Part shown: positions 1 through 64,000 of the stretch, one piece after another | How the letters are laid out: every line of letters starts with the position of its first letter | How positions within the stretch are numbered: position 1 is the first letter of the stretch | NCBI GenBank assembly: GCA_021838635.1 | Contig: JAKCDC010000009.1 | Location: forward strand, 1-64,000 | DNA length: 64,000 nt | Direction: 5' to 3' | DNA from: Pseudomonadota bacterium | Lineage (GTDB): Bacteria > Pseudomonadota > Gammaproteobacteria > Steroidobacterales > Steroidobacteraceae | Translations under genes and position numbers: made by a program | Notes under the pieces: generated by a model | What the model saw: the letters and a program-made list of their open reading frames with translations, nothing else | Told to the model about the DNA's origin: nothing | Databases searched by the model: none

Positions 1-108
1 ACCCATCCCAAGCCGTTCATTTGGACCAAGAGCGCTCGCGACATCCTGCAAAAGGTCATTCGCGCCAATGGCCGCTTAAGTTCCAAACAGAATGATGCAC
101 TACACTAG
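1..108 (+). mobile_element. C-terminal fragment of IS630-family transposase (runs off left edge)
   Basis: Frame 1 reads THPKPFIWTKSARDILQKVIRANGRLSSKQNDALH*, typical of IS630-family transposase C-termini. Confidence 0.8.
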
Positions 109-525
109 ACGTCCGCGATTACCTGAAATGAATTTCGGCCGAGACCGCTCATCGCGCGGGTCCTGAGAACGCAATGAGCGGCACCGGTCTGGTGTGCCAC
201 CGGAGGTGTTCAGGATTCCGCATGGTGCGATGTCAAGCGCGCACGGCAGCTACCCACCGTATACCCCCCTGACTTTACGGACCCGCCCAGCCCACAGCGT
301 CCTTGGCGCGGCGTCGCCCGAGAGATTTCTCGGGATCCTTAACCAGCTCGTGCATGCGGAAATATCTACCGCGATTCTACGCCCCAACGTTTTCGCCGAA
401 GTGTATTCGCAGACTTCGCTTGACGGGGCTACCCCCCGAGAGGAAGCCAAATTGCCCCAACAGGTCGTTACCACCCGTAACACTTAGATACCGCATGTGC
501 CCAATGGTGAGCGGTCATTCGACCG

Positions 526-1950
526 CTATTCGGACCCGGTAGAGCCGCGACGCGGAATACCCATGCGTTGGCGGCGCTGCCACAGTGACTTACGACTGAT
601 TCCGAGACGGCGTGCCAGTTCGGACTCAGTGAGATGTTTTTGATGACGTAGCACGAAGTCCCGGAAGTAATCTTCGAGGTTCATATCGGATGGCGAGTGC
701 GCCGATACCGGCATCTGCCCCGCGGCCCGCGGCTGCAATCCAAGATGCTCAAGCTCGATAGTGCCGCTATCGCACAGAATCGCCGCGCGTTGCAGACAGT
801 TCGCCAGCTCACGAACATTGCCGGGCCAGCTGTACCGCCGCAGGAACGCAAGCGTCTGTTCATCAACCGCAAGCGTCCCGCGACCAAGTCGTGCGCTGAT
901 CTGCTGAAGCATCTGCGTCACCAGCAGGTCGATATCATCGCCCCGCTCGCGCAGCGGCGGAAGCCCGATCTCGAATACCCGCAGACGGTAATACAGGTCC
1001 TCACGGAAAGAACCTGCGCCGATCATTTGCACCAGATCTCGGTGGGTTGCCGCCAACACCCGTACGTCGACCCGGTAAGAACTTGAGGCGCCCACGGCAC
1101 GCACTTCGCCGTCTTGTAATGCACGCAGTAACCGTGCTTGTGCCGCAGGCGCCAGTTCACCGATCTCATCGAGAAACAACGTGCCGCCATGCGCGGCCTT
1201 GAATAGACCGGGCTTGCTGTGTGCCGCGCCAGTAAATGCCCCGCGCTCATGTCCGAACAGCTCCGACTCGATCAAGGCCTCAGGAATCGCGGCACAGTTG
1301 ATCGGCACGAACGGCCCTGCGCAGCGGAGGCTGCTCGCGTGCAGCGCGCGTGCAATCAGTTCCTTGCCGGTACCAGATTCCCCGAGGATCAATACCGTAG
1401 CGTCGGTCGCTGCCACTTGCCGCACGCTCTTGGCTACAGCGCGCATTGGTGCCGATCGCCCGACGATCCCGTCAATCGGCCATTCCCGAGCAAGATCCTG
1501 GGCCATCGCCCGGTTACAGCGTAGCAATTGCCCCTGATCGAGAAGCCGACGCACTCGAAGAAGTAGCTCTTCAAAGTCAAACGGTTTGGCAATGTAGTCG
1601 GCTGCGCCCCGCTTAACGCAATCGACGGCCGAGGAGATACTTGCGTAGCTGGTTGCAATCAGGACCGGAACCCCCTCTGCAGACTCCACCAATTCAACGC
1701 CCGGAGCATCCGGCAGACGCAGATCGGCGATCACCAAGTCGAAGCCGCAGGGGTTAAGGCGCTGTGCCTCCGCGACGCTGCCTGCGGCCGCCGTACGATA
1801 GCCCTCGCGCTCTAGGCGCTTGGCGATCTCACCGCAAATCAGCGGTTCATCTTCCACGATGAGTACCCGATACGGCGCCGAGCCCTCCTGCCGGATCTGT
1901 CTGGTGGGACGAATATCGCCGGTCCTCTGCGCGTCTTGCGGGACACTCAT
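526..1950 (-). CDS. cbrB: Sigma54-dependent NtrC-family response regulator, CbrB-like
   Basis: Receiver domain, AAA+ with GESGTGKE and ELFGHERGAFTGA, Fis-type HTH ending ARRLGISRKSLWQRRQRMGIPRR; 4-nt overlap with upstream kinase gene. Confidence 0.88.
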   Translation of the reverse strand: MSVPQDAQRTGDIRPTRQIRQEGSAPYRVLIVEDEPLICGEIAKRLEREGYRTAAAGSVAEAQRLNPCGFDLVIADLRLPDAPGVELVESAEGVPVLIATSYASISSAVDCVKRGAADYIAKPFDFEELLLRVRRLLDQGQLLRCNRAMAQDLAREWPIDGIVGRSAPMRAVAKSVRQVAATDATVLILGESGTGKELIARALHASSLRCAGPFVPINCAAIPEALIESELFGHERGAFTGAAHSKPGLFKAAHGGTLFLDEIGELAPAAQARLLRALQDGEVRAVGASSSYRVDVRVLAATHRDLVQMIGAGSFREDLYYRLRVFEIGLPPLRERGDDIDLLVTQMLQQISARLGRGTLAVDEQTLAFLRRYSWPGNVRELANCLQRAAILCDSGTIELEHLGLQPRAAGQMPVSAHSPSDMNLEDYFRDFVLRHQKHLTESELARRLGISRKSLWQRRQRMGIPRRGSTGSE

Positions 1951-4817
1951 GCCAGTTCTCCTACGCTCGCGTCAGGCAGGAACACACCCACTCGGGTGCC
2001 CGATCCTGGTTCACTCTCGATGTTTACGCGTCCGCCATGGTCGCGCACGATTCCGTACACGACCGACAGTCCGAGCCCCGTGCCGCGCCCAGGCGCCTTG
2101 GTGGTAAAGAACGGTTCGAACGCCCGCTCGCGTACTTCGGTTGGCATGCCGCAACCGTGATCCTGAACCTCTAGCGACACTCCGTCGCCATCAACTAGGA
2201 CTCGGACAGTGATTTCACTTCCCGGGGCAGAAGCGTCAATCGCATTAGTCAACAGATTAACCACCACTTGCACGATTTCCTGCCGCTTACCGACCACATA
2301 GACACTTTGCGGAACATCGCTCAAGATCTTCGGCTGTCGATCAGTGGGGCGCAATCGCGCGAGCCGGACTGCCTCATCGACGCAGATCGCCAGATCAAAT
2401 CGCTCGCTGCGCAGTTCGTGTTCGGCACCGGCGTGACTGAATGACAACAGCGTCGAGACGATTTGCTGTATACGGCGGATCTGCCCCAGGATTTCATCGA
2501 GAGCCGGTTGCGTCTGGGCATCTACGTCAAGTTTAAGGTTCTGCGTCAACGCGCTTATTCCGGTGAGAGGATTACCGATCTCGTGCGCCACACCTGCTGC
2601 GAGCGTGCCGATCGACGCCAGCCGCTCAGAATGAGCGAGCTCAGCCTCCAGCCGGCGCTGTTCGCTTAAGTCCTCAATCAGCACAATGTTGTCACCGTCA
2701 CGCTCAGGTCCTACGCGCGCCTTGTGCAGATTCAGCCAGCTCACTCGTCCGCTGGCGTTGATCTCGACGCGATAGACATGGGAATCCAGTACGGACAGAA
2801 AACTCGTCAGCAAGTCTGCCCATGGTGCCGGCAATTCCCCAATGCCCCGGCCCAGCACGCCGTTCTCTGTCAAACCGGTCAGTTCCACCAATCGCTGGTT
2901 CCACAATCGCACACGACCTTCGCGCGACACAGAGCACACGCCGACCGGCAATTCCAGCAACATCTGCCGATGCAGTCTGCGCAGATGATTGAGCTCAGCA
3001 GCCAGACCAGTGAGGCCACGCGGTGAGTGCTCCAGATACTCCTCAATCAATCGTCCACTGGGCTCACGCGTACCGAGCACCTGGTGCGCCAAATGTGGTC
3101 CCAGTAACCCGGAGAGATTACGCTCCAAATGCGCCTCCAGCGCGAGCAGTGCGTGCGGACTTGTTTCCTGCCGCTGCAGTCCGGACTCCGTGAGGGCTCG
3201 CTGCATTTCCCGTTCGGCATTCACTGGCCCCAGAGCAATGGCCAGCCGTCGCGCCAGTTGCCCGACACTGGGAACGTGTGGATCCTCCCGTAACAGCGGG
3301 ATACGCAGGCGGATCGTCTGATCCGCCAACAGCTCACGGACCCCTGGGCGCGTCGCAAGCGAGACCACTGCCAGCAGCCCCACATTAGTTGCAAGGGACC
3401 AGAACGTGAGTAGCGGCCAGTCGATAGTCGCTGCTTGTGGCACAAACCAGAGACGCACGCCGAGCAAAGGAAGCATCAGGCTGACGAACCATACCGTCAT
3501 GCCGCCGCATACGCCTGTAACGAATCCCGATCCCGTGACGCGCGGCCACCAGAGCAGCGCGGCCACACCGGGCACGAACTGCGTAACCGCGAGAAAGGAG
3601 ATCATGCCCATCTGCACCAGACCCTGGTTCTGGCGCATCACTACATAAGCCAGGTAACCCAGGCCGACCACTGAAACGAGCAATACACGTCGCCAACTGC
3701 GCAGCTGTCGATAAAGATCTCCCTCGCGCATCCGTCGCAGAGCGAGCGGCAGCATCAAATGGTTCAGGCACATTCCGCCGAGTGCTAGAGACTCAACGAT
3801 CAGCATGCCGCTCGCCGCCGATATGCCACCGACGTAAGTCAACAGGGTAAGTGCGTGGTTACCGTAGTGCTGTGCAAGTGACAACACAAAATAGTCCGGA
3901 GGCGTTGGACTTTCGGCTTTTATGCCGGCCCATAGGATGAGTGGGATCGGTAGATTGAGAAGCAGCAGGTACATAGGGTAAAGCCACGAGGCGGTACGCA
4001 AACCGCCAGGACTATTATTTTCACAAAACAGCATATGAAAGCAGCGCGGCAGCACAAACGCTGCGCACGCCGAAAGCAGCAGAAGCGTGACCCACGTGCC
4101 ACCGCCAACCGGGGCGTACATAGCTGGCAGCGTGTGCGGATTTTCGGCAAGCCATCTGCCGATACCTGACCACCCACCGAAAATTGTGACTAGGACGAAC
4201 ACACCCGCGACAAGCAACGCAACCAGCTTTACCATCGACTCGAACGCGATGGCCACGACCAGTCCCTCGTGGCGCGCACGCGGCTTTAAGTGACGGGCAC
4301 CGAAGGCCATCGCGAACAGTGAAATCACGGCACAAAACGCGGCGGCCATGATTGGGGAACTCACCCTGGCGTGTTGCCCGGTGAGTACCTCAATCGAACT
4401 GATCACCGCGCGGATCTGAAGCGCCATGTAGGGCAGCAGTCCCACGAGCATGAACACTGTGACCAGTGGGCCGGTAAATCGATTGGCATAGCGGAACGCG
4501 AGCAGATCGGCGAGTGACTGCAGTTCCCGATCACGGACTACCCGCAGCACTGGGGCCAGCAGCACCGGCGCCGCGAGAAACGCCAGTGTCGCGCCAAGGT
4601 AAACGGTCAGGAAAAGAAAGCCGCTTCGTGCGGCGAAGCCAACGCTACCGTAATAGGTCCACGTCGTTGCATAAACTCCCAGCGACAACGACAGCACGGC
4701 CGGATGCCGAACTACGCGTGCCGGTATCGCGCCTCGCTCGGTGAGCCACGCCACCAGGAATAGCAACCCGAGATAAGCGAGTGCTGTGAGGAATAATGTC
4801 CCTAGATCAATCGGCAT
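1947..4817 (-). CDS. cbrA: Sodium:solute symporter-type sensor histidine kinase, CbrA-like
   Basis: N-terminal multi-TM SSS region, then PAS-like region, HisKA (GVAHEIGNPLTGI) and HATPase (GRGTGLGLSVVYGIV). Confidence 0.88.
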   Translation of the reverse strand: MPIDLGTLFLTALAYLGLLFLVAWLTERGAIPARVVRHPAVLSLSLGVYATTWTYYGSVGFAARSGFLFLTVYLGATLAFLAAPVLLAPVLRVVRDRELQSLADLLAFRYANRFTGPLVTVFMLVGLLPYMALQIRAVISSIEVLTGQHARVSSPIMAAAFCAVISLFAMAFGARHLKPRARHEGLVVAIAFESMVKLVALLVAGVFVLVTIFGGWSGIGRWLAENPHTLPAMYAPVGGGTWVTLLLLSACAAFVLPRCFHMLFCENNSPGGLRTASWLYPMYLLLLNLPIPLILWAGIKAESPTPPDYFVLSLAQHYGNHALTLLTYVGGISAASGMLIVESLALGGMCLNHLMLPLALRRMREGDLYRQLRSWRRVLLVSVVGLGYLAYVVMRQNQGLVQMGMISFLAVTQFVPGVAALLWWPRVTGSGFVTGVCGGMTVWFVSLMLPLLGVRLWFVPQAATIDWPLLTFWSLATNVGLLAVVSLATRPGVRELLADQTIRLRIPLLREDPHVPSVGQLARRLAIALGPVNAEREMQRALTESGLQRQETSPHALLALEAHLERNLSGLLGPHLAHQVLGTREPSGRLIEEYLEHSPRGLTGLAAELNHLRRLHRQMLLELPVGVCSVSREGRVRLWNQRLVELTGLTENGVLGRGIGELPAPWADLLTSFLSVLDSHVYRVEINASGRVSWLNLHKARVGPERDGDNIVLIEDLSEQRRLEAELAHSERLASIGTLAAGVAHEIGNPLTGISALTQNLKLDVDAQTQPALDEILGQIRRIQQIVSTLLSFSHAGAEHELRSERFDLAICVDEAVRLARLRPTDRQPKILSDVPQSVYVVGKRQEIVQVVVNLLTNAIDASAPGSEITVRVLVDGDGVSLEVQDHGCGMPTEVRERAFEPFFTTKAPGRGTGLGLSVVYGIVRDHGGRVNIESEPGSGTRVGVFLPDASVGELA

Positions 4818-5019
4818 GACTCCGCCGATGCGCCAACCACGCGCCGGAGCAGATCAGCACGAACCAAAGCAGGTAAGGCGACCACCAGGATCTCATTGGG
4901 GACGCCCAAATCACCGCCGCCGGACTCACCAGCAGCACAATAGCTGTTGCGGTAAGCACACCTGCCTCGGCTTCGGCGTTGCGCTGTGGAGCGACGTCGC
5001 CGCCTTTCTTTCCAACCAT
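4807..5019 (-). CDS. Small membrane protein, candidate CbrX-like, overlapping the kinase start
   Basis: 70 aa with two hydrophobic stretches; stop overlaps the kinase start codon region by 11 nt. Confidence 0.6.
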   Translation of the reverse strand: MVGKKGGDVAPQRNAEAEAGVLTATAIVLLVSPAAVIWASPMRSWWSPYLLWFVLICSGAWLAHRRSHAD

Positions 5020-5114
5020 ACCCCCCCCAGACGGGTTGTTACCGAGAGTAGCACGCGGTTGCGCCTGGTAGCGAGGGAGGCTTCACCGTCAACGGGTCAA
5101 CATCGGCGTCCATT

Positions 5115-5128
5115 TACAACTAGTTGTA
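5115..5128. promoter_or_regulatory. 14-bp perfect palindrome TACAACTAGTTGTA, candidate activator site
   Basis: Perfect self-complementarity, upstream of the predicted sigma54 promoter. Confidence 0.4.
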
Positions 5129-5166
5129 TTAATTATGTTTTTTTTCGTGTCCGTCGGCGTTCACAT

Positions 5167-5182
5167 TGGCAAACAGATTGCA
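5167..5182 (+). promoter_or_regulatory. Predicted sigma54 -24/-12 promoter TGGCAAACAGATTGCA
   Basis: GG and GC elements separated by exactly 10 nt, TGGCA...TTGCA; upstream of the 5288 ORF and next to an NtrC-type regulator. Confidence 0.65.
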
Positions 5183-5287
5183 TTCACCACCGCCGGGGGG
5201 AGATGCGTGACGGATCGGTCGGCGTCGCCCTGCAAATAACTGACAACTATCAATATTTACCAGTCTTAGTGCAGTGGAGAACAACTG

Positions 5288-6181
5288 ATGCGAACGAAAC
5301 CGTTGCTATCGAGATACAGAGTGCTGGTAGCCCCGCTAGCCGCGCTGTCAATGATCGCCGCCACCGTAGTCGCAACACCCGCCTTGGCCGCCAATCCGCC
5401 AATTGCGATCGTGGGCCCCGCGGAGTGGGATCTGCCGACCGTTCCATCGGCCAATGTATTCATGCAAACCGGAGTATTCCAGGACAGCACAAATACCTAT
5501 AACGCCTCTGGACAGGAAGTATCCACCGCCAGCAGCCAGACCTATGAGGGCATCTCTCGCTGGGCCCACTTGTTCAGCTTCAAGAGCACGCCCAACACCG
5601 GTTTCTTTTGGGAATACCTACAGCCGGAAGTTTATGTGCAACTGCCAAACAATCAAAGTGCATCTGGGCTTGGTGACCCGATGTTCGACTTTGGCGTCTA
5701 TCGCAACCCTACAAAGTCGCTCACAATCGGCGTGCAGCAGATCCTGTCGATTCCGATTGGACAGCAGCAAGTGACCAACCATGCATGGATCTACCTGCCC
5801 AGCATCATTCTCGACTGGCATCCTACCAGCGGTGCTGCCAAGAACTTTGCGCTCGACGGGACCTTCGGCGCCGGTGTATTTTCCGGCTTACGTGGCGTCA
5901 CCGGAGCCGCGGCCGGACATGCGCCGGGTGCGCTGTACTATGCAGAGACCTCGGTGCGCTACCAGATGAATTCCTGGCTCGCTCCGTTCGTGCAGAACGT
6001 ATACCAGACCGAGAGCTCCACGAATTTTTTTCAAAGCAATCATGAGGACGACATCGGTGCGGGCCTTAAAATTAACTTTACCGGCGCGCGGTGGCTGTCA
6101 ATCTGGTATCTCACCGGCGCTTCGGGTGCGAACACGGGAAAGACAAATGCTCTTTATTTCCGCTTCGTAAACATCTTCTAA
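5288..6181 (+). CDS. Putative outer-membrane beta-barrel protein
   Basis: Signal peptide ending ATPALAA, alternating aromatic strands, C-terminal ...YFRFVNIF. Confidence 0.7.
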   Translation: MRTKPLLSRYRVLVAPLAALSMIAATVVATPALAANPPIAIVGPAEWDLPTVPSANVFMQTGVFQDSTNTYNASGQEVSTASSQTYEGISRWAHLFSFKSTPNTGFFWEYLQPEVYVQLPNNQSASGLGDPMFDFGVYRNPTKSLTIGVQQILSIPIGQQQVTNHAWIYLPSIILDWHPTSGAAKNFALDGTFGAGVFSGLRGVTGAAAGHAPGALYYAETSVRYQMNSWLAPFVQNVYQTESSTNFFQSNHEDDIGAGLKINFTGARWLSIWYLTGASGANTGKTNALYFRFVNIF

Positions 6182-6225
6182 TTAATTCTCGTCACATAGA
6201 CCACAGACAACCGGTGGGGAATACC

Positions 6226-6801
6226 ATGACTGATGAAGTAAAGCTGGGCAATCCAGCCCCTTTGGGATTAATTGCGTTCGGCCTGACTACGGTAATTCTC
6301 AGTTTGATAAACGCTGGATTGCTGCCCGCGGCAGGAATGGCGGTCGTACTACCACTCGCTTTCGCCTTCGGGGGGCTGACGCAGTTCGTCGCTGGATTAC
6401 TTGAATTTCGTACCGGTAATACGTTCGGCATGGTGGCGTTTCTGAGTTACGGCGCGTTCTGGATATGGTTCTCGCTGCTCATTGTGCTCGGGTCACATGG
6501 CGTACTCGATCTGAAGGACGCGGGATCCACCATCGGCGTGACGCTACTTGGTTGGGGCGTATTCACGCTGTATATGTGGGTCAGCACGTTCCGACTCAAC
6601 AAAGCGCTGTGGTGGGTATTTTTGACCTTATGGCTTGCGTTCTTCTTGCTGGGCCTCGGTGCGCTCGGCTTCCCAAGACTCACCGTGGCCGGTGGCTGGG
6701 TGGGCTTGGTCTGTGGCCTGCTCGCCATGTACACTAGCTTCGCCACTGTGACCAACGCGACTTTTGGCACCTCGACACTGCCCGTCGGTGCGCCAAAGTA
6801 A
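6226..6801 (+). CDS. satP: Acetate uptake transporter, GPR1/FUN34/YaaH (SatP) family
   Basis: NPAPLGLIAFGLTTVILSLINAG and multi-TM GGLTQFVAGLLEFRTGNTFG...FLSYGAFW; internal start at 6226 preferred over 6091. Confidence 0.88.
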   Translation: MTDEVKLGNPAPLGLIAFGLTTVILSLINAGLLPAAGMAVVLPLAFAFGGLTQFVAGLLEFRTGNTFGMVAFLSYGAFWIWFSLLIVLGSHGVLDLKDAGSTIGVTLLGWGVFTLYMWVSTFRLNKALWWVFLTLWLAFFLLGLGALGFPRLTVAGGWVGLVCGLLAMYTSFATVTNATFGTSTLPVGAPK

Positions 6802-7131
6802 CTTTTGAGTTGACACGTAACGTACGCGGGGCGAACCTCGTCGGTTCACCAAAGATGACCGACGGGGTTCTTCCTTTGGGGCTTATCGAAGCGCTAGTCG
6901 GTGCCGCTCTGAATCCAAGACTTAACATGATCCATGGACAGCGGCGCCCCACTCGCTTCAGTCTTAGAAATCTCGACGTACCAGTCCGTCACCGCTTCGA
7001 TTGCGGACGGAGCGGGGCGACCTCCCTGAAGTGACCTGACCCGGAACGCCCGCCGTCCCAATTTCGGCCTCACCCGATCAGACGCTCGGAGCGCGGCGGA
7101 GTATGCGGCAAGCCGACGCGGTCACCACGCA

Positions 7132-7866
7132 CTACGATGAGTGACGAGCGACCATCAGTTTCAATATCACGCTCAAGAGTTCGCCTTGACTCGCTGGCAA
7201 TCTGACGCGGACGATAATTACCCCCGGCCATGCCTTAGGCGGAACAAGCATAACCATGCCACCGCTCGACTGAGCGACCGCAGACAATTTCCCTCCTGCG
7301 CCGAAGGCAGTCCTGCTTGCCGAGGCCGTGAATTCCAGCAGCGTTGGACTCACCCGGTGAAATATCTTCTTGTCGATGAAGGGTCGACTGTAATTCTTCA
7401 GCGGAAAATAATCTCCCTTCTCGTCCGACTTTACCCATTTTACGAATGCTGTATCTTGTTTTGGAAACAGCTGCGATATCAATTGCTCCGCAGGTATCAT
7501 TCCAGATGTGCCCCCATCTATGGACGTCACCGTCACAGCTGGCCCATTAATTTTTCTACCGTATGACGGCGACACAGCATGCGGCGCGACAACTAATGTA
7601 ATTTCCCCAGATCCGTACCACTCTCTGCACTGCCACCCTACTGGAGCAAATACACCAACTCCTTCAGACGCTTTGTAGTATGCGAGCGAGGCACTCAGTC
7701 CTGCCCCGGGTATGAATACGGACCCGCTATGAATGGGAGGCGCCAGTGGACCGAAGGTCCCATTCGCGGGGCAACTCACAAAGTCGACGGTACCTGCCTG
7801 CGCGAGAGTCCCTGCACAGGTGAGCATAAGAACCGAAAACCACATGAGAGTATTACTCTTGCGCAT
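7132..7866 (-). CDS. Secreted protein of unknown function
   Basis: 244 aa with signal peptide ...LTCAGTLAQAG. Confidence 0.65.
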   Translation of the reverse strand: MRKSNTLMWFSVLMLTCAGTLAQAGTVDFVSCPANGTFGPLAPPIHSGSVFIPGAGLSASLAYYKASEGVGVFAPVGWQCREWYGSGEITLVVAPHAVSPSYGRKINGPAVTVTSIDGGTSGMIPAEQLISQLFPKQDTAFVKWVKSDEKGDYFPLKNYSRPFIDKKIFHRVSPTLLEFTASASRTAFGAGGKLSAVAQSSGGMVMLVPPKAWPGVIIVRVRLPASQGELLSVILKLMVARHSS

Positions 7867-9174
7867 CGTCGATGACCTAAATTTGATTGATTTCGCACAC
7901 GCAGTTCATCCATCGAATGAGTGATCGTCTTATATATACCCCCAACGGACCAGCGTCGCTCACCTACAAAACGCACTCAATCTGCGCCACCAGAAGCCGG
8001 CTCGTCGGACTCCGTCGGAAGGAGTATCCCACAATGCTGATAACTCGCGGGCCGTACGCGTGCGGCGCGGCTCCGATCGCACCCTGACTCGCTCTGATCG
8101 GAACTCAATTAGATCCGCTGTGCGAAAACAATGAGCGGTCTACTGACTCGACACGGTGACGATAGAGATCGGCGCGAAATGCGCACTTGAGCACCGTGAT
8201 CACCGCACTCGACGACCAGATACCCCGGGTACGGCTTCGTCACCCGTCCGACGGGAAGGAGCCACCCGAGCAATTCGGGCCGAGCCTCCGAAGTGCGTGC
8301 ATGGCATTCGGCCCGGGCACCCTGAATTTCCCCGCGCGCCTGAGAGTCTCGCTACCCCGCGGGCGATGTGGTCTAGCCCAACGCCTGCGATCGGCGGCAG
8401 CGACCGCCGACCGCCCCTCGCCCAATCCCCCCGACCGAGATGCTCATTGCGACCTTCCGCGTCGCTCATACCTTTCGCGCGGCACAGGAAAAAATGCGCT
8501 ATCCGCAGGCTCCCCCCCCCCCGTCCCCGCCATCGCATTCGGCGCAGATCGAACCAAGTTACCGATAGCATCCCGTCGCACCGCCGACTCCGAACCCCGC
8601 TAAGGGGCGAACGGACCATTTTTTTTGCCCACGATTTGTCATAATATACCCGCATGATCGGGCGTCTTGCGCAGACTTTTCCGGGTGTCCCTCGGATTCG
8701 CGTGCTGACTGAAAATCCGCTTAAATGCGCCGGTTTTGGATCGCAGTCAGACAGGCACCGCAGGCTATTCCCGTGCGGACGTCCATGCGATATATTTTCC
8801 TCGACTGAACCGGTGGATGCGCCTCATACCACACAGGATTCCTCGACTGTCAGCCGCCCGAACACCACAACCCGGAGCGGATCCGAGCAAAAAGCGCGGC
8901 TCCTCCCCCTCCGCGTTCTTTAGCGCGCGCCACCACAAAAAAAATTGACAGCTGCGGTACTCCGCCCACCGGACCCACATGAGCTCGGCGGTTTAATCGA
9001 TGGGCCTTGACTCCGAAGCACAGAAGAAGAATCGCCAAATGCCGTAATTTTGTTCGAAGCGGCAACATTCCTGGAAGACAACGCTGATTCGGGACATCAA
9101 CACTATATGGTTTTCGTTCTGCCAGACGTTGGGACAGCAATAATGGCCTCTAACAATCACAGACGGGGAGAAAC

Positions 9175-10197
9175 ATGAAACACATGAAACTTATCGGAGT
9201 ATTTGTCGCTGGCCTTTCGCTGGCGACTCTTTCCGGCCTGGCTCTCGGCGCCCAACCGACGGCGGTAACGGTAGGGTCGGCCGGAGTCATTAGATACCTA
9301 GAGAAGGGGCAACCGCCCGTGGTCATTCATTTGACCGTAGAGCAAGCACAGAGCATGCGTGCAGCGCATGGCGCCCACGGCAAGGGCGGCGGCAGCAGCA
9401 CGACAAGCAACCTGATCTATAACGGCGGCACTGGTGGCATCGGGGTTGAGACTGCTCCGAAGATCTATCTGGTCTTCTGGGGTTCGCAGTGGACGAACAA
9501 CGACCCGAGCGGCGAAGCGAGTCTTCTGGAGTCATTTCTCACCGCCGTCGGCGGCAGTTCCTGGTTAAACACCGTAACGCAGTATTGTCAGGGCCTTCCA
9601 AGTGGCACTATTTTCTGCAACGGCGCTGGCACTCCAGTCGGTAATCAAGCCTACATGTTCGCTGCCTCATGGTATGACAATGGTTCCGCCGCACCGACTA
9701 AGCCAACTCAGTCGCAGATCGCTGCTGAGGCGGTGCGTGCCGCGCAATACTTTGGTAATACGGGATCCGGCAGCAACGATACGACGCAGTACGTGATTGC
9801 GACTGCCAACGGATACAATTCCTCCGGCTTCGGCAAGCAATACTGCGCATACCACAGTTATACCACCTCGAACTATGGCGACATCGCATACACGAATCTT
9901 CCATATATCACCGATGCGGGATCGAGTTGCGGCGCGAACTTTAACGGACTCGGCCCCGATGCCGGCATCACGATTGTCGAGGGACACGAAGCAGCCGAGA
10001 CCATGACCGACCAGTTCCCGAGCACCGGCTGGCTGGATTCCAGTGGCTCGGAAATCGGGGACAAGTGCGCTTGGATCTCCTCCGGGCAGGGAGCTTCGGC
10101 TGACGTCACCTTCCCGGACGGCGCGACTTATCCGGTTCAATCGCTGTGGAGCAATGCCTTCAACGGCGGCAGCGGAGGCTGCGTGCTGTCGTATTGA
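9175..10197 (+). CDS. Secreted protein with zincin-like HExxE motif, unknown function
   Basis: Signal peptide; IYLVFWGSQW and IVEGHEAAETMTDQFP motifs. Confidence 0.7.
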   Translation: MKHMKLIGVFVAGLSLATLSGLALGAQPTAVTVGSAGVIRYLEKGQPPVVIHLTVEQAQSMRAAHGAHGKGGGSSTTSNLIYNGGTGGIGVETAPKIYLVFWGSQWTNNDPSGEASLLESFLTAVGGSSWLNTVTQYCQGLPSGTIFCNGAGTPVGNQAYMFAASWYDNGSAAPTKPTQSQIAAEAVRAAQYFGNTGSGSNDTTQYVIATANGYNSSGFGKQYCAYHSYTTSNYGDIAYTNLPYITDAGSSCGANFNGLGPDAGITIVEGHEAAETMTDQFPSTGWLDSSGSEIGDKCAWISSGQGASADVTFPDGATYPVQSLWSNAFNGGSGGCVLSY

Positions 10198-10218
10198 TGA
10201 ACGAACTGCAACATTAGG

Positions 10219-10264
10219 CACAAGCCTGCGCCGGCGGTGCACAAGGCACCGTCGGCGTCTTGTG
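10219..10264. terminator. Stem-loop downstream of the 9175-10197 gene
   Basis: CGCCGGCGGTGC-ACAAG-GCACCGTCGGCG (11/12 paired) flanked by CACAAG/CTTGTG; no T tract. Confidence 0.5.
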
Positions 10265-10688
10265 CGCCCAACTCCCCCAATCAGGCATCGTGGACGGCGG
10301 GCACCGACTTCGAAAGTGTTAAAAAAATCCGCACTTAGTGGCCTAGTAGAGTGGTATCGCCTTTGACACTCGGTGCACCGCACTTACGCACGTGCGGAAA
10401 ACGCCGAAGGGTGAACATCTACGGAACCTCACCCATCCTGCCTTGGCGGAAAGCCATCGGCCGGGACTCTGAACGCATACGGTGAAACATACCGCCATCC
10501 TCTACACTGATCCGTTTCCGGGGAGCTTCGGATCGATTTAATCTGCCCCTCTGGCAACGGCCGTGCTTGTCCCGATCAGTCGTCGTGACTGAGGCTCTCC
10601 AGGCTGTCCCGAAACCAATAACGCATCTGAGCCTTTCTCAGTTGTTCTAAAACCACTGCCAAACATACGTCAACGTCGATAAGGACAT

Positions 10689-11087
10689 ATGAAAATGGGT
10701 AGCACAACGGGAGCTGTACGAATCTTACTGCGATTGGAGGGACTCTCTGTTTTACTTTTGTGCCTACTCTTGTATGCAAAGCTTGGTGCCGGCTGGCATG
10801 CCTTTTTTCTACTATTCTTAATTCCCGATCTTTCGCTTATCGCATATACGGCGGGTATAAAATTTGGCAGTATTGCCTACAATGCTGCTCATTCGTATTG
10901 TGGTGCACTCACCTGCATAGTGATCGGAATACTCCTGCCCTCGCCAGGCGCCTTAAGCGCTGGAATCATTTGGTGCGCCCATATCGGCTTTGATAGAGCG
11001 CTGGGCTACGGATTGAAATATCCGACAAATTTTCGAGATACGCACTTGGGGACAATTGGCCGACGCACCGTCACTGCCGACAAGTAA
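10689..11087 (+). CDS. DUF4260-family membrane protein
   Basis: LRLEGLSVLLLCLLLYAKLG...FLIPDLSLIAY...WCAHIGFDRALGYGLKYP. Confidence 0.8.
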   Translation: MKMGSTTGAVRILLRLEGLSVLLLCLLLYAKLGAGWHAFFLLFLIPDLSLIAYTAGIKFGSIAYNAAHSYCGALTCIVIGILLPSPGALSAGIIWCAHIGFDRALGYGLKYPTNFRDTHLGTIGRRTVTADK

Positions 11088-11229
11088 ATTACTCGATCGT
11101 TTTTCATGTCAGAGCCATGTGTTCGCTCCTGTGCTGGGGTCGGTATGCGTGTAGTTCGTGAAGCTGAAGTCAGCGCACCTTAACTTTTTAATTGACTGAG
11201 AAAATGCGCGTCGGTAACTTAGGGGGCAA

Positions 11230-11496
11230 ATGAAGCAAGAAAGTGCGCGAGACATTGTCGGACAGAAGATGCAGTTTCCGACAGCAATGAATCCCGGGCA
11301 CTGGCCGCGCCTCTGGCGTGAAGACCCGCTCAGGGCGGCACGCATTTTTCTGGTGATTCCCATAGGCGTGGTTGTGATCTCTCTCCTCCCGGATAAAGTA
11401 GCGATCGGAGTATTGATCGGGTTCGCTGTATTAATCTTTGGATGCCTGATCGCTGCGCGTGCCCGAAGAATCCGGGGCTGCAGACATCGTATGTAA
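11230..11496 (+). CDS. Small membrane protein, unknown
   Basis: 88 aa ORF with two predicted TM segments. Confidence 0.4.
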   Translation: MKQESARDIVGQKMQFPTAMNPGHWPRLWREDPLRAARIFLVIPIGVVVISLLPDKVAIGVLIGFAVLIFGCLIAARARRIRGCRHRM

Positions 11497-11552
11497 TCCT
11501 ATAACGACACGTTAAATTGCCCTCAACGCTCTCAGTTGTCGCATGAATAAGG

Positions 11553-11870
11553 TTGCGTGGAGCGGACTGGAAGCACGAAGCGATGTTCAGCGCCGTTTCC
11601 CCGAACGCGCGGGTTCCGGCGAAGCATCCGCTGCGGCCGATCTGCGCGATGTCGACGGATATGCGCGCTGGCGCGGCGCGCGCATACCGATATTTCAGGG
11701 AGGATCGGGCTACGTACGCGCATCCGGCGGCCGCGCGCCGCTCACAGCGCGAGCCCTACGAGCGTGCCGATCCCGAGGTCGGCCGTAACGATCGCTGCCC
11801 CTGCGGCAGCGGCAGGAAGTACAAGCGCCACTGCGGAAGCGCAGATATCGGCGGCGAAACGGTGCATTGA
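11553..11870 (+). CDS. SEC-C motif protein
   Basis: C-terminal [18 protein letters not shown]; start codon uncertain. Confidence 0.6.
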
Positions 11871-11930
11871 GCTGCATCGTGATGTTGCATGATCAGCACA
11901 TCAATTACTGATGATCAGAGAGGTCTCCAC

Positions 11931-12431
11931 ATGAAATCCCGGCACCAGAATCTCGCCTCCGCATTGCTCGTGTTGGCTCTGCTGTCTGCGCTCGCCAGGG
12001 CAACCCCACCGTCGACCAAGCTGCAGCCCGGCCTGTGGCTGTTTCACTACACGTCCACCGTGCAGATGTTCGCCGGTGGGACCCGCACCATCAACCAGAC
12101 TTCTCGGGAATGCATCAAAAATGCCAATCCGGCCAAGATTCCGTTGATGGCGAAGCTGCCGCCCAACATTCAGTGCACTGCGCCGGCGCTTGAGGTCATC
12201 GCCAAGGGATATCACGTGACGATGGCCTGCGCGGCGAGTGAGCCTAATGGCATGGTGACGCACCTGGATGAGGATTTCGTGATCATGCCGGGCAACGGCG
12301 GTAGCCAGATTAGCCTCGCCGGCACCGTGCACCAGCGGATCACGGGCGCACCGGTGTCCATTCCCGCCGCGACGGTGCATATCTCGGCTCAGGGTCACCG
12401 CATCGGCCTGTGCCTGGGACCCAAACCCTGA
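11931..12431 (+). CDS. Secreted DUF3617-like protein
   Basis: Signal peptide then LQPGLWLFHYTSTVQM..., cysteines conserved in pattern. Confidence 0.55.
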   Translation: MKSRHQNLASALLVLALLSALARATPPSTKLQPGLWLFHYTSTVQMFAGGTRTINQTSRECIKNANPAKIPLMAKLPPNIQCTAPALEVIAKGYHVTMACAASEPNGMVTHLDEDFVIMPGNGGSQISLAGTVHQRITGAPVSIPAATVHISAQGHRIGLCLGPKP

Positions 12432-12438
12432 GACGTGC

Positions 12439-12759
12439 ATGATCAAGTCCTGGGTCGTCAATCTGCAGCAGTTCCTGCTGCCGAACGGCAAGGTCGCGCC
12501 CTTGCCGCCGCGAGCGGAGCGTCTCTTCGCCTACTGGACGGAGATCGTCTCCCAGGCCACCCAGTACGATGATCCGACGACGTTGCGGTGTCGGCGCCGA
12601 CCGGGCCGAAAGCCTTGCGGCACCCTGCTCACCCTCTTCTTCGACTTCGACAACAACGATGTGCTCTGGTTCTGTCCCCGCTGTCATGACGAGGGACGCA
12701 TCGCCGGGTGGGAAGGCACGTTCTGGGACAACGGGGATATCGGCGAGCATCCCTCCTAA
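12439..12759 (+). CDS. Small zinc-ribbon-like protein
   Basis: CRRRPGRKPCG...FCPRCHDEGRIAGWEGTFWD. Confidence 0.55.
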   Translation: MIKSWVVNLQQFLLPNGKVAPLPPRAERLFAYWTEIVSQATQYDDPTTLRCRRRPGRKPCGTLLTLFFDFDNNDVLWFCPRCHDEGRIAGWEGTFWDNGDIGEHPS

Positions 12760-12768
12760 GGTCCGTCA

Positions 12769-13232
12769 TGGAACTCGATGCCGACCGGATCGATCAGGAC
12801 GTCCCGGCGCTGCTCTCCCTCGGCCGGCACGAGGGATGCTGGGTCTGGGAGGATTTCGACTGGGCAGTCATGCACCAGCTGCACGAGCACGGCGACATCA
12901 CCGATCCGATCAGTAAGGCGAAGACGGTGCAGGGGCGCGGTGCACGCCCTGCTCTGCGCCAGTGCCTCAAGATGCTCGAGGCCCGCGATACGCTCATCGT
13001 CTGCAAGCTCGACCGGCGGGGGCGCAGCCGGCGGGGGCGCAGCCTCCGAGACCTGATCCATACGCTCGATGATTTGAAGCAGCGGGGCGCGAGGTTCTGC
13101 TCGCTCGCCGAGGGGTCCAGTGAGCGTCGGTCTACACTCTTGGCCCTGCCATGGGCTCTGTCAGCAATAACACTTCGGTATAACATCGCAATGCTGCCGC
13201 ACAGAGGCGCTGAATCGAGGGAAAGGCGATGA
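12769..13232 (+). pseudogene. DUF6429-like N-terminus joined to a truncated serine resolvase fragment
   Basis: MELDADRIDQDVPALLSLGRHEGCWVWEDFDWAVMHQLHEHGDITDPISKAKTV followed by RPALRQCLKMLEARDTLIVCKLDRRGRSRRGRSLRDLIHTLDDLKQRGARFCSLAEG, then unrelated sequence. Confidence 0.65.
13013..13042 (+). repeat. 15-bp exact tandem duplication (ccggcgggggcgcag x2) in the resolvase fragment
   Basis: Two identical adjacent copies, 13013-13027 and 13028-13042. Confidence 0.95.
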
Positions 13233-13278
13233 CGCAACCACCCATGACAAGAAGTCATTTTCATCACAACGACCTGAG

Positions 13279-13357
13279 GTTTGCGTACGCGCATATCGCG
13301 CGCCAGCCCCTTGCCGCGATCGGGCGAGTGCTCAAAGACCGTGATGGTCGGGGTCAT
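13279..13357 (-). pseudogene. Truncated N-terminus of a glutathione S-transferase gene
   Basis: MTPTITVFEHSPDRGKGLARDMRVR matches the conserved N-terminus of a GST subfamily, then diverges abruptly. Confidence 0.6.
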
Positions 13358-13612
13358 GGAACATCTCCCAAGCGCTGATGGGCTGATCGGCGCGGCAACC
13401 CGCTTCAGGGGACGCCACCGATCCGAGACACATTCTGCCCTCTGTTGTCGACGCGCGACAGGCGGTTACATCGAAAGGCCCGCCCACAGATTGCCACAGC
13501 GCCTGCGGCTCGTGTCCGGTCGCGCGAACCTATGCACCACTGACCGGCATCTCTCTACCCGGCAAGTGTCAGGGCGAGCGGCGCATCCTCTATACTTGAA
13601 GCGTTCGACGCG

Positions 13613-14128
13613 GTGGGATCACTCGAGGCCAACCTATTGAAAACGCTCATGCCGGCTCTGCTGGACACGCTCACGGACGCGGCACGCGCCAGTCCGCGGC
13701 ACCGCAGCCACCACAATCTGCATCCGTCGCTTGAGGCACCCGTCCAGCGTCTCGCCATCGCCATGGAACCCGAAACGTACGTTCGGCCGCATCGTCACCC
13801 CCATACATGGGAGCTGCTCATTGCGCTGCGTGGGCAATTCCTGTTCACCGCCTTCGATGAGCACGGCGCCGTGCGCTGGCGACATCTGCTCGGAGGTGCC
13901 GACGGACTCGCGGCGTTCGAATTCGAGCCCGGAACATGGCACACGGTCACCTCGCTGGAACCTGGCAGCGTCATCTTCGAGGTCAAAGAGGGACCATACG
14001 TACCGGTGCCTGCGTCGGACCTGGCAGCATGGTCACCGCCGGAGGGAACACCGCAGGCGGCACACTTCGTTGCCGAACAACACGCCGCGGCACAACGGCT
14101 GCCGAAGGCCGCGGGCTACCCGGATTGA
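13613..14128 (+). CDS. WbuC-family cupin-fold metalloprotein
   Basis: MEPETYVRPHRHPHTWELLIALRGQF...FEFEPGTWHTVTSLEPGSVIFEVKEGPY. Confidence 0.75.
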   Translation: MGSLEANLLKTLMPALLDTLTDAARASPRHRSHHNLHPSLEAPVQRLAIAMEPETYVRPHRHPHTWELLIALRGQFLFTAFDEHGAVRWRHLLGGADGLAAFEFEPGTWHTVTSLEPGSVIFEVKEGPYVPVPASDLAAWSPPEGTPQAAHFVAEQHAAAQRLPKAAGYPD

Positions 14129-14337
14129 ACCGCGAGTGCGAATCCGTGCTCGGCGACCTGGCGCAATCCGCCACAGCAGCTGAGGCATAAATCGCAGCAC
14201 ACCTCGGGGCGGGCCATGCGCAAGACACGCACGATGCTCGCCTCGTCCGCCCGGAGCTGAGCGCCCTGCCGCAGCGCGTAGCGACCGAGGCTCGCGGTCA
14301 TTGCAGACCCAACGGATCCGCAAAGGCCACGCGCGTC

Positions 14338-14685
14338 TCAGGCGTCCCCAACCTTGGCCCGCACACCGAGCTCCTCGCGGATGATGTCCCGCAGCACCTG
14401 GGCGCTCAGTGTGAACCCGGACTGTCCGCGACGTTCATCGACGGCCAGCCATACCGCGATCACTTCATCGAGGTTGAGCCCGAGGACCGTCAGGCACAGT
14501 GCGCTCTCACCGTCCCCGGTGATCCAGTAGCTGCGCTGCACCGTACCTTGGCAGCGCCACGTGAAACATGGCTGCTCCAGGTCGGTGCGAATCGCCTCGG
14601 CATCGGGCACATTCTGTAGGAGGCGGACCATGGCCGCCTGATCGGAAAGGGACGCACGGCAGGATGAAATCGTGACATCGTCCAT
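14338..14685 (-). CDS. Hypothetical protein
   Basis: Start at MDDVTIS preferred because the longer ORF runs into a terminator hairpin. Confidence 0.45.
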   Translation of the reverse strand: MDDVTISSCRASLSDQAAMVRLLQNVPDAEAIRTDLEQPCFTWRCQGTVQRSYWITGDGESALCLTVLGLNLDEVIAVWLAVDERRGQSGFTLSAQVLRDIIREELGVRAKVGDA

Positions 14686-14777
14686 TCGACGAAGTCTCCG
14701 GCGTCTCAGGCGGATCGGCAGCTGCGCCGACCCCAAGGCTCCAAGCGCGATCGGCTCGGTTGCCCTACATCCGAAGA

Positions 14778-14814
14778 CACACCGCCCCCGGCCGTACAGG
14801 CCGGAGGCGGTGTG
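14778..14814. terminator. Stem-loop downstream of the RRM gene
   Basis: CACACCGCCCCCGGCC-GTACA-GGCCGGAGGCGGTGTG, 15/16 paired. Confidence 0.7.
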
Positions 14815-14830
14815 CATTCAAGGCTGCGTA

Positions 14831-15130
14831 TCAGTAGCGACGCGAACCGCCGCCGCGGTAGCCGCCGCCACCGCCGCCACCCGAGCGCTCGCGCTCCTGG
14901 GCTTCGTTGACCTTCAGCGCGCGCCCGTCGAAGTCCTTGCCATTCAGCGCCTGCATGGCGCGCGAGGCATCGGCGCTCGACATCTCCACGAAGCCGAACC
15001 CGCGCGGACGACCCGTGTCGCGATCCGAGATCAGAGAGATCTTCTCAACGGTCCCGTGCTGCGAGAACAGCTCACGGACAGACTCTTCGGTCGCCGTGAA
15101 GGGGAGATTTCCAACATAAAGCTTAGTCAC
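14831..15130 (-). CDS. RRM RNA-binding protein with Gly/Arg-rich tail
   Basis: GTG start, (M)TKLYVGNLPFTATEESVRELF...RGFGFVEM; tail GGGGGGGYRGGGSRRY. Confidence 0.85.
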   Translation of the reverse strand: MTKLYVGNLPFTATEESVRELFSQHGTVEKISLISDRDTGRPRGFGFVEMSSADASRAMQALNGKDFDGRALKVNEAQERERSGGGGGGGYRGGGSRRY

Positions 15131-15498
15131 TAGAGAATACTCACGATAGAAACGAAGGGAGAGGCAGCAACGACTGCCCCTTGGTTCGCGAAGCTTTGCG
15201 AGGGTGGCAGACAAGGCCAGAGTCGCGCCGGGCGGCGCTGGAGGCCTAGACAGTCAAGCCGAAAAGATACGAGCCGAAAGGCAGCCTACACGAGTTCGCG
15301 CGGCGGCGCCAAACTTTCGGAATGCCCGGCGCTGCCCCCCCTCTGGAGGGCGGTCTCCGAGGCCGCCTCTCAAGGCCCGGAGGGCATCGTCGCCGGTGAG
15401 AGGGCCTCAGCCGCCGCCTTCGGCGCTCAGTCGGAGGCCCCCCCCTCCCGGAGCAGTTTTGGGCACGAGCGTGCCCGGAAGACCGCGGGCCTCCCCAC

Positions 15499-15946
15499 CT
15501 ACCAGGGGACGGTTCGCCCCGAATCGTCGAGGTATTGCAGCCCGGGACGGGTACGTGCCGCACGCAAGGTCTTCAGGCCTTTCGGAATGCTCTCCGCAAT
15601 GCTCAGGCGTGCATCGGGACCGCCCCGCTCGGTACGCACCCATCGGGGCGCCCTCAGCACCCGCGCCCGCCGATCCAGCGCGTGCCGCAGCGCGAAACTG
15701 CGCATGAGCATGTCCAGCGCCGCTTTGCTCCCGCCGTACAGCTCCCGTTGGCCGTTCGTATTGTTCCCGATGCTGCCCTGACCGGACGACATGACTTCGA
15801 TGAGCCCATCCTCGGTCACCAGGCCGCCAATCCTCTCCACCGCCCGCATCGGCCCCAGCGCATTGGTCACCCTCACGCGCACGAACACCTCGGTCGAGAC
15901 CTCACCGATCGTCTCGCGCGGATCGTTGGTGACGCCGGCAGTGACC
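15499..15946 (-). pseudogene. Decayed short-chain dehydrogenase/reductase
   Basis: AGVTNDPRETIGEVSTEVFVRVRVTNALGPMRAVER...VMSSGQGSIGNNTNGQRELYGGSKAALDMLMRSFALRHA...; N-terminus missing with an in-frame stop upstream. Confidence 0.65.
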
Positions 15947-16391
15947 TAAAGCACCTGGAATCCTCGGCCCGACGAGCGCATCGCGCACCCCGGTCATCTG
16001 CGCGGCGCATGTCACATCGAGTGTTTCGATCTGCACTCGTCCCGGGAGCGTGCCTTTGCCGCAGACCTGATCGGCACCGTCATGTCAGCGCTCGGCAAAG
16101 CGGTCTTAAGTCAAGGCCGGGAGATCGCCGAGGTCGATGCGCCTGCCAAAGCCACCGGGGAGATGTTCGCGGCCCACCTGAGCGCACGCGACGCTTGAGC
16201 GCCTACGCCGCACCGCGCGCATCTGCCGCCAGGCGCGAAGAGCGACCGCGGTGCGGTACACTCGGATGCACCGCACGACAATCCCTCCGCGGCAGGACCG
16301 CCACCGCACCGCGGCTGTCCGGTTCGCCGAGGAGCAGGCGCCGCGCGCCAGCGCGGGGCACAGTACAACACGTATCCGGCTTTGGGGCGCC

Positions 16392-17999
16392 ATGGCGATC
16401 GACAACGGCTTCGACTACAGCTTCACCTTGAATGCCGGCAAGCGGCAGACCGCCGCGCCGCCGCCAGTGCGCCGCATCGTCATCGTCGGCGGTGGAACGG
16501 CAGGGTGGATGACGGCGCTGATCTTCGCACAGTCGCTGATCCTAAGGGGCGTACAGATCACCCTACTCGAATCCCCGTCGGTGCCCACCATCGGGGTCGG
16601 CGAGGGCTCCACGCCTTTGCTGCGCGGGTTCTTCGAGTTGCTGAAGATCGAAGAAGCCGAATGGATGCCGGCGTGCCATGCAACCTACAAGTGCGGCATC
16701 AGCTTCGAGGGATGGTCGAGCAAACCGGGCTTCGAGCGCTATTTCCATCCGTTCCCGTCGATGGTCGACATCATGACCCTGACGCAGTTCATCCATAACG
16801 CCGAGGCGCGCGTGCGGGGCGTGAACCTCTACGCGCACCCGGACCGGTTCTTTTTAGCGGCGCGGCTCGTGGCCGAGCAGCGCTCACCGAAGGCGCAGGA
16901 GCATTTCCCGTTCGACGTACTGCACGCCTACCACTTCGATGCCACACTGCTCGGACAATTCCTGCACAAAAAGGCTCTTGAGCGCGGCGTCCACTACAAG
17001 AGCTGTCACGTGACTCATGCTGAGGTGAGCGCCGAGGGCAACATCACCGCGGTGCATACGCGCGAGGGAGAGACGATCAGCGCGGATTTATACGTGGACT
17101 GCACGGGATTCGCGAGCCTGCTGCTGCAGAAGGCGCTGAAGGTTCCGTTCATCAGCTTTCAGAACAACCTGTTCAACGATGCGGCCGTGGCGATGCCCTC
17201 CGCGCTCGGGGAGTGCCTGCCGAGCGAAACCCGCTCCACCGCCTTGAAGCACGGCTGGGCCTGGAAGATCCCGCTCACCGAGCGCTACGGCAACGGGTAT
17301 GTGTACAGCTCGAAGTTCTGCAGCGCAGATGCGGCTGAAACCGAACTGCGCGCTCACTTAGGACTCCTCGAGGCGGATCTCGAGGCGCGGCACTTGAAGA
17401 TGAAGGTCGGCCGGGTCGCCTCTCCCTGGCAGGCCAACTGTCTGGCCATCGGTCTTGCCCAGGGATTCGTCGAACCGCTGGAAGCCACGGCGCTGATGGT
17501 GATTCAGTACATGGCGATGAACTTCCTCGCGCTGCTCGAGCGCGGCGAACTGAACGAGGAGGCGCACCAGCGCTTCAATGCGCTCGTGAACCGCAACTTC
17601 GAGGGCATCCGCGATTACATCTGCGCCCACTACAAGACCAATTCGCGCACCGATACCGAGTACTGGCGGGCGAATGCCGCCAACCGGGATCTGTCGGACA
17701 ACCTGAAGACGATTCTCTCGCGTTGGGTGACGGGCAAGAGCATCGTATCGGGTCTGCGCGCCCAGCAATTCGGTCAGGGCTATCCGGTAATGTCGTGGTT
17801 CGCGATCCTCGCCGGCATGGGCCTGTTCCCCCAGCCGCAGGCGCTGCGCCCGCCCAGCGCCCAGGAGGCGCGCTACGAGCTGTCCGAGGTCGATGCGCTG
17901 CTGCAGCGCTGCGCCGGGAATTACCTCGATCATCGCGCGGCACTGGCGCGGATTCCTCCGGCCCGCACCCCCCTGACGCTGCAGCTGTATTTCTGGTGA
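16392..17999 (+). CDS. Flavin-dependent tryptophan halogenase-like protein
   Basis: GGGTAGW, VGEGSTP, YKCGISFEGW, WAWKIPL motifs and GFVEPLEATAL. Confidence 0.88.
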   Translation: MAIDNGFDYSFTLNAGKRQTAAPPPVRRIVIVGGGTAGWMTALIFAQSLILRGVQITLLESPSVPTIGVGEGSTPLLRGFFELLKIEEAEWMPACHATYKCGISFEGWSSKPGFERYFHPFPSMVDIMTLTQFIHNAEARVRGVNLYAHPDRFFLAARLVAEQRSPKAQEHFPFDVLHAYHFDATLLGQFLHKKALERGVHYKSCHVTHAEVSAEGNITAVHTREGETISADLYVDCTGFASLLLQKALKVPFISFQNNLFNDAAVAMPSALGECLPSETRSTALKHGWAWKIPLTERYGNGYVYSSKFCSADAAETELRAHLGLLEADLEARHLKMKVGRVASPWQANCLAIGLAQGFVEPLEATALMVIQYMAMNFLALLERGELNEEAHQRFNALVNRNFEGIRDYICAHYKTNSRTDTEYWRANAANRDLSDNLKTILSRWVTGKSIVSGLRAQQFGQGYPVMSWFAILAGMGLFPQPQALRPPSAQEARYELSEVDALLQRCAGNYLDHRAALARIPPARTPLTLQLYFW

Positions 18000-18038
18000 G
18001 CCGCGCGTACCGGCCGGGGCGCACGCGGCTCGGCGCAC

Positions 18039-18674
18039 TCAGGCCTTGCCGCGAATCTGCGCAGCCGCCGCCTTCAGGATCTCGACGATGCGCTGCTTCT
18101 CCTGCGTCGAGCTATGGCGCTTCTCGCGCACTGCCTGCGCCAGTGTCTCGCGCACTGCCCAGAGCTCGCGCCAACCGTCCTGTTCGTCCTCCTCCAACGC
18201 GCCCAGCGCCTGACGGACCCGACCCATCTTGCGACCCGCCTGCACGATCTGGTTCAGCATCGCATCGGCTGCTGCGCGGTTTTCCGTCAGATACGCATCA
18301 CCGGCCTCGGTGATGCCGTAGAGCTTCTTCGCCCCTTCGGGCGTGACGCTCGCATAGCCCATTTCCTCCAGCCAGGTGAGCGCGGGGTACACCATGCCGG
18401 GACTCGGGCTGTAGAAGCCCTCGGACCGCTCCTCCAGTGCCTTGATCAGTTCGTACCCGTGACGGGCCCGCTCGGCGAGCAGCGCCAAGAGGACCAGCTG
18501 CAGATCCCCTGAGGCCAGTCGCCGGCCGACACGGAACGCGCCGCCGCCCATCCCCATGCCGCCCATGAAACCGGCGAATTGCCCGAATCCCCCGCCGTGC
18601 CGATGGCCCATCAGATGGAGGTGTGTCATGAAGGCTTCGCGGTGACCCGCGTGATGATGACTGGACCTGTGCAT
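18039..18674 (-). CDS. PadR-family transcriptional regulator with His/Gly-rich N-terminus
   Basis: LQLVLLALLAERARHGYELIKALEERSEGFYSPSPGMVYPALTWLEEMGY. Confidence 0.88.
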   Translation of the reverse strand: MHRSSHHHAGHREAFMTHLHLMGHRHGGGFGQFAGFMGGMGMGGGAFRVGRRLASGDLQLVLLALLAERARHGYELIKALEERSEGFYSPSPGMVYPALTWLEEMGYASVTPEGAKKLYGITEAGDAYLTENRAAADAMLNQIVQAGRKMGRVRQALGALEEDEQDGWRELWAVRETLAQAVREKRHSSTQEKQRIVEILKAAAAQIRGKA

Positions 18675-18694
18675 GCCGGCCGTCCTTTTTAACG

Positions 18695-18720
18695 AAAAAT
18701 ATATCTTACGATATATTTTT
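18695..18720. promoter_or_regulatory. Inverted repeat AAAAATATATC-TTAC-GATATATTTTT, probable PadR operator
   Basis: Perfect 11-bp arms, 21 bp upstream of the PadR start codon. Confidence 0.75.
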
Positions 18721-18896
18721 TGACTGTCAAGGGCAGACACGTTTGGCGGACCGCCCACGCTCACCCGGCGCGCAGCGCATCCCCATTTTTGAGTGGACGT
18801 GAAATCCCTGTCGGTATCGTAAACGACGCCAATTTATGAAGTTCACCTGTTCAGGCATTCTTTTCAGGTTTCCTTCTTATCTGCTAGGCTGCCGCC

Positions 18897-19349
18897 ATGT
18901 CCTCCCCACACGCCCTCCCCGTCGAACCTGCCGTCGCCACCTTGGCCGCCAATCTGCGCATCGTCAGCGGCAAGCTCGCACGACGGCTGCGCGACCAGGG
19001 GCACTTCGGGGATTTCACCTGGACACAGATGAAGGTGCTCGGTCGACTGGAGCGGGATGGCCCGACCACGGTGAGCGCCCTGGCTCACGCCGAGGGCATC
19101 CGGCCCCAATCCATGGGGGCAACGGTCGCGGCGCTGAAGTCAGCCGGTCTGATCAGCGGGGCCGCCGATCCGCACGACGGACGCCAGACCCTGTTGTCGC
19201 TGACCCCTGCCTGCCTTGAGTCCATCCAGGCGGCCCGCGCCGCCCGCGAGGACTGGCTGATGGGTGCCATCGGCACCCGCCTCGATCCCGAGGAGCGCAC
19301 CGCACTCGCCGCGGCCATCGGATTGCTTGAGCGACTGCTCGAACCGTAG
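18897..19349 (+). CDS. MarR-family transcriptional regulator
   Basis: wHTH FTWTQMKVLGRLERDGPTTVSALAHAEGIRPQSM...DPHDGRQTLLSLT. Confidence 0.82.
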   Translation: MSSPHALPVEPAVATLAANLRIVSGKLARRLRDQGHFGDFTWTQMKVLGRLERDGPTTVSALAHAEGIRPQSMGATVAALKSAGLISGAADPHDGRQTLLSLTPACLESIQAARAAREDWLMGAIGTRLDPEERTALAAAIGLLERLLEP

Positions 19350-19420
19350 CCGGCCGGCCCCGGCCCGTACCCGAAGCAGCACGCCCTACTCTGCGCCCCA
19401 CCCGACCCCACGAGCGAACC

Positions 19421-21211
19421 ATGGACTCCCGCACCGCACCGTCGCGCTACAAGTGGATTGCGCTCTCGAACACCACCATCGCCGTCCTGCTGGCGACGAT
19501 CGACTCCTCGATCATGCTGATCGCGATGCCGGAGATCTTTCACGGCATCCGGCTCAACCCCCTTGAACCACATAACACGCTGTACCTGCTGTGGATGATT
19601 CTCGGCTATCAGGTCGTCACCAGCGTGCTCGTGGTGAGCCTCGGGCGGCTCGGGGACATGTTCGGGCGCGTGCGGATGTACAACCTCGGGTTCATCATCT
19701 ATACGGCCGCCTCGCTCGCACTGACCCTGGACCCGTACACCGCCGAGCGTGGCGCGCTATGGCTGGTCATCGGCCGGATCGTTCAGGGCAGCGGCGCCGC
19801 CTTCCTGGTGGCCAACTCCGGAGCGATCCTCACCGATGCGTTCCCGCCCGAGCAGCGGGGTCTCGCCCTAGGCATCAATAACGTCGCCGGCATCAGCGGC
19901 AATTTCCTCGGACTGATTCTCGGCGGCGTACTCGCCGCAATCCACTGGCGGCTGATCTTTCTGGTGTCAGTGCCGTTCGGTCTGTTCGGCACACTCTGGT
20001 CCTATTGGAAGCTGCGCGAGATCGGTCGGCGCACGCCCACTCCGGTCGACTGGGGCGGCAACGTCACCTTCGCGACCGGACTGACGCTCATCATGATTGG
20101 CATCACCTGCGGCATCCAGCCGGCCGGCGCTCATGCCATGGGTTGGACGAGTCCGCGGGTCCTCGGGCTGCTTGGCGCAGGACTCGCCGCAATGCTCGCC
20201 TTTAGCCTCATCGAGGCGCGCGCACGCGCACCGATGTTCCGACTGCCGCTGTTTCGCATCCGGGCATTCTCCTTCGGCACGCTCTCCACATTTCTCTCGG
20301 CTATCGGCCGCGGCGGACTGATGTTCATGCTGATCATCTGGCTGCAGGGCATCTGGCTGCCGCTGCACGGGTACAGCTTCGCGCAGACTCCACTCTGGGC
20401 CGGGATCTTCATGCTGCCGCTCAGCGTCGGGTTCCTGATCGCCGGCCCGCTCGCCGGGATACTCTCCGACCGGCTCGGGGCCCGCTACTTCGCCACCGGC
20501 GGCATGATCGGCGCAGCGCTCAGCCTAGTGCTGCTGATGCTGCTGCCGATCAACTTCGGCTACGGCGCCTTCGCCGCCATCCTGCTGCTCTCGGGCATCT
20601 CCATGGGCGCCTTCGCTGCGCCGAACCGCGCCGCGGTAATGAACAGTCTGCCGGCGAGCGACCGTGGCGTCGGCGGGGCGATGAACGCCACGTTCCAGAA
20701 CACCGCCCAAGTGCTGTCCATCGGGATTTTCTTCTCACTCATGATCGCCGGGTTGTCGGATACACTCTCAAGCACGCTGCAGCGCGGCCTGCTCGAGCAC
20801 GGCGTGCCCGCCGGAATCGCCGCTCACATCGCCTCGCTGCCGCCGGTCAGCGTGCTGTTCGCGGCATTCCTCGGCTACAACCCGGTGCGCGCCCTGCTCG
20901 GTCCTGCCGTCCTCGCTCACCTGCCGAGCGCCGATCGCGCCGCGCTCACCGGACACGCCTTCTTCCCGCAGTTGATCGCCACACCCTTTCACGCGGGCCT
21001 CACCGCGGCCTTCTCCTTCGCCATCGTGGCCTGCCTGATCGCCGCCGCGGCGTCCTGGTCGCGAGGCTCCAAATACGTCCATAGCGAACAAGATGCCGCT
21101 TGGCCGAGTGCGCGCGAGTCAACTCCGCAGACTACCGAGACCAACATAAACACTCAACGTGAAGCGCCGAGCGGTCCTGCGCTGCCGGCAGAAACAGGAG
21201 AGCGAACATGA
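19421..21211 (+). CDS. MFS transporter, DHA2/EmrB-QacA type
   Basis: 14-TM-like hydrophobic protein, DSSIMLIAMPEIF, GRLGDMFGRVRMY, QGSGAAFLVANSGAILTDAFPPEQRGLALG. Confidence 0.88.
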   Translation: MDSRTAPSRYKWIALSNTTIAVLLATIDSSIMLIAMPEIFHGIRLNPLEPHNTLYLLWMILGYQVVTSVLVVSLGRLGDMFGRVRMYNLGFIIYTAASLALTLDPYTAERGALWLVIGRIVQGSGAAFLVANSGAILTDAFPPEQRGLALGINNVAGISGNFLGLILGGVLAAIHWRLIFLVSVPFGLFGTLWSYWKLREIGRRTPTPVDWGGNVTFATGLTLIMIGITCGIQPAGAHAMGWTSPRVLGLLGAGLAAMLAFSLIEARARAPMFRLPLFRIRAFSFGTLSTFLSAIGRGGLMFMLIIWLQGIWLPLHGYSFAQTPLWAGIFMLPLSVGFLIAGPLAGILSDRLGARYFATGGMIGAALSLVLLMLLPINFGYGAFAAILLLSGISMGAFAAPNRAAVMNSLPASDRGVGGAMNATFQNTAQVLSIGIFFSLMIAGLSDTLSSTLQRGLLEHGVPAGIAAHIASLPPVSVLFAAFLGYNPVRALLGPAVLAHLPSADRAALTGHAFFPQLIATPFHAGLTAAFSFAIVACLIAAAASWSRGSKYVHSEQDAAWPSARESTPQTTETNINTQREAPSGPALPAETGERT

Positions 21212-21951
21212 TCGAACGAAACCAGCGAATCGAGAGCGCGCGGGGCGCGATGGACGTGTTCATCGCACGGCCGGATGGACCCGGACCCTTCCCGGTCATC
21301 GTGCAACTGATGGATGCCCTCGGCATGCGCGAGGAACTGCACGAGCACGCGCGCCGCGTCGCCCGCTGGGGCTACTGCGTGCTCGTGCCGGATCTGTTCC
21401 ACCGCGCCGGACTGAAAGGCCCGCTCGATCTGACTCGCCCGGACACCTTGCCGCAGATCCGCGCGGCCATGGCGGCGCTCACCGACCCCCTGGCCACCGG
21501 CGATGTCAAGGACGCTCTGGCGCTGGCGGCGGCGGACTCGGCGGCCGACGCCACGCGCATCGGCCTGTACGGATTCTGCATGGGTGGGCGGCTTGCGCTG
21601 ATGCTCGCTCAGCAGCTCGGTGCGCGCGTCGCCGCGGCCGCCTCGGTCCATCCCGGCGGGCTGGTCACCCAGGAGCCCGATTCACCCCACCAGCATCTCG
21701 ATCGCATCGCCGCGGAGTTGTATTTCGGCATTGCCGATCAGGATGCGCACGCGACGCCGGCACAGATGCAGGCGCTCGAACATGCGCTGCAGGCACGGGG
21801 TATCGCCTATCAGCTCGAGTTTCATCCCGGTGCCCTGCATGGCTTCATGATGCCGAGTCGCACGGATGTGTATCGCGAAGCCGCCGCGCAGAAAGTCTGG
21901 GGCCGCATTGAAGCGCTGTTGAGGCGTGCGCTTGCGCCGCGCCACGCCTGA
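21208..21951 (+). CDS. Dienelactone hydrolase family protein
   Basis: GLYGFCMGGRLAL nucleophile Cys and PGALHGFMMP; 4-nt overlap with MFS gene. Confidence 0.88.
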   Translation: MIERNQRIESARGAMDVFIARPDGPGPFPVIVQLMDALGMREELHEHARRVARWGYCVLVPDLFHRAGLKGPLDLTRPDTLPQIRAAMAALTDPLATGDVKDALALAAADSAADATRIGLYGFCMGGRLALMLAQQLGARVAAAASVHPGGLVTQEPDSPHQHLDRIAAELYFGIADQDAHATPAQMQALEHALQARGIAYQLEFHPGALHGFMMPSRTDVYREAAAQKVWGRIEALLRRALAPRHA

Positions 21952-21973
21952 GTCCCGAGGCCACTTCGCAAGG

Positions 21974-21999
21974 GCTGCGGGGGCAGACGCCCCCGCAGC
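21974..21999. terminator. Stem-loop GCTGCGGGGGC-AGAC-GCCCCCGCAGC
   Basis: Perfect 11-bp stem after the hydrolase stop. Confidence 0.6.
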
Positions 22000-22104
22000 T
22001 GCACCGGCGCGCCCTGCGCAGCGATCCGACGGCAGCGCCGATACCTGCTCGACAGCACAGGATTCCAGCGGTATAAACACACTAACGCATCGTCAGAGTC
22101 CCTC

Positions 22105-23568
22105 ATGAGGTCCGCAGCAAGTTCGCCGGACGCCGAAGCTGCACACCTGCTGCGGGCCGGACACCCCGCCCAAGCCTTGCCGCTCGCCGAGCGCGCCGTT
22201 GCCACTCAACGAGTATGTTCCGCCGCACATGGCCTCCTCGCCATGATCCTGTTGCGGCTCGGGCGCGCGCCCGAAGCCGAGGCGATGATCGACTCTGCCC
22301 TGCAGTTGCCGGCGGGTCCGGCCGAGGCGTACGGGGCGCTCGCGCAGACCGCGCGCGCCCTCGGCCAGTATGAGCGCGCCCGCGACCTGTATCTGCGGGC
22401 GACCGAGCGGAACGCGGCGATGCCGCTCTACTGGCACCAGCTGGCCAGCTGTGAACGCGCCCTCGGCAGACTCGATGCGGCCGAGGAGGCCTGTAACCGC
22501 TGCATTGCGCTCGACCCGAGGCAGTACCCGTGTTACCTCCTTCGTGCGGAACTGCGGGTGCAGACCGAGGCGAACCATCATGTAGAGCAGCTGCGGCGCG
22601 AACTGACGCGGCCGGGGATCGCGGATGCGGCACGGGTTCTGCTCGGCTATGCGCTCGGCAAGGAGCTCGATGACCTAGGACTGTATGATGAGGCGTTTGA
22701 GAACTTCGCCCGCGCGGCGAGCATTCACCGCCGGCACCTCAGCTACGATGCCGCAATCGATGAGCATAAGCTCAGGCGCATCACGGAAGTCTTCCGCGAC
22801 ACGGACCGACAAGCCGCCGCGCCCGAGGTGGACTCGGGCCGCTTCGTCTTCATCGTCGGGTTGCCCCGCTCGGGCACGACGCTCGTGGAGCGCATCCTGA
22901 CCGGCTTGCCCGGCACGCGCTCGAACGGCGAGACGGATAATTTCGCGCGCACCCTGCTCAGCGCCGCGTCCTCAGGCGGCGGCGACGTCTTCGCGCGTGC
23001 CGCGGCAGTCGACTGGCGCCAGATTGCCGCAGACTACGCCCGCTGCGCCGGGGCCGACGGCAGCGGCACGCTCATCATCGAGAAGCAGCCGATGAACTAC
23101 CTGTACCTCGGGGCGATCCGCCGCGCATTGCCGCAGGCGCGCATCCTGCTGGTCAGCCGCTCACCGCTCGACAGCTGCTTTGCGATGTACCGTACCCTGT
23201 TTGGCGAGGCCTATCAGTTCAGCTACGATTTCGAGGACCTCGCCCGGTATTACGCAGCCTACGCGCGGCTGATCGAGCACTGGCGCTGCATACTCGGGGA
23301 GTCGCTGCATGAGATTCATTACGAGCAGCTGGTGAACGATCCGGAGCCGGTCGCAGCGGCCGCCGCTGCGGCGTGCGCACTGCCGTGGCGCGACTCGGCG
23401 CTGGCCGTGGATCAGAACAGGGAAATCTGTCTCACGCAGAGTGCGGCACAGGTCCGCCGCCCCATCTACCGCTCCTCGGTGGACCGCTGGCGACACTACC
23501 ACGCCCATCTCGGCCCGTTGGCGCGCGCTCTGCGGCGCTGCGGCGTACCGACGCCCGAGTTCGAGTAG
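22105..23568 (+). CDS. TPR-repeat sulfotransferase
   Basis: TPR-like N-terminus; FIVGLPRSGTTLVERIL PAPS-binding motif. Confidence 0.85.
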   Translation: MRSAASSPDAEAAHLLRAGHPAQALPLAERAVATQRVCSAAHGLLAMILLRLGRAPEAEAMIDSALQLPAGPAEAYGALAQTARALGQYERARDLYLRATERNAAMPLYWHQLASCERALGRLDAAEEACNRCIALDPRQYPCYLLRAELRVQTEANHHVEQLRRELTRPGIADAARVLLGYALGKELDDLGLYDEAFENFARAASIHRRHLSYDAAIDEHKLRRITEVFRDTDRQAAAPEVDSGRFVFIVGLPRSGTTLVERILTGLPGTRSNGETDNFARTLLSAASSGGGDVFARAAAVDWRQIAADYARCAGADGSGTLIIEKQPMNYLYLGAIRRALPQARILLVSRSPLDSCFAMYRTLFGEAYQFSYDFEDLARYYAAYARLIEHWRCILGESLHEIHYEQLVNDPEPVAAAAAAACALPWRDSALAVDQNREICLTQSAAQVRRPIYRSSVDRWRHYHAHLGPLARALRRCGVPTPEFE

Positions 23569-23789
23569 GCAGCCCGCTCCCACCGGCTGTACCGGAGAGT
23601 CGCTCGCGCCCACCGTGCGCCCCGGGGCCGCGCACCGCCGGGTGCCGGGCGGGCGATTCACGCTACAATCCTCCCGACCCGCCGGATTAAGACCTGCAGC
23701 GCGTCGCCCGCCGAGTGCGCGCCGCCGGCACCGTGCGCACACCCCGGGCCGGTCCGAGCGGACCCCGGCATGCCTGAAGGAGAACGCCC

Positions 23790-24662
23790 ATGGCTGAATT
23801 CGACTACACCCCGCCGAAAGTCTGGACGTGGAATAAGCCGAGCGGCGGCCAGTTTGCGAGCATCAACCGCCCGGTGGCCGGTCCAACGCACGAGAAGACG
23901 CTGCCCGTCGGGCGCCATCCGCTGCAGCTGTATTCCCTCGGTACGCCGAACGGCGTCAAGGTCACCATCCTGCTGGAGGAATTGCTGGCTCTCGGTCACA
24001 CCGGTGCCGAGTACGATGCCTGGCTGATCCGCATCGCCGAAGGCGATCAGTTCGGTAGCGGCTTCGTGGCCATCAACCCCAACTCCAAGATCCCCGCGCT
24101 CCTCGATCGCAGCGGAGCGGAGCCGATCCGGGTGTTCGAATCAGGCTCGATCCTGGTGTATCTGGCGGAGAAGTTCGGCGCGTTTCTGCCGAGCGCGACG
24201 GCCGCGCGCACCGAGTGCCTCTCCTGGTTGTTCTGGCAGGTCGGCAGCGCGCCGTATGTCGGCGGCGGACTTGGGCATTTTTACGCCTATGCGCCGCTGA
24301 AGATCGAGTACGCCATCGATCGGTTCGCCATGGAAACCAAGCGTCAACTGAGCGTGCTGGAGCGGCGCCTGAGCGAGCACCGCTACATCGCCGGCGCCGA
24401 ATACACCATTGCGGACATGGCGATCTTTCCCTGGTACGGCGGTCTGGTGATGGGCTGGCTGTACGGCACCGCGGAATTCCTCAGCGTGCAGGAATACCCC
24501 CAGGTGCGGCGCTGGGCGCAGGAGCTGCTCGAGCGGCCGGCCGTGCGCCGCGGACGGATGGTCAATCGGACCAGCGGGGAGCTCTCGAGCCAATTGCACG
24601 AGCGTCACGACGCGCAGGACTTCGAGACCCGCACGCAGGACAAGCTCACCTCCCCTCGCTGA
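23790..24662 (+). CDS. yghU: Glutathione S-transferase, YghU-like
   Basis: LPVGRHPLQLYSLGTPNGVKVTILLEELLALG...GDQFGSGFVAINPNSKIPALLD. Confidence 0.88.
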   Translation: MAEFDYTPPKVWTWNKPSGGQFASINRPVAGPTHEKTLPVGRHPLQLYSLGTPNGVKVTILLEELLALGHTGAEYDAWLIRIAEGDQFGSGFVAINPNSKIPALLDRSGAEPIRVFESGSILVYLAEKFGAFLPSATAARTECLSWLFWQVGSAPYVGGGLGHFYAYAPLKIEYAIDRFAMETKRQLSVLERRLSEHRYIAGAEYTIADMAIFPWYGGLVMGWLYGTAEFLSVQEYPQVRRWAQELLERPAVRRGRMVNRTSGELSSQLHERHDAQDFETRTQDKLTSPR

Positions 24663-25616
24663 TCAGCGGGCACGCGCGGGCACGCCCGGGACGAGGCGGC
24701 GCCAGAGGAGGAACAGTCCGGTCTCCAGCGCCGTCCCGAGCAGCACCGCGGCCGCGTAGCGCGCACTCGGATGGGGCATCACGAATGGCAGCAGCCCCAC
24801 GGCGAGCGCTGGCGGCACGTGCAGATCCAGCACGCGCAGAACGATCACCCCGGCAAGCAGACTGCACATCGCTCCGAGCGGCCCGGCGCCCAGCAGCGCA
24901 ATCGAGGCCAGGCCGGCCGTCGCCGTGAGCACGCAGGCGAGCATCAGCGCCACGGGGCGTCGCGCCCAGGGACACACCTCGGCATGCGCAAAGGCCTCAA
25001 AGCCTATGACCACGAGCGGCGGGAACAGCACCAAGCGCCATCCGGTGACCTGGCTCAGCAACGCGCTGAGCGCGAGGAATAGCACGAAGACGGGCAGCCA
25101 GGCGAGCTTGCCCGGCGCGGATTCCACCTCATCGTCCACGCGGTCCTCGGGGGTCGGGTCCACCGCGGGGGGCGCGAACCGAGTGCGCAGCGCCGCGATC
25201 CCCGCGAGCAGCCCTGTGCCGATCAGCAGCGAGGGCGGATACCCCCAGCTGCGCACCCCGAGGACCAGCGGCAGCAGTCCGGCCGAGATCGCCGGAGCGA
25301 TCGGGGATTTCAACAGCGCGATCACGACCACCGCGAACCCCACATCGAGCATCACGGCGAGCAGTCCAAAGGGCAAGTGCCGCGCCAGCAGCGTGCCGAT
25401 CACCGCCGTCAGCAGCGGTGTTGCAACAAGCATCAACGGCGCCCTCGCCCAGGTCCCAGCGGGCCGCTTCAACACGTCGTGCCCCAGCGCCGCAAGCTCC
25501 GGGAACAGCACGTAGGCATGACCGCTCGCCTTTGCCACCGCCGCGATCAGCCCGATGTAGAGCACGGCCAGCGCCTCGGCCAGCGACGCCGACATGCCGC
25601 GCGGTACGCCTCTCAT
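24663..25616 (-). CDS. Multi-TM membrane protein (HPP-like)
   Basis: About 317 aa hydrophobic protein; start MRGVPRG preferred over the longer ORF. Confidence 0.6.
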   Translation of the reverse strand: MRGVPRGMSASLAEALAVLYIGLIAAVAKASGHAYVLFPELAALGHDVLKRPAGTWARAPLMLVATPLLTAVIGTLLARHLPFGLLAVMLDVGFAVVVIALLKSPIAPAISAGLLPLVLGVRSWGYPPSLLIGTGLLAGIAALRTRFAPPAVDPTPEDRVDDEVESAPGKLAWLPVFVLFLALSALLSQVTGWRLVLFPPLVVIGFEAFAHAEVCPWARRPVALMLACVLTATAGLASIALLGAGPLGAMCSLLAGVIVLRVLDLHVPPALAVGLLPFVMPHPSARYAAAVLLGTALETGLFLLWRRLVPGVPARAR

Positions 25617-25830
25617 GAGCGCCCCCCACGGGCAGCACTCAGCACATTCGGGCCGCACCCGACGCAGCGCAGCACGGCGGACGTCATGATGGACAGCCAG
25701 GTCGGTTGAACACAGGACACACACAACTCCATGGAAAGACACCGGAGGGCGGCAGGCCGCATGCCACCGCGGGCCCGGGTCCGCCGTCCCCACCCAGCGC
25801 CTGCGCGCCCCGGGGGTCCGACGGTACGGA

Positions 25831-27306
25831 TCAGGGCCGACGGCCGGGGCGGGAGAGCCGCTGCACGGCGCGCGCCCGGTGCGCATCGTGCATGAACCGC
25901 AACAGGATCCGGTAGGTGTCCAGATCGAACGCCGGGCGGGTCTGGCGCAGCAACTCCTCGACGTCCTGCGGGTCGCGCGCGGCCCCCAGATAGATCCACT
26001 GATCAATGACGTGTTGGACAGCGTGCGCATCGGAACCCTCGGCCAGCCCGATCGGACCGGCATAGGGCCAACGCGCGATGCGAATCGCCTGCAGCGCTTC
26101 GGCGAGGCGCAGATCGTGCTGCACGGGGCTTTCCGCACCCACGCACGCGCCGCGACAGCGCTCGAGCTGATGCCCGAAGCACGGCCCCGGTCCGCTCTGC
26201 AGACCGAGCCGGATGTCGCACAGTCCCCGCTCAGCCGCGAAGCGTTGCAGCGCTTGGCGTGCGTCGCGCGCCGTGCGGAACGCTCCGTAACTCTCCCCCG
26301 GCACCACGGCGCCTCCGCAGACCACCTCCGGCGGCTGCCCGGCCCCGAACGTCCAGGCCAGGGTGCACAACGAGCGCGTGCGACGCAGTCTGCGGTTCAG
26401 GACCGGTCTGCGCTCTTTGATCAGCCGGGACTCGAGCAGCAGTGCCGCGAGCTCCCCGGCAGTCTCGATGCTCTCGATCCGCCGGGCCTGCTGTGCCAGA
26501 CGCATCTCGCGCGCGGCGCGATGATCGCTGCGAAAATGTTCGAGCACTCGACGGCGCACGTGCACGCTCTTGCCGATGTAGAGCAGCAGATCGCCCTCAC
26601 CGTAGATCAGATAGACCCCAGGCCCCTCGGGCAGCGCCTCGATGGCCTCAGCCGGCAGATGCGCCGGCAGGCTCGCCAGCCGCGCCTGCGCGCGACAGGC
26701 GGCGAGGAGTTCATCGGGACGCGTCTCGGCCATGCGCGCCAGGAACTGCGCCACCCCGCGCGCATCGCCCAAGGCCCGGTGCCGATCGGCACAGATTAGC
26801 CCGAGACGCTCCATGAGTGCATCGAGCCCATGACCGCGCGACCCCTGAAACAGCGCCCGTGAGAGCTTCACGCTGCACAGCACCGCAGGTTGAAAGCGCA
26901 CCCCTTCGCGCTGGAAGGCCTGTTTCAGAAAGCCCAGATCGAATCGCGCGTTGTGCGCCACCAGGATATGCCCCTCAAGGCGCGCGGACAACGCGGCGCA
27001 CACCTCGCGGAACGTCGGCGCGCCCTCAAGCAACGCCGCATCGATCCCGGTGAGCGCCGTGATCTGCGCAGGGATCCAGCGCTGCGGATCGATCAGCGAG
27101 GACCACTCCTCACTCGCACCGTCGGCGTTAATCCGCACCACGCCCACCTCGGTGATCCGGTCGTAACCGGTGTGCCCGCCGGTGGTCTCCAGATCGACAC
27201 AGGCGAGCGGCGCACCGAGTGCGCCCACCAATGCCGCGAGCGGCGAGTTCACGCCCGCGGCGCTGTGTCGTTGCGAGTCCAGCGCCTCACAGCGCACGGC
27301 CGTCAT
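25831..27306 (-). CDS. DnaQ-like 3'-5' exonuclease fused to GIY-YIG (Cho/UvrC-like) nuclease
   Basis: ACVDLETTGGHTGYDRITEVGVV exonuclease motif; GPGVYLIYGEGDLLLYIGKSVHVRRRV GIY-YIG motif. Confidence 0.88.
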   Translation of the reverse strand: MTAVRCEALDSQRHSAAGVNSPLAALVGALGAPLACVDLETTGGHTGYDRITEVGVVRINADGASEEWSSLIDPQRWIPAQITALTGIDAALLEGAPTFREVCAALSARLEGHILVAHNARFDLGFLKQAFQREGVRFQPAVLCSVKLSRALFQGSRGHGLDALMERLGLICADRHRALGDARGVAQFLARMAETRPDELLAACRAQARLASLPAHLPAEAIEALPEGPGVYLIYGEGDLLLYIGKSVHVRRRVLEHFRSDHRAAREMRLAQQARRIESIETAGELAALLLESRLIKERRPVLNRRLRRTRSLCTLAWTFGAGQPPEVVCGGAVVPGESYGAFRTARDARQALQRFAAERGLCDIRLGLQSGPGPCFGHQLERCRGACVGAESPVQHDLRLAEALQAIRIARWPYAGPIGLAEGSDAHAVQHVIDQWIYLGAARDPQDVEELLRQTRPAFDLDTYRILLRFMHDAHRARAVQRLSRPGRRP

Positions 27307-28006
27307 ACGTCTGGCGTTGCAGCGCGGTGAGGAAGGCCGTCAACTGGGCCACGCGCCGCCGCCCGATCCGGCGCGCACTCGGGGTGATCAAGCGCGGCGG
27401 GATGACCGTCAGGAACGTGCGCAGCGTCTTGATCGCCGGGGCGAAACTCCCCGCCTTCGCGCCAGTGAGCGCGATCATGCGTGCCGCGCCGATAGCGCCG
27501 AGGAAATCGAGTGAATCCGCATCGTGCAGCACGATAGCCGTCGGGTTGCGGCCGGGATTGCTGTAATACATGTGTCCGCGCTCAGCCTGCTGCACGATCG
27601 CGATTTTGCGCATCGGAAAGCCGATGCGCTTGAGGATCGCCGGACTCAGCAGCGCCGCACATGCGCCATGCTCCATCTTGCGGTCCGCACAGGGATCGAA
27701 GGCCGCCATGTCGTGCAGGAAAGCCGCGGCGAACAGCGCATCCTTGTCGACGGTCAGATGATCATCGCGCGCAATCCGCACGGCCAGGCGATAATCGCGC
27801 TCGGAATGCTGCCAGCCCCATGCCGGGTGATGGAAGTGGTCGCGGGCGAGCGCATAGAGCTTGACCTTCCACGGCGCGTTGAGGCGGATCCCGGTCGCGC
27901 TACGCGCAGGAGCGCCGCTCGCCGGCGCCGCCGCCGCGCTCGCGGCGGCCCCGAGGGCCACCGCCATCAACATCCATTGGACTTTCATTCGAATCGCACT
28001 GCCCAT
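27287..28006 (-). CDS. HD-domain protein with predicted signal peptide
   Basis: MLMAVALGAAASAAAAPASGA signal; H...FLHDMAAFD HD motif; overlaps exonuclease start by 20 nt. Confidence 0.75.
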   Translation of the reverse strand: MGSAIRMKVQWMLMAVALGAAASAAAAPASGAPARSATGIRLNAPWKVKLYALARDHFHHPAWGWQHSERDYRLAVRIARDDHLTVDKDALFAAAFLHDMAAFDPCADRKMEHGACAALLSPAILKRIGFPMRKIAIVQQAERGHMYYSNPGRNPTAIVLHDADSLDFLGAIGAARMIALTGAKAGSFAPAIKTLRTFLTVIPPRLITPSARRIGRRRVAQLTAFLTALQRQTYDGRAL

Positions 28007-29000
28007 CGAGGCCCCCCTGCAGCCTGTGGCGGTCCGCTCCCACGGTGGTGGCCCCGCCTCGCCAGAGACGGCGCCCAGACCATCGAACATAGACGAAGCC
28101 ACAGCGGAACGCCAACGGCGGGCGCAATCCCCCGCCGAGACGCCCGCCGGCGCAAATGGGTGCGCATGCGACTGCCGCAACGCCCGCGCGCTGCCCGATC
28201 GGCAGCGCACGTGCGCGCACCGGGGAACACCATGGCGGCGGTGCGCACCCTGCGGGCGAACCATGCCCATCCAATCGCATGCCGGCATTGTGTGCTTGCC
28301 GTCGCGCGCCGCCTCGGCGCGGACCGCGCGGTCATCGGCCCGGTTCACACGCTGAGCAATCTGATCGCCTATTTCGGCATCCAGGTCGGCGATACACGTA
28401 CCGAAGGCGTGCCGCAGGTGAGCGGCATGCGAGCCGATGCGCAGATTCCAACACCACGTGGACCCACAGCGCGCGCGCCATCGCACAGCGAGTCAAAGCC
28501 GCCGCAGTGCCGGTGCATTGATTCGCCCCGCAGGGGCGATTCCTCGGGCGGATCGGCGCGCCTGCTCAGCCTGTCGGAACGCGTCCCACCGGCGCATAGC
28601 CCAGCGCGATCATTTTGCGCCGCGAGCGCGCCGAGCAGCGCGGCGCCTCGGCGTGCGGCAGGTAACCGAGCACGAACTCGCAGTCGGCGCGCTTGATGAA
28701 ATAGGCATCATCGATCCGGCGCCTGCACTGCGAGCGCCCATGGGCGCAAACCAGAATGGTGATCACCCAGACCGACATGACCGGAGTATACGCCCGATTG
28801 CGCAGGCCGATCTGACAGCGGGCCCCTCGAGGCGCCGCCTGTGTCAGGACCGAGCTTAGGCTCACGGCGGACCGACTGGAAGCATCAGTCCGCAAGGATA
28901 CGATCGATCCGCTCACGCCAGCGCTGCCGCTCGGAAGGCACGCCCACGGCGAGAGCCGCTATCGACGTATCGATCGATCCCCGCGCCGCCCAGCGGCGGA

Positions 29001-30650
29001 TCAGCCGGCCGGAGCGTCGCCTGGCGCTGCAGACGGGATGGAAAGCGTCACGGTCGTGCCGCTGCCCAACTCCGAGCGGATTTCAAGTGCCCCGTCCACC
29101 GTCAGCGTTCGCTCGCGCATCCCGAGCACACCCAGTGCATCGGCGCGACGCGGCAGTCCGGTATCGAACCCGCGTCCATCATCGCGTACGCGCAACTCGA
29201 GTTGCTCCGGACTCTGGAGTATCTCAATGTTCACCTGCGTGGCGTGCGCGTGGCGCACAATGTTGGTCAGCGCCTCCTGCAGGACTCGAAACACCACGGT
29301 GGCACCCGGCTCACCGACCTGCAGCTGTGGCGGCTCGATCCGCAAGCGCACGTCAAACGAATGCAGTTGCCGGAAGCCGTTCACCAGCCACTCGGCGGCC
29401 GCCGACAGACCGAGCACATCGAGCACCGCCGGACGCAGATCGGCCGCGACCCGTCGTGCCGAATCGATCGTCTGATCGATCAGCCCGAGCATGCCGTGCG
29501 CCTCATCACCCATCGGCGTGCCTCGCTCGCGGCAATACGTCTCCAGGTCCGCGACCTTGCATTTCAACGTCACGAGCGCCTGACCGAGCTCATCGTGCAG
29601 TTCGCGCGCCAGCCGCGCACGCTCCGACTCCCGCGCCGCGCTGCCGAGCGCCGCCGCGGCGCGCAGCTCATCGCGCGCCCGGCGCAACGCCTCGTTGGCG
29701 CTCTGCAGCTCCTCGGTGCGCGCACCGACGCGCCCCTCGAGCGAAGCGGCGAGACGATGCAATTCGGCGGTACGCTGCTCGGCGAGTCGGCGCTGCTCGC
29801 ACTCGGCGGCGTGCGACTCGGCAAGGCGCCGATACAACCGACCGTTCTCCAGGATCATCACCGCGAGCAGGAAACAGGCGGCCACCAGACCGAAGGCTCG
29901 TCCGGTGTACCAGCCGAGGGAGAACCGCCCCGCGTTGAACACCGCGGCTTGCGCCAGATCGCACGCCCACGCGACGATCACCACCAGCACCCACAAGTGC
30001 AGTCCGGAGAGGCGGATACGCCGCCAGAGAAACGGCACGGTCGCGAGAATCGTGAGCCACGTTGCCCAGGCGACCACGTACTTCGCCGGCCGGTCCTGGT
30101 TTCCGTGCATGAGTTTCGGCAGCAGGTGAGCACCGGCGGTCGCCGCAAGCAGCGCGAGCGCCGCGGCGCCGAGCGCACCGAGCACCGCCACGGCGGCCGC
30201 CCAGCGCGTCACGCCCGCCGCCGCCCCACGCAACGGCCGCTCGGCGCTCAACGCGAATCCGATCACGGCCAGCGGGAAGCCCAAGTGCCAGAGGAAGTAG
30301 ATCCAGGCGGTGGTCTGTCCGTTGGCCCAGAGCAATCCGGCGGGCGCGAACAGCCCGGGGAAGCTCAGCTCGTGCAGCAGCGCCATCGCGGCGCTGAACA
30401 GATAGCCGGCGGCGAGAATCAGCACACCGGTCAAACGCGTCAAGGCGAACTGTCCGAGCAGAAACACGCACGTCAGCAGGTCGCACATGACCAGCGAGGA
30501 CTCGTAGATCGGCAGGTAGAGCTCGCTGCGGCCAAAGGGAATATCCGCAAACGGCGAGAGAGCCAGAAAAACCACCAGCGACAGCGCGATGCTGACGGCG
30601 GCAATACGCCGTTGGTGCTGACTCGGAGGCTCGGTGGTCAGCGCGATCAT
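29001..30650 (-). CDS. MASE4-like membrane sensor histidine kinase (HisKA_3/HATPase)
   Basis: N-terminal multi-TM, ERARLARELHDELGQALVTLK, DDGRGFDTG...GVLGMRERTL. Confidence 0.82.
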   Translation of the reverse strand: MIALTTEPPSQHQRRIAAVSIALSLVVFLALSPFADIPFGRSELYLPIYESSLVMCDLLTCVFLLGQFALTRLTGVLILAAGYLFSAAMALLHELSFPGLFAPAGLLWANGQTTAWIYFLWHLGFPLAVIGFALSAERPLRGAAAGVTRWAAAVAVLGALGAAALALLAATAGAHLLPKLMHGNQDRPAKYVVAWATWLTILATVPFLWRRIRLSGLHLWVLVVIVAWACDLAQAAVFNAGRFSLGWYTGRAFGLVAACFLLAVMILENGRLYRRLAESHAAECEQRRLAEQRTAELHRLAASLEGRVGARTEELQSANEALRRARDELRAAAALGSAARESERARLARELHDELGQALVTLKCKVADLETYCRERGTPMGDEAHGMLGLIDQTIDSARRVAADLRPAVLDVLGLSAAAEWLVNGFRQLHSFDVRLRIEPPQLQVGEPGATVVFRVLQEALTNIVRHAHATQVNIEILQSPEQLELRVRDDGRGFDTGLPRRADALGVLGMRERTLTVDGALEIRSELGSGTTVTLSIPSAAPGDAPAG

Positions 30651-30690
30651 GCGCGGCGCCCGCAGCAGCGCGACGGCGCACGGCCGGGTC

Positions 30691-31140
30691 TCATGTGAGC
30701 TGGGTTCCTGCGCCGTCGAACACGGCAACGTCGGTTGCGATCCCGGCGCGAACACTCGCCCCGACCGTGCAGAACTCCTCGAACTGCCCGAGCACCCGCT
30801 CCAGGTGCTGCAGGGTCGCGGCGGGCGCGCCGAGATGGATCTCCACGGCGATGTGCACCACCCGCAGCCGACCGGCCTCATTGCGTCCAAGAGTGCCGCG
30901 CGCCGTGGTGCGGATGCCGCCGGAGTCGTTCTTGAACTTGCTGAGCGCGAAATACAGGCTCGAACTCATGCAACTGCCCACCGCCGCGAGCAGCAGCATC
31001 ACCGGTGAGGGTCCCGCGCCGGCCCCGAGCGGTGCGGACTCATCGGAGGTCACGTGCGCCATTCCCGGTGCGAACTCGATGTCGAACTGGTAATCCCGGC
31101 GCTGACGGAGCGTGACGCTGGCAGAGTGCTGTTCGGTCAT
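30691..31140 (-). CDS. OsmC-family protein
   Basis: GAGPSPVMLLLAAVGSCMSSSLYFALSKF. Confidence 0.82.
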   Translation of the reverse strand: MTEQHSASVTLRQRRDYQFDIEFAPGMAHVTSDESAPLGAGAGPSPVMLLLAAVGSCMSSSLYFALSKFKNDSGGIRTTARGTLGRNEAGRLRVVHIAVEIHLGAPAATLQHLERVLGQFEEFCTVGASVRAGIATDVAVFDGAGTQLT

Positions 31141-31232
31141 GGCCAACTCCTCGGGCGACGCACCGCCCCCGGGCGGCGCTGGCGCGGTGGCATTCGATGA
31201 TACCACCGCGCCGGCCATGCCCCTGCCTCTGC

Positions 31233-33863
31233 TCAGTCGGGGAGAGTCACCTCCCCGGCAATGCGGAAGTGTCCGGCCACGCCAGGAGCCCCCGTGCCGG
31301 GCTGCCCACCGCCCACCGTGAGGGTGTATCGGCCCGGGGCGACGATAATCTCGCCACGCTCTGTCACCATGCTCAGATCCCGCCGCGACAGCTTGAAATG
31401 CACCACGCGGCTCTGTCCGCTCTTGAGGTAGATGCGCGTGAAGCCACGCAGCGCACGCAGCGGTGCGCCGGCCACTGGCGGGAACTGCAGGTACAGTTGA
31501 ACGACCTCGGCGCCGGCGCGTGGCCCGGTATTGGTCACTTCGGCGGCCACCGCCAGGGACTCCCCGGCCTCAATTCGTACGTGCCCCAGGTGCAGATGGG
31601 TGTAGCGGAAATGCGTGTAACTGAGTCCGAAGCCGAACGGCCAGAGGGGCTTACCCTTGAAGTAACGGTAGGTACGCCCACGCATCGAATAGCTCTGGAA
31701 ATTCGGCAGCTGATGCACGCTGCGGTAGAACGTGAGCGGCAGCCGGCCGGCCGGATCATTTCGCCCGCTCAGGGTCGCAGCGATCGCCGCCCCGCCCTCC
31801 TCACCGGCGTACCACGCCTCGAGAATCGCCGCGGCGTGGTGCTTCTCCCAGGGCACCGCCAGGGCGCTGCCGTTCATCAACACCACCACCAGAGGCTTGC
31901 CGGCCTTGGCCACCTCGCGCACCAGCGCCTCCTCCGGACGCGGCAGCGCAAGGCTGGTGCGATCACCGCCGTCGAAGCCCGGCTCGTGCACAGGCATCTG
32001 CTCGCCCTCGAGCCGACTGGTGAGTCCAACCACCGCGATGACGACATCGGCGCGCCGCGCCGCGGCGAGCGCAGCCGGATCGGGACGATTGTCGACTCGC
32101 TCCCAGATGAGCGCGGCCTGCGGCGCATGTTCGCCGCGATGCCCATAGGTCATGCGCACGTGGATCCGGCGGCCCTTGTGCAGATAGATTCGCCCGACGT
32201 CGGTGCCCGGGCTGTAACTGTTGATCATGTGCTCGGAGCCCAGCATCAGGCTGGCCGCCCCGTTGGTGCGCACGCCCACCTGGTAGTAGCCGGAGCGCGG
32301 AGGGGTAAAATAGCCGCTCCACACCGCACTGCGCAGCACACCGGGTGGCGGCGCCGTGCCGTGCCGGGCATCGAGGTCGATCGCACGCACGACGGCTGTG
32401 ACCGGGCGCGCATGCTGCCCGGCGAACCGATACTGGACCTGCACGCCAGGCTTGCCGTCCGCGGTGCTGAACAACCGCGCCGGCACCACCGTGCCCGTGT
32501 GCGCGAGAAACTGCGTTCCGGGAACATAGGAAATCTTGGCGTGAGGAAACTGCGCGCGCAGCCCCTGCAGCACCGTCACGACGCGCGTCGGCATGCCGCT
32601 GTAGTTACCCAGCAGCACGCCGGTCTGGTTGGCGAGTGGTCCGACGACCGCGATCCGCCGCACCGTAGGCGGCAACGGCAGTATGCCGTCGTTCTTCAGC
32701 AACACCATCGACTCCTCTGCCAGATGCAGCGCAAGCCGGCGGTGGGCGGGGCTGTTCAGCTGGTCGGGATTGATGTGGTCATACGGCACCATCGCGGGCG
32801 GGTCGAACATCCCTAAGCGAAACCGCGCGGTAAACAGCCGTACCAACGCGCGGTTCACCGCGTTCACGGACAGGTAGCCCTCCTGCACCGCCTGCAGGAA
32901 TGGCTCGTAATCGGCATCGCCGTGTGGAGTGCCGAAATCCGCGCACTCGTTGTCCATGCCCCGCTCGAGGGAAATCGCCGAGGCTTGCGGCTGGGTCGGG
33001 CGGTAATGGTGGCCGCTGAAAATGTCGTGCACCGCATCGCAGTCCGACACGACGTAGCCATGGAAATGCCACGCCCCGCGCAGGGTCTTTTGCAGCAGAA
33101 ATTGGTTGGCGCAAGCCGGCTGGCCGTTGATCGCGACGTAAGCGCACATCACCGAGCCGGCATGACCGTGCACGATCGCGGCGCGAAACGCCGGCAGATA
33201 CGTATCCTCCAGCGCGTGGCGACTGATGTCCTCGTCGGCGAAGTGCCGAGTCGGTTCCGGTCCGCTGTACGCATCGAAGTGCTTCGGGGTCGCAATCGCT
33301 CGGTAATAGTGTGGATTGGAACCCTGCAGCCCGCGCACGTAGGCCACCGCCAGCCGTCCGGTCAGGAACGGATCCTCGCCGTAGGTCTCCTGGCAGCGAC
33401 CCCAGCGGGGATCGCGGCAGATGTTGATGTTGGGCGCCCAGAAATCCAGCCCGTGGAACATCCCGGTGCCGTGCCCATGGGCAGCCGCTTCGGCATAGCG
33501 GATGCGCCCTTCGATGCTGATCGCCTTGGCCATGGCGCGAATCCCGGGCGCATCGAAGGTCGCCGCCAGTCCTATCGGCTCGGGGAATTCGGTCGTGCCG
33601 TGACCGATCACCCCGTGCAGCGCCTCGCTCCACCAGTTGTAGGCGGGAACGCCGAGGCGCGGAATGGCGCGCGCCCCGTTGACCAGCTGCGACACCTTCT
33701 CGCGCAACGTCATGCGACCGACCAGATCGATGGCGCGCTGGCGCGCCGGGAGATTGGGGTTGAGCCAGGGCGCCGCCGCGCCGGACGCGGCCGAGGCGAG
33801 CGCCGCACACACGATGACTCCCGATACCAGCGCCGCTGCGGCGCGCCACATGGCTTTTTGCAT
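31233..33863 (-). CDS. Exported GH3 beta-glucosidase/beta-xylosidase with PA14 domain
   Basis: Signal peptide; VVSDCDAVHDIF nucleophile region; PA14-like PGVLRSAVWSGYFTPPRSGYYQVGVRTNGAASLML; C-terminal fibronectin III-like. Confidence 0.9.
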   Translation of the reverse strand: MQKAMWRAAAALVSGVIVCAALASAASGAAAPWLNPNLPARQRAIDLVGRMTLREKVSQLVNGARAIPRLGVPAYNWWSEALHGVIGHGTTEFPEPIGLAATFDAPGIRAMAKAISIEGRIRYAEAAAHGHGTGMFHGLDFWAPNINICRDPRWGRCQETYGEDPFLTGRLAVAYVRGLQGSNPHYYRAIATPKHFDAYSGPEPTRHFADEDISRHALEDTYLPAFRAAIVHGHAGSVMCAYVAINGQPACANQFLLQKTLRGAWHFHGYVVSDCDAVHDIFSGHHYRPTQPQASAISLERGMDNECADFGTPHGDADYEPFLQAVQEGYLSVNAVNRALVRLFTARFRLGMFDPPAMVPYDHINPDQLNSPAHRRLALHLAEESMVLLKNDGILPLPPTVRRIAVVGPLANQTGVLLGNYSGMPTRVVTVLQGLRAQFPHAKISYVPGTQFLAHTGTVVPARLFSTADGKPGVQVQYRFAGQHARPVTAVVRAIDLDARHGTAPPPGVLRSAVWSGYFTPPRSGYYQVGVRTNGAASLMLGSEHMINSYSPGTDVGRIYLHKGRRIHVRMTYGHRGEHAPQAALIWERVDNRPDPAALAAARRADVVIAVVGLTSRLEGEQMPVHEPGFDGGDRTSLALPRPEEALVREVAKAGKPLVVVLMNGSALAVPWEKHHAAAILEAWYAGEEGGAAIAATLSGRNDPAGRLPLTFYRSVHQLPNFQSYSMRGRTYRYFKGKPLWPFGFGLSYTHFRYTHLHLGHVRIEAGESLAVAAEVTNTGPRAGAEVVQLYLQFPPVAGAPLRALRGFTRIYLKSGQSRVVHFKLSRRDLSMVTERGEIIVAPGRYTLTVGGGQPGTGAPGVAGHFRIAGEVTLPD

Positions 33864-33923
33864 GATCGATCCGGACCCCTTGTTGGTTGTCGCCGGGCTG
33901 ACAGCGTGTCTCGCCCGTGAATA

Positions 33924-33937
33924 TGGTAGCGCTATCT
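33924..33937. promoter_or_regulatory. xyl-box-like LacI operator candidate TGGTAGCGCTATCT
   Basis: Shares TGGTAGCGCTA with the Xanthomonas xyl-box/Caulobacter XylR motif; in the divergent GH3/GH51 intergenic region. Confidence 0.6.
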
Positions 33938-34032
33938 TATCATTGCTGGTATTGTCCGAGTTAATCTCGAACTGTCAAGCGCGACGCGTCCACGCGCGAA
34001 CCTGCGATTGAGGCGCAGCAGGGGGAAAACGC

Positions 34033-36183
34033 ATGCGTATCCAGTGGTCGATCCTGGCCTCGACGGCATTGCTGTCGATGTGCGTCGCGGCCTGCTCCAC
34101 GGCGGCCGAGGCGACCCCCGCCGCGCGACCGCTCGTCGCGCAGATCGAGCTGGACCGTCCGGCCCGGCCCGTGAGCCGCTACGAATACGGCATGTTCATC
34201 GAAAACCTCGGGCAGCTCGTCTACCGCAGCCTCTGGGCCCAGATGCTCGATGATCGTAAGTTCTTCGCGCCGATTCGGCCCGCCGCAACGCGGCCCGTCA
34301 AACCGGTAAGCGGCTTCGCACGCGTCTTCGTGTTGCGCCGCTGGCACCCGATTGGCGCACCGATGGCAGTCACGATGGATCCGCGCCGACCGTTCGTGGG
34401 CGCGCACAGTCCGCGAATCGCACTCGCCGGCGACTTGGTGCGCGGCATCCGCCAGCGAGGCCTCGCCGTGCTCGGCGGCAAGCGCTACACCGGTTACATT
34501 TACCTGCGCGGCTCGCCCGATGCGCACGTTCAGGTGAGATTGCGCTGGGGCCCGGGCCACAACGGCGCGAGCAGCGTGCGCATCGGCGCGCTGGCGGGAC
34601 ACTATCGTCGTTACCCGTTCGCCTTCACCGCCGGCGCGAACAGCGGTGCGGCGAGCTTCTCGGTACGCGCCAGGGGACGCGGCAGCGTACACATTGGCAT
34701 CGTCTCGCTCATGCCCGCGGACAACATCGATGGCTTTCGACGCGACAGCATCGATGTGCTTCGCCAGCTGCATTCGGGCTTCTGGCGTTTACCCGGCGGC
34801 AACTTTGTCTCCGACTTCAACTGGTACGATTCGGTCGGCAATCGCGATAAGCGCGCCCCGTATCTCGACCACGCCTGGAACTCGGTACAGTCGAACGACG
34901 TCGGTCTCGATGAGTTCATGACGTTGTGCCGTCTGCTTCGCGTCGCACCGTACGTCACGGTCAACGCCGGCTTCGGCGATGCGCACTCGGCCGCCGCCGA
35001 AGTGAAATATCTGAACGCACCGGCCAGTACCCGGCTCGGCGCCCTGCGCGCGCGCAACGGACATCCGCGTCCGTATCACGTGAAGTTCTGGAACATCGGC
35101 AACGAACCCTATGGTCCCTGGGAACTCGGCCACACCTCCCTGCAAGACTACCTGTGGAAGAACAACGAGTTTGCCCGCGCGATGCTTCGGGCCGATCCGC
35201 ACATCGTGCTGCTCGCCTCTGGTGCCATGCCCGATGAGATGACCATCGAGGGCATCGCCCGTAAGCTCGGCCACCGGAGCGACCAAATCGCGCTGTGCTC
35301 GAAGGCGGACTGGACGTGCGCGTACCTGAAGCACTCGTGGGGCTATTTCCGCGGCATCACCGAACACTGGTACGCTCGCGCCGGCATGCGCTTCGAGCTC
35401 GCCCGGGCGCAGGCGGGACTGCGCATCGATCACATGGAACCGGGCTATGTGCCGGTGCACGAATCGGTGCTGCAGTGGGTGCGCGCCCCGGCGCAGCGCG
35501 TGCGGCTGAAGGCCCAGGAGTGGCAGGCCTACGAGCGGAGATTTCCGGCTATGCGCCGCGCTGGCATCTTCATGTCGATCGATGAGTACGCATACACCGG
35601 CGCGCCGGCGAATCTGAAACTAGCGCTCGCCTACGCCATGGTCCTCAACGAGATGCTCAGACACACTGACTTTCTGCGCATGGCCGCCTTCACCATGGGC
35701 GTCTCGACGATGAACTACACACGCACACGCGCGGCGCTGAACACCACGGGACTGGTGTTCAAGCTGTATGGGGAGCACTTCGGTGCCGGCCTGCTGCCGG
35801 TGCCGGTCGGCGGTGACTCACCGCCGCCGCCGCCGCATCAGCAGCTGGTGCCCGGCATTCAGCCGCAAAGCGCCGGTAGCCCAACCTATCCGCTCGACGT
35901 CGAGGCCGCACTGACGCCCGATCGCCGCCATCTGGTGCTTGCCGTGGTCAACGCCACCGCGCGCGCGCAGCGGCTCGCGCTGCGCCTGCACGGAGGGCAC
36001 CTGCTCACCGGCGGGCACTATTGGGAGATGCGCGGACCGGGATTGCAGGCGGCAAACCGCATCGGGCATCGGCCGCAAGTGCGGGTGCGCGAACGTCGGA
36101 TCACCGACCTGTCCGGTCCGCTGCGCATCGCGCCGATCAGCATCGACATTTACCGGCTGACGCTCGCCGGGGTCGCGCCATGA
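34033..36183 (+). CDS. GH51 alpha-L-arabinofuranosidase, predicted exported (lipoprotein-like)
   Basis: FWNIGNEPYGPWELGH acid/base and MSIDEYAYTG nucleophile regions; N-terminus ...LLSMCVAACS. Confidence 0.82.
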   Translation: MRIQWSILASTALLSMCVAACSTAAEATPAARPLVAQIELDRPARPVSRYEYGMFIENLGQLVYRSLWAQMLDDRKFFAPIRPAATRPVKPVSGFARVFVLRRWHPIGAPMAVTMDPRRPFVGAHSPRIALAGDLVRGIRQRGLAVLGGKRYTGYIYLRGSPDAHVQVRLRWGPGHNGASSVRIGALAGHYRRYPFAFTAGANSGAASFSVRARGRGSVHIGIVSLMPADNIDGFRRDSIDVLRQLHSGFWRLPGGNFVSDFNWYDSVGNRDKRAPYLDHAWNSVQSNDVGLDEFMTLCRLLRVAPYVTVNAGFGDAHSAAAEVKYLNAPASTRLGALRARNGHPRPYHVKFWNIGNEPYGPWELGHTSLQDYLWKNNEFARAMLRADPHIVLLASGAMPDEMTIEGIARKLGHRSDQIALCSKADWTCAYLKHSWGYFRGITEHWYARAGMRFELARAQAGLRIDHMEPGYVPVHESVLQWVRAPAQRVRLKAQEWQAYERRFPAMRRAGIFMSIDEYAYTGAPANLKLALAYAMVLNEMLRHTDFLRMAAFTMGVSTMNYTRTRAALNTTGLVFKLYGEHFGAGLLPVPVGGDSPPPPPHQQLVPGIQPQSAGSPTYPLDVEAALTPDRRHLVLAVVNATARAQRLALRLHGGHLLTGGHYWEMRGPGLQAANRIGHRPQVRVRERRITDLSGPLRIAPISIDIYRLTLAGVAP

Positions 36184-37808
36184 GCCGAGCGCTCGCCAGG
36201 ACAGCTCAGCGCATCAGCGCAGCGGCGCTCTGTGCGCTCGCACTGGGGGTTGGCGCACGCTGCGCGGCCGCCACGCCGAGTCCGCCAACCCGCGCGCGTG
36301 TTGCGCAAGGCATGCTCGAGGGAGTGCGCGCCGGGCGCACCGTGGCATTCCTCGGCGTGCCGTACGCGGCGCCGCCGATCGGACCGAACCGCTGGCGCGC
36401 ACCGCAGCCGCTGCGCCCCTGGAGCGGTGTGCGGCGCGCGCAGCACTTCGCACCGAGCTGCCTGCAGACACTCTCGCCACAGGGCTTCGGCCCCTGGTCG
36501 AGCGAATATGGCGTGCACGGGGCGCTCAGCGAGAACTGCCTGTACCTGAATGTGTGGACCCCGCTGCACCGCACCCACGCGCTGCCGGTCATGGTGTGGA
36601 TCCCCGGCGGGGCGTTTATCTCCGGCTCCGGCTCGGTCCCGATCTACGACGGTGAACACCTCGCCGCGCACGGCATCATCGTCGTCACCGTCAATTACCG
36701 GCTCGGCGTGTTTGGCTTCCTGACCGATCCGGCACTCGCCGCCGAAGCGCTGCGGCGGCATGAACCACCCGGCAACTGGGGTCTGCAGGACATCCTCGCG
36801 GCGCTGCGCTGGGTACGCACCAATATTGGCGCCTTCGGCGGCAATCCGCGCGAGGTCACACTCGCCGGACAATCGGCCGGCGCGATCGCCGTGCAGGATC
36901 TGATGGCCTCCCCGCTCGCGCACGGACTGTTCGCGCGCGCGATCGCCGAAAGCGGCCTGCCGAACTCCCGCCTGCCCGACTCCCCGATGCACATGCCCAC
37001 GCTCGCGGCCGCCGAGCGTGCCGGGGCGCGCTTTGCGCTCGCCACAGGTGCGCGCACAAGTGCCGCGCTGCGCGCGCTGCCGCCGGCGGCGCTGCGCACC
37101 ACGGCCGCCCCGATGAGCAGTCCGCTCATCATGCCGAGCATTGACGGTGAGCTGCTGCCCGCCTCGCCCGAACAGCGCCTCGCCGCCGGCCGGTTCGCGC
37201 GCATCCCGGTGCTGATCGGGATGAATGCCGATGAGAACACCGGCTTTCGCGACACGCCCGAGACGCTCACCAGCGCCGCCTGGAGTGCCCGGCTGCAGCG
37301 GCGTTTCGGTGCGCTCGCGGCGCGCGTTGCGCGCCAGTTCCCGGCGCACAGCCCGCGGGCCCGGGCCCGGGCGCTGCGCGCCGTGCGGCGCGCGGTCGGA
37401 CTCGCGGCGATCTACCACTGGAGCCGGCTGCGCCAGGCCCACTCGCACGCCCCGGTGTATGCCTACCTCTGGACCCACCTGGAACCCGGGCCACACTCGC
37501 ATCGGTGGCGGGTGTTTCACTCCTCGGAGATTCCCTACGTCTTCGGCACGCTGCGTGCCGCTTCGCAACGGCACTTCACCCCGCTCGACCGGGTGGTCTC
37601 GCGGTACATGCTGCACTACTGGGTGAATTTCATCGCCACCGGTAATCCGAACGGTGCGGGACTGGCGCACTGGCCCGCCCTCACCCCAGAGAGGATGCGC
37701 ATCATGCGACTCGGTGCGCACCCTGCGCCGCAGCCGATTCTCCCACCGCGCCTGCTGAGCGCCCTGCAGGCCTATATCGCCCGCGGCGGCATCCCGCAGC
37801 TCTACTGA
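36180..37808 (+). CDS. Type B carboxylesterase
   Basis: FLGVPYAAPPIGPNRWRAP, ENCLYLNVWTP, VTLAGQSAGAIAV; 4-nt overlap with GH51. Confidence 0.88.
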   Translation: MSRALARTAQRISAAALCALALGVGARCAAATPSPPTRARVAQGMLEGVRAGRTVAFLGVPYAAPPIGPNRWRAPQPLRPWSGVRRAQHFAPSCLQTLSPQGFGPWSSEYGVHGALSENCLYLNVWTPLHRTHALPVMVWIPGGAFISGSGSVPIYDGEHLAAHGIIVVTVNYRLGVFGFLTDPALAAEALRRHEPPGNWGLQDILAALRWVRTNIGAFGGNPREVTLAGQSAGAIAVQDLMASPLAHGLFARAIAESGLPNSRLPDSPMHMPTLAAAERAGARFALATGARTSAALRALPPAALRTTAAPMSSPLIMPSIDGELLPASPEQRLAAGRFARIPVLIGMNADENTGFRDTPETLTSAAWSARLQRRFGALAARVARQFPAHSPRARARALRAVRRAVGLAAIYHWSRLRQAHSHAPVYAYLWTHLEPGPHSHRWRVFHSSEIPYVFGTLRAASQRHFTPLDRVVSRYMLHYWVNFIATGNPNGAGLAHWPALTPERMRIMRLGAHPAPQPILPPRLLSALQAYIARGGIPQLY

Positions 37809-37862
37809 ACCGACGGTGCGCCGGCCGCAAAGCGATCCCTGCCCGCGACCGGCGCACCTGAC

Positions 37863-38471
37863 TTACTTGATGAGCCCCTCGGCGCGCATCGCGGCCTGCA
37901 CGCCCGGACGGGCGGCCACGCGCGCCTGGAAGGCCAGCAGGTTCGGGAACGCCCCGAGATCGACCTTGACCATGCGCGCCCAGTTCGTGACCGTGAACAG
38001 GTACGCATCGGCCACCGTGAACCTGTCGCCGAACAGGTAGTGACGCCCGGTGAGCTGCTTCTCGATGATCGCGTAGCGGCGCTGCAGATAGGCCTCGCGC
38101 TCAGCGCGGGTTTCCGCCGGCGTCGCCGGATTGAACAGCGGCGAGTAGCTCTTGTGCAGCTCGGAGTTGATGAACGTGAGCATCTCCTGCAGCCGGTAGC
38201 GCTCGAAGGACGCCGGTGGCGGCGCCAGGTGCGTCTCGGGCTTCAGATCGGCCAGATACTGCACGATCGCGGCCCCTTCGGTGAGCAGCTCGCCATTGTC
38301 GAGCTGCAGCGCCGGTACATAACCCTTGGGGTTGATCGCCAGAAAGTCGCCCTCGACTTTCATCTTCTTGCTCTTCAGATCGACGCTCTGCAGCTCGAGT
38401 GCGATGCCAGCCTCCTGGGCCACGATATGCGGCGAGAGCGAGCAGGCGCCGCTGGAGTAAAACAATTTCAT
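37863..38471 (-). CDS. gstA: Glutathione S-transferase
   Basis: MKLFYSSGACSLSPHIVAQEAGI...INPKGYVPALQLDNGELLTEGAAIVQYLAD. Confidence 0.9.
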   Translation of the reverse strand: MKLFYSSGACSLSPHIVAQEAGIALELQSVDLKSKKMKVEGDFLAINPKGYVPALQLDNGELLTEGAAIVQYLADLKPETHLAPPPASFERYRLQEMLTFINSELHKSYSPLFNPATPAETRAEREAYLQRRYAIIEKQLTGRHYLFGDRFTVADAYLFTVTNWARMVKVDLGAFPNLLAFQARVAARPGVQAAMRAEGLIK

Positions 38472-38550
38472 GCCAATCTCCCGTTGAAAATCACAATCCA
38501 CCGGAGCACTCCGGACTTGACGTTACGATTGTATATCAAATTACTTTCGG

Positions 38551-38560
38551 TAACTAGTTA
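38551..38560. promoter_or_regulatory. Palindrome TAACTAGTTA in GST/HxlR divergent region
   Basis: Perfect 10-bp palindrome; additional GTTAC...GTAAC arms at 38522-38555. Confidence 0.4.
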
Positions 38561-38591
38561 AACGCAGTATGATGCGTCCAGGAACATCGAT

Positions 38592-38963
38592 GTGACCGAC
38601 TCAACCGACACCGTACCGTCCGATCCGACGCGCTGCCCGATGGGCGCGTGCATGCGACTGCTCGGCGGCGCCTGGACGCCGAACCTGATCTGGCAGTTAA
38701 GCGGTGGTCCGCGCCGCTTCACCGCGCTGCACAAGGACATTGCAGGGATCTCGGCGAAGATGCTGAGCGCACGGCTGCGTGAACTCGAGGCCAAGAGGGT
38801 CATCGTGCGCGAGGTGTCCCCGACCTCCCCGCCCTCAGTGGCCTATACGCTGACGCCGCTCGGGCGCGAACTGGTTCCGGTGATCGACGCCATGGTGCGG
38901 GTCGGCACCCGGCTGGTGCGCGCCCCACCCAGGGCAGCGGCCGCCGCGCGGCGCGCGCGCTGA
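38592..38963 (+). CDS. HxlR-family transcriptional regulator
   Basis: GTG start; CPMGACMRLLGGAWTPNLIWQLSGGPRRFTALHKDIAGISAKMLSARLRELE. Confidence 0.85.
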   Translation: MTDSTDTVPSDPTRCPMGACMRLLGGAWTPNLIWQLSGGPRRFTALHKDIAGISAKMLSARLRELEAKRVIVREVSPTSPPSVAYTLTPLGRELVPVIDAMVRVGTRLVRAPPRAAAAARRAR

Positions 38964-38984
38964 ACGCTCAACACGGACCGTTGC

Positions 38985-39521
38985 GATCCCCGGGGCCGCG
39001 CGCGCTGCATCCGCAGCAAGTCGACCCGGCGGCCAAATTTGTAGCCGACCGGCTCGAAGCCGCAGCGCCGATGCAGTGCAATCGATGCCGTGTTGGCTGT
39101 GTCGCCAATCACGGCAATCATCTGTCGCCACGGGCCGGCCTCGCAGCGCGCAATCAGCGCCGGCAACAGCACCCGGCCGATGCCGCGCCCGCACCAGGTG
39201 CGATCGAGATACACGGAATTCTCCACCGTGTGGCGATACGCCGGCCGCGACCGATATGCACCCGCATACGCGTAACCGACCACGGCCCCCGTCGACGGCC
39301 GCGATCAGATAGGGCATCCCGGCGGCGTGAAGCGCGGCGAAGTGCGCGTGCATTTCCCCGATATCGGGCGCACTCGGTTCGAAACTCGCTGTGCTGTCGC
39401 GGACATAGCCGGCGTAGATCTGCGCCACCGCAGGTCGGTCGCCGGCGGTGGCCTCACGGATGATCAGGCCTTCGGGCGCTACCACCATGGATGCCTTGGG
39501 CGCGTTGCGCGGACTCGCCAT
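38985..39521 (-). pseudogene. GNAT N-acetyltransferase split by a frameshift (or sequence error)
   Basis: N-half LIIREATAGDRPAVAQIYAGYV in one frame; C-half VVGYAYAGAYRSRPAYRHTVENSVYLDRTWCGRGIGRVLLPALI in the next, junction at CCCCC 39286-39290. Confidence 0.75.
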
Positions 39522-39615
39522 TAGGGTTCGGTGAGGGCCGCAGCGACAGCCGCACGGCGGGGACCGTCTTGCCGACCGGCGCGTTCAGCGGCCGCGGCAC
39601 TGCTCACCCGCGCAT

Positions 39616-40992
39616 TCAGTGGCGCGCCGGTCGGTAGCCATCGGTGAGTGTTTTCAAAAAGGCGATGACCTCGCCGATCTGTCGGCGGGTGAGTGCCGGG
39701 GGCTCGCCCGGGTGGCGGTTGAAGGGCGCATCCGTGGTGTCGACGTTGCCGCGGTAGCGCCGTGGCAGGTCGTTGAACTTCACGACCTGCCCGGAGGCAT
39801 TGCGCGGATAGAAGCGCCCCGGATGCAGGTCGCGATTGACGTACCAGTCAAGCACCTGGCGGAGCGTGTGGAACACTCCGTTGTGGAAGAACACGTGCCG
39901 GGTCGCCACGTTGCGCAGCGAGGGGGTGAGGAACATTCCGCAGTACTGCGGCTCGGTGTGCAGGTTCGCTCGGTACGGACCGCACAGTCCAAGATCGTAG
40001 TAGCGCCGGTTGCGGTTCGCCGGGATCGCCGGGTTGCGCGGCACACCGAGCGCCTCGTACTGGAAATCCGTCAGCAGCGGCGGCAACCGGTCCGGGCCCG
40101 GCTGATCGAGGTGGCAAGCGGCGCAATTGCCTTTGTTTGGATCATTGAACAGCTCGTAGCCGCGCAGCTGCGCCGGTGTGAAGCGCGCCTTGCCCTGAAG
40201 CCATGCATCGAACTTGCTCGAGAACGGATGGAAACTGCGCGCTTCGATCTCAAAGCGCGCGATGGCGAACATCGCCTCGGCGACCGCCAGGTGTGCGTTG
40301 TCGAACACGGCCGGCCCAAACAGCTGGATGAATGTCTGCGCGTACGGTCCGCGGCGCAGTTCGGCCGCCACCGCGCGTGCGCTGCCGCCGTCCATCTCCG
40401 CCGGGTTGTAGAGCGGGCCGTCCGCCTGCTGTTGGAGCGTGTTGACTCGCCCGTCCCAGAACAGTCCGCCCTGCGGCACGAGATTGACCGCCGCGGCGAA
40501 CGGCCGGCCTGCGCTCTTGCGCACCCGGGGGTGCATGGCGGCCGAGCGCACCTGGCGCGCCAGCGGCACCGGCACGTCGGTGCCGTTCTGCAGGTCCGGG
40601 CCGATCGTAAACGGCGGCTGGCGGTACAGATAGCGCAGCGAGGGCACGGCGCGAACGCCCGGGGTGTGCAGCCCCGGCCCGCCGAGCGCCACCGAGGCGG
40701 CGCTCGGCGGGCCATACGCATGCGCGGGGCTGTGACAGCTGGCGCACGAGAGCCGCCCGGAGCCCGAGAGACGCGGATCGAAGAACAGGTGCCGCCCGAG
40801 GCGCGCCACGGCCGAGAGCGCACGCACCGGCGGCAGGCGCAGCTTCACCGGGTGGGGGTTGAACCCCGCGGCGAGCAGGCGCTCGGCACGGATCGCGGCA
40901 CTCTCGATCCGCGCCCCATGGGCCATGGCGACTGTCCCCAGCAGAGCGCCGAGCAGCGCCGCGGCCACAAGCCGCCGTGGCGCAAGACGCAT
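39616..40992 (-). CDS. Di-heme cytochrome c peroxidase/MauG family
   Basis: Two heme motifs CASCH and CAACH; LGRHLFFDPRLSGSGRLSCASCH. Confidence 0.88.
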   Translation of the reverse strand: MRLAPRRLVAAALLGALLGTVAMAHGARIESAAIRAERLLAAGFNPHPVKLRLPPVRALSAVARLGRHLFFDPRLSGSGRLSCASCHSPAHAYGPPSAASVALGGPGLHTPGVRAVPSLRYLYRQPPFTIGPDLQNGTDVPVPLARQVRSAAMHPRVRKSAGRPFAAAVNLVPQGGLFWDGRVNTLQQQADGPLYNPAEMDGGSARAVAAELRRGPYAQTFIQLFGPAVFDNAHLAVAEAMFAIARFEIEARSFHPFSSKFDAWLQGKARFTPAQLRGYELFNDPNKGNCAACHLDQPGPDRLPPLLTDFQYEALGVPRNPAIPANRNRRYYDLGLCGPYRANLHTEPQYCGMFLTPSLRNVATRHVFFHNGVFHTLRQVLDWYVNRDLHPGRFYPRNASGQVVKFNDLPRRYRGNVDTTDAPFNRHPGEPPALTRRQIGEVIAFLKTLTDGYRPARH

Positions 40993-40996
40993 CCGC

Positions 40997-42646
40997 TCAG
41001 GCGCCGGCCCCGCGGCGCGGCGCGAGCGGCTCGCCGGTGCGGCCGTTGAGCAGCAGCGGCGCCGCCGGCCGGCGGCGCGTGAAGTCGAACAGATTCATGA
41101 TGCTGCCGGCGGTCGCATCGAATGCGCCGTCGCCGAGCCGCTCGCCATGGAGCCAGTTGTCCTCGATGAAGCGCACCACGGAGGCCTGCGAGATGCGCGT
41201 GTGGCTCACGTAGTTCACCTTGGCATATGGGGAGATCACGAGGAACGGAATGCGGGTACCCGGACCGCAGCGGCCATTGACGGGCTTGCCGTTCACGCCC
41301 GCGAGCGGCACGCCGTGGCCGCACACGCCCGGCCCATCGAGCCGGTCGGCGGTCTTGTCGTAGGAGGGGTTGGTGGGCGCGGCGAAGGCGTGATCGTACC
41401 AGCCGTCGGAGTCATCCCAGGTGATGATCACGGCGGTGCTGCGCCACGCAGCACTGCGCTCCAGGCGATTCACCACCCGCACGATCCAGGTCTGCTCATC
41501 GAGCGGGTCGGAGTACCCGGCATGCCCGTCCTCGTAGCCCGGCGCCTTCAGATAAGAGACCGCCGGCAGATTGCCGGCGCGCAGCGCGGCAAAGAAATCC
41601 CCCAAACCGTACTCGTGGTTGGCCGGATCGCGCCGGCCATCGGCATCGTAGGTGTACCCGACCGCACGGATCGAGGCCGGCAGGGCATGGGTGGGGTTGG
41701 CGGTGGCCTTGAAGTACTGGAACCAGTTGTGATGCGGGATGTAATCGCGCACTTTCTGCCCGACCACCGTCGAGTACGTGCTGCGCCGGCAGCCGCTCGT
41801 GCCGTTGGCGTTGGTGCGCGTTAAGTCGAACCCACCCATGAACCCGCCCCAGCTCACCCCCTGCGCCGTGAGCAGCTCACCGATGTTACGGCCGAGCATG
41901 CGCACTTGGTTGGAGCGGCTCGAGCACACATCGTAAGCCGGATCGACGTCGCTGATCAGCCCATATCCGCCCGCCCCATCGGGAATGTAGTAGCGGTGTG
42001 TGGTGCTCGCCACCGGCTGAACCCCGTCGGTCTGCCCGGACACCACTTCGAGCGCCCCAGGGGTCGAGGGACCGTAGGTGTCGGTGTAGGCGTTATCGCT
42101 CATCGCGAAGTGCTGCGCATCATTCCACAGCGCCGTCACGGTATTGCCGTCGAAGTAGCCCATCACCTGTCCGGGGGTACCAAACGCGCCGGCACCGCCC
42201 GGAGTGCCCCGTCCGGTGTGCAGCGGAAACAGGTCCGCCGCCCCGCCATCGTAGGCGAGCTGCTCGGCGGTGTAGCCGTGATTCTGGTCGGCGGTCGCCG
42301 CCTGCGCGCGGTCCAGCCGGAACGGATTGGTGGCGCCGCGGCCGTTGCGCCGGTTCAGGTTCGGGTTGTGGGTCAGCAGCCCCGCCCGCAGCAGGTTGTT
42401 CACCGCGGGGGTGCCCGGTGCGGCCGTGAAGCGCGGCTCGCCCGGCGGATTGGCCGCGTGCGGGTAGGTCGCGAAATAGTGATCGAACGAGACGTTCTCA
42501 TCGAAGATCACGACCAGATGCTTGATCGGTGTACGCGTCGGCTCGCGCGCCGCCGGCAGCTCGCGCACGTGGGCCGAGGCGCCCGTCGCGGCGGCGAGTA
42601 CGGCGAGTCCGAGCAGTGCCGGGAGACCGTTCAGAGGAGAACGCAT
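40997..42646 (-). CDS. Secreted phosphoesterase/phospholipase C-AcpA-like
   Basis: Signal peptide; IKHLVVIFDENVSFDHYF...AMSDNAYTDTYGPSTPG. Confidence 0.85.
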   Translation of the reverse strand: MRSPLNGLPALLGLAVLAAATGASAHVRELPAAREPTRTPIKHLVVIFDENVSFDHYFATYPHAANPPGEPRFTAAPGTPAVNNLLRAGLLTHNPNLNRRNGRGATNPFRLDRAQAATADQNHGYTAEQLAYDGGAADLFPLHTGRGTPGGAGAFGTPGQVMGYFDGNTVTALWNDAQHFAMSDNAYTDTYGPSTPGALEVVSGQTDGVQPVASTTHRYYIPDGAGGYGLISDVDPAYDVCSSRSNQVRMLGRNIGELLTAQGVSWGGFMGGFDLTRTNANGTSGCRRSTYSTVVGQKVRDYIPHHNWFQYFKATANPTHALPASIRAVGYTYDADGRRDPANHEYGLGDFFAALRAGNLPAVSYLKAPGYEDGHAGYSDPLDEQTWIVRVVNRLERSAAWRSTAVIITWDDSDGWYDHAFAAPTNPSYDKTADRLDGPGVCGHGVPLAGVNGKPVNGRCGPGTRIPFLVISPYAKVNYVSHTRISQASVVRFIEDNWLHGERLGDGAFDATAGSIMNLFDFTRRRPAAPLLLNGRTGEPLAPRRGAGA

Positions 42647-42832
42647 GCGGATGTTCCTCGGTGGGGGAGATCAGGATACCGGTGAGCGCTGCGCCCGGAG
42701 CGACCCGGTCTCACGCCGCCGCGCCGAGGCTACCGGCGCAGTATGACCGATCGGTGACAGGCCCCGCCGAGCGGCGCCCGAGTGACGCCCCGGCCCGCAA
42801 GCGCCTATGATTCCCGCCACCGCCCCCAGGCC

Positions 42833-43705
42833 ATGCGTCGTTTCCGTCAAATGCCCAGCGCACTCCTTGCAGAGCACCCGGCTGCCGTCCGCCTCGGCTG
42901 CTTCCTGGGCGTTTTCGCGCTGATGGCGCTGTGGGAGCGGCTCGCACCGCGCCGCCTGCTGCGTGAGCCCAAGGGGGCGCGATGGATGAACAACCTCGGC
43001 ATCATCGCCGCCGACACGCTGCTGCTGCGCCTGATCCTACCCGGCGCAGCGCTCGCCACCGCCGTGTTTGCGGCCGAGCGCGGCTGGGGGGTGCTGCCAC
43101 TGCTCAGGCTACCGGTGCCGGTACGCCTGCTGCTGACGCTCGCGGCGCTGGACCTGACCGTTTACTTACAGCACGTGATGCTGCATGCCGTACCGGCGCT
43201 GTGGCGGCTGCACCGCGTTCATCACGCTGATCTGGACTTCGATGTGACCACGGGCGTGCGCTTCCATCCGCTCGAGATCCTCCTGTCGCTGCTGATCAAA
43301 TGCACCGCGATCGCACTGCTGGGCGCCAGCCCGCTCGCAGTGCTGCTGTTCGAGATGGTGCTGAACGCCAGTTCGATGTTCACTCACGGCAACGTGAGGC
43401 TCCCGGCACGCCTCGAGGCGATGCTGCGCTGGCTGCTGGTCACGCCCGAGATGCACCGCGTGCATCACTCCACCGAGACGGATGAGACGAACAGCAATTT
43501 CGGCTTCAACCTGTCCTGGTGGGACCGTCTGCTCGGCACCTATCGCGCCACGACGCGCGCGCCCCAGGATCAGATGGCGATCGGGCTGTCCGCCTGGCGT
43601 GATCCGCGCCGGTGCGAGCGGCTCTGGGCCATGCTGGTCATGCCGTTTGTGACCGACACCGACCCCTACGCAATCGATCGCCCCACCCGGAATGAACGCC
43701 CATGA
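42833..43705 (+). CDS. Sterol desaturase/fatty acid hydroxylase family
   Basis: His boxes: HVMLH, HRVHH, HRVHH; multi-TM. Confidence 0.85.
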   Translation: MRRFRQMPSALLAEHPAAVRLGCFLGVFALMALWERLAPRRLLREPKGARWMNNLGIIAADTLLLRLILPGAALATAVFAAERGWGVLPLLRLPVPVRLLLTLAALDLTVYLQHVMLHAVPALWRLHRVHHADLDFDVTTGVRFHPLEILLSLLIKCTAIALLGASPLAVLLFEMVLNASSMFTHGNVRLPARLEAMLRWLLVTPEMHRVHHSTETDETNSNFGFNLSWWDRLLGTYRATTRAPQDQMAIGLSAWRDPRRCERLWAMLVMPFVTDTDPYAIDRPTRNERP

Positions 43706-44373
43706 CACGAACCACGCTCACGCGCCTGGCGCTCACCGCGGTGCTCCTGGCCGCTGTCGTGTGGGCATTGATGCACCGCAACGCCTTCGACACCGCGTCC
43801 CTCAGCGCCGAGATCCACCGCGCCGGTCCCTGGGGCGCACTCGCATTCATTACGATTTACGCACTCGCCACCATTGCGCTGCTGCCCGGGGCTCTCCTGA
43901 CGCTCGCCGGCGGCGCACTATTCGGGCCCGTGGCGGGCACCTTCTACAACCTCACCGGCGCAACCCTCGGCGCCACGGGCGCGCTCCTCGTTTCCCGCTA
44001 CCTGGCAGCCGACTGGGTCCGCGCACGGCTCGGTCATCGGAGCGATCAAATCATTACCGCCGTGGAACGAGAGGATTGGCGGTTCATTGTGCTCGTGCGC
44101 CTGGTGCCCCTCATCCCCTTCAACCTGCTCAACTACGCCCTGGGGCTCACCCGGATCCGCATCTCCCGGTACATCCTCGCCTCCTATATCGCAATGCTAC
44201 CCGGGACGCTCGCCTATACGTATCTCGGCTACGCCGGCCGCACGGCTCTTGCAGGCCACGCGGATTGGATCCGCAACGGACTCATTGCCCTGGGCTTACT
44301 CGCATGCGTCGCCTATCTGCCGCGCATCCTGCGCAAAACTCGCACCGTGATCCAATCCGACGCTGAAGAATAA
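43702..44373 (+). CDS. TVP38/TMEM64 (VTT-domain) membrane protein
   Basis: LPGALLTLAGGALFGPVAGTFYNLTGATLGATGALLVSRYL...RLVPLIPFNLLNYALGLT. Confidence 0.88.
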   Translation: MTRTTLTRLALTAVLLAAVVWALMHRNAFDTASLSAEIHRAGPWGALAFITIYALATIALLPGALLTLAGGALFGPVAGTFYNLTGATLGATGALLVSRYLAADWVRARLGHRSDQIITAVEREDWRFIVLVRLVPLIPFNLLNYALGLTRIRISRYILASYIAMLPGTLAYTYLGYAGRTALAGHADWIRNGLIALGLLACVAYLPRILRKTRTVIQSDAEE

Positions 44374-44491
44374 TCTGCCGACAATTGCGACCTGGTCCCA
44401 CCACCGGTCGTGCCCGAGCCGCCTCATCACGCGCAGCCCGCAAACGGGCAAATGCCGGACCATGACTCCAGAGACGCCATTTTTACGGTGT

Positions 44492-44511
44492 CTGACGCCC
44501 GGCGGCGTCAG
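44492..44511. terminator. Stem-loop CTGACGCC-CGGC-GGCGTCAG
   Basis: Perfect 8-bp stem flanked by A/T tracts; between 43702 gene and TBDT gene. Confidence 0.5.
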
Positions 44512-44674
44512 CGCAAAAAGGCGCACCCGGCGGATCCGGCGCGCACTGCCGTGCGGCCGCCGCCACAGGCCGCCGGGACTCGGCGGGACCTGACTCGCCT
44601 GACAGGCCGCGTGGCGGCGCCGTCACCGCCAATCAACTCGCAGCGACGCTGTTGCCGTGCCTTCCTGATACGCA

Positions 44675-44709
44675 CCGGCTCCGGCTGCTGAAATCGCAGC
44701 CGGAGCCGG
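44675..44709. terminator. Stem-loop CCGGCTCCGGCTGC-TGAAATC-GCAGCCGGAGCCGG downstream of TBDT gene
   Basis: Perfect 14-bp stem. Confidence 0.65.
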
Positions 44710-44739
44710 GCAGATTCCTCAGACCGGAAGGGTCTGGAA

Positions 44740-47700
44740 TCAATCAAAGTCAGCTGTGAAACCCACGAAATACTGCCGACCGAAGATGTCGTAAGTCGCC
44801 GCGTCCGTCAGCAACGGCGCGCCAGCCACGAACGGCTCCTTCTTGTCAAACAGATTCGTGATACCCGCTCTGATCTGCAGCTCCGCATCGAGCTGATAAT
44901 GGCCATTGAGGTCGAAATAGCTGTACGCCGGAACACCCGCGTCACCGCTATTGACGCCATCCATCAGATCAGCCATCGAGGAGATGAAGCGCCAATGCAA
45001 CGCCACTCCAACCGGTCCATTGGCATAGCCGAGCATCGTATTGGCCTTCCAATTCGGATGCGAGAGATCGGAGATGCTCGCGCCGTCCGCCGCGATTGCC
45101 GAATACGTATCAGCAATCGAACCGGCCAGATTTACGCTCGGGGTTCCCAACCCCACCACCCGCAGCGAGCGCAGATATGAGACGTAGGTCTGCAGCAGCA
45201 CTCGGCCGGAGCGGTCCGACAGTCCGAGGGCACGCAGCGGGAAGCCCCAGTGCGCCTGGATGTCGACACCATCGGTAGTGTAAGAACCGATGTTTTCCTC
45301 GAACGTTTTCAGAGTCGCGAGGCTTCCGCTCGTCTGATCACGAGAGATCTGCTGGCAGAAGAAGTTGCTGTTCGAATAGGTGGGATTGGCACCATTCGCA
45401 TTGAAACAGCTCTGCAGCACCAGATCTCCGGTCACAGCCCCAACCGCACCATTGATCTTGATGTGGTAGTAGTCCACCGAAGCGCCCAGATCACGGTCAA
45501 GATCGCCGTGGAAATGCGGCGTCAGCACGAAGCCGACCGTGTAGGTGTCGGCCACCTCGGGTTTCAACTGAGTGTTGCCGGTATAGACGCCATTTGCCGA
45601 TGCCTCGCCGTACGAATACGTCGAGAGCAGCCCAGCCGGCACTCCCTGCGCCTGACACAGCGCCGCGACCTGCGCTGCGTTCGCCCCGGTCCTATATGAA
45701 CTGTTGTAATCGCACGGATCACCGGAAATCGGCACCTGCGCCTGAATCGACGGGTTGTAAAGATCCTGCAGGCTCGGCGCCCGGAAGGCTCTCTGGAAGC
45801 CGCCCCGGAACGTCACGGCGTTATTGACCTGCCAGTGCAGATCCGCCATCCAGGTATTGGCGCCTCCGAACAGATCATATTGCGAGTGACGACCCGCGAT
45901 ATCCAACGACACGTTCTTCGCGAGCAGCATATTGCGCACGACCGGCACACGCAGCTCCACGTAGACCTCACGAACGTTCTGGGTCCCGCTCGTCGAGGAG
46001 GCCAGATCGTACGACGGGGAGATGATCTGCTGCGGCAGGTTCGGCGCGTAGGCCGGCAGCGTGTTGACCGCCGGATTGATCAGCGGAGAGGCCTGGTAGT
46101 TAAATGTATCGCCGCGGTAATCGGCGCCGAGGGCAAATTTCAAATTGCCTTCGGGCAACTTCCAGAGCCTGCCGCTGATGTCGCCTTCGAAGTACTTCTG
46201 CGTCAGCACCGAGACGTTCTTCGCCGTCCCATCGACGTACTCCAGGCACCCTTTGCTCAGCGGATGGTTGCCAAGCGGATTCCAGGCATACCCGACGCAG
46301 GAATTACCGCTCCCTCCCAGATAGTTCGCCGTGCCATACATGATGGTCTCGAGCGCCGGGAGATTGATGTTATTTGCCTGGTAGTTGTTGAAATTTGTCT
46401 GGCCATAGGACCCGAACACATTCCAGACCAGGCTCGTCGAACCAATCGCGCCCTTGAGACCAGCGGTCAGCTGGTAGTCGTTGTAATCGAATTGCTCGAT
46501 GCGAGGACCGAACGCCGTCGCCCACTGCTCGACCACCAGCGGCCCATTGCTCGGGGTCGTCTGCGCGGCGATCAGCGTCTGCAGTGCGGCATTGTTCTGA
46601 ACGAACGGGTTGTTAAGCGGAACCAGAAGCGGCTTCGGATTGCCATTAAAGAAGGCCCCGCCCTGCAGATCCTGGGCGGTCGAGTGCATGAAATTGATCT
46701 GCCCATACGCCTGGACGTCGTGATTGAGCTTGTAGGTCACGTGTGCGAACAGGTTCACGCGCCGCGAAGGCACCTGCGCGGCGAAGTACGGACCGAGCTG
46801 AGCGACGATCTGCTGGCAGTTCGGACTGATCGCCAAACCGACAGTGTGACCGACCGGCTGGTAATTCTGCACGCAGTTCGGCGCATCCCCGGTCGTAAAG
46901 ATCGTCCCGTTGTTGTTGACGCCCAAGAACCCCGGATACGCCCCGGTGCCGCTCAACGGCGTGGTTCCGGGGTATTGCGCGAGCACGGCGTTGACTGCCG
47001 AGACCGGCACGCCGCCCAATGCAAAGCGCCCCTCCGGAGGGAACGGCACGGTGCGTGCAAATTGCGGACTGTTGAAAAACGCCAGCTGCTGACCGGTCAC
47101 TGAACCGCGCTCGTTGTACTCCATGTCAACGACGGCGTTACCCTTGCGGTGGGCGAAGTTCCCACCCATCAGCACGCTGAAGGAGTCTTCCTGGCCGTAG
47201 CCATGGGTCGATGCGCCGTGCTGATAGGAGAGCTGGATACCGCTGAAGTGATGCCGGAGACGGAAATTGACCACACCCGCGATGGCATCAGAGCCGTAAA
47301 CCGCCGAAGCACCGCCGGTAATCACGTCGACGTTCTTGATCAGCGCCATCGGGATCACGTTCAGATCCACGGTCCCGGCCGGACTGGTCGGCACCATGCG
47401 TTGGCCGTCGAGCAGCACCAGCGTGCGCTCCGCACCCAGTCCACGCAGGTCGGCATACGACTGCCCGCCCTGGAACCCGGTCGCACCCTGGACGTCACCG
47501 ACTTCTGTCTGACCCTGACCGGCGGCAAACTGCGGCATCTGACCGAGCGCGGTATCGAGGGACACCTGTCCGGCGGCGGCGATTTGCCCGGCGCCCACGG
47601 TCACCAGCGGGCTGGAGGCGGTATCGCTACGGCTCGCGATCAAGCTGCCCGTGACCACCACTTCGGCAAGCGAATGCTGCTGCCCGCCCGGGGATGATGC

Positions 47701-48189
47701 GGCCGCCTGCGGCAGCGCCTGCGAGGCCGGATCGGCACCGGAGGGAGGATCGCCTGCCGCGGCGGCGGTCGGCGGATCGCCGCTCAGGTCCGCGGGGGTC
47801 GCGCCGTGCTTGAGAATCATCAGCGCGCCCGTGGGCGAGCGCTTCACCGTCAGCTGCGTGCCGGCGAGCAGCCGCGTCAGCGCGTCCTGGGCGGTGTAGT
47901 CCCCGACCAGCGAGGCTGCAGGGGAACCGGCGACGACGGACTGGGTGAAAATTACGTCCTTGCCGCAAACCTGCGCGTAGGTCTGCAGCGCCTCGGACAA
48001 CGACTGGTGATTGATTTCAAAGTGAAACAGCCGACCGTGCGCGGCGGCAGCGGTGGCCATCAGACCTGCCACGGTCGTGAAGACCGCGCGGGCAAACGGC
48101 CGTTGCACGCGGGCCGGACGATGCGCGAGGGCCGCGAGCGGCCCGCGCTTGCCGCCCAAGGCGGCCGACGATGAATCGGACTTGAACAT
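44740..48189 (-). CDS. TonB-dependent receptor with N-terminal STN domain
   Basis: STN region HFEINHQSLSEALQTYAQVCGKDVIF; plug and beta-barrel with C-terminal ...RQYFVGFTADFD. Confidence 0.9.
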   Translation of the reverse strand: MFKSDSSSAALGGKRGPLAALAHRPARVQRPFARAVFTTVAGLMATAAAAHGRLFHFEINHQSLSEALQTYAQVCGKDVIFTQSVVAGSPAASLVGDYTAQDALTRLLAGTQLTVKRSPTGALMILKHGATPADLSGDPPTAAAAGDPPSGADPASQALPQAAASSPGGQQHSLAEVVVTGSLIASRSDTASSPLVTVGAGQIAAAGQVSLDTALGQMPQFAAGQGQTEVGDVQGATGFQGGQSYADLRGLGAERTLVLLDGQRMVPTSPAGTVDLNVIPMALIKNVDVITGGASAVYGSDAIAGVVNFRLRHHFSGIQLSYQHGASTHGYGQEDSFSVLMGGNFAHRKGNAVVDMEYNERGSVTGQQLAFFNSPQFARTVPFPPEGRFALGGVPVSAVNAVLAQYPGTTPLSGTGAYPGFLGVNNNGTIFTTGDAPNCVQNYQPVGHTVGLAISPNCQQIVAQLGPYFAAQVPSRRVNLFAHVTYKLNHDVQAYGQINFMHSTAQDLQGGAFFNGNPKPLLVPLNNPFVQNNAALQTLIAAQTTPSNGPLVVEQWATAFGPRIEQFDYNDYQLTAGLKGAIGSTSLVWNVFGSYGQTNFNNYQANNINLPALETIMYGTANYLGGSGNSCVGYAWNPLGNHPLSKGCLEYVDGTAKNVSVLTQKYFEGDISGRLWKLPEGNLKFALGADYRGDTFNYQASPLINPAVNTLPAYAPNLPQQIISPSYDLASSTSGTQNVREVYVELRVPVVRNMLLAKNVSLDIAGRHSQYDLFGGANTWMADLHWQVNNAVTFRGGFQRAFRAPSLQDLYNPSIQAQVPISGDPCDYNSSYRTGANAAQVAALCQAQGVPAGLLSTYSYGEASANGVYTGNTQLKPEVADTYTVGFVLTPHFHGDLDRDLGASVDYYHIKINGAVGAVTGDLVLQSCFNANGANPTYSNSNFFCQQISRDQTSGSLATLKTFEENIGSYTTDGVDIQAHWGFPLRALGLSDRSGRVLLQTYVSYLRSLRVVGLGTPSVNLAGSIADTYSAIAADGASISDLSHPNWKANTMLGYANGPVGVALHWRFISSMADLMDGVNSGDAGVPAYSYFDLNGHYQLDAELQIRAGITNLFDKKEPFVAGAPLLTDAATYDIFGRQYFVGFTADFD

Positions 48190-48301
48190 GTGTTCCCCCC
48201 AGATGAATTGCGAATCGCAACACCGGCCCGCAGCGACTTTTTTCGGGCCGTCTGTGGAGTAGACGACACACTGCGCCAGATCCTCCTGGTCAGTGTCGTT
48301 T

Positions 48302-48335
48302 TTTGTAAAAAAACAACGTCCGGCGGCGCCGGACG
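48302..48335 (-). terminator. Rho-independent terminator after fecR-like gene
   Basis: Minus strand CGTCCGGC-GCC-GCCGGACG followed by TTGTTTTTTTAC. Confidence 0.85.
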
Positions 48336-48338
48336 CCC

Positions 48339-49484
48339 CTAGAGGACCGGGGGGTGCGGCCTTGCATGTGGCGGCGGGGACACCGAAGCGCCGGGCACGG
48401 CGGCCCGATAAGTCAGGATCACCGTGCCGTCGGAGCGCTCATGCGCCTTGACCGGCAGATAGTGAGTGATGGTGCCGACGAAGCCATCGACGTCCCCTTC
48501 CTGATAGACCCCGCTGATGCGCATGTTCGCGGTGCGCGGATCCCCCGCAACGATCGGCTCGGGGATGTAGCGGTCGATGCGCGTGAGGACCTGTCGCAGC
48601 TTCTCGTTCTTGAAGACCAGCTGCCCGCGCTGCCAAGCCGTCACGCGGCGCACGTTCACACGGGCGACGTGCGGCGGCGCATGTTCAGCGAGCACCAGCT
48701 GCTCGCCCGGATCGAGCGCGATGCGCTTCCAGTTCGGCGGAATGCCGGTCACCGCCACATCGACCAGCCGCGGATTGACTCCAGGCTCCCCGACCGGCAC
48801 GAACGGCCTGACCGACGCGTCCGCCGGCAGGATCACCACATGGCCCCGCAGCAGCGTCACCCGCAGTTCCGAGCCAATCAGGTTGACGTCGAAGGCCGTT
48901 CCGGTGGCGACCACCTTACGGTCGCCGGCGGTGACTGTGAACGGGCGCAGCGGGTTGTGTGCCACATCGAAGCGGGCCTGACCGCGCACCAGCTGCAGCG
49001 TGCGCGCATCGGCCGTATAGCGCACCGTGACTTCGCTGCTCGCGTCGAGCACGATTCTCGAGCCGTCCACCAGTCGCACCGAGCGCTGCTCGCCGGGACC
49101 GGTGGTGTAGACGAGAGGGCGGTGCTGCCACCAGAGAATCCCGCCGATGAGCGCGATCAGCACGCTCGCCGCCGCGGCCAGGCGCACGGGCGGACGGCGC
49201 AACTTAGCGCGCAGCCAGTTGCTGCGCAGCGCGTTGTACGCATGCACCAGCGCCGTGCGGCGCAGACGCACCACACTCGGAGAGGTCGACTGCTCACCGA
49301 GAAACATCCATGGGGTCTGCACGGTCCGCCACGCCAGCTCGTTGGCCGGATCGGCGGCGAGCCAGGCGGAAAACCCCGCGCGAAACAGCTCCGGGGACTC
49401 CGTCAGCCGGACCCGCCAGGCAACGGCCTGCTCGAGGCTGCTCGCGATGGAGGATTCGGAGTGCGCGTTCACTGTCCGCCGCAC
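48339..49484 (-). CDS. FecR-family anti-sigma/signal transducer
   Basis: DUF4880-like N-terminus, TM region, FecR core RSVRLVDGSRIVLDASSEVTVRY. Confidence 0.88.
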   Translation of the reverse strand: MRRTVNAHSESSIASSLEQAVAWRVRLTESPELFRAGFSAWLAADPANELAWRTVQTPWMFLGEQSTSPSVVRLRRTALVHAYNALRSNWLRAKLRRPPVRLAAAASVLIALIGGILWWQHRPLVYTTGPGEQRSVRLVDGSRIVLDASSEVTVRYTADARTLQLVRGQARFDVAHNPLRPFTVTAGDRKVVATGTAFDVNLIGSELRVTLLRGHVVILPADASVRPFVPVGEPGVNPRLVDVAVTGIPPNWKRIALDPGEQLVLAEHAPPHVARVNVRRVTAWQRGQLVFKNEKLRQVLTRIDRYIPEPIVAGDPRTANMRISGVYQEGDVDGFVGTITHYLPVKAHERSDGTVILTYRAAVPGASVSPPPHARPHPPVL

Positions 49485-50005
49485 CGCGTGGCCAGATGGA
49501 GCATCGCGCGCATCACGTGCTTCTCGACCGTGCTCTGCGCAATGCCGTAGAGCGCAGCAATGTCCTTTTGCTTCATGTTTTCCAGACGGAACAGGATGAA
49601 CACGTTGCGGGTCAGCTCGGTGAGCTCCCCGAGCGCCTCGAGCACCTGCGCAAGACTCGCCTCCCCGAGCATCACACGCTCCGGTGAGCGCTCATCGATG
49701 AGCGCCTCTGGAGCACCCTCCTCTGAGTCCTCCAGAGGCGAGCTGACCTCCCCGGGGCGGCGCGCGGCGCGCCGTCGCAAGTCCTTCAGCAGGTTGGCCG
49801 CCACCTTGAACACATAGCTCTCGGGGCGTTCGATCGCCTCGATCTCCCCGGCACGGAACACCCGCAGCAGCACCTCCTGGGTCAGATCCTCCGCATTGTC
49901 GCGGTCCCGCACCCGCCGCAAGAAGTAGCTGCGCAGGGGTGCGGAAAACCGCTCGGCCAGCTGATTGCTGGCGATGAGCTCTATTTTTTCAGGCGGTAGG
50001 CTCAT
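49469..50005 (-). CDS. FecI-like ECF sigma factor
   Basis: LRSYFLRRVRDRDNAEDLTQEVLLRVF and sigma4 region; overlaps FecR by 16 nt. Confidence 0.9.
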   Translation of the reverse strand: MSLPPEKIELIASNQLAERFSAPLRSYFLRRVRDRDNAEDLTQEVLLRVFRAGEIEAIERPESYVFKVAANLLKDLRRRAARRPGEVSSPLEDSEEGAPEALIDERSPERVMLGEASLAQVLEALGELTELTRNVFILFRLENMKQKDIAALYGIAQSTVEKHVMRAMLHLATRCGGQ

Positions 50006-50056
50006 AGTACGGGCGGCGATCGATCGGTATTTTTTACGCTAGCACATCTGCGCGGT

Positions 50057-51394
50057 TCAGCCAAAATGGGCGAACGCGAGCAGTGCGAGGGTTACCACGA
50101 TCGCCCCGCCGATGCGGATCGCGATCTGCGCAAAGGGCATCAATTCCATCCGTTCCGCGGCGGTGAGAATGGCCACCCCGCCGGTGCCGCCCTGCCCGGC
50201 GTGCGTCGCGTTCACGATCGCCGCCTCGATCGGGTACAGGTTCACCTTGCGGCCCACCCAGAAGCCGACCCCGACCAGCGTGATCACCGTGGCCGCAATG
50301 GTCACGAGATTCGCCGGCGCGAGCGCCGACAGCAGGCTCTGCCAGGGTGTCCAGGCGACCCCAACCATGAACAAGAGCGGGTACGTCCCGACCCTGGCGA
50401 ACATCTGAAAGACCGCATCGGCGCCAAGCTGCAGCCGGCGGGTCACCGCCCAGCCGAGCTTCATGGCCACCGCGACAACCAGCATCACCACCGGCGCGGG
50501 CAGCTTCCACAGCTGGAAGGCCAGCTCGCCCAGCAGATACAGCGTCACGGCGGTGATCAGGCCCGAGGCGATGCTCATCACATCAAGGTGCGGCGGCGGC
50601 TCGTCGCGCCGCAGGAACTCATCGTCCGCCGCCCCCGGCTGCAGCCGCCCGCCACCACTGAGCGCCGGACGGCGCTTGCCGAGCCAGTTCAGTCCGCCGG
50701 CGAGCAGGATCGCGAACAGACTGCCGATCATCACCGCCGGCAGGATCAGGGCGAACTGGCTACCGAAGTTCTGGTGCAACACGCTCGCATAGCCGATCGA
50801 CAGCGGCGCGGCGCCATCACCGACCCCCCCGGCCATCACCGGCAGCACCACGTAGAACAGCGCATGCCCGGCACCGAGTCCGAGCGCCGTGCCGACCGCA
50901 GTGCCGACGATCACCGCCGCCACCGTTCCGATCGCGAGCGGCGCGAAAATACGCACGAAGCCGCGGATCAGGATGGTGCGATCCATGGCGAACACGCTGC
51001 CGACGATCACCGCTGCAATGTAGAGGAAGAGATAATCGGACTGCTTGGTGAACTGCGAGACCACGCTGACCATGTGGGTCGGCAGGATGTGGTAGTAGAC
51101 CAGCACCGAGGGCAGGAATGTCGCCAGGATGACCGCGCCGCCCACGGTGCGCAGCCCCGGGATGCTCTGGCCGACCTGCGCGCACAGGAATGACAGCAGC
51201 ACCGTGATGCCGATCATCATCGGCAGGCCCATGGTGACCTTGTCGCTGGCCACGAAATACCAGAGCACCAGCGCCAGAATCACCGCGATCGGCACCGGCA
51301 CGACGCCGAGCCGCCAGTCCATCATCCGCTGCAGGGCCTGAGCCCATCGTGGCGGCGTATCACGCATGTCATCTACCCCCTCTTCTGTCGACAA
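50057..51394 (-). CDS. 2-hydroxycarboxylate (2HCT/CitS-type) transporter
   Basis: Multi-TM, VMAGGVGDGAAPLSIGYASVLHQ, ATHAGQGGTGGVAILTAAERMELMPFAQIA. Confidence 0.85.
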   Translation of the reverse strand: MSTEEGVDDMRDTPPRWAQALQRMMDWRLGVVPVPIAVILALVLWYFVASDKVTMGLPMMIGITVLLSFLCAQVGQSIPGLRTVGGAVILATFLPSVLVYYHILPTHMVSVVSQFTKQSDYLFLYIAAVIVGSVFAMDRTILIRGFVRIFAPLAIGTVAAVIVGTAVGTALGLGAGHALFYVVLPVMAGGVGDGAAPLSIGYASVLHQNFGSQFALILPAVMIGSLFAILLAGGLNWLGKRRPALSGGGRLQPGAADDEFLRRDEPPPHLDVMSIASGLITAVTLYLLGELAFQLWKLPAPVVMLVVAVAMKLGWAVTRRLQLGADAVFQMFARVGTYPLLFMVGVAWTPWQSLLSALAPANLVTIAATVITLVGVGFWVGRKVNLYPIEAAIVNATHAGQGGTGGVAILTAAERMELMPFAQIAIRIGGAIVVTLALLAFAHFG

Positions 51395-51495
51395 GCGCCG
51401 GCCCTAGCGGCACCGACCCGGGCACTTTTCGTGCGCCCTACTGGAGTACAGACGTCCGCCGGCGGCAAATCCTCCTGCTCGGCGGCACGCGGCTC

Positions 51496-52161
51496 TCAGG
51501 CGCCGGCGGCGCCGAACAGCCGGTCAGCCACGAACGGATTGGTTCGCCGCTCGGCCCCGAAGCTCGACATCGGGCCGTGGCCGGGCACAAAGCGCACATC
51601 ATCCCCGAGTGGAAAGAGCCGCTCGCGGATGGAACGGATCAGCGCCTGTGGGTTCCCACGCGGAAAATCGGTGCGCCCCACCGACCCGGCGAACAGCACA
51701 TCCCCGACCCAGGCGATGCGTGTCGGACGATGAAAGAACACGAGGTGACCTGGCGTGTGTCCCGGGCAGTGCAGCACCTCCAAGGTCTCCTCCCCCACAC
51801 TCACGGTATCACCGTCTTCGAGCCAGCGGTCCGGCTCGAAGGACTCCGCCGGCGGGAACCCGTACTGGGCCGCCGCTGCCGGCAGCGCCTCGATCCAGAA
51901 GTGATCTTCCCGGCCCGGCCCCTCCACCGGCAGCCGCCGGGCGCGGGCGAGCGGCGCGGTGGCCGCGCAATGATCGAGGTGCGCATGCGTCAGCAGAATC
52001 TTCGTCAACGTCAACCCGCGCCGATCCACCTCGGCGAGCAGGCGCGGCATGTCCCCGCCCGGATCGATGAGCGCGGCCTGGCCGTGCGCATCCCACAGCA
52101 GCGAGCAGTTCTGCTGAAACGCCGTCACGGGCACGATCAAGAATTGCAGCGCGCCGCTCAT
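51496..52161 (-). CDS. MBL-fold hydrolase (glyoxalase II-like)
   Basis: LLTHAHLDHCAA, CPGHTPGHLVFF, FVPGHGPMS. Confidence 0.88.
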   Translation of the reverse strand: MSGALQFLIVPVTAFQQNCSLLWDAHGQAALIDPGGDMPRLLAEVDRRGLTLTKILLTHAHLDHCAATAPLARARRLPVEGPGREDHFWIEALPAAAAQYGFPPAESFEPDRWLEDGDTVSVGEETLEVLHCPGHTPGHLVFFHRPTRIAWVGDVLFAGSVGRTDFPRGNPQALIRSIRERLFPLGDDVRFVPGHGPMSSFGAERRTNPFVADRLFGAAGA

Positions 52162-53171
52162 CGGAGCATCTGCGCGAGCTGTAAGGCAGCCGCCTCCGGC
52201 GCCGCATCGCTCGCCACGAGCGCGCAGCTGCGGCCGCGGCGCGGCGCATACAGCTCCGGCAGGGTGACTTTAAACAGTCCGGCCGTCAGCGTATCGGTGC
52301 CCGCCCCGAGATGCATCAGACCGGAGTCTGCACACACGAAACACTGCACGGCATTGATCACCGCGGCCACCTCGCGGGTGCGGCGCGAGGAGAATCCCGG
52401 CAGCGCCGCGAGCGAGGCGCGTCCCGAGGGCGGGCGGATCTCGATGAATCGGGCCGCCGGCAGGTGCGCATGCAGCTCGGCGATCAGCCGCTGCCACCAC
52501 TCGGGCGCAAAGCGTTTCGACCCGGTCGCATGAGTCGCCAGAGCGATCACCGGCGCGGTCACCTCCCCGCCGAGCAGGCGGCGCACCTCGCCGCGGCCGT
52601 AATCGCGCTCTGCATCGGTCAGCCGGACGTTGAGCGTCACCTCATCGGCACGCGCGGACTTTGGATCCAGCCCGAAAAGTGTGCGGCGCACCAGGTAGAC
52701 CGGATAGGCCCCCATGTGCCGCGGCGCATCCTTGAACGGCACGCTGACGTCGACGCCCTGCACGCTGCGCGCAACGGTGAACCCGACCTTCAGCCGACCG
52801 GCCAGGTGGCGTGTGAGAAAGCGCGCCGTCCAAGAGTTCGGGCAGGGGTCGATGATGACGTCGTAGCGCTTGCGCCGCACCGCCAGCAGGGTCCGCAGGT
52901 AGTTCAGCGGATGGCGCACGCCGCGAAACGGCAGCGCGTGTACGCGCCGCACTGCGGAGAACTGCTGAAAGATCTCCGCCGCCGCCGGGCAGGCCGTGAG
53001 GATTTCGATTTGCGCCTCGGGAAGCGAGCGCTGCAGTTCCTCGACCAACGGAGTCAGCAACACCGTATTGCCCAAGCGGGTATTGGGGCGGCAGATCAGA
53101 ATGGAGGCGCCCGCGCCAAGCTCGGGGCGAACGACGGGCGCAGACGCGGGGCAGGTTTCAGCCGGGGACAT
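52158..53171 (-). CDS. Glycosyltransferase family 9 (heptosyltransferase-like)
   Basis: LICRPNTRLGNTVLLTPLVEELQRSLPEAQI...FVCADSGLMHLGAG. Confidence 0.82.
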   Translation of the reverse strand: MSPAETCPASAPVVRPELGAGASILICRPNTRLGNTVLLTPLVEELQRSLPEAQIEILTACPAAAEIFQQFSAVRRVHALPFRGVRHPLNYLRTLLAVRRKRYDVIIDPCPNSWTARFLTRHLAGRLKVGFTVARSVQGVDVSVPFKDAPRHMGAYPVYLVRRTLFGLDPKSARADEVTLNVRLTDAERDYGRGEVRRLLGGEVTAPVIALATHATGSKRFAPEWWQRLIAELHAHLPAARFIEIRPPSGRASLAALPGFSSRRTREVAAVINAVQCFVCADSGLMHLGAGTDTLTAGLFKVTLPELYAPRRGRSCALVASDAAPEAAALQLAQMLR

Positions 53172-53224
53172 CCGCGCATTGTCGCCGATGTCCCCGGCCG
53201 AAAACAGGCCGCAACGCCGGCGCG

Positions 53225-54217
53225 CTACTGCACGCTGTAGCCGCGCGCGCTCAGGCAGGCGGCGAACGCCCGGCGATAATCGGCGCGCACGCTCGCGGAA
53301 GCCAGGGCATCCTGGCGGGCGTTCAACGGATCGAAACCACTCTGCCCGACGGCCCAGGTGTTGCAGGCGTAGCGATCGTTCGCCGTCTGCTGCGCATCCT
53401 GGCCCCTGAGCGGCGTGACACGCAGGCTGAGCACGCCCCCACCGCCACCGGAGTACTGCGGTGCGGGTCCGACAGCTTGCGCAGTCGAGGGCGTCTGGAC
53501 TGCAACCGGCGGTGGGTCGGTCACGACGTAGCCGTTGTAATAGGGATTCCAGGAGTAATAGACGCGGTTGACGTAGTAGTACGGAGTCCCCCCGAACGAG
53601 AGGGTCACAGCGCCGAATGGAATGCTGGCCATGAACCAGGGGTAGTTCCAGCCGTAATTGACCGGCGGCCAGTAGTACCCGCCCCAGTATCCACCGAGCC
53701 AGGCCGCGCCGCGCCAATCACGGTGATCCCAATTGTCTCCGCCCCAGCCCGCGTGCCAGCGATTGTCGCGCCAGCCGCCGTGATGGCCGTGCCAATGGGG
53801 GTCTCCCCCCCCATGCCACTGGGCGCCGCCGCCGTGCCACTGGCCACCGCCGCCGTGCCACTGGCCACCGCCGCCGTGCCACTGACCGCGCGGGGGTCCA
53901 CCGGCATGCCACTGGGCACCACCACCGCCCTGCCACTGGCCGCGCTGAGGTCCACCGGCATGCCAGGCGATCTGCGGCGCATGCCCCGCCCAATGCGGGC
54001 CTTGCCGCTGCGGTCCGCCGCCCCGCGGCCCTTGAAAAGCGCCCCCGTGCGGCCCGTGAGCCGCCGCGAAGTGCGCGTTGAAGGCATGCCCCCGCGGCGG
54101 AGCGGCATAGGCCGCACCGGATGCGAACAGCAGCGTCAGCACGGCGGTGATACCCGCCGTGCCCCGTGTGGGCCGACCGGCCGGTGCCCGCATCGTGACC
54201 GGACTTGAAGTGACCAT
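53225..54217 (-). CDS. Secreted Gly/His/Trp-rich repeat protein
   Basis: Signal peptide; GQWHGGG repeats; C-terminal DRYACNTWAVGQSGFDP...YRRAFAACLSARGYSV. Confidence 0.7.
   Translation of the reverse strand: MVTSSPVTMRAPAGRPTRGTAGITAVLTLLFASGAAYAAPPRGHAFNAHFAAAHGPHGGAFQGPRGGGPQRQGPHWAGHAPQIAWHAGGPQRGQWQGGGGAQWHAGGPPRGQWHGGGGQWHGGGGQWHGGGAQWHGGGDPHWHGHHGGWRDNRWHAGWGGDNWDHRDWRGAAWLGGYWGGYYWPPVNYGWNYPWFMASIPFGAVTLSFGGTPYYYVNRVYYSWNPYYNGYVVTDPPPVAVQTPSTAQAVGPAPQYSGGGGGVLSLRVTPLRGQDAQQTANDRYACNTWAVGQSGFDPLNARQDALASASVRADYRRAFAACLSARGYSVQ
53814..53876. repeat. Three tandem 21-bp units (tgccactggccaccgccgccg)
   Basis: 53814-53834 (variant), 53835-53855 and 53856-53876 identical, plus partial fourth. 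Confidence 0.9.
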
Positions 54218-54322
54218 GGTGCCCTCCTGCCATTCGCCGCCGCCCGGGTGACCGCCCAGGGCATTGCCATACTGATGATTAGACCACCCTAGGCACAGGC
54301 CGTTCAAACCGAGGCGCGGCGG

Positions 54323-54880
54323 CTAGCTCGCGGTGGGCTGCGCCGCCGGTGCCTCCCCGAGCGAGGGTCCCGCCCCCTCGGCCGCTTCGGGTTCGAGCGG
54401 TGCAAACGGCTCCTCGGCGCGCTGCGCACTCTCAGCGCCCTCGAGCGGCACCTCCTCGAGCGGTGCCCGCGCCTCCTCGCGTACGGCCGAGACGACCTTG
54501 ACCGGTGGCGCCTCGAGATGGCGGCGCTGCAGCATGAGCGTGTTCTCCAACAGCAGCGCGATCCCTTCGGGCAGGAACTGGATCGTTTTGCTGGAGCTGC
54601 GCGGCATGGGCACGCGCATCGTCAGGCAGTAGTTGACGATGGCGGCGGCGATGAGCGGTAGGGTATAGGTGCGATCAACTACCGGCTGCTGGTTGGGCGG
54701 GCGGACCGAGAGCACCACGCTGCGTGCGCGGTCGTCCTCGCCATCGTGGACGGTGACCTCCACCAGCGCGGCGTTCGCCGGCCAGCGGCCGTGCTTGATC
54801 TCCAGTTCAATGAGCGCATCGACGACGGTATCAAAGGGCAAGAGCAGACGCCGCGACTCGTGAATGAGTGTGTTGGCCAT
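54323..54880 (-). CDS. Hypothetical protein with acidic Ala/Glu-rich tail
   Basis: 185 aa ORF with coherent N-terminal domain. Confidence 0.55.
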   Translation of the reverse strand: MANTLIHESRRLLLPFDTVVDALIELEIKHGRWPANAALVEVTVHDGEDDRARSVVLSVRPPNQQPVVDRTYTLPLIAAAIVNYCLTMRVPMPRSSSKTIQFLPEGIALLLENTLMLQRRHLEAPPVKVVSAVREEARAPLEEVPLEGAESAQRAEEPFAPLEPEAAEGAGPSLGEAPAAQPTAS

Positions 54881-55124
54881 GGTAGTCCTGCAGCGGGATC
54901 CGCAATCCCCGGGCGTATCGTGCCGAGGTTAAACGGGCGAAAGTATAGTCATTTCCTCATCCAGGCACCATGGATGCGCGCCGCGAGGCCAGCGGGCGCA
55001 CGTGCGCCGCTCGGGTGCGCGCGAGGTCTGAGCGGATCAACGCGGCGCGTGACACGAGTCATCTTCGGACCCGCCGGGCTGAGGTGCTTCTACGGTGCAC
55101 CGGGGGTGGCGGTGCGGCTGCGCC

Positions 55125-56438
55125 TCACTGCGCCGGACAGACGGTACCGGCGGCCTCGCCGAACCCGATGCGCCGCAGCCCCGCCCGCTCACACCAGGCG
55201 CGCAGAATGACGCTATCGCCGTCGGCGAGGAACGTACGAGTCTCACCGTCCGGCAGCATCAAGGGCTGCTTGCCCCCGCCCGTCAGCTCCAGCAGTGAGC
55301 CGGCCTCCTGCGGCTCGGGTCCGGACTGCGTGCCAGTGCCGAGCAGATCGCCCGGCGCGAGGTTGCAGCCGTTGACCGTGTGGTGCGTGACCATCTGCGC
55401 GAGCGACCAGTAGCAGTCGCGGAAGTTCGAGCGCGACAACTGCACCGCGGGTGCGCCGGCGGCGCGCATCCGGGCCGTCTGGAGCGCCACCGCCAGCGAG
55501 ATGTCGAGTGCGCCGGCGGCGCGCAACGCCTCGCCATCCAGATACGCCAGCGGCGCCGGATCGGCCGCCGGCCGCCGCCACGGCGCACGAAACGGTGCGA
55601 GTGCCTCCAGCGTCACCACCCAGGGCGAGACGGTGGTGGCGAAGTTCTTGGCCAGAAACGGCCCGAGCGGCTGGTACTCCCAGGCCTGCAGGTCGCGTGC
55701 CGACCAGTCGTTGAGCAGACACAGCCCGAACACGTGCTGTTCAGCGCGCGCCAGCGGGATGGGCGCTCCGAGCGTGTTGCCGGTCCCGATGAACACCCCG
55801 AGTTCCAGTTCGTAATCCAACCGCTCGCTCGGGCCGAGGTGCGGACACTCGGCCCCGCGCGGCATCAACTGCCCCTGGGGTCGGCGCACCGGCTGCCCGC
55901 TGACCCCGATCGATGAGGCACGCCCGTGATAGGCAATGGGCACCCACTTATAGTTCGGCAGCAGCGGCTGCTCGGGCCTGAACAGCCGACCCACCGCGGT
56001 GGCGTGATGGATCGAGGTGTAAAAGTCGCTGTAATCACCCACCCGCGCCGGCACGGCGAACTGCGCCTGGGTCTGCGGCACCAGCGCCGAGGCGAGTTGG
56101 GCGGCGTGCGCCGAGCCGGCGCGCAGCAGCCCCGAGAGCGTGTGGCGCAGCGCCAGTGCGGCGGCGGGGCCGAGCGCCATCAGGTCATTCAGCGCCGGGG
56201 CGGCGCAGGCACCCAGCGCCTCGGCGGCCGGTCCCGAGCGCGGCGCGGCGGGCCCGAGCGCGGTCAGATCGAGCACGGCATCGCCGATCCCCACTCCACA
56301 GCGCAACGGCTCGCGGCTGCCGGCGCGGCGGAACACCGCGAACGGCAGGTTCTGCAGCGGAAAATCGCACTGCGGATGATTGGCCGAGTCCACCCAGCTG
56401 GTCAGACTCGGGTCGTGTGTTGCATCGATGCTGCGCAT
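55125..56438 (-). CDS. fahA: Fumarylacetoacetase
   Basis: DYSDFYTSIHHATAVGRLFRP, YKWVPIAYHGRASSIGVSG, NDWSARDLQAWEYQPLGPFLAKNFATTVSPWVV. Confidence 0.95.
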   Translation of the reverse strand: MRSIDATHDPSLTSWVDSANHPQCDFPLQNLPFAVFRRAGSREPLRCGVGIGDAVLDLTALGPAAPRSGPAAEALGACAAPALNDLMALGPAAALALRHTLSGLLRAGSAHAAQLASALVPQTQAQFAVPARVGDYSDFYTSIHHATAVGRLFRPEQPLLPNYKWVPIAYHGRASSIGVSGQPVRRPQGQLMPRGAECPHLGPSERLDYELELGVFIGTGNTLGAPIPLARAEQHVFGLCLLNDWSARDLQAWEYQPLGPFLAKNFATTVSPWVVTLEALAPFRAPWRRPAADPAPLAYLDGEALRAAGALDISLAVALQTARMRAAGAPAVQLSRSNFRDCYWSLAQMVTHHTVNGCNLAPGDLLGTGTQSGPEPQEAGSLLELTGGGKQPLMLPDGETRTFLADGDSVILRAWCERAGLRRIGFGEAAGTVCPAQ

Positions 56439-56445
56439 GGGTACC

Positions 56446-57792
56446 TCAGCGCGGCGCGCGCGCCTGCGGGTCGAAGCGCTTGCCGAGCCCCTGCCAGCAG
56501 CCGGCGTAGTCGCGCTGCAGCTGTGGCAAGGCGAGCGCCTGGGGCGTCGGGCGGATCAGCGTGCGCGTCTCGAACATGAACGCCATCGTCTCCTCGATGT
56601 GCTGCGGCACGGAAGTATCGGCACGACTCGCGCGCTCGAAGGTCTCGGCATCCGGGCCGTGCCCGCTCATGCAGTTGTGCAGCGACGCCCCGCCCGGCTC
56701 GAAGCCGCTTGCCTTGGCGTCGTAACGGCCGTGCACCAGACCCATGAACTCACTGGCAATGTTGCGGTGGAACCAGGGCGGACGAAACGTGTCTTGCATC
56801 ACCAGCCAACGCGGCGGAAAGATCACGAAATCGACCGCATCGACCCCCGGGGTATCGCTCACCGAGTGCAGCACCAGGAAAATTGACGGATCCGGATGAT
56901 CGTAGCTCACCGATCCGACGGTGTTGAAGCGGCGCAGATCGTACTTGTACGGCGCGTAATTACCGTGCCAGGCGACCACATCGAGCGGTGAATGATCGAG
57001 CGTGGCGCGAAACAGCGCCCCGCCGAACTTCGCCACCAGTTCCATCGGCCCTTCCCGCTCCTCGTACCAGGCGACCGGCGTGAGGAAATCGCGCGGATTG
57101 GCGAGTCCGTTGGCCCCGATCGGCCCGAGGTCGGGCAGTTTGAACGGCGCCCCGTAGTTCTCGCACAGATAGCCGCGCGCCTCGGCATCGAGCAGCTCGA
57201 CCCGCACGCGCACGCCGCGGGGCACGACCGCGATGTCCTGGGGCTGCAGATCGAGCCGCCCGAACTCGCTCATCAAGCGCAGCCGCCCCCGTTCCGGCAC
57301 GATCAAGAGCTCGCCATCGGCGTCGTAGAAGAACCGATCGTGCATGGAGCGGTTGGCGCGGTACCAGTGGATGGCGCAACCGCTGTGCGCATCGCTCGAG
57401 CCGCTGCCGCCAACGCTGAGCAGACCGTCGATGAAGTCGGTCGGCTCACGGGGCACCGGGAGCGCGCTCCAGCGCAATGGATCGGGCGCCGCGGCACAGT
57501 CTGCGAAGTGTCCGACGAGTCCCGGGTGCGCGAGCGGTTCGAACGGCCCGTGCACCGCTGCCGGCCGGATACGGTACAGCCAGCTGCGCCGGTTGGCATG
57601 GCGCGGAGCGGTGAAGGCCGTCCCGGAGAGCTGCTCGGCATACAGGCCGTAGGGACAGCGCTGCGGGGAATTACGCCCTTCGGGCAAGGCCCCCGGCAGC
57701 GCCTCGGTGGCGAAGTGATTGCCGAAGCCGCTGAGGTACTCCGGCGTTCCCGCCCGATCGGCGGCCGGTGCGGTGGCGGATGCGGAGCACAT
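56446..57792 (-). CDS. hmgA: Homogentisate 1,2-dioxygenase
   Basis: [26 protein letters not shown]...[48 protein letters not shown]. Confidence 0.96.
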
Positions 57793-57832
57793 GGCAAACT
57801 CCCGGTATGCTTTGCGCTATGATGACACAAAT

Positions 57833-57848
57833 GGTTGCGCGCGCAACC
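57833..57848. promoter_or_regulatory. 16-bp palindrome GGTTGCGCGCGCAACC, candidate MarR operator
   Basis: Perfect palindrome between divergent hmgA and MarR genes, 2 bp from the MarR ATG. Confidence 0.65.
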
Positions 57849-57850
57849 GT

Positions 57851-58327
57851 ATGGAGGAGCTCCCGGTGACCGTCCGTCCGCCCTCCGAGCAGACGCTCGA
57901 ACTGGCCGCGTTCGTGCCCTTTCGTTTGAATCGCCTCGCCACAGGCGTCAGCGAGCACTTGGCGGTCGTCTACCAGCGGCGCTTCGGACTCGACATTCCG
58001 CAGTGGCGGGTGATGGCCACCGTGGGGCCGCAGCAGGCCTGCACCGCCCAGTCCATCGCGGCCAGCACCCGCATGCACAAGACCCGCGTCAGCCGCGCGA
58101 TCGCCGAGCTCGAGACCCGCCAGCTCGTCGAGCGCGCCTCGAGCACCGAGGACCGGCGCGAACGGGAGATCCGCCTGACGAAGGCCGGCCGGCGCGTGTA
58201 TGGCGAGCTCGTGCCGCTCGCCCTGGCGCGCGAGGCGGCGCTCCTGGAGTGTCTCTCGCCGGAGCAGCTGTGCGGCTTTCTCGGCGCCCTCGAGACCCTC
58301 GAGCGCTATTTGCACCTGGAGAATTGA
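57851..58327 (+). CDS. MarR-family regulator, probable regulator of homogentisate pathway
   Basis: IPQWRVMATVGPQQACTAQSIAASTRMHKTRVSRAIAELETRQLVER; divergent from hmgA. Confidence 0.85.
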   Translation: MEELPVTVRPPSEQTLELAAFVPFRLNRLATGVSEHLAVVYQRRFGLDIPQWRVMATVGPQQACTAQSIAASTRMHKTRVSRAIAELETRQLVERASSTEDRREREIRLTKAGRRVYGELVPLALAREAALLECLSPEQLCGFLGALETLERYLHLEN

Positions 58328-58824
58328 TGCGAACCGTGCGAACCGTACGCGCTGCGGCACTTGCCGCAGCCCTGCTGAGTACCCTGGGCGTTGCCGCCGC
58401 AGTCACCCCCGCGGCTGATGTGCAACTGGCAAGCTCGGCGCAACTGGTGCTCGCCGGGCGCGTGCAGCGCCGCGACATCGTACTGCACGTCACCCGCGCC
58501 AGCGGCGGCGCACCGATCGAGGGCGCAGGCAACCTCAGCGCGCAGCTCGGTGGCCGTGCGGTGCCCGTGACGGCCCGCGGTGCGGCCTACATCCTCTCGA
58601 CTCAGGGGTTCAAAGGCGGACCGCAGGCACTGCAGGTGGTGGTGGCCCACGACGGCATCCACGAGCTGCTCAGCGCCACGGTGCGCCTGCCGCGGCCACC
58701 GGACCGGCTGGCCGTGCTCGAGAAGCACGGCTACGCCGCCTGGTGGGTGCTGAACGTGGTGGTGCTGCTGCTGGCGGCGCGGCTGATCATGCGCCGCAAG
58801 AAGCCGACGCCGCGCGCCCCCTAG
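58327..58824 (+). CDS. Signal-peptide/C-terminal TM protein of unknown function
   Basis: Overlaps MarR stop by 1 nt; N-terminal signal, C-terminal WWVLNVVVLLLAARLIMRRKK. Confidence 0.65.
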   Translation: MRTVRTVRAAALAAALLSTLGVAAAVTPAADVQLASSAQLVLAGRVQRRDIVLHVTRASGGAPIEGAGNLSAQLGGRAVPVTARGAAYILSTQGFKGGPQALQVVVAHDGIHELLSATVRLPRPPDRLAVLEKHGYAAWWVLNVVVLLLAARLIMRRKKPTPRAP

Positions 58825-58833
58825 GGGCGCGCG
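58811..58833. terminator. Bidirectional-type stem-loop CGCGCGCCCC-CTA-GGGGCGCGCG
   Basis: Perfect 10-bp stem spanning the stop codon; between convergent genes. Confidence 0.6.
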
Positions 58834-58840
58834 GGCGCAC

Positions 58841-60286
58841 TCAGTGGATGACCCGTGCGCACAGATCGAGCAACGGGGCCGGCAGCACGCCGAGCACCAG
58901 CACCGCTGCGGCATTGACGCCGAGCGCAAAACGCACCCCGAATGACCGGACCGTCTCCGGCAGCGACTCCGGCGGCTCATCGAAGTACATCAGCTTCACC
59001 ACCCGCAGGTAGTAGAAGGCGCCGACCACCGAGGTCAGCACGGCGATCACCACCAACCACAGATGCTGCGTCTCCCACAAGGCCTGGATGATGCGCAGCT
59101 TCGCCCAGAACCCGACGAACGGCGGCACCCCGGCGGCCGAGAACATCAGCATGGCCATGGCGAGCGCGAGCAGCGGATCGCGCCGGTACAGGCCCTTGTA
59201 GTGCTCGAGCTTCTCGGCCTCGAAACCCTTGCGGCTCGCCAGAATGACCACGCCGAAGAATCCGAGCGCCATCAGCACGTACACCAGCGTGTAGTACAGC
59301 GCCGCGCCGTAGCCATTCACGGTGCCGGAGGCGAATCCGAGCACGATGAATCCCACGTGCGCGATCGTCGAGTAGGCCAGCATGCGCTTGATGTTCGTCT
59401 GCGCGATGGCGACGACGTTGCCGATGACGAGCGTCAGCACCGCCAGCGGCACGAGCATTGCCGACCAGTCGACCGTGACCCCGGCAAGCCCGTGCGCCAG
59501 CAGGCGCAGCGCGAGCGCGAAGTAGCCGATCTTCGGCGCCGTGCCGACGAACAGCGTGACGCTGGTGGGCGCACCGTCATACACGTCGGGCAACCACATG
59601 TGGAACGGAACGGCACCCAACTTGAAGGCGACCGCCACCACGATGAAGGTGAGTCCGAGGATCACCCCGAGGTTGTGCGGGGTGTTGAGCGCGACGGCGA
59701 TCCCGTCGAGACTGAGCGTGCCGGTCAGTCCATACACGATGGACATGCCATACAACAGCATCCCCGAGGCGATCGAACCGAGCACGAAGTACTTCATGGC
59801 CGCTTCGGCGGCGAGCGGGGACTCGCGATCGAAGGCCACCATGGCGTACACCGAGAGGGCGAGCAGCTCAACGCCGAGGTACACCGTGAGCAGGCTGTCG
59901 GCGGAGATCAGCACGAAGATGCCGAGCAACGCCGAGAGCGACAGCGCGTAGTACTCGCCCTTGAGGATGTCGCGGTTCTGCAGATAGGTGCGCGAGTACA
60001 GCAGCGCCACCGCCACGGTGAGGAAGCCGGCAAGCTTCAACACGTAGGCGAGCGGATCGGCGACGTAGCTGCCGTCGAACAGCACCATGCGGTGGGTGAC
60101 GTCGGCGAACTGGACCGTGAGGCCCGCGCCGATCACCAGCAGCAGCAGCGTCAGAGTGCCGGTGGCCCCGGGACGCCGATCCCCGACAAATGCCTCGAAC
60201 AGCAGCACGAGGCAGATGGCCGCGGCCAGATACATCTCCGGCAGCGCGGCGGCGAGGGTATGCAGGTTAATCATGGAGTCGGGCAT
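58841..60286 (-). CDS. nuoN: NADH-quinone oxidoreductase subunit N
   Basis: 14-TM proton-pumping subunit, position after nuoM. Confidence 0.94.
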   Translation of the reverse strand: MPDSMINLHTLAAALPEMYLAAAICLVLLFEAFVGDRRPGATGTLTLLLLVIGAGLTVQFADVTHRMVLFDGSYVADPLAYVLKLAGFLTVAVALLYSRTYLQNRDILKGEYYALSLSALLGIFVLISADSLLTVYLGVELLALSVYAMVAFDRESPLAAEAAMKYFVLGSIASGMLLYGMSIVYGLTGTLSLDGIAVALNTPHNLGVILGLTFIVVAVAFKLGAVPFHMWLPDVYDGAPTSVTLFVGTAPKIGYFALALRLLAHGLAGVTVDWSAMLVPLAVLTLVIGNVVAIAQTNIKRMLAYSTIAHVGFIVLGFASGTVNGYGAALYYTLVYVLMALGFFGVVILASRKGFEAEKLEHYKGLYRRDPLLALAMAMLMFSAAGVPPFVGFWAKLRIIQALWETQHLWLVVIAVLTSVVGAFYYLRVVKLMYFDEPPESLPETVRSFGVRFALGVNAAAVLVLGVLPAPLLDLCARVIH

Positions 60287-60291
60287 CGGGT

Positions 60292-61806
60292 CTACACCGG
60301 AATCTTGGTGGCAGCGGCCTGGCTGACCAGGTGCTGGATCGAGGGCTCCATGACCTTCAGCAGCGGCTCAGGCCACACGCCGAGCAGCAGCACCGCCACG
60401 GCGAGCACGCCGAGGATCAGGAATTCCCGCCCATTGAGGTCGGTCAGTTTGGCCACGTGATCATTGGCCACCGGACCGAACACCACTCGCTTGACCAGCC
60501 ACAGCGTGTAGGCGGCCGCAAGGATGAGCGTCAGCGCCGCGAGCGCCGAGTACCAGAAGCTCGCCTTGAAGCTCGCGAGGATCACGAGGAACTCCCCGAC
60601 GAACCCCGAGGTGCCGGGCAGCCCGGTGTTCGCCAGCGCAAACAGAACCATGAAGCCGGCGAAGATGGGCATGGTGTTGACCACACCGCCGTAATCGGCG
60701 ATCTGCCGGCTGTGCATCCGGTCGTAGAGCACCCCGACGCACAGGAACAGCGCGCCGGAGATCAGACCGTGCGAGACCATCTGCACCATCGCCCCGTCGA
60801 GGCCCATGCCGGCATCGAGCGTGGTGCCGGAACTCGCCACGATGGCGTAGACGAGGAATGCCCCCAGCGTGACGATACCCATGTGGGCGATCGAGGAGTA
60901 CGCGATCAGCTTCTTCATGTCCTGCTGCACGAGCGCGACGAAGCCGATGTAGATGATCGCGATCAGCGAGAGCGTGATCATGAGCCCGTCGAGCTCGCGG
61001 CACGCATCCGGCACGATCGGCAGACTGAAGCGCAGAAACCCGTACCCGCCCATCTTCAGCATGATGGCCGCCAGGATCACCGAGCCGCCGGTCGGCGCCT
61101 CGACGTGCGCATCCGGCAACCAGGTGTGCACCGGCCACATCGGCACCTTGACCGCAAAGGCGAGCAGGAAGGCGGCGAAGATCCAGCGCTGCTCGACGAG
61201 CGTCAGCGGCAGCGCCTGGAAGGCGGCGATCGAGTAACTGCCGGCCTTCAGGTACATGTAGATCAGCGCCGCCAGCATGAACACCGAGCCGAGGAAGGTG
61301 TACAGGAAGAACTTGATGGTCGCGTACACACGCCGCGGACCGCCCCAGATGCCGATGATGAGGAACATCGGGATCAGCATCGCTTCCCAGAAGAAGTAGA
61401 AGAGCAGCGCGTCGGTGGAGGAGAACACCCCGTTCATCAATCCTTCCATGATCAGGAAGGCGGCGAAGTACTGCGCCGGACGCTTGGTGATCACCTGCCA
61501 GCCGGCGATGATCACCGGCACGGTCATGAACGCGGTCAGCACCACGAGCGGCATCGAGATGCCGTCGACGCCGAGACCGTAGTTGGCGTGCAAGCGCGGG
61601 ATCCAGGCGGCCTTCTGCACGAACTGCATGGCGGCGGTATGGGCGCTGAACCCGTGGACGAGCGGCACGCACAGCGCGAGCGTGACGAGCGAGGCGGCAA
61701 GCGCGAACCAGCGGCCCGCGACGATATTCCGATCCCCGAGCAGCAGCACCACGATGCCGGCGGCGATGGGCAGCCAGATCAGCAGGGACAGCAGGTGGTC
61801 GTGCAT
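60292..61806 (-). CDS. nuoM: NADH-quinone oxidoreductase subunit M
   Basis: ANYGLGVDGISMPLVVLTAF, FFWEAMLIPMFLIIGIWGG. Confidence 0.96.
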   Translation of the reverse strand: MHDHLLSLLIWLPIAAGIVVLLLGDRNIVAGRWFALAASLVTLALCVPLVHGFSAHTAAMQFVQKAAWIPRLHANYGLGVDGISMPLVVLTAFMTVPVIIAGWQVITKRPAQYFAAFLIMEGLMNGVFSSTDALLFYFFWEAMLIPMFLIIGIWGGPRRVYATIKFFLYTFLGSVFMLAALIYMYLKAGSYSIAAFQALPLTLVEQRWIFAAFLLAFAVKVPMWPVHTWLPDAHVEAPTGGSVILAAIMLKMGGYGFLRFSLPIVPDACRELDGLMITLSLIAIIYIGFVALVQQDMKKLIAYSSIAHMGIVTLGAFLVYAIVASSGTTLDAGMGLDGAMVQMVSHGLISGALFLCVGVLYDRMHSRQIADYGGVVNTMPIFAGFMVLFALANTGLPGTSGFVGEFLVILASFKASFWYSALAALTLILAAAYTLWLVKRVVFGPVANDHVAKLTDLNGREFLILGVLAVAVLLLGVWPEPLLKVMEPSIQHLVSQAAATKIPV

Positions 61807-61839
61807 TCTTGTGCGTTCTCCGAAATGCTCTGCGTGGGC

Positions 61840-63843
61840 TTAAGCGTGGACCAGGAACCAGCCGAGCAGCACCGCCAGGCCGATCACGATCCAAAAGGCG
61901 TACGAGTAGAGATAACCGCTCTGTACGCGCCGCACCACGCCGCCAAACCAGCCGACCGTGGCGGCCGTGCCGTTGACGATGGCTCCATCGATGATGCTCT
62001 GGTCGCCGGCTTTCCACAGCCCGAGACCCAGACCCCGGCTGAAGCGCGCGATGACCTGCTCGTTGAACCAATCGAAGTAGTACTTCTGATCGAGGATGCG
62101 CTTCAGCCAGGCGAACTTCACTGCGGCCGCATTGGCCAGATCCGGGCGCTTCAGCACGAACAGCCACGCCGTGACGAACCCCGCCACCGCCAGCCAGAAC
62201 GGCGCGGTGACGAACGCGTGCAGCGCGAGGGCGAGCGGCCCGTGGTAGTGCGCCGCCAGACGCCCGATGACGTTGTGCGCCGGCAGCACCTTGATCGCGT
62301 TGCCGAAGTAATTGCCGTAGAGCACCTTGCCGACCGTGAAATACCCGATCAGCAGCGACGGGATGGCGAGCGCGATCAGCGGCACCGTGACCACCCACGG
62401 ACTCTCATGCGGCTCGTGCACCCCAGCGTGCGCCCCGTGCGCATCGTCTCCGTGATCGTGACCCTGCGCGGCGTGCACCTTGCGGAAGCGCTCCTCGCCA
62501 TGGAAGGTCATGAACAGCAGACGGAACGTGTACAGCGAGGTGACGAATGCTCCGAGCAGTACGCACCAGTACGCGTACGTCGAGCCCCAGCGATGGCTGA
62601 GGCCGATCGCCTCGATGATGGCGTCCTTGGAGTAAAAGCCGGAGAAGAACGGTGCGGCCACCAGTGCCAGCCCACCGATCCAGCAGGTCACCGCGGTGAT
62701 CGGCATGTATTTGCCGAGCCCGCCCATCTTGCGCATGTCCTGCTCGTGGTGCATGCCGATGATGACCGAACCGGCCGCGAGGAACAGCAGCGCCTTGAAA
62801 AACGCGTGCGTCATGAGGTGAAAAATCGCAGCGTTGTAGGCTGAAGCGCCGAGCGCAGCGGTCATGTACCCGAGCTGCGAGAGCGTCGAGTAGGCGATGA
62901 CGCGCTTGATGTCGTTGTTGATGACCCCGAGGAGGCCCATGAAGAACGCCGTGGTCGCGCCGATCACCAGGACGAACGACAGCGCCGCGCTCGAGTACTC
63001 GAACAGCGGGGACATGCGCGCCACCATGAAGATGCCCGCGGTCACCATCGTGGCGGCGTGGATCAGCGCCGAGATCGGGGTCGGGCCCTCCATCGAGTCC
63101 GGCAGCCACACGTGCAGCGGGACCTGCGCGCTCTTGCCCATCGCTCCGATGAACAGACACACGCAGATCAGCGTAAGCGCATTGACGCCACCGAACACCG
63201 GCAGCTGCAGCTGCGCCAGGTGCGGCGCGGCGGCGAACGCCGTGGTGTAGGACAGCGAGTGCGTGAACGAGAACAGCGCCGCGATGCCGATCACGAAGCC
63301 GAAGTCGCCGACGCGATTGACGAGGAATGCTTTGAGATTGGCGAAAATGGCGCTCGGTCGGGTGTACCAGAAGCCAATCAGCAGGTACGAGACCATGCCC
63401 ACCGCTTCCCAGCCGAAGAACAGCTGCATGAAATTGTTCGCCATCACGAGCATGAGCATCGAGAAGGTGAACAGCGAGATGTAGCTGAAGAAGCGGGTGT
63501 AGCCCGGATCATCGCTCATGTAGCCGATGGTGTAGACGTGCACGCACAGTGACACGAACGTCACCACCGACATCATGAGCACGGTGAGCCGGTCGATGAG
63601 GAAGCCGACCTGGATGTGCACCCCGTCGCTCACCGCCCAGGTGTACACCGGGCCGTTGAACGAGCTCACCCCGCCCGAGTACAGCTGCTTCAGCACGTAC
63701 AGCGACAGGCCGCAGGCGATGGCGACGCCGGCGATGGTGAGCGTGTGCGATGCGGCGCGGCCGATGCGTTTGCCGAAAAGGCCCGCGATCACGGCCGCAA
63801 TGAGCGGCGCGAGGGGGATGGCGATCAGCAGATGCGGGTTCAT
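61840..63843 (-). CDS. nuoL: NADH-quinone oxidoreductase subunit L
   Basis: IGYMSDDPGYTRFFSYISLFTFSMLMLVMANNFMQLFFGWEAVGMVSYLLIGFW. Confidence 0.96.
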   Translation of the reverse strand: MNPHLLIAIPLAPLIAAVIAGLFGKRIGRAASHTLTIAGVAIACGLSLYVLKQLYSGGVSSFNGPVYTWAVSDGVHIQVGFLIDRLTVLMMSVVTFVSLCVHVYTIGYMSDDPGYTRFFSYISLFTFSMLMLVMANNFMQLFFGWEAVGMVSYLLIGFWYTRPSAIFANLKAFLVNRVGDFGFVIGIAALFSFTHSLSYTTAFAAAPHLAQLQLPVFGGVNALTLICVCLFIGAMGKSAQVPLHVWLPDSMEGPTPISALIHAATMVTAGIFMVARMSPLFEYSSAALSFVLVIGATTAFFMGLLGVINNDIKRVIAYSTLSQLGYMTAALGASAYNAAIFHLMTHAFFKALLFLAAGSVIIGMHHEQDMRKMGGLGKYMPITAVTCWIGGLALVAAPFFSGFYSKDAIIEAIGLSHRWGSTYAYWCVLLGAFVTSLYTFRLLFMTFHGEERFRKVHAAQGHDHGDDAHGAHAGVHEPHESPWVVTVPLIALAIPSLLIGYFTVGKVLYGNYFGNAIKVLPAHNVIGRLAAHYHGPLALALHAFVTAPFWLAVAGFVTAWLFVLKRPDLANAAAVKFAWLKRILDQKYYFDWFNEQVIARFSRGLGLGLWKAGDQSIIDGAIVNGTAATVGWFGGVVRRVQSGYLYSYAFWIVIGLAVLLGWFLVHA

Positions 63844-63849
63844 GCGGCC

Positions 63850-64000
63850 TCAGCCCTTGAGAGTATTCAGATCTTCGACATTGATGCTGCGCCGGCCTCG
63901 GAACAGCACCACGAGGATCGCCAGTCCGATGGCCGACTCGGCGGCCGCCACGGTGAGCACGAAAAACACGAACACCTGGCCAGTCAGGTCACCGAACATG
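63850..64000 (-). CDS. nuoK: NADH-quinone oxidoreductase subunit K, C-terminal part (runs off right edge)
   Basis: Minus strand reads [49 protein letters not shown]; absent from the ORF track because the start is outside. Confidence 0.93.

Follow-up and report, generated by a model that had tools for sequence, protein, structure and literature searches.

Introduction

The closest described counterpart of the locus analyzed here is the CbrAB two-component system of Pseudomonas, which reviews treat as unique to the Pseudomonadaceae (PMC8871633). Reviews also regard its binding sites as non-palindromic and lacking a usable consensus. Its small cbrX ORF overlaps cbrA in a cbrX-cbrA-cbrB arrangement (PMC6591292). 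CbrB recognizes the subsites TGTTAC (forward) and GTAACA (reverse) in combination with a GG-N10-GC promoter, and mutating these subsites at crcZ, crcY and PP2810 showed that they contribute in vivo; the published sites are non-palindromic and their spacing varies (PMC6296734). Two other systems resemble the locus in kinase and target. CrbS/CrbR (MxtR/ErdR) likewise uses an SLC5-STAC kinase to control acs and an acetate transporter, but there the kinase, CrbS, has both a REC domain and an S-helix, and CrbR is a LuxR-family regulator that binds the ACTU motif (PMC5715377, PMC8402216), whereas the regulator here is a sigma54 activator. In pyruvate uptake by Sinorhizobium fredii, the SLC5/STAC kinase system RpuS/RpuR controls a monocarboxylate transporter gene (PMC9100948); that system is alphaproteobacterial, its target is mctP and we liken it to the present one by kinase and target only.

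Here we describe a divergent intergenic region in a 64-kb stretch of gammaproteobacterial DNA (the window). The locus shares with Pseudomonas CbrAB the order of cbrX, cbrA and cbrB with the first two overlapping, an SLC5-STAC-PAS kinase, an NtrC-type response regulator with a near-identical helix-turn-helix (HTH), the TGTTAC/GTAACA half-sites, the sigma54 GG-N10-GC promoter and, downstream of cbrB in the window's relatives, CbrB half-sites together with a sigma54 promoter. It differs in having a strict tandem 17-bp dyad (N5) where Pseudomonas has three non-palindromic subsites 20-25 bp apart, in a cbrB-side promoter that precedes acs in near relatives with no CrcZ found, in divergent targets that comprise an outer-membrane-type protein (OMP) and the acetate transporter SatP, and in lying outside the Pseudomonadaceae with a role that appears local, judged by two good dyads in the genome, and not global. 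Taken together, the sequence evidence gives us considerable confidence that the sigma54 promoter of OMP-satP is switched by a CbrAB-type system through this dyad.

The locus and its divergent genes

Table 1. Features of the locus, in window coordinates.
Feature	Position	Strand	Basis
Second locus dyad CGTTAC-CACCC-GTAACA, just past the response regulator stop	466..482	.	1 mismatch; relatives have a dyad pair, sigma54 promoter and acs
CbrB-type sigma54 activator (REC, AAA+ with GAFTGA, HTH)	526..1950	-	Pfam domains, HTH comparison
CbrA-type sensor kinase, 956 aa (SLC5+STAC, PAS, HisKA, HATPase; no REC)	1947..4817	-	Pfam domains, tree, structure match
Small membrane ORF, 70 aa, in cbrX position	4807..5019	-	Overlaps kinase start by 11 nt; PMC6591292 arrangement
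CbrB-type dyad TGTTAC-CGAGA-GTAGCA, proposed upstream activating sequence	5037..5053	.	1 mismatch to TGTTAC-N5-GTAACA; conserved in all 5 loci
Degenerate second dyad GGTTGC-GCCTG-GTAGCG, spaced 20 bp from the first	5057..5073	.	Better-kept second copies in L096, L230
Sigma54 -24/-12 promoter TGGCAAACAGATTGCA, predicted for OMP-satP	5167..5182	+	Window and shuffle counts; blocks invariant in 4 orthologous loci; also in L096
Predicted transcription start	5193..5193	+	Arithmetic: 12 nt past the C of the -12 GC
Predicted 95-nt 5' leader with GGAG ribosome-binding site at its end	5193..5287	+	Sequence
Outer-membrane-type protein of 297 aa with signal peptide and C-terminal F	5288..6181	+	Sequence
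satP, acetate uptake transporter	6226..6801	+	PF01184; NCBIfam AceTr_1

SatP scores far above the curated cut-offs of its families (PF01184, 148 bits against 25; NF038013, 158 against 50), and it is on this family assignment that its predicted transport of acetate rests. The OMP has no Pfam or NCBIfam match, and an AF2 model made with four orthologs reached a pLDDT of 32, too low to be of use. Its family is 54% identical in three relatives with an invariant C-terminal RFVNIF, and each of the four genus-level loci linked to cbr has it together with satP.

The initial annotation had noted a sigma54 activator gene adjacent to the promoter. The gene is near, but it belongs to a divergent operon in which a kinase gene and a small ORF separate it from the promoter. 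The small ORF is cbrX-like by arrangement and has homologs in all five satP loci. The kinase has the domain set of CbrA, and its residues 4-585 match PDB entry 10ed ('histidine kinase', 606 aa) at E 1.2e-146, a chain that the kinase of L210, a locus in which Rfam CrcZ follows cbrB, matches nearly throughout. The Pfam SSF model matched none of the 36 kinase members, the CrcZ-linked one included, so its absence from the window kinase is uninformative. Over their full lengths the window and L210 pairs are 53% (regulator) and 42% (kinase) identical, and the HTH of the NtrC-type regulator is near-identical to that of the CrcZ-linked CbrB (LGISRKSLWQRRQRMGIPRR versus LGISRKCLWERRQRLGIPRR). Domain order, the kinase tree (below), the match to a solved structure and the near-identical HTH identify the divergent genes as cbrX, cbrA and cbrB of such a system. 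About 38 full-length relatives from many families were present in 369 sampled gammaproteobacterial genomes, and in the relatives examined an NtrC-type regulator sits beside the kinase wherever the contig reaches far enough.

A candidate sigma54 promoter

The consensus-like sigma54 promoter called upstream of OMP-satP in the initial annotation was borne out. Its GG (5168-5169) and GC (5180-5181) lie ten bases apart on the plus strand in TGGC and TTGCW context, it is the sole exact match in the window to TGGCNNNNNNNTTGCW (TGGC-N7-TTGCW), and the genome encodes one copy of rpoN (PF04552, E 7e-67). The -24 element reads TGGCAAA, not TGGCACG. The accompanying statement that this is the only exact GG-N10-GC in the intergenic region needs amending, since there is a second at 5093 (CGGGTCAACATCGGCG), although that one lacks the other consensus bases. 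The arithmetic behind the predicted start and its leader of about 95 nt is correct.

When the 268-bp intergenic region was shuffled by dinucleotides, 4 of 4,000 trials gave an exact plus-strand site. With up to one mismatch the window holds 35 matches where 31 are expected, which makes the degenerate pattern uninformative when taken alone. Genome-wide promoter and dyad counts were pattern searches with reversed controls; for the exact promoter pattern they gave 62 matches against 38, which places about one third of genomic matches above chance and makes the match at 5167-5182, by itself, suggestive only.

The upstream dyad

Four loci have the whole arrangement: the window, L061 (= L071), L062 (= L089) and L069. 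A fifth, more distant locus (L096, from a Mizugakiibacter MAG) has satP directly divergent and no OMP. In the alignment of the four intergenic regions, positions 5037-5073 form a conserved island separate from the promoter, with 28 of 37 columns (76%) invariant. Across the four loci the island reads TGTTAC-N5-GTARCA followed by a weaker copy 20 bp later; the second copy in the window has four mismatches. The half-site is identical to the published CbrB subsite, but the geometry, a dyad with N5 spacing, is different. In the five loci the first dyad lies 130, 134, 134, 134 and 121 bp from the promoter, and the corresponding distances in L074/L230 are 136 and 123 bp, so that a conserved dyad sits 121-136 bp upstream in six loci, within the 80-200 bp range of an enhancer-like site. 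IHF assists CbrB in P. putida; between the dyad and the promoter, the best matches to an IHF site were no better than those in shuffles.

The N5 spacing recurs across CbrA-type loci. A dyad with this spacing is found upstream of cbrX-cbrA in 29 of 39 loci with up to two mismatches (23 with up to one), compared with at most four loci for each of the other half-site spacings from 0 to 19. Only two dyads with up to one mismatch occur in the 3.47-Mb genome, at 466-482 and 5037-5053, both flanking the cbr locus, whereas dyads with up to two mismatches number 17 per strand against 30 in the reversed control. The motif is therefore local and not the mark of a genome-wide regulon.

Association of satP with CbrA

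A promoter scan that covered 29 satP loci turned up one further case. In L074 a dyad and a sigma54 site lie upstream of satP with no cbr gene within 6 kb; in that genome (G430, L074/L230) cbrXAB is on the satP contig about 9 kb away. A CbrA relative (57-75% identity) is present in 3 of 23 satP genomes (G426, G430 and G448), and these are exactly the genomes in which satP or its operon is preceded by the dyad and a sigma54 site, with CbrA in none of the other 20; the Fisher p of 5.6e-4 is only indicative, because the 23 genomes are mostly incomplete drafts of varying completeness and are related.

In an alternative model the sigma54 promoter works with some other enhancer-binding protein, and the dyad at 5037 is there for cbrXAB autoregulation alone. 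The dyad is 18 bp from the cbrX start, and many loci that have no divergent sigma54 promoter keep a dyad next to cbrX, which means that its conservation reflects, in part, another role; the genome also has sigma54 sites with different dyads (TGTTCC-N5-GGAACA and TGTTGC-N5-GCAACA, C64:6881-6920). However, in L074/L230 satP has moved about 9 kb from cbrXA and has its own dyad pair and sigma54 site at the same spacing (136 bp) while cbrX has a separate dyad pair. This speaks for a role of the pair at satP beyond autoregulation. In addition, CbrA accompanies the promoter architecture in three of three genomes against none of 20, and the intergenic alignment contains no other conserved dyad. We therefore regard a different activator as improbable and favor a model in which CbrB acts on OMP-satP through the dyad, which likely also autoregulates cbrXAB, as its place just upstream of cbrX, including in loci without a divergent sigma54 promoter, suggests.

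Conservation of the promoter

The same alignment sets the promoter apart from its surroundings. The -24 block (5167-5173) is invariant at 7 of 7 columns and the -12 block (5178-5183) at 6 of 6, whereas identity is 24% in the stretch from enhancer to promoter and 33% in the leader. In L096 the promoter is TGGCACAAGACTTGCT, taken directly from the sequence since MAFFT misplaced it. That the 16-mer is a chance match and OMP-satP is transcribed from a sigma70-type promoter would be compatible with the genomic count, which implies that many exact matches are fortuitous, but 13 of 13 invariant block columns beside spacers of 24-33% identity, the near-constant dyad spacing and the independent occurrence of the site in L096 and L074 make this very improbable, and no sigma70-like promoter was found in 4700-7200. 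The proposed role of the site as sigma54 promoter of OMP-satP is thus supported by sequence comparison, through blocks kept in four loci and present in a satP-only fifth, a near-fixed dyad distance and co-occurrence with CbrA, and it is very likely that 5167-5182 marks a genuine, regulated start site of the OMP and acetate transporter pair. The enhancer, the activator family (CbrB) and the probable acetate regulon were absent from the original promoter call.

Finally, a CrbS/CrbR-type acetate switch with a LuxR-type regulator acting with sigma70 would share the SLC5-STAC kinase and acetate-gene targets (acs, acetate transporter; PMC5715377) but is refuted by domain content and has a negligible probability, as the regulator belongs to the NtrC type and contains a sigma54-activation domain, and the kinase lacks a REC at its C-terminus. 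In the kinase tree a 100/100 branch of 2.65 changes per column divides it from the order's hybrid SLC5 kinases; row OUTL037, which came from a wrong-frame ORF and had a very long branch, was left out.

The cbrB-side promoter

Some CbrA-type loci have a second candidate control region downstream of cbrB. A dyad is present there in 15 of 38 loci, and a strong sigma54 site in 12 of these 15 against 2 of the 23 without a dyad (Fisher p = 1.2e-5), the two exceptions being the crcZ-type loci L210 and L218. Between cbrB and the next gene, two dyads and the sigma54 site TGGCAyTsCTCTTGCA occur in L061 (378-608), L062 (1480-1700) and L069 (64-276, minus strand), and the position of the cbrB-acs promoter in L061 and L062 is that of crcZ in Pseudomonas. 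The gene that follows is acs in L061, L062 and L230, with ACAS_N and AMP-binding domains confirmed for L062. G430 has both promoters: a cbrB-side one with two dyads and TGGCACCGGCCTTGCA, then acs, and a divergent cbrXAB one with two dyads and TGGCACCCGGTTTGCT, facing an MFS transporter and a 511-aa porin-like protein that matches no Pfam model. Among the more distant members, the genes that come first encode CBS/DUF294 proteins and sodium:solute symporters, symporter-TPR-Acs, Acs-symporter or a branched-chain-type ABC transporter, assigned with Pfam for representatives from L182 and L190 and by eye from sequence for the remainder.

The window retains only part of this arrangement. Past the 466-482 dyad, the sigma54 promoter and acs of relatives are absent from positions 1-525 and the sequence is unrelated, so that the cbrB-side region is probably a broken second promoter. 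An ORF end of 35 aa at the contig edge (1-108) has no Pfam match and resembles a transposase tail. The assembly has no orthologous acs, only a 42% paralogue (C93:179774). No Rfam CrcZ match was found in the window or genome; control genomes also returned none in the genome-wide search, and that CrcZ is findable is shown by L210, where the same library detects it. A CrcZ/CrcY sRNA target acting via Hfq/Crc is thus not seen here. CrcZ is a target and not a component of the Pseudomonas system, but its absence keeps the two from being called the same regulon. Downstream of cbrB in L218 (G423), fourteen copies of the CA-motif-like AANAANAA follow the sigma54 site, in the manner of a CrcZ-type sRNA, and score below the Rfam CrcZ threshold; this could be a divergent CrcZ.

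Discussion

We envision a scenario in which the SLC5 domain of the CbrA-type kinase detects a substrate or the carbon status and the kinase, by homology, phosphorylates the CbrB-type regulator. CbrB would then bind the tandem dyad at 5037-5073, as half-site identity, the conserved HTH and the phylogenetic footprint suggest, and loop to RpoN-holoenzyme at the promoter, about 130 bp away, where its AAA+ domain would open the promoter and induce the OMP and SatP for acetate uptake. Acetate, we infer, is the relevant nutrient. The switch probably governs acetate assimilation, given that the dyad-sigma54 arrangement downstream of cbrB in relatives also precedes acs. The presence of only two good dyads in the genome argues for a local role and against a global carbon-limitation response.

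Neither sigma54 promoters nor CbrAB are new in themselves. Within the literature searched, from which subscription papers were mostly absent, the palindromic form of the site, CbrAB beyond the Pseudomonadaceae and the direct acetate-gene targets, including satP, in place of CrcZ are new. We lean slightly toward the idea that CbrAB is a sigma54 switch widespread in gammaproteobacteria. Its older form would use a strict tandem palindrome to activate directly the genes for acetate/carboxylate uptake and activation (satP, acs, SSS symporters), with the scattered half-sites and CrcZ output of Pseudomonas representing a derived rewiring of the promoter downstream of cbrB. An origin for the Pseudomonas CrcZ circuit is thereby suggested, namely the sigma54 promoter that follows cbrB and in other loci lies ahead of acs or symporter genes. 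A 17-bp palindromic consensus readable across dozens of families would make the CbrB regulon predictable from sequence, and what was a lone promoter call in the window becomes a testable acetate-uptake switch.

Two further observations concern other sigma54 promoters. In two CbrAB-type loci, at 9014-9530 in L212 and downstream of the response regulator in L196, a dyad-sigma54 promoter precedes a branched-chain/urea-type ABC substrate-binding gene, not acetate genes. In L022 (G000:C64:6881-6986), the perfect palindromes noted above are followed by the sigma54 site TGGCATGTGCCTTGCA ahead of an aldehyde-dehydrogenase-like gene; this enhancer differs from the TGTTAC dyad and is perhaps, we assume, of the AcoR type.
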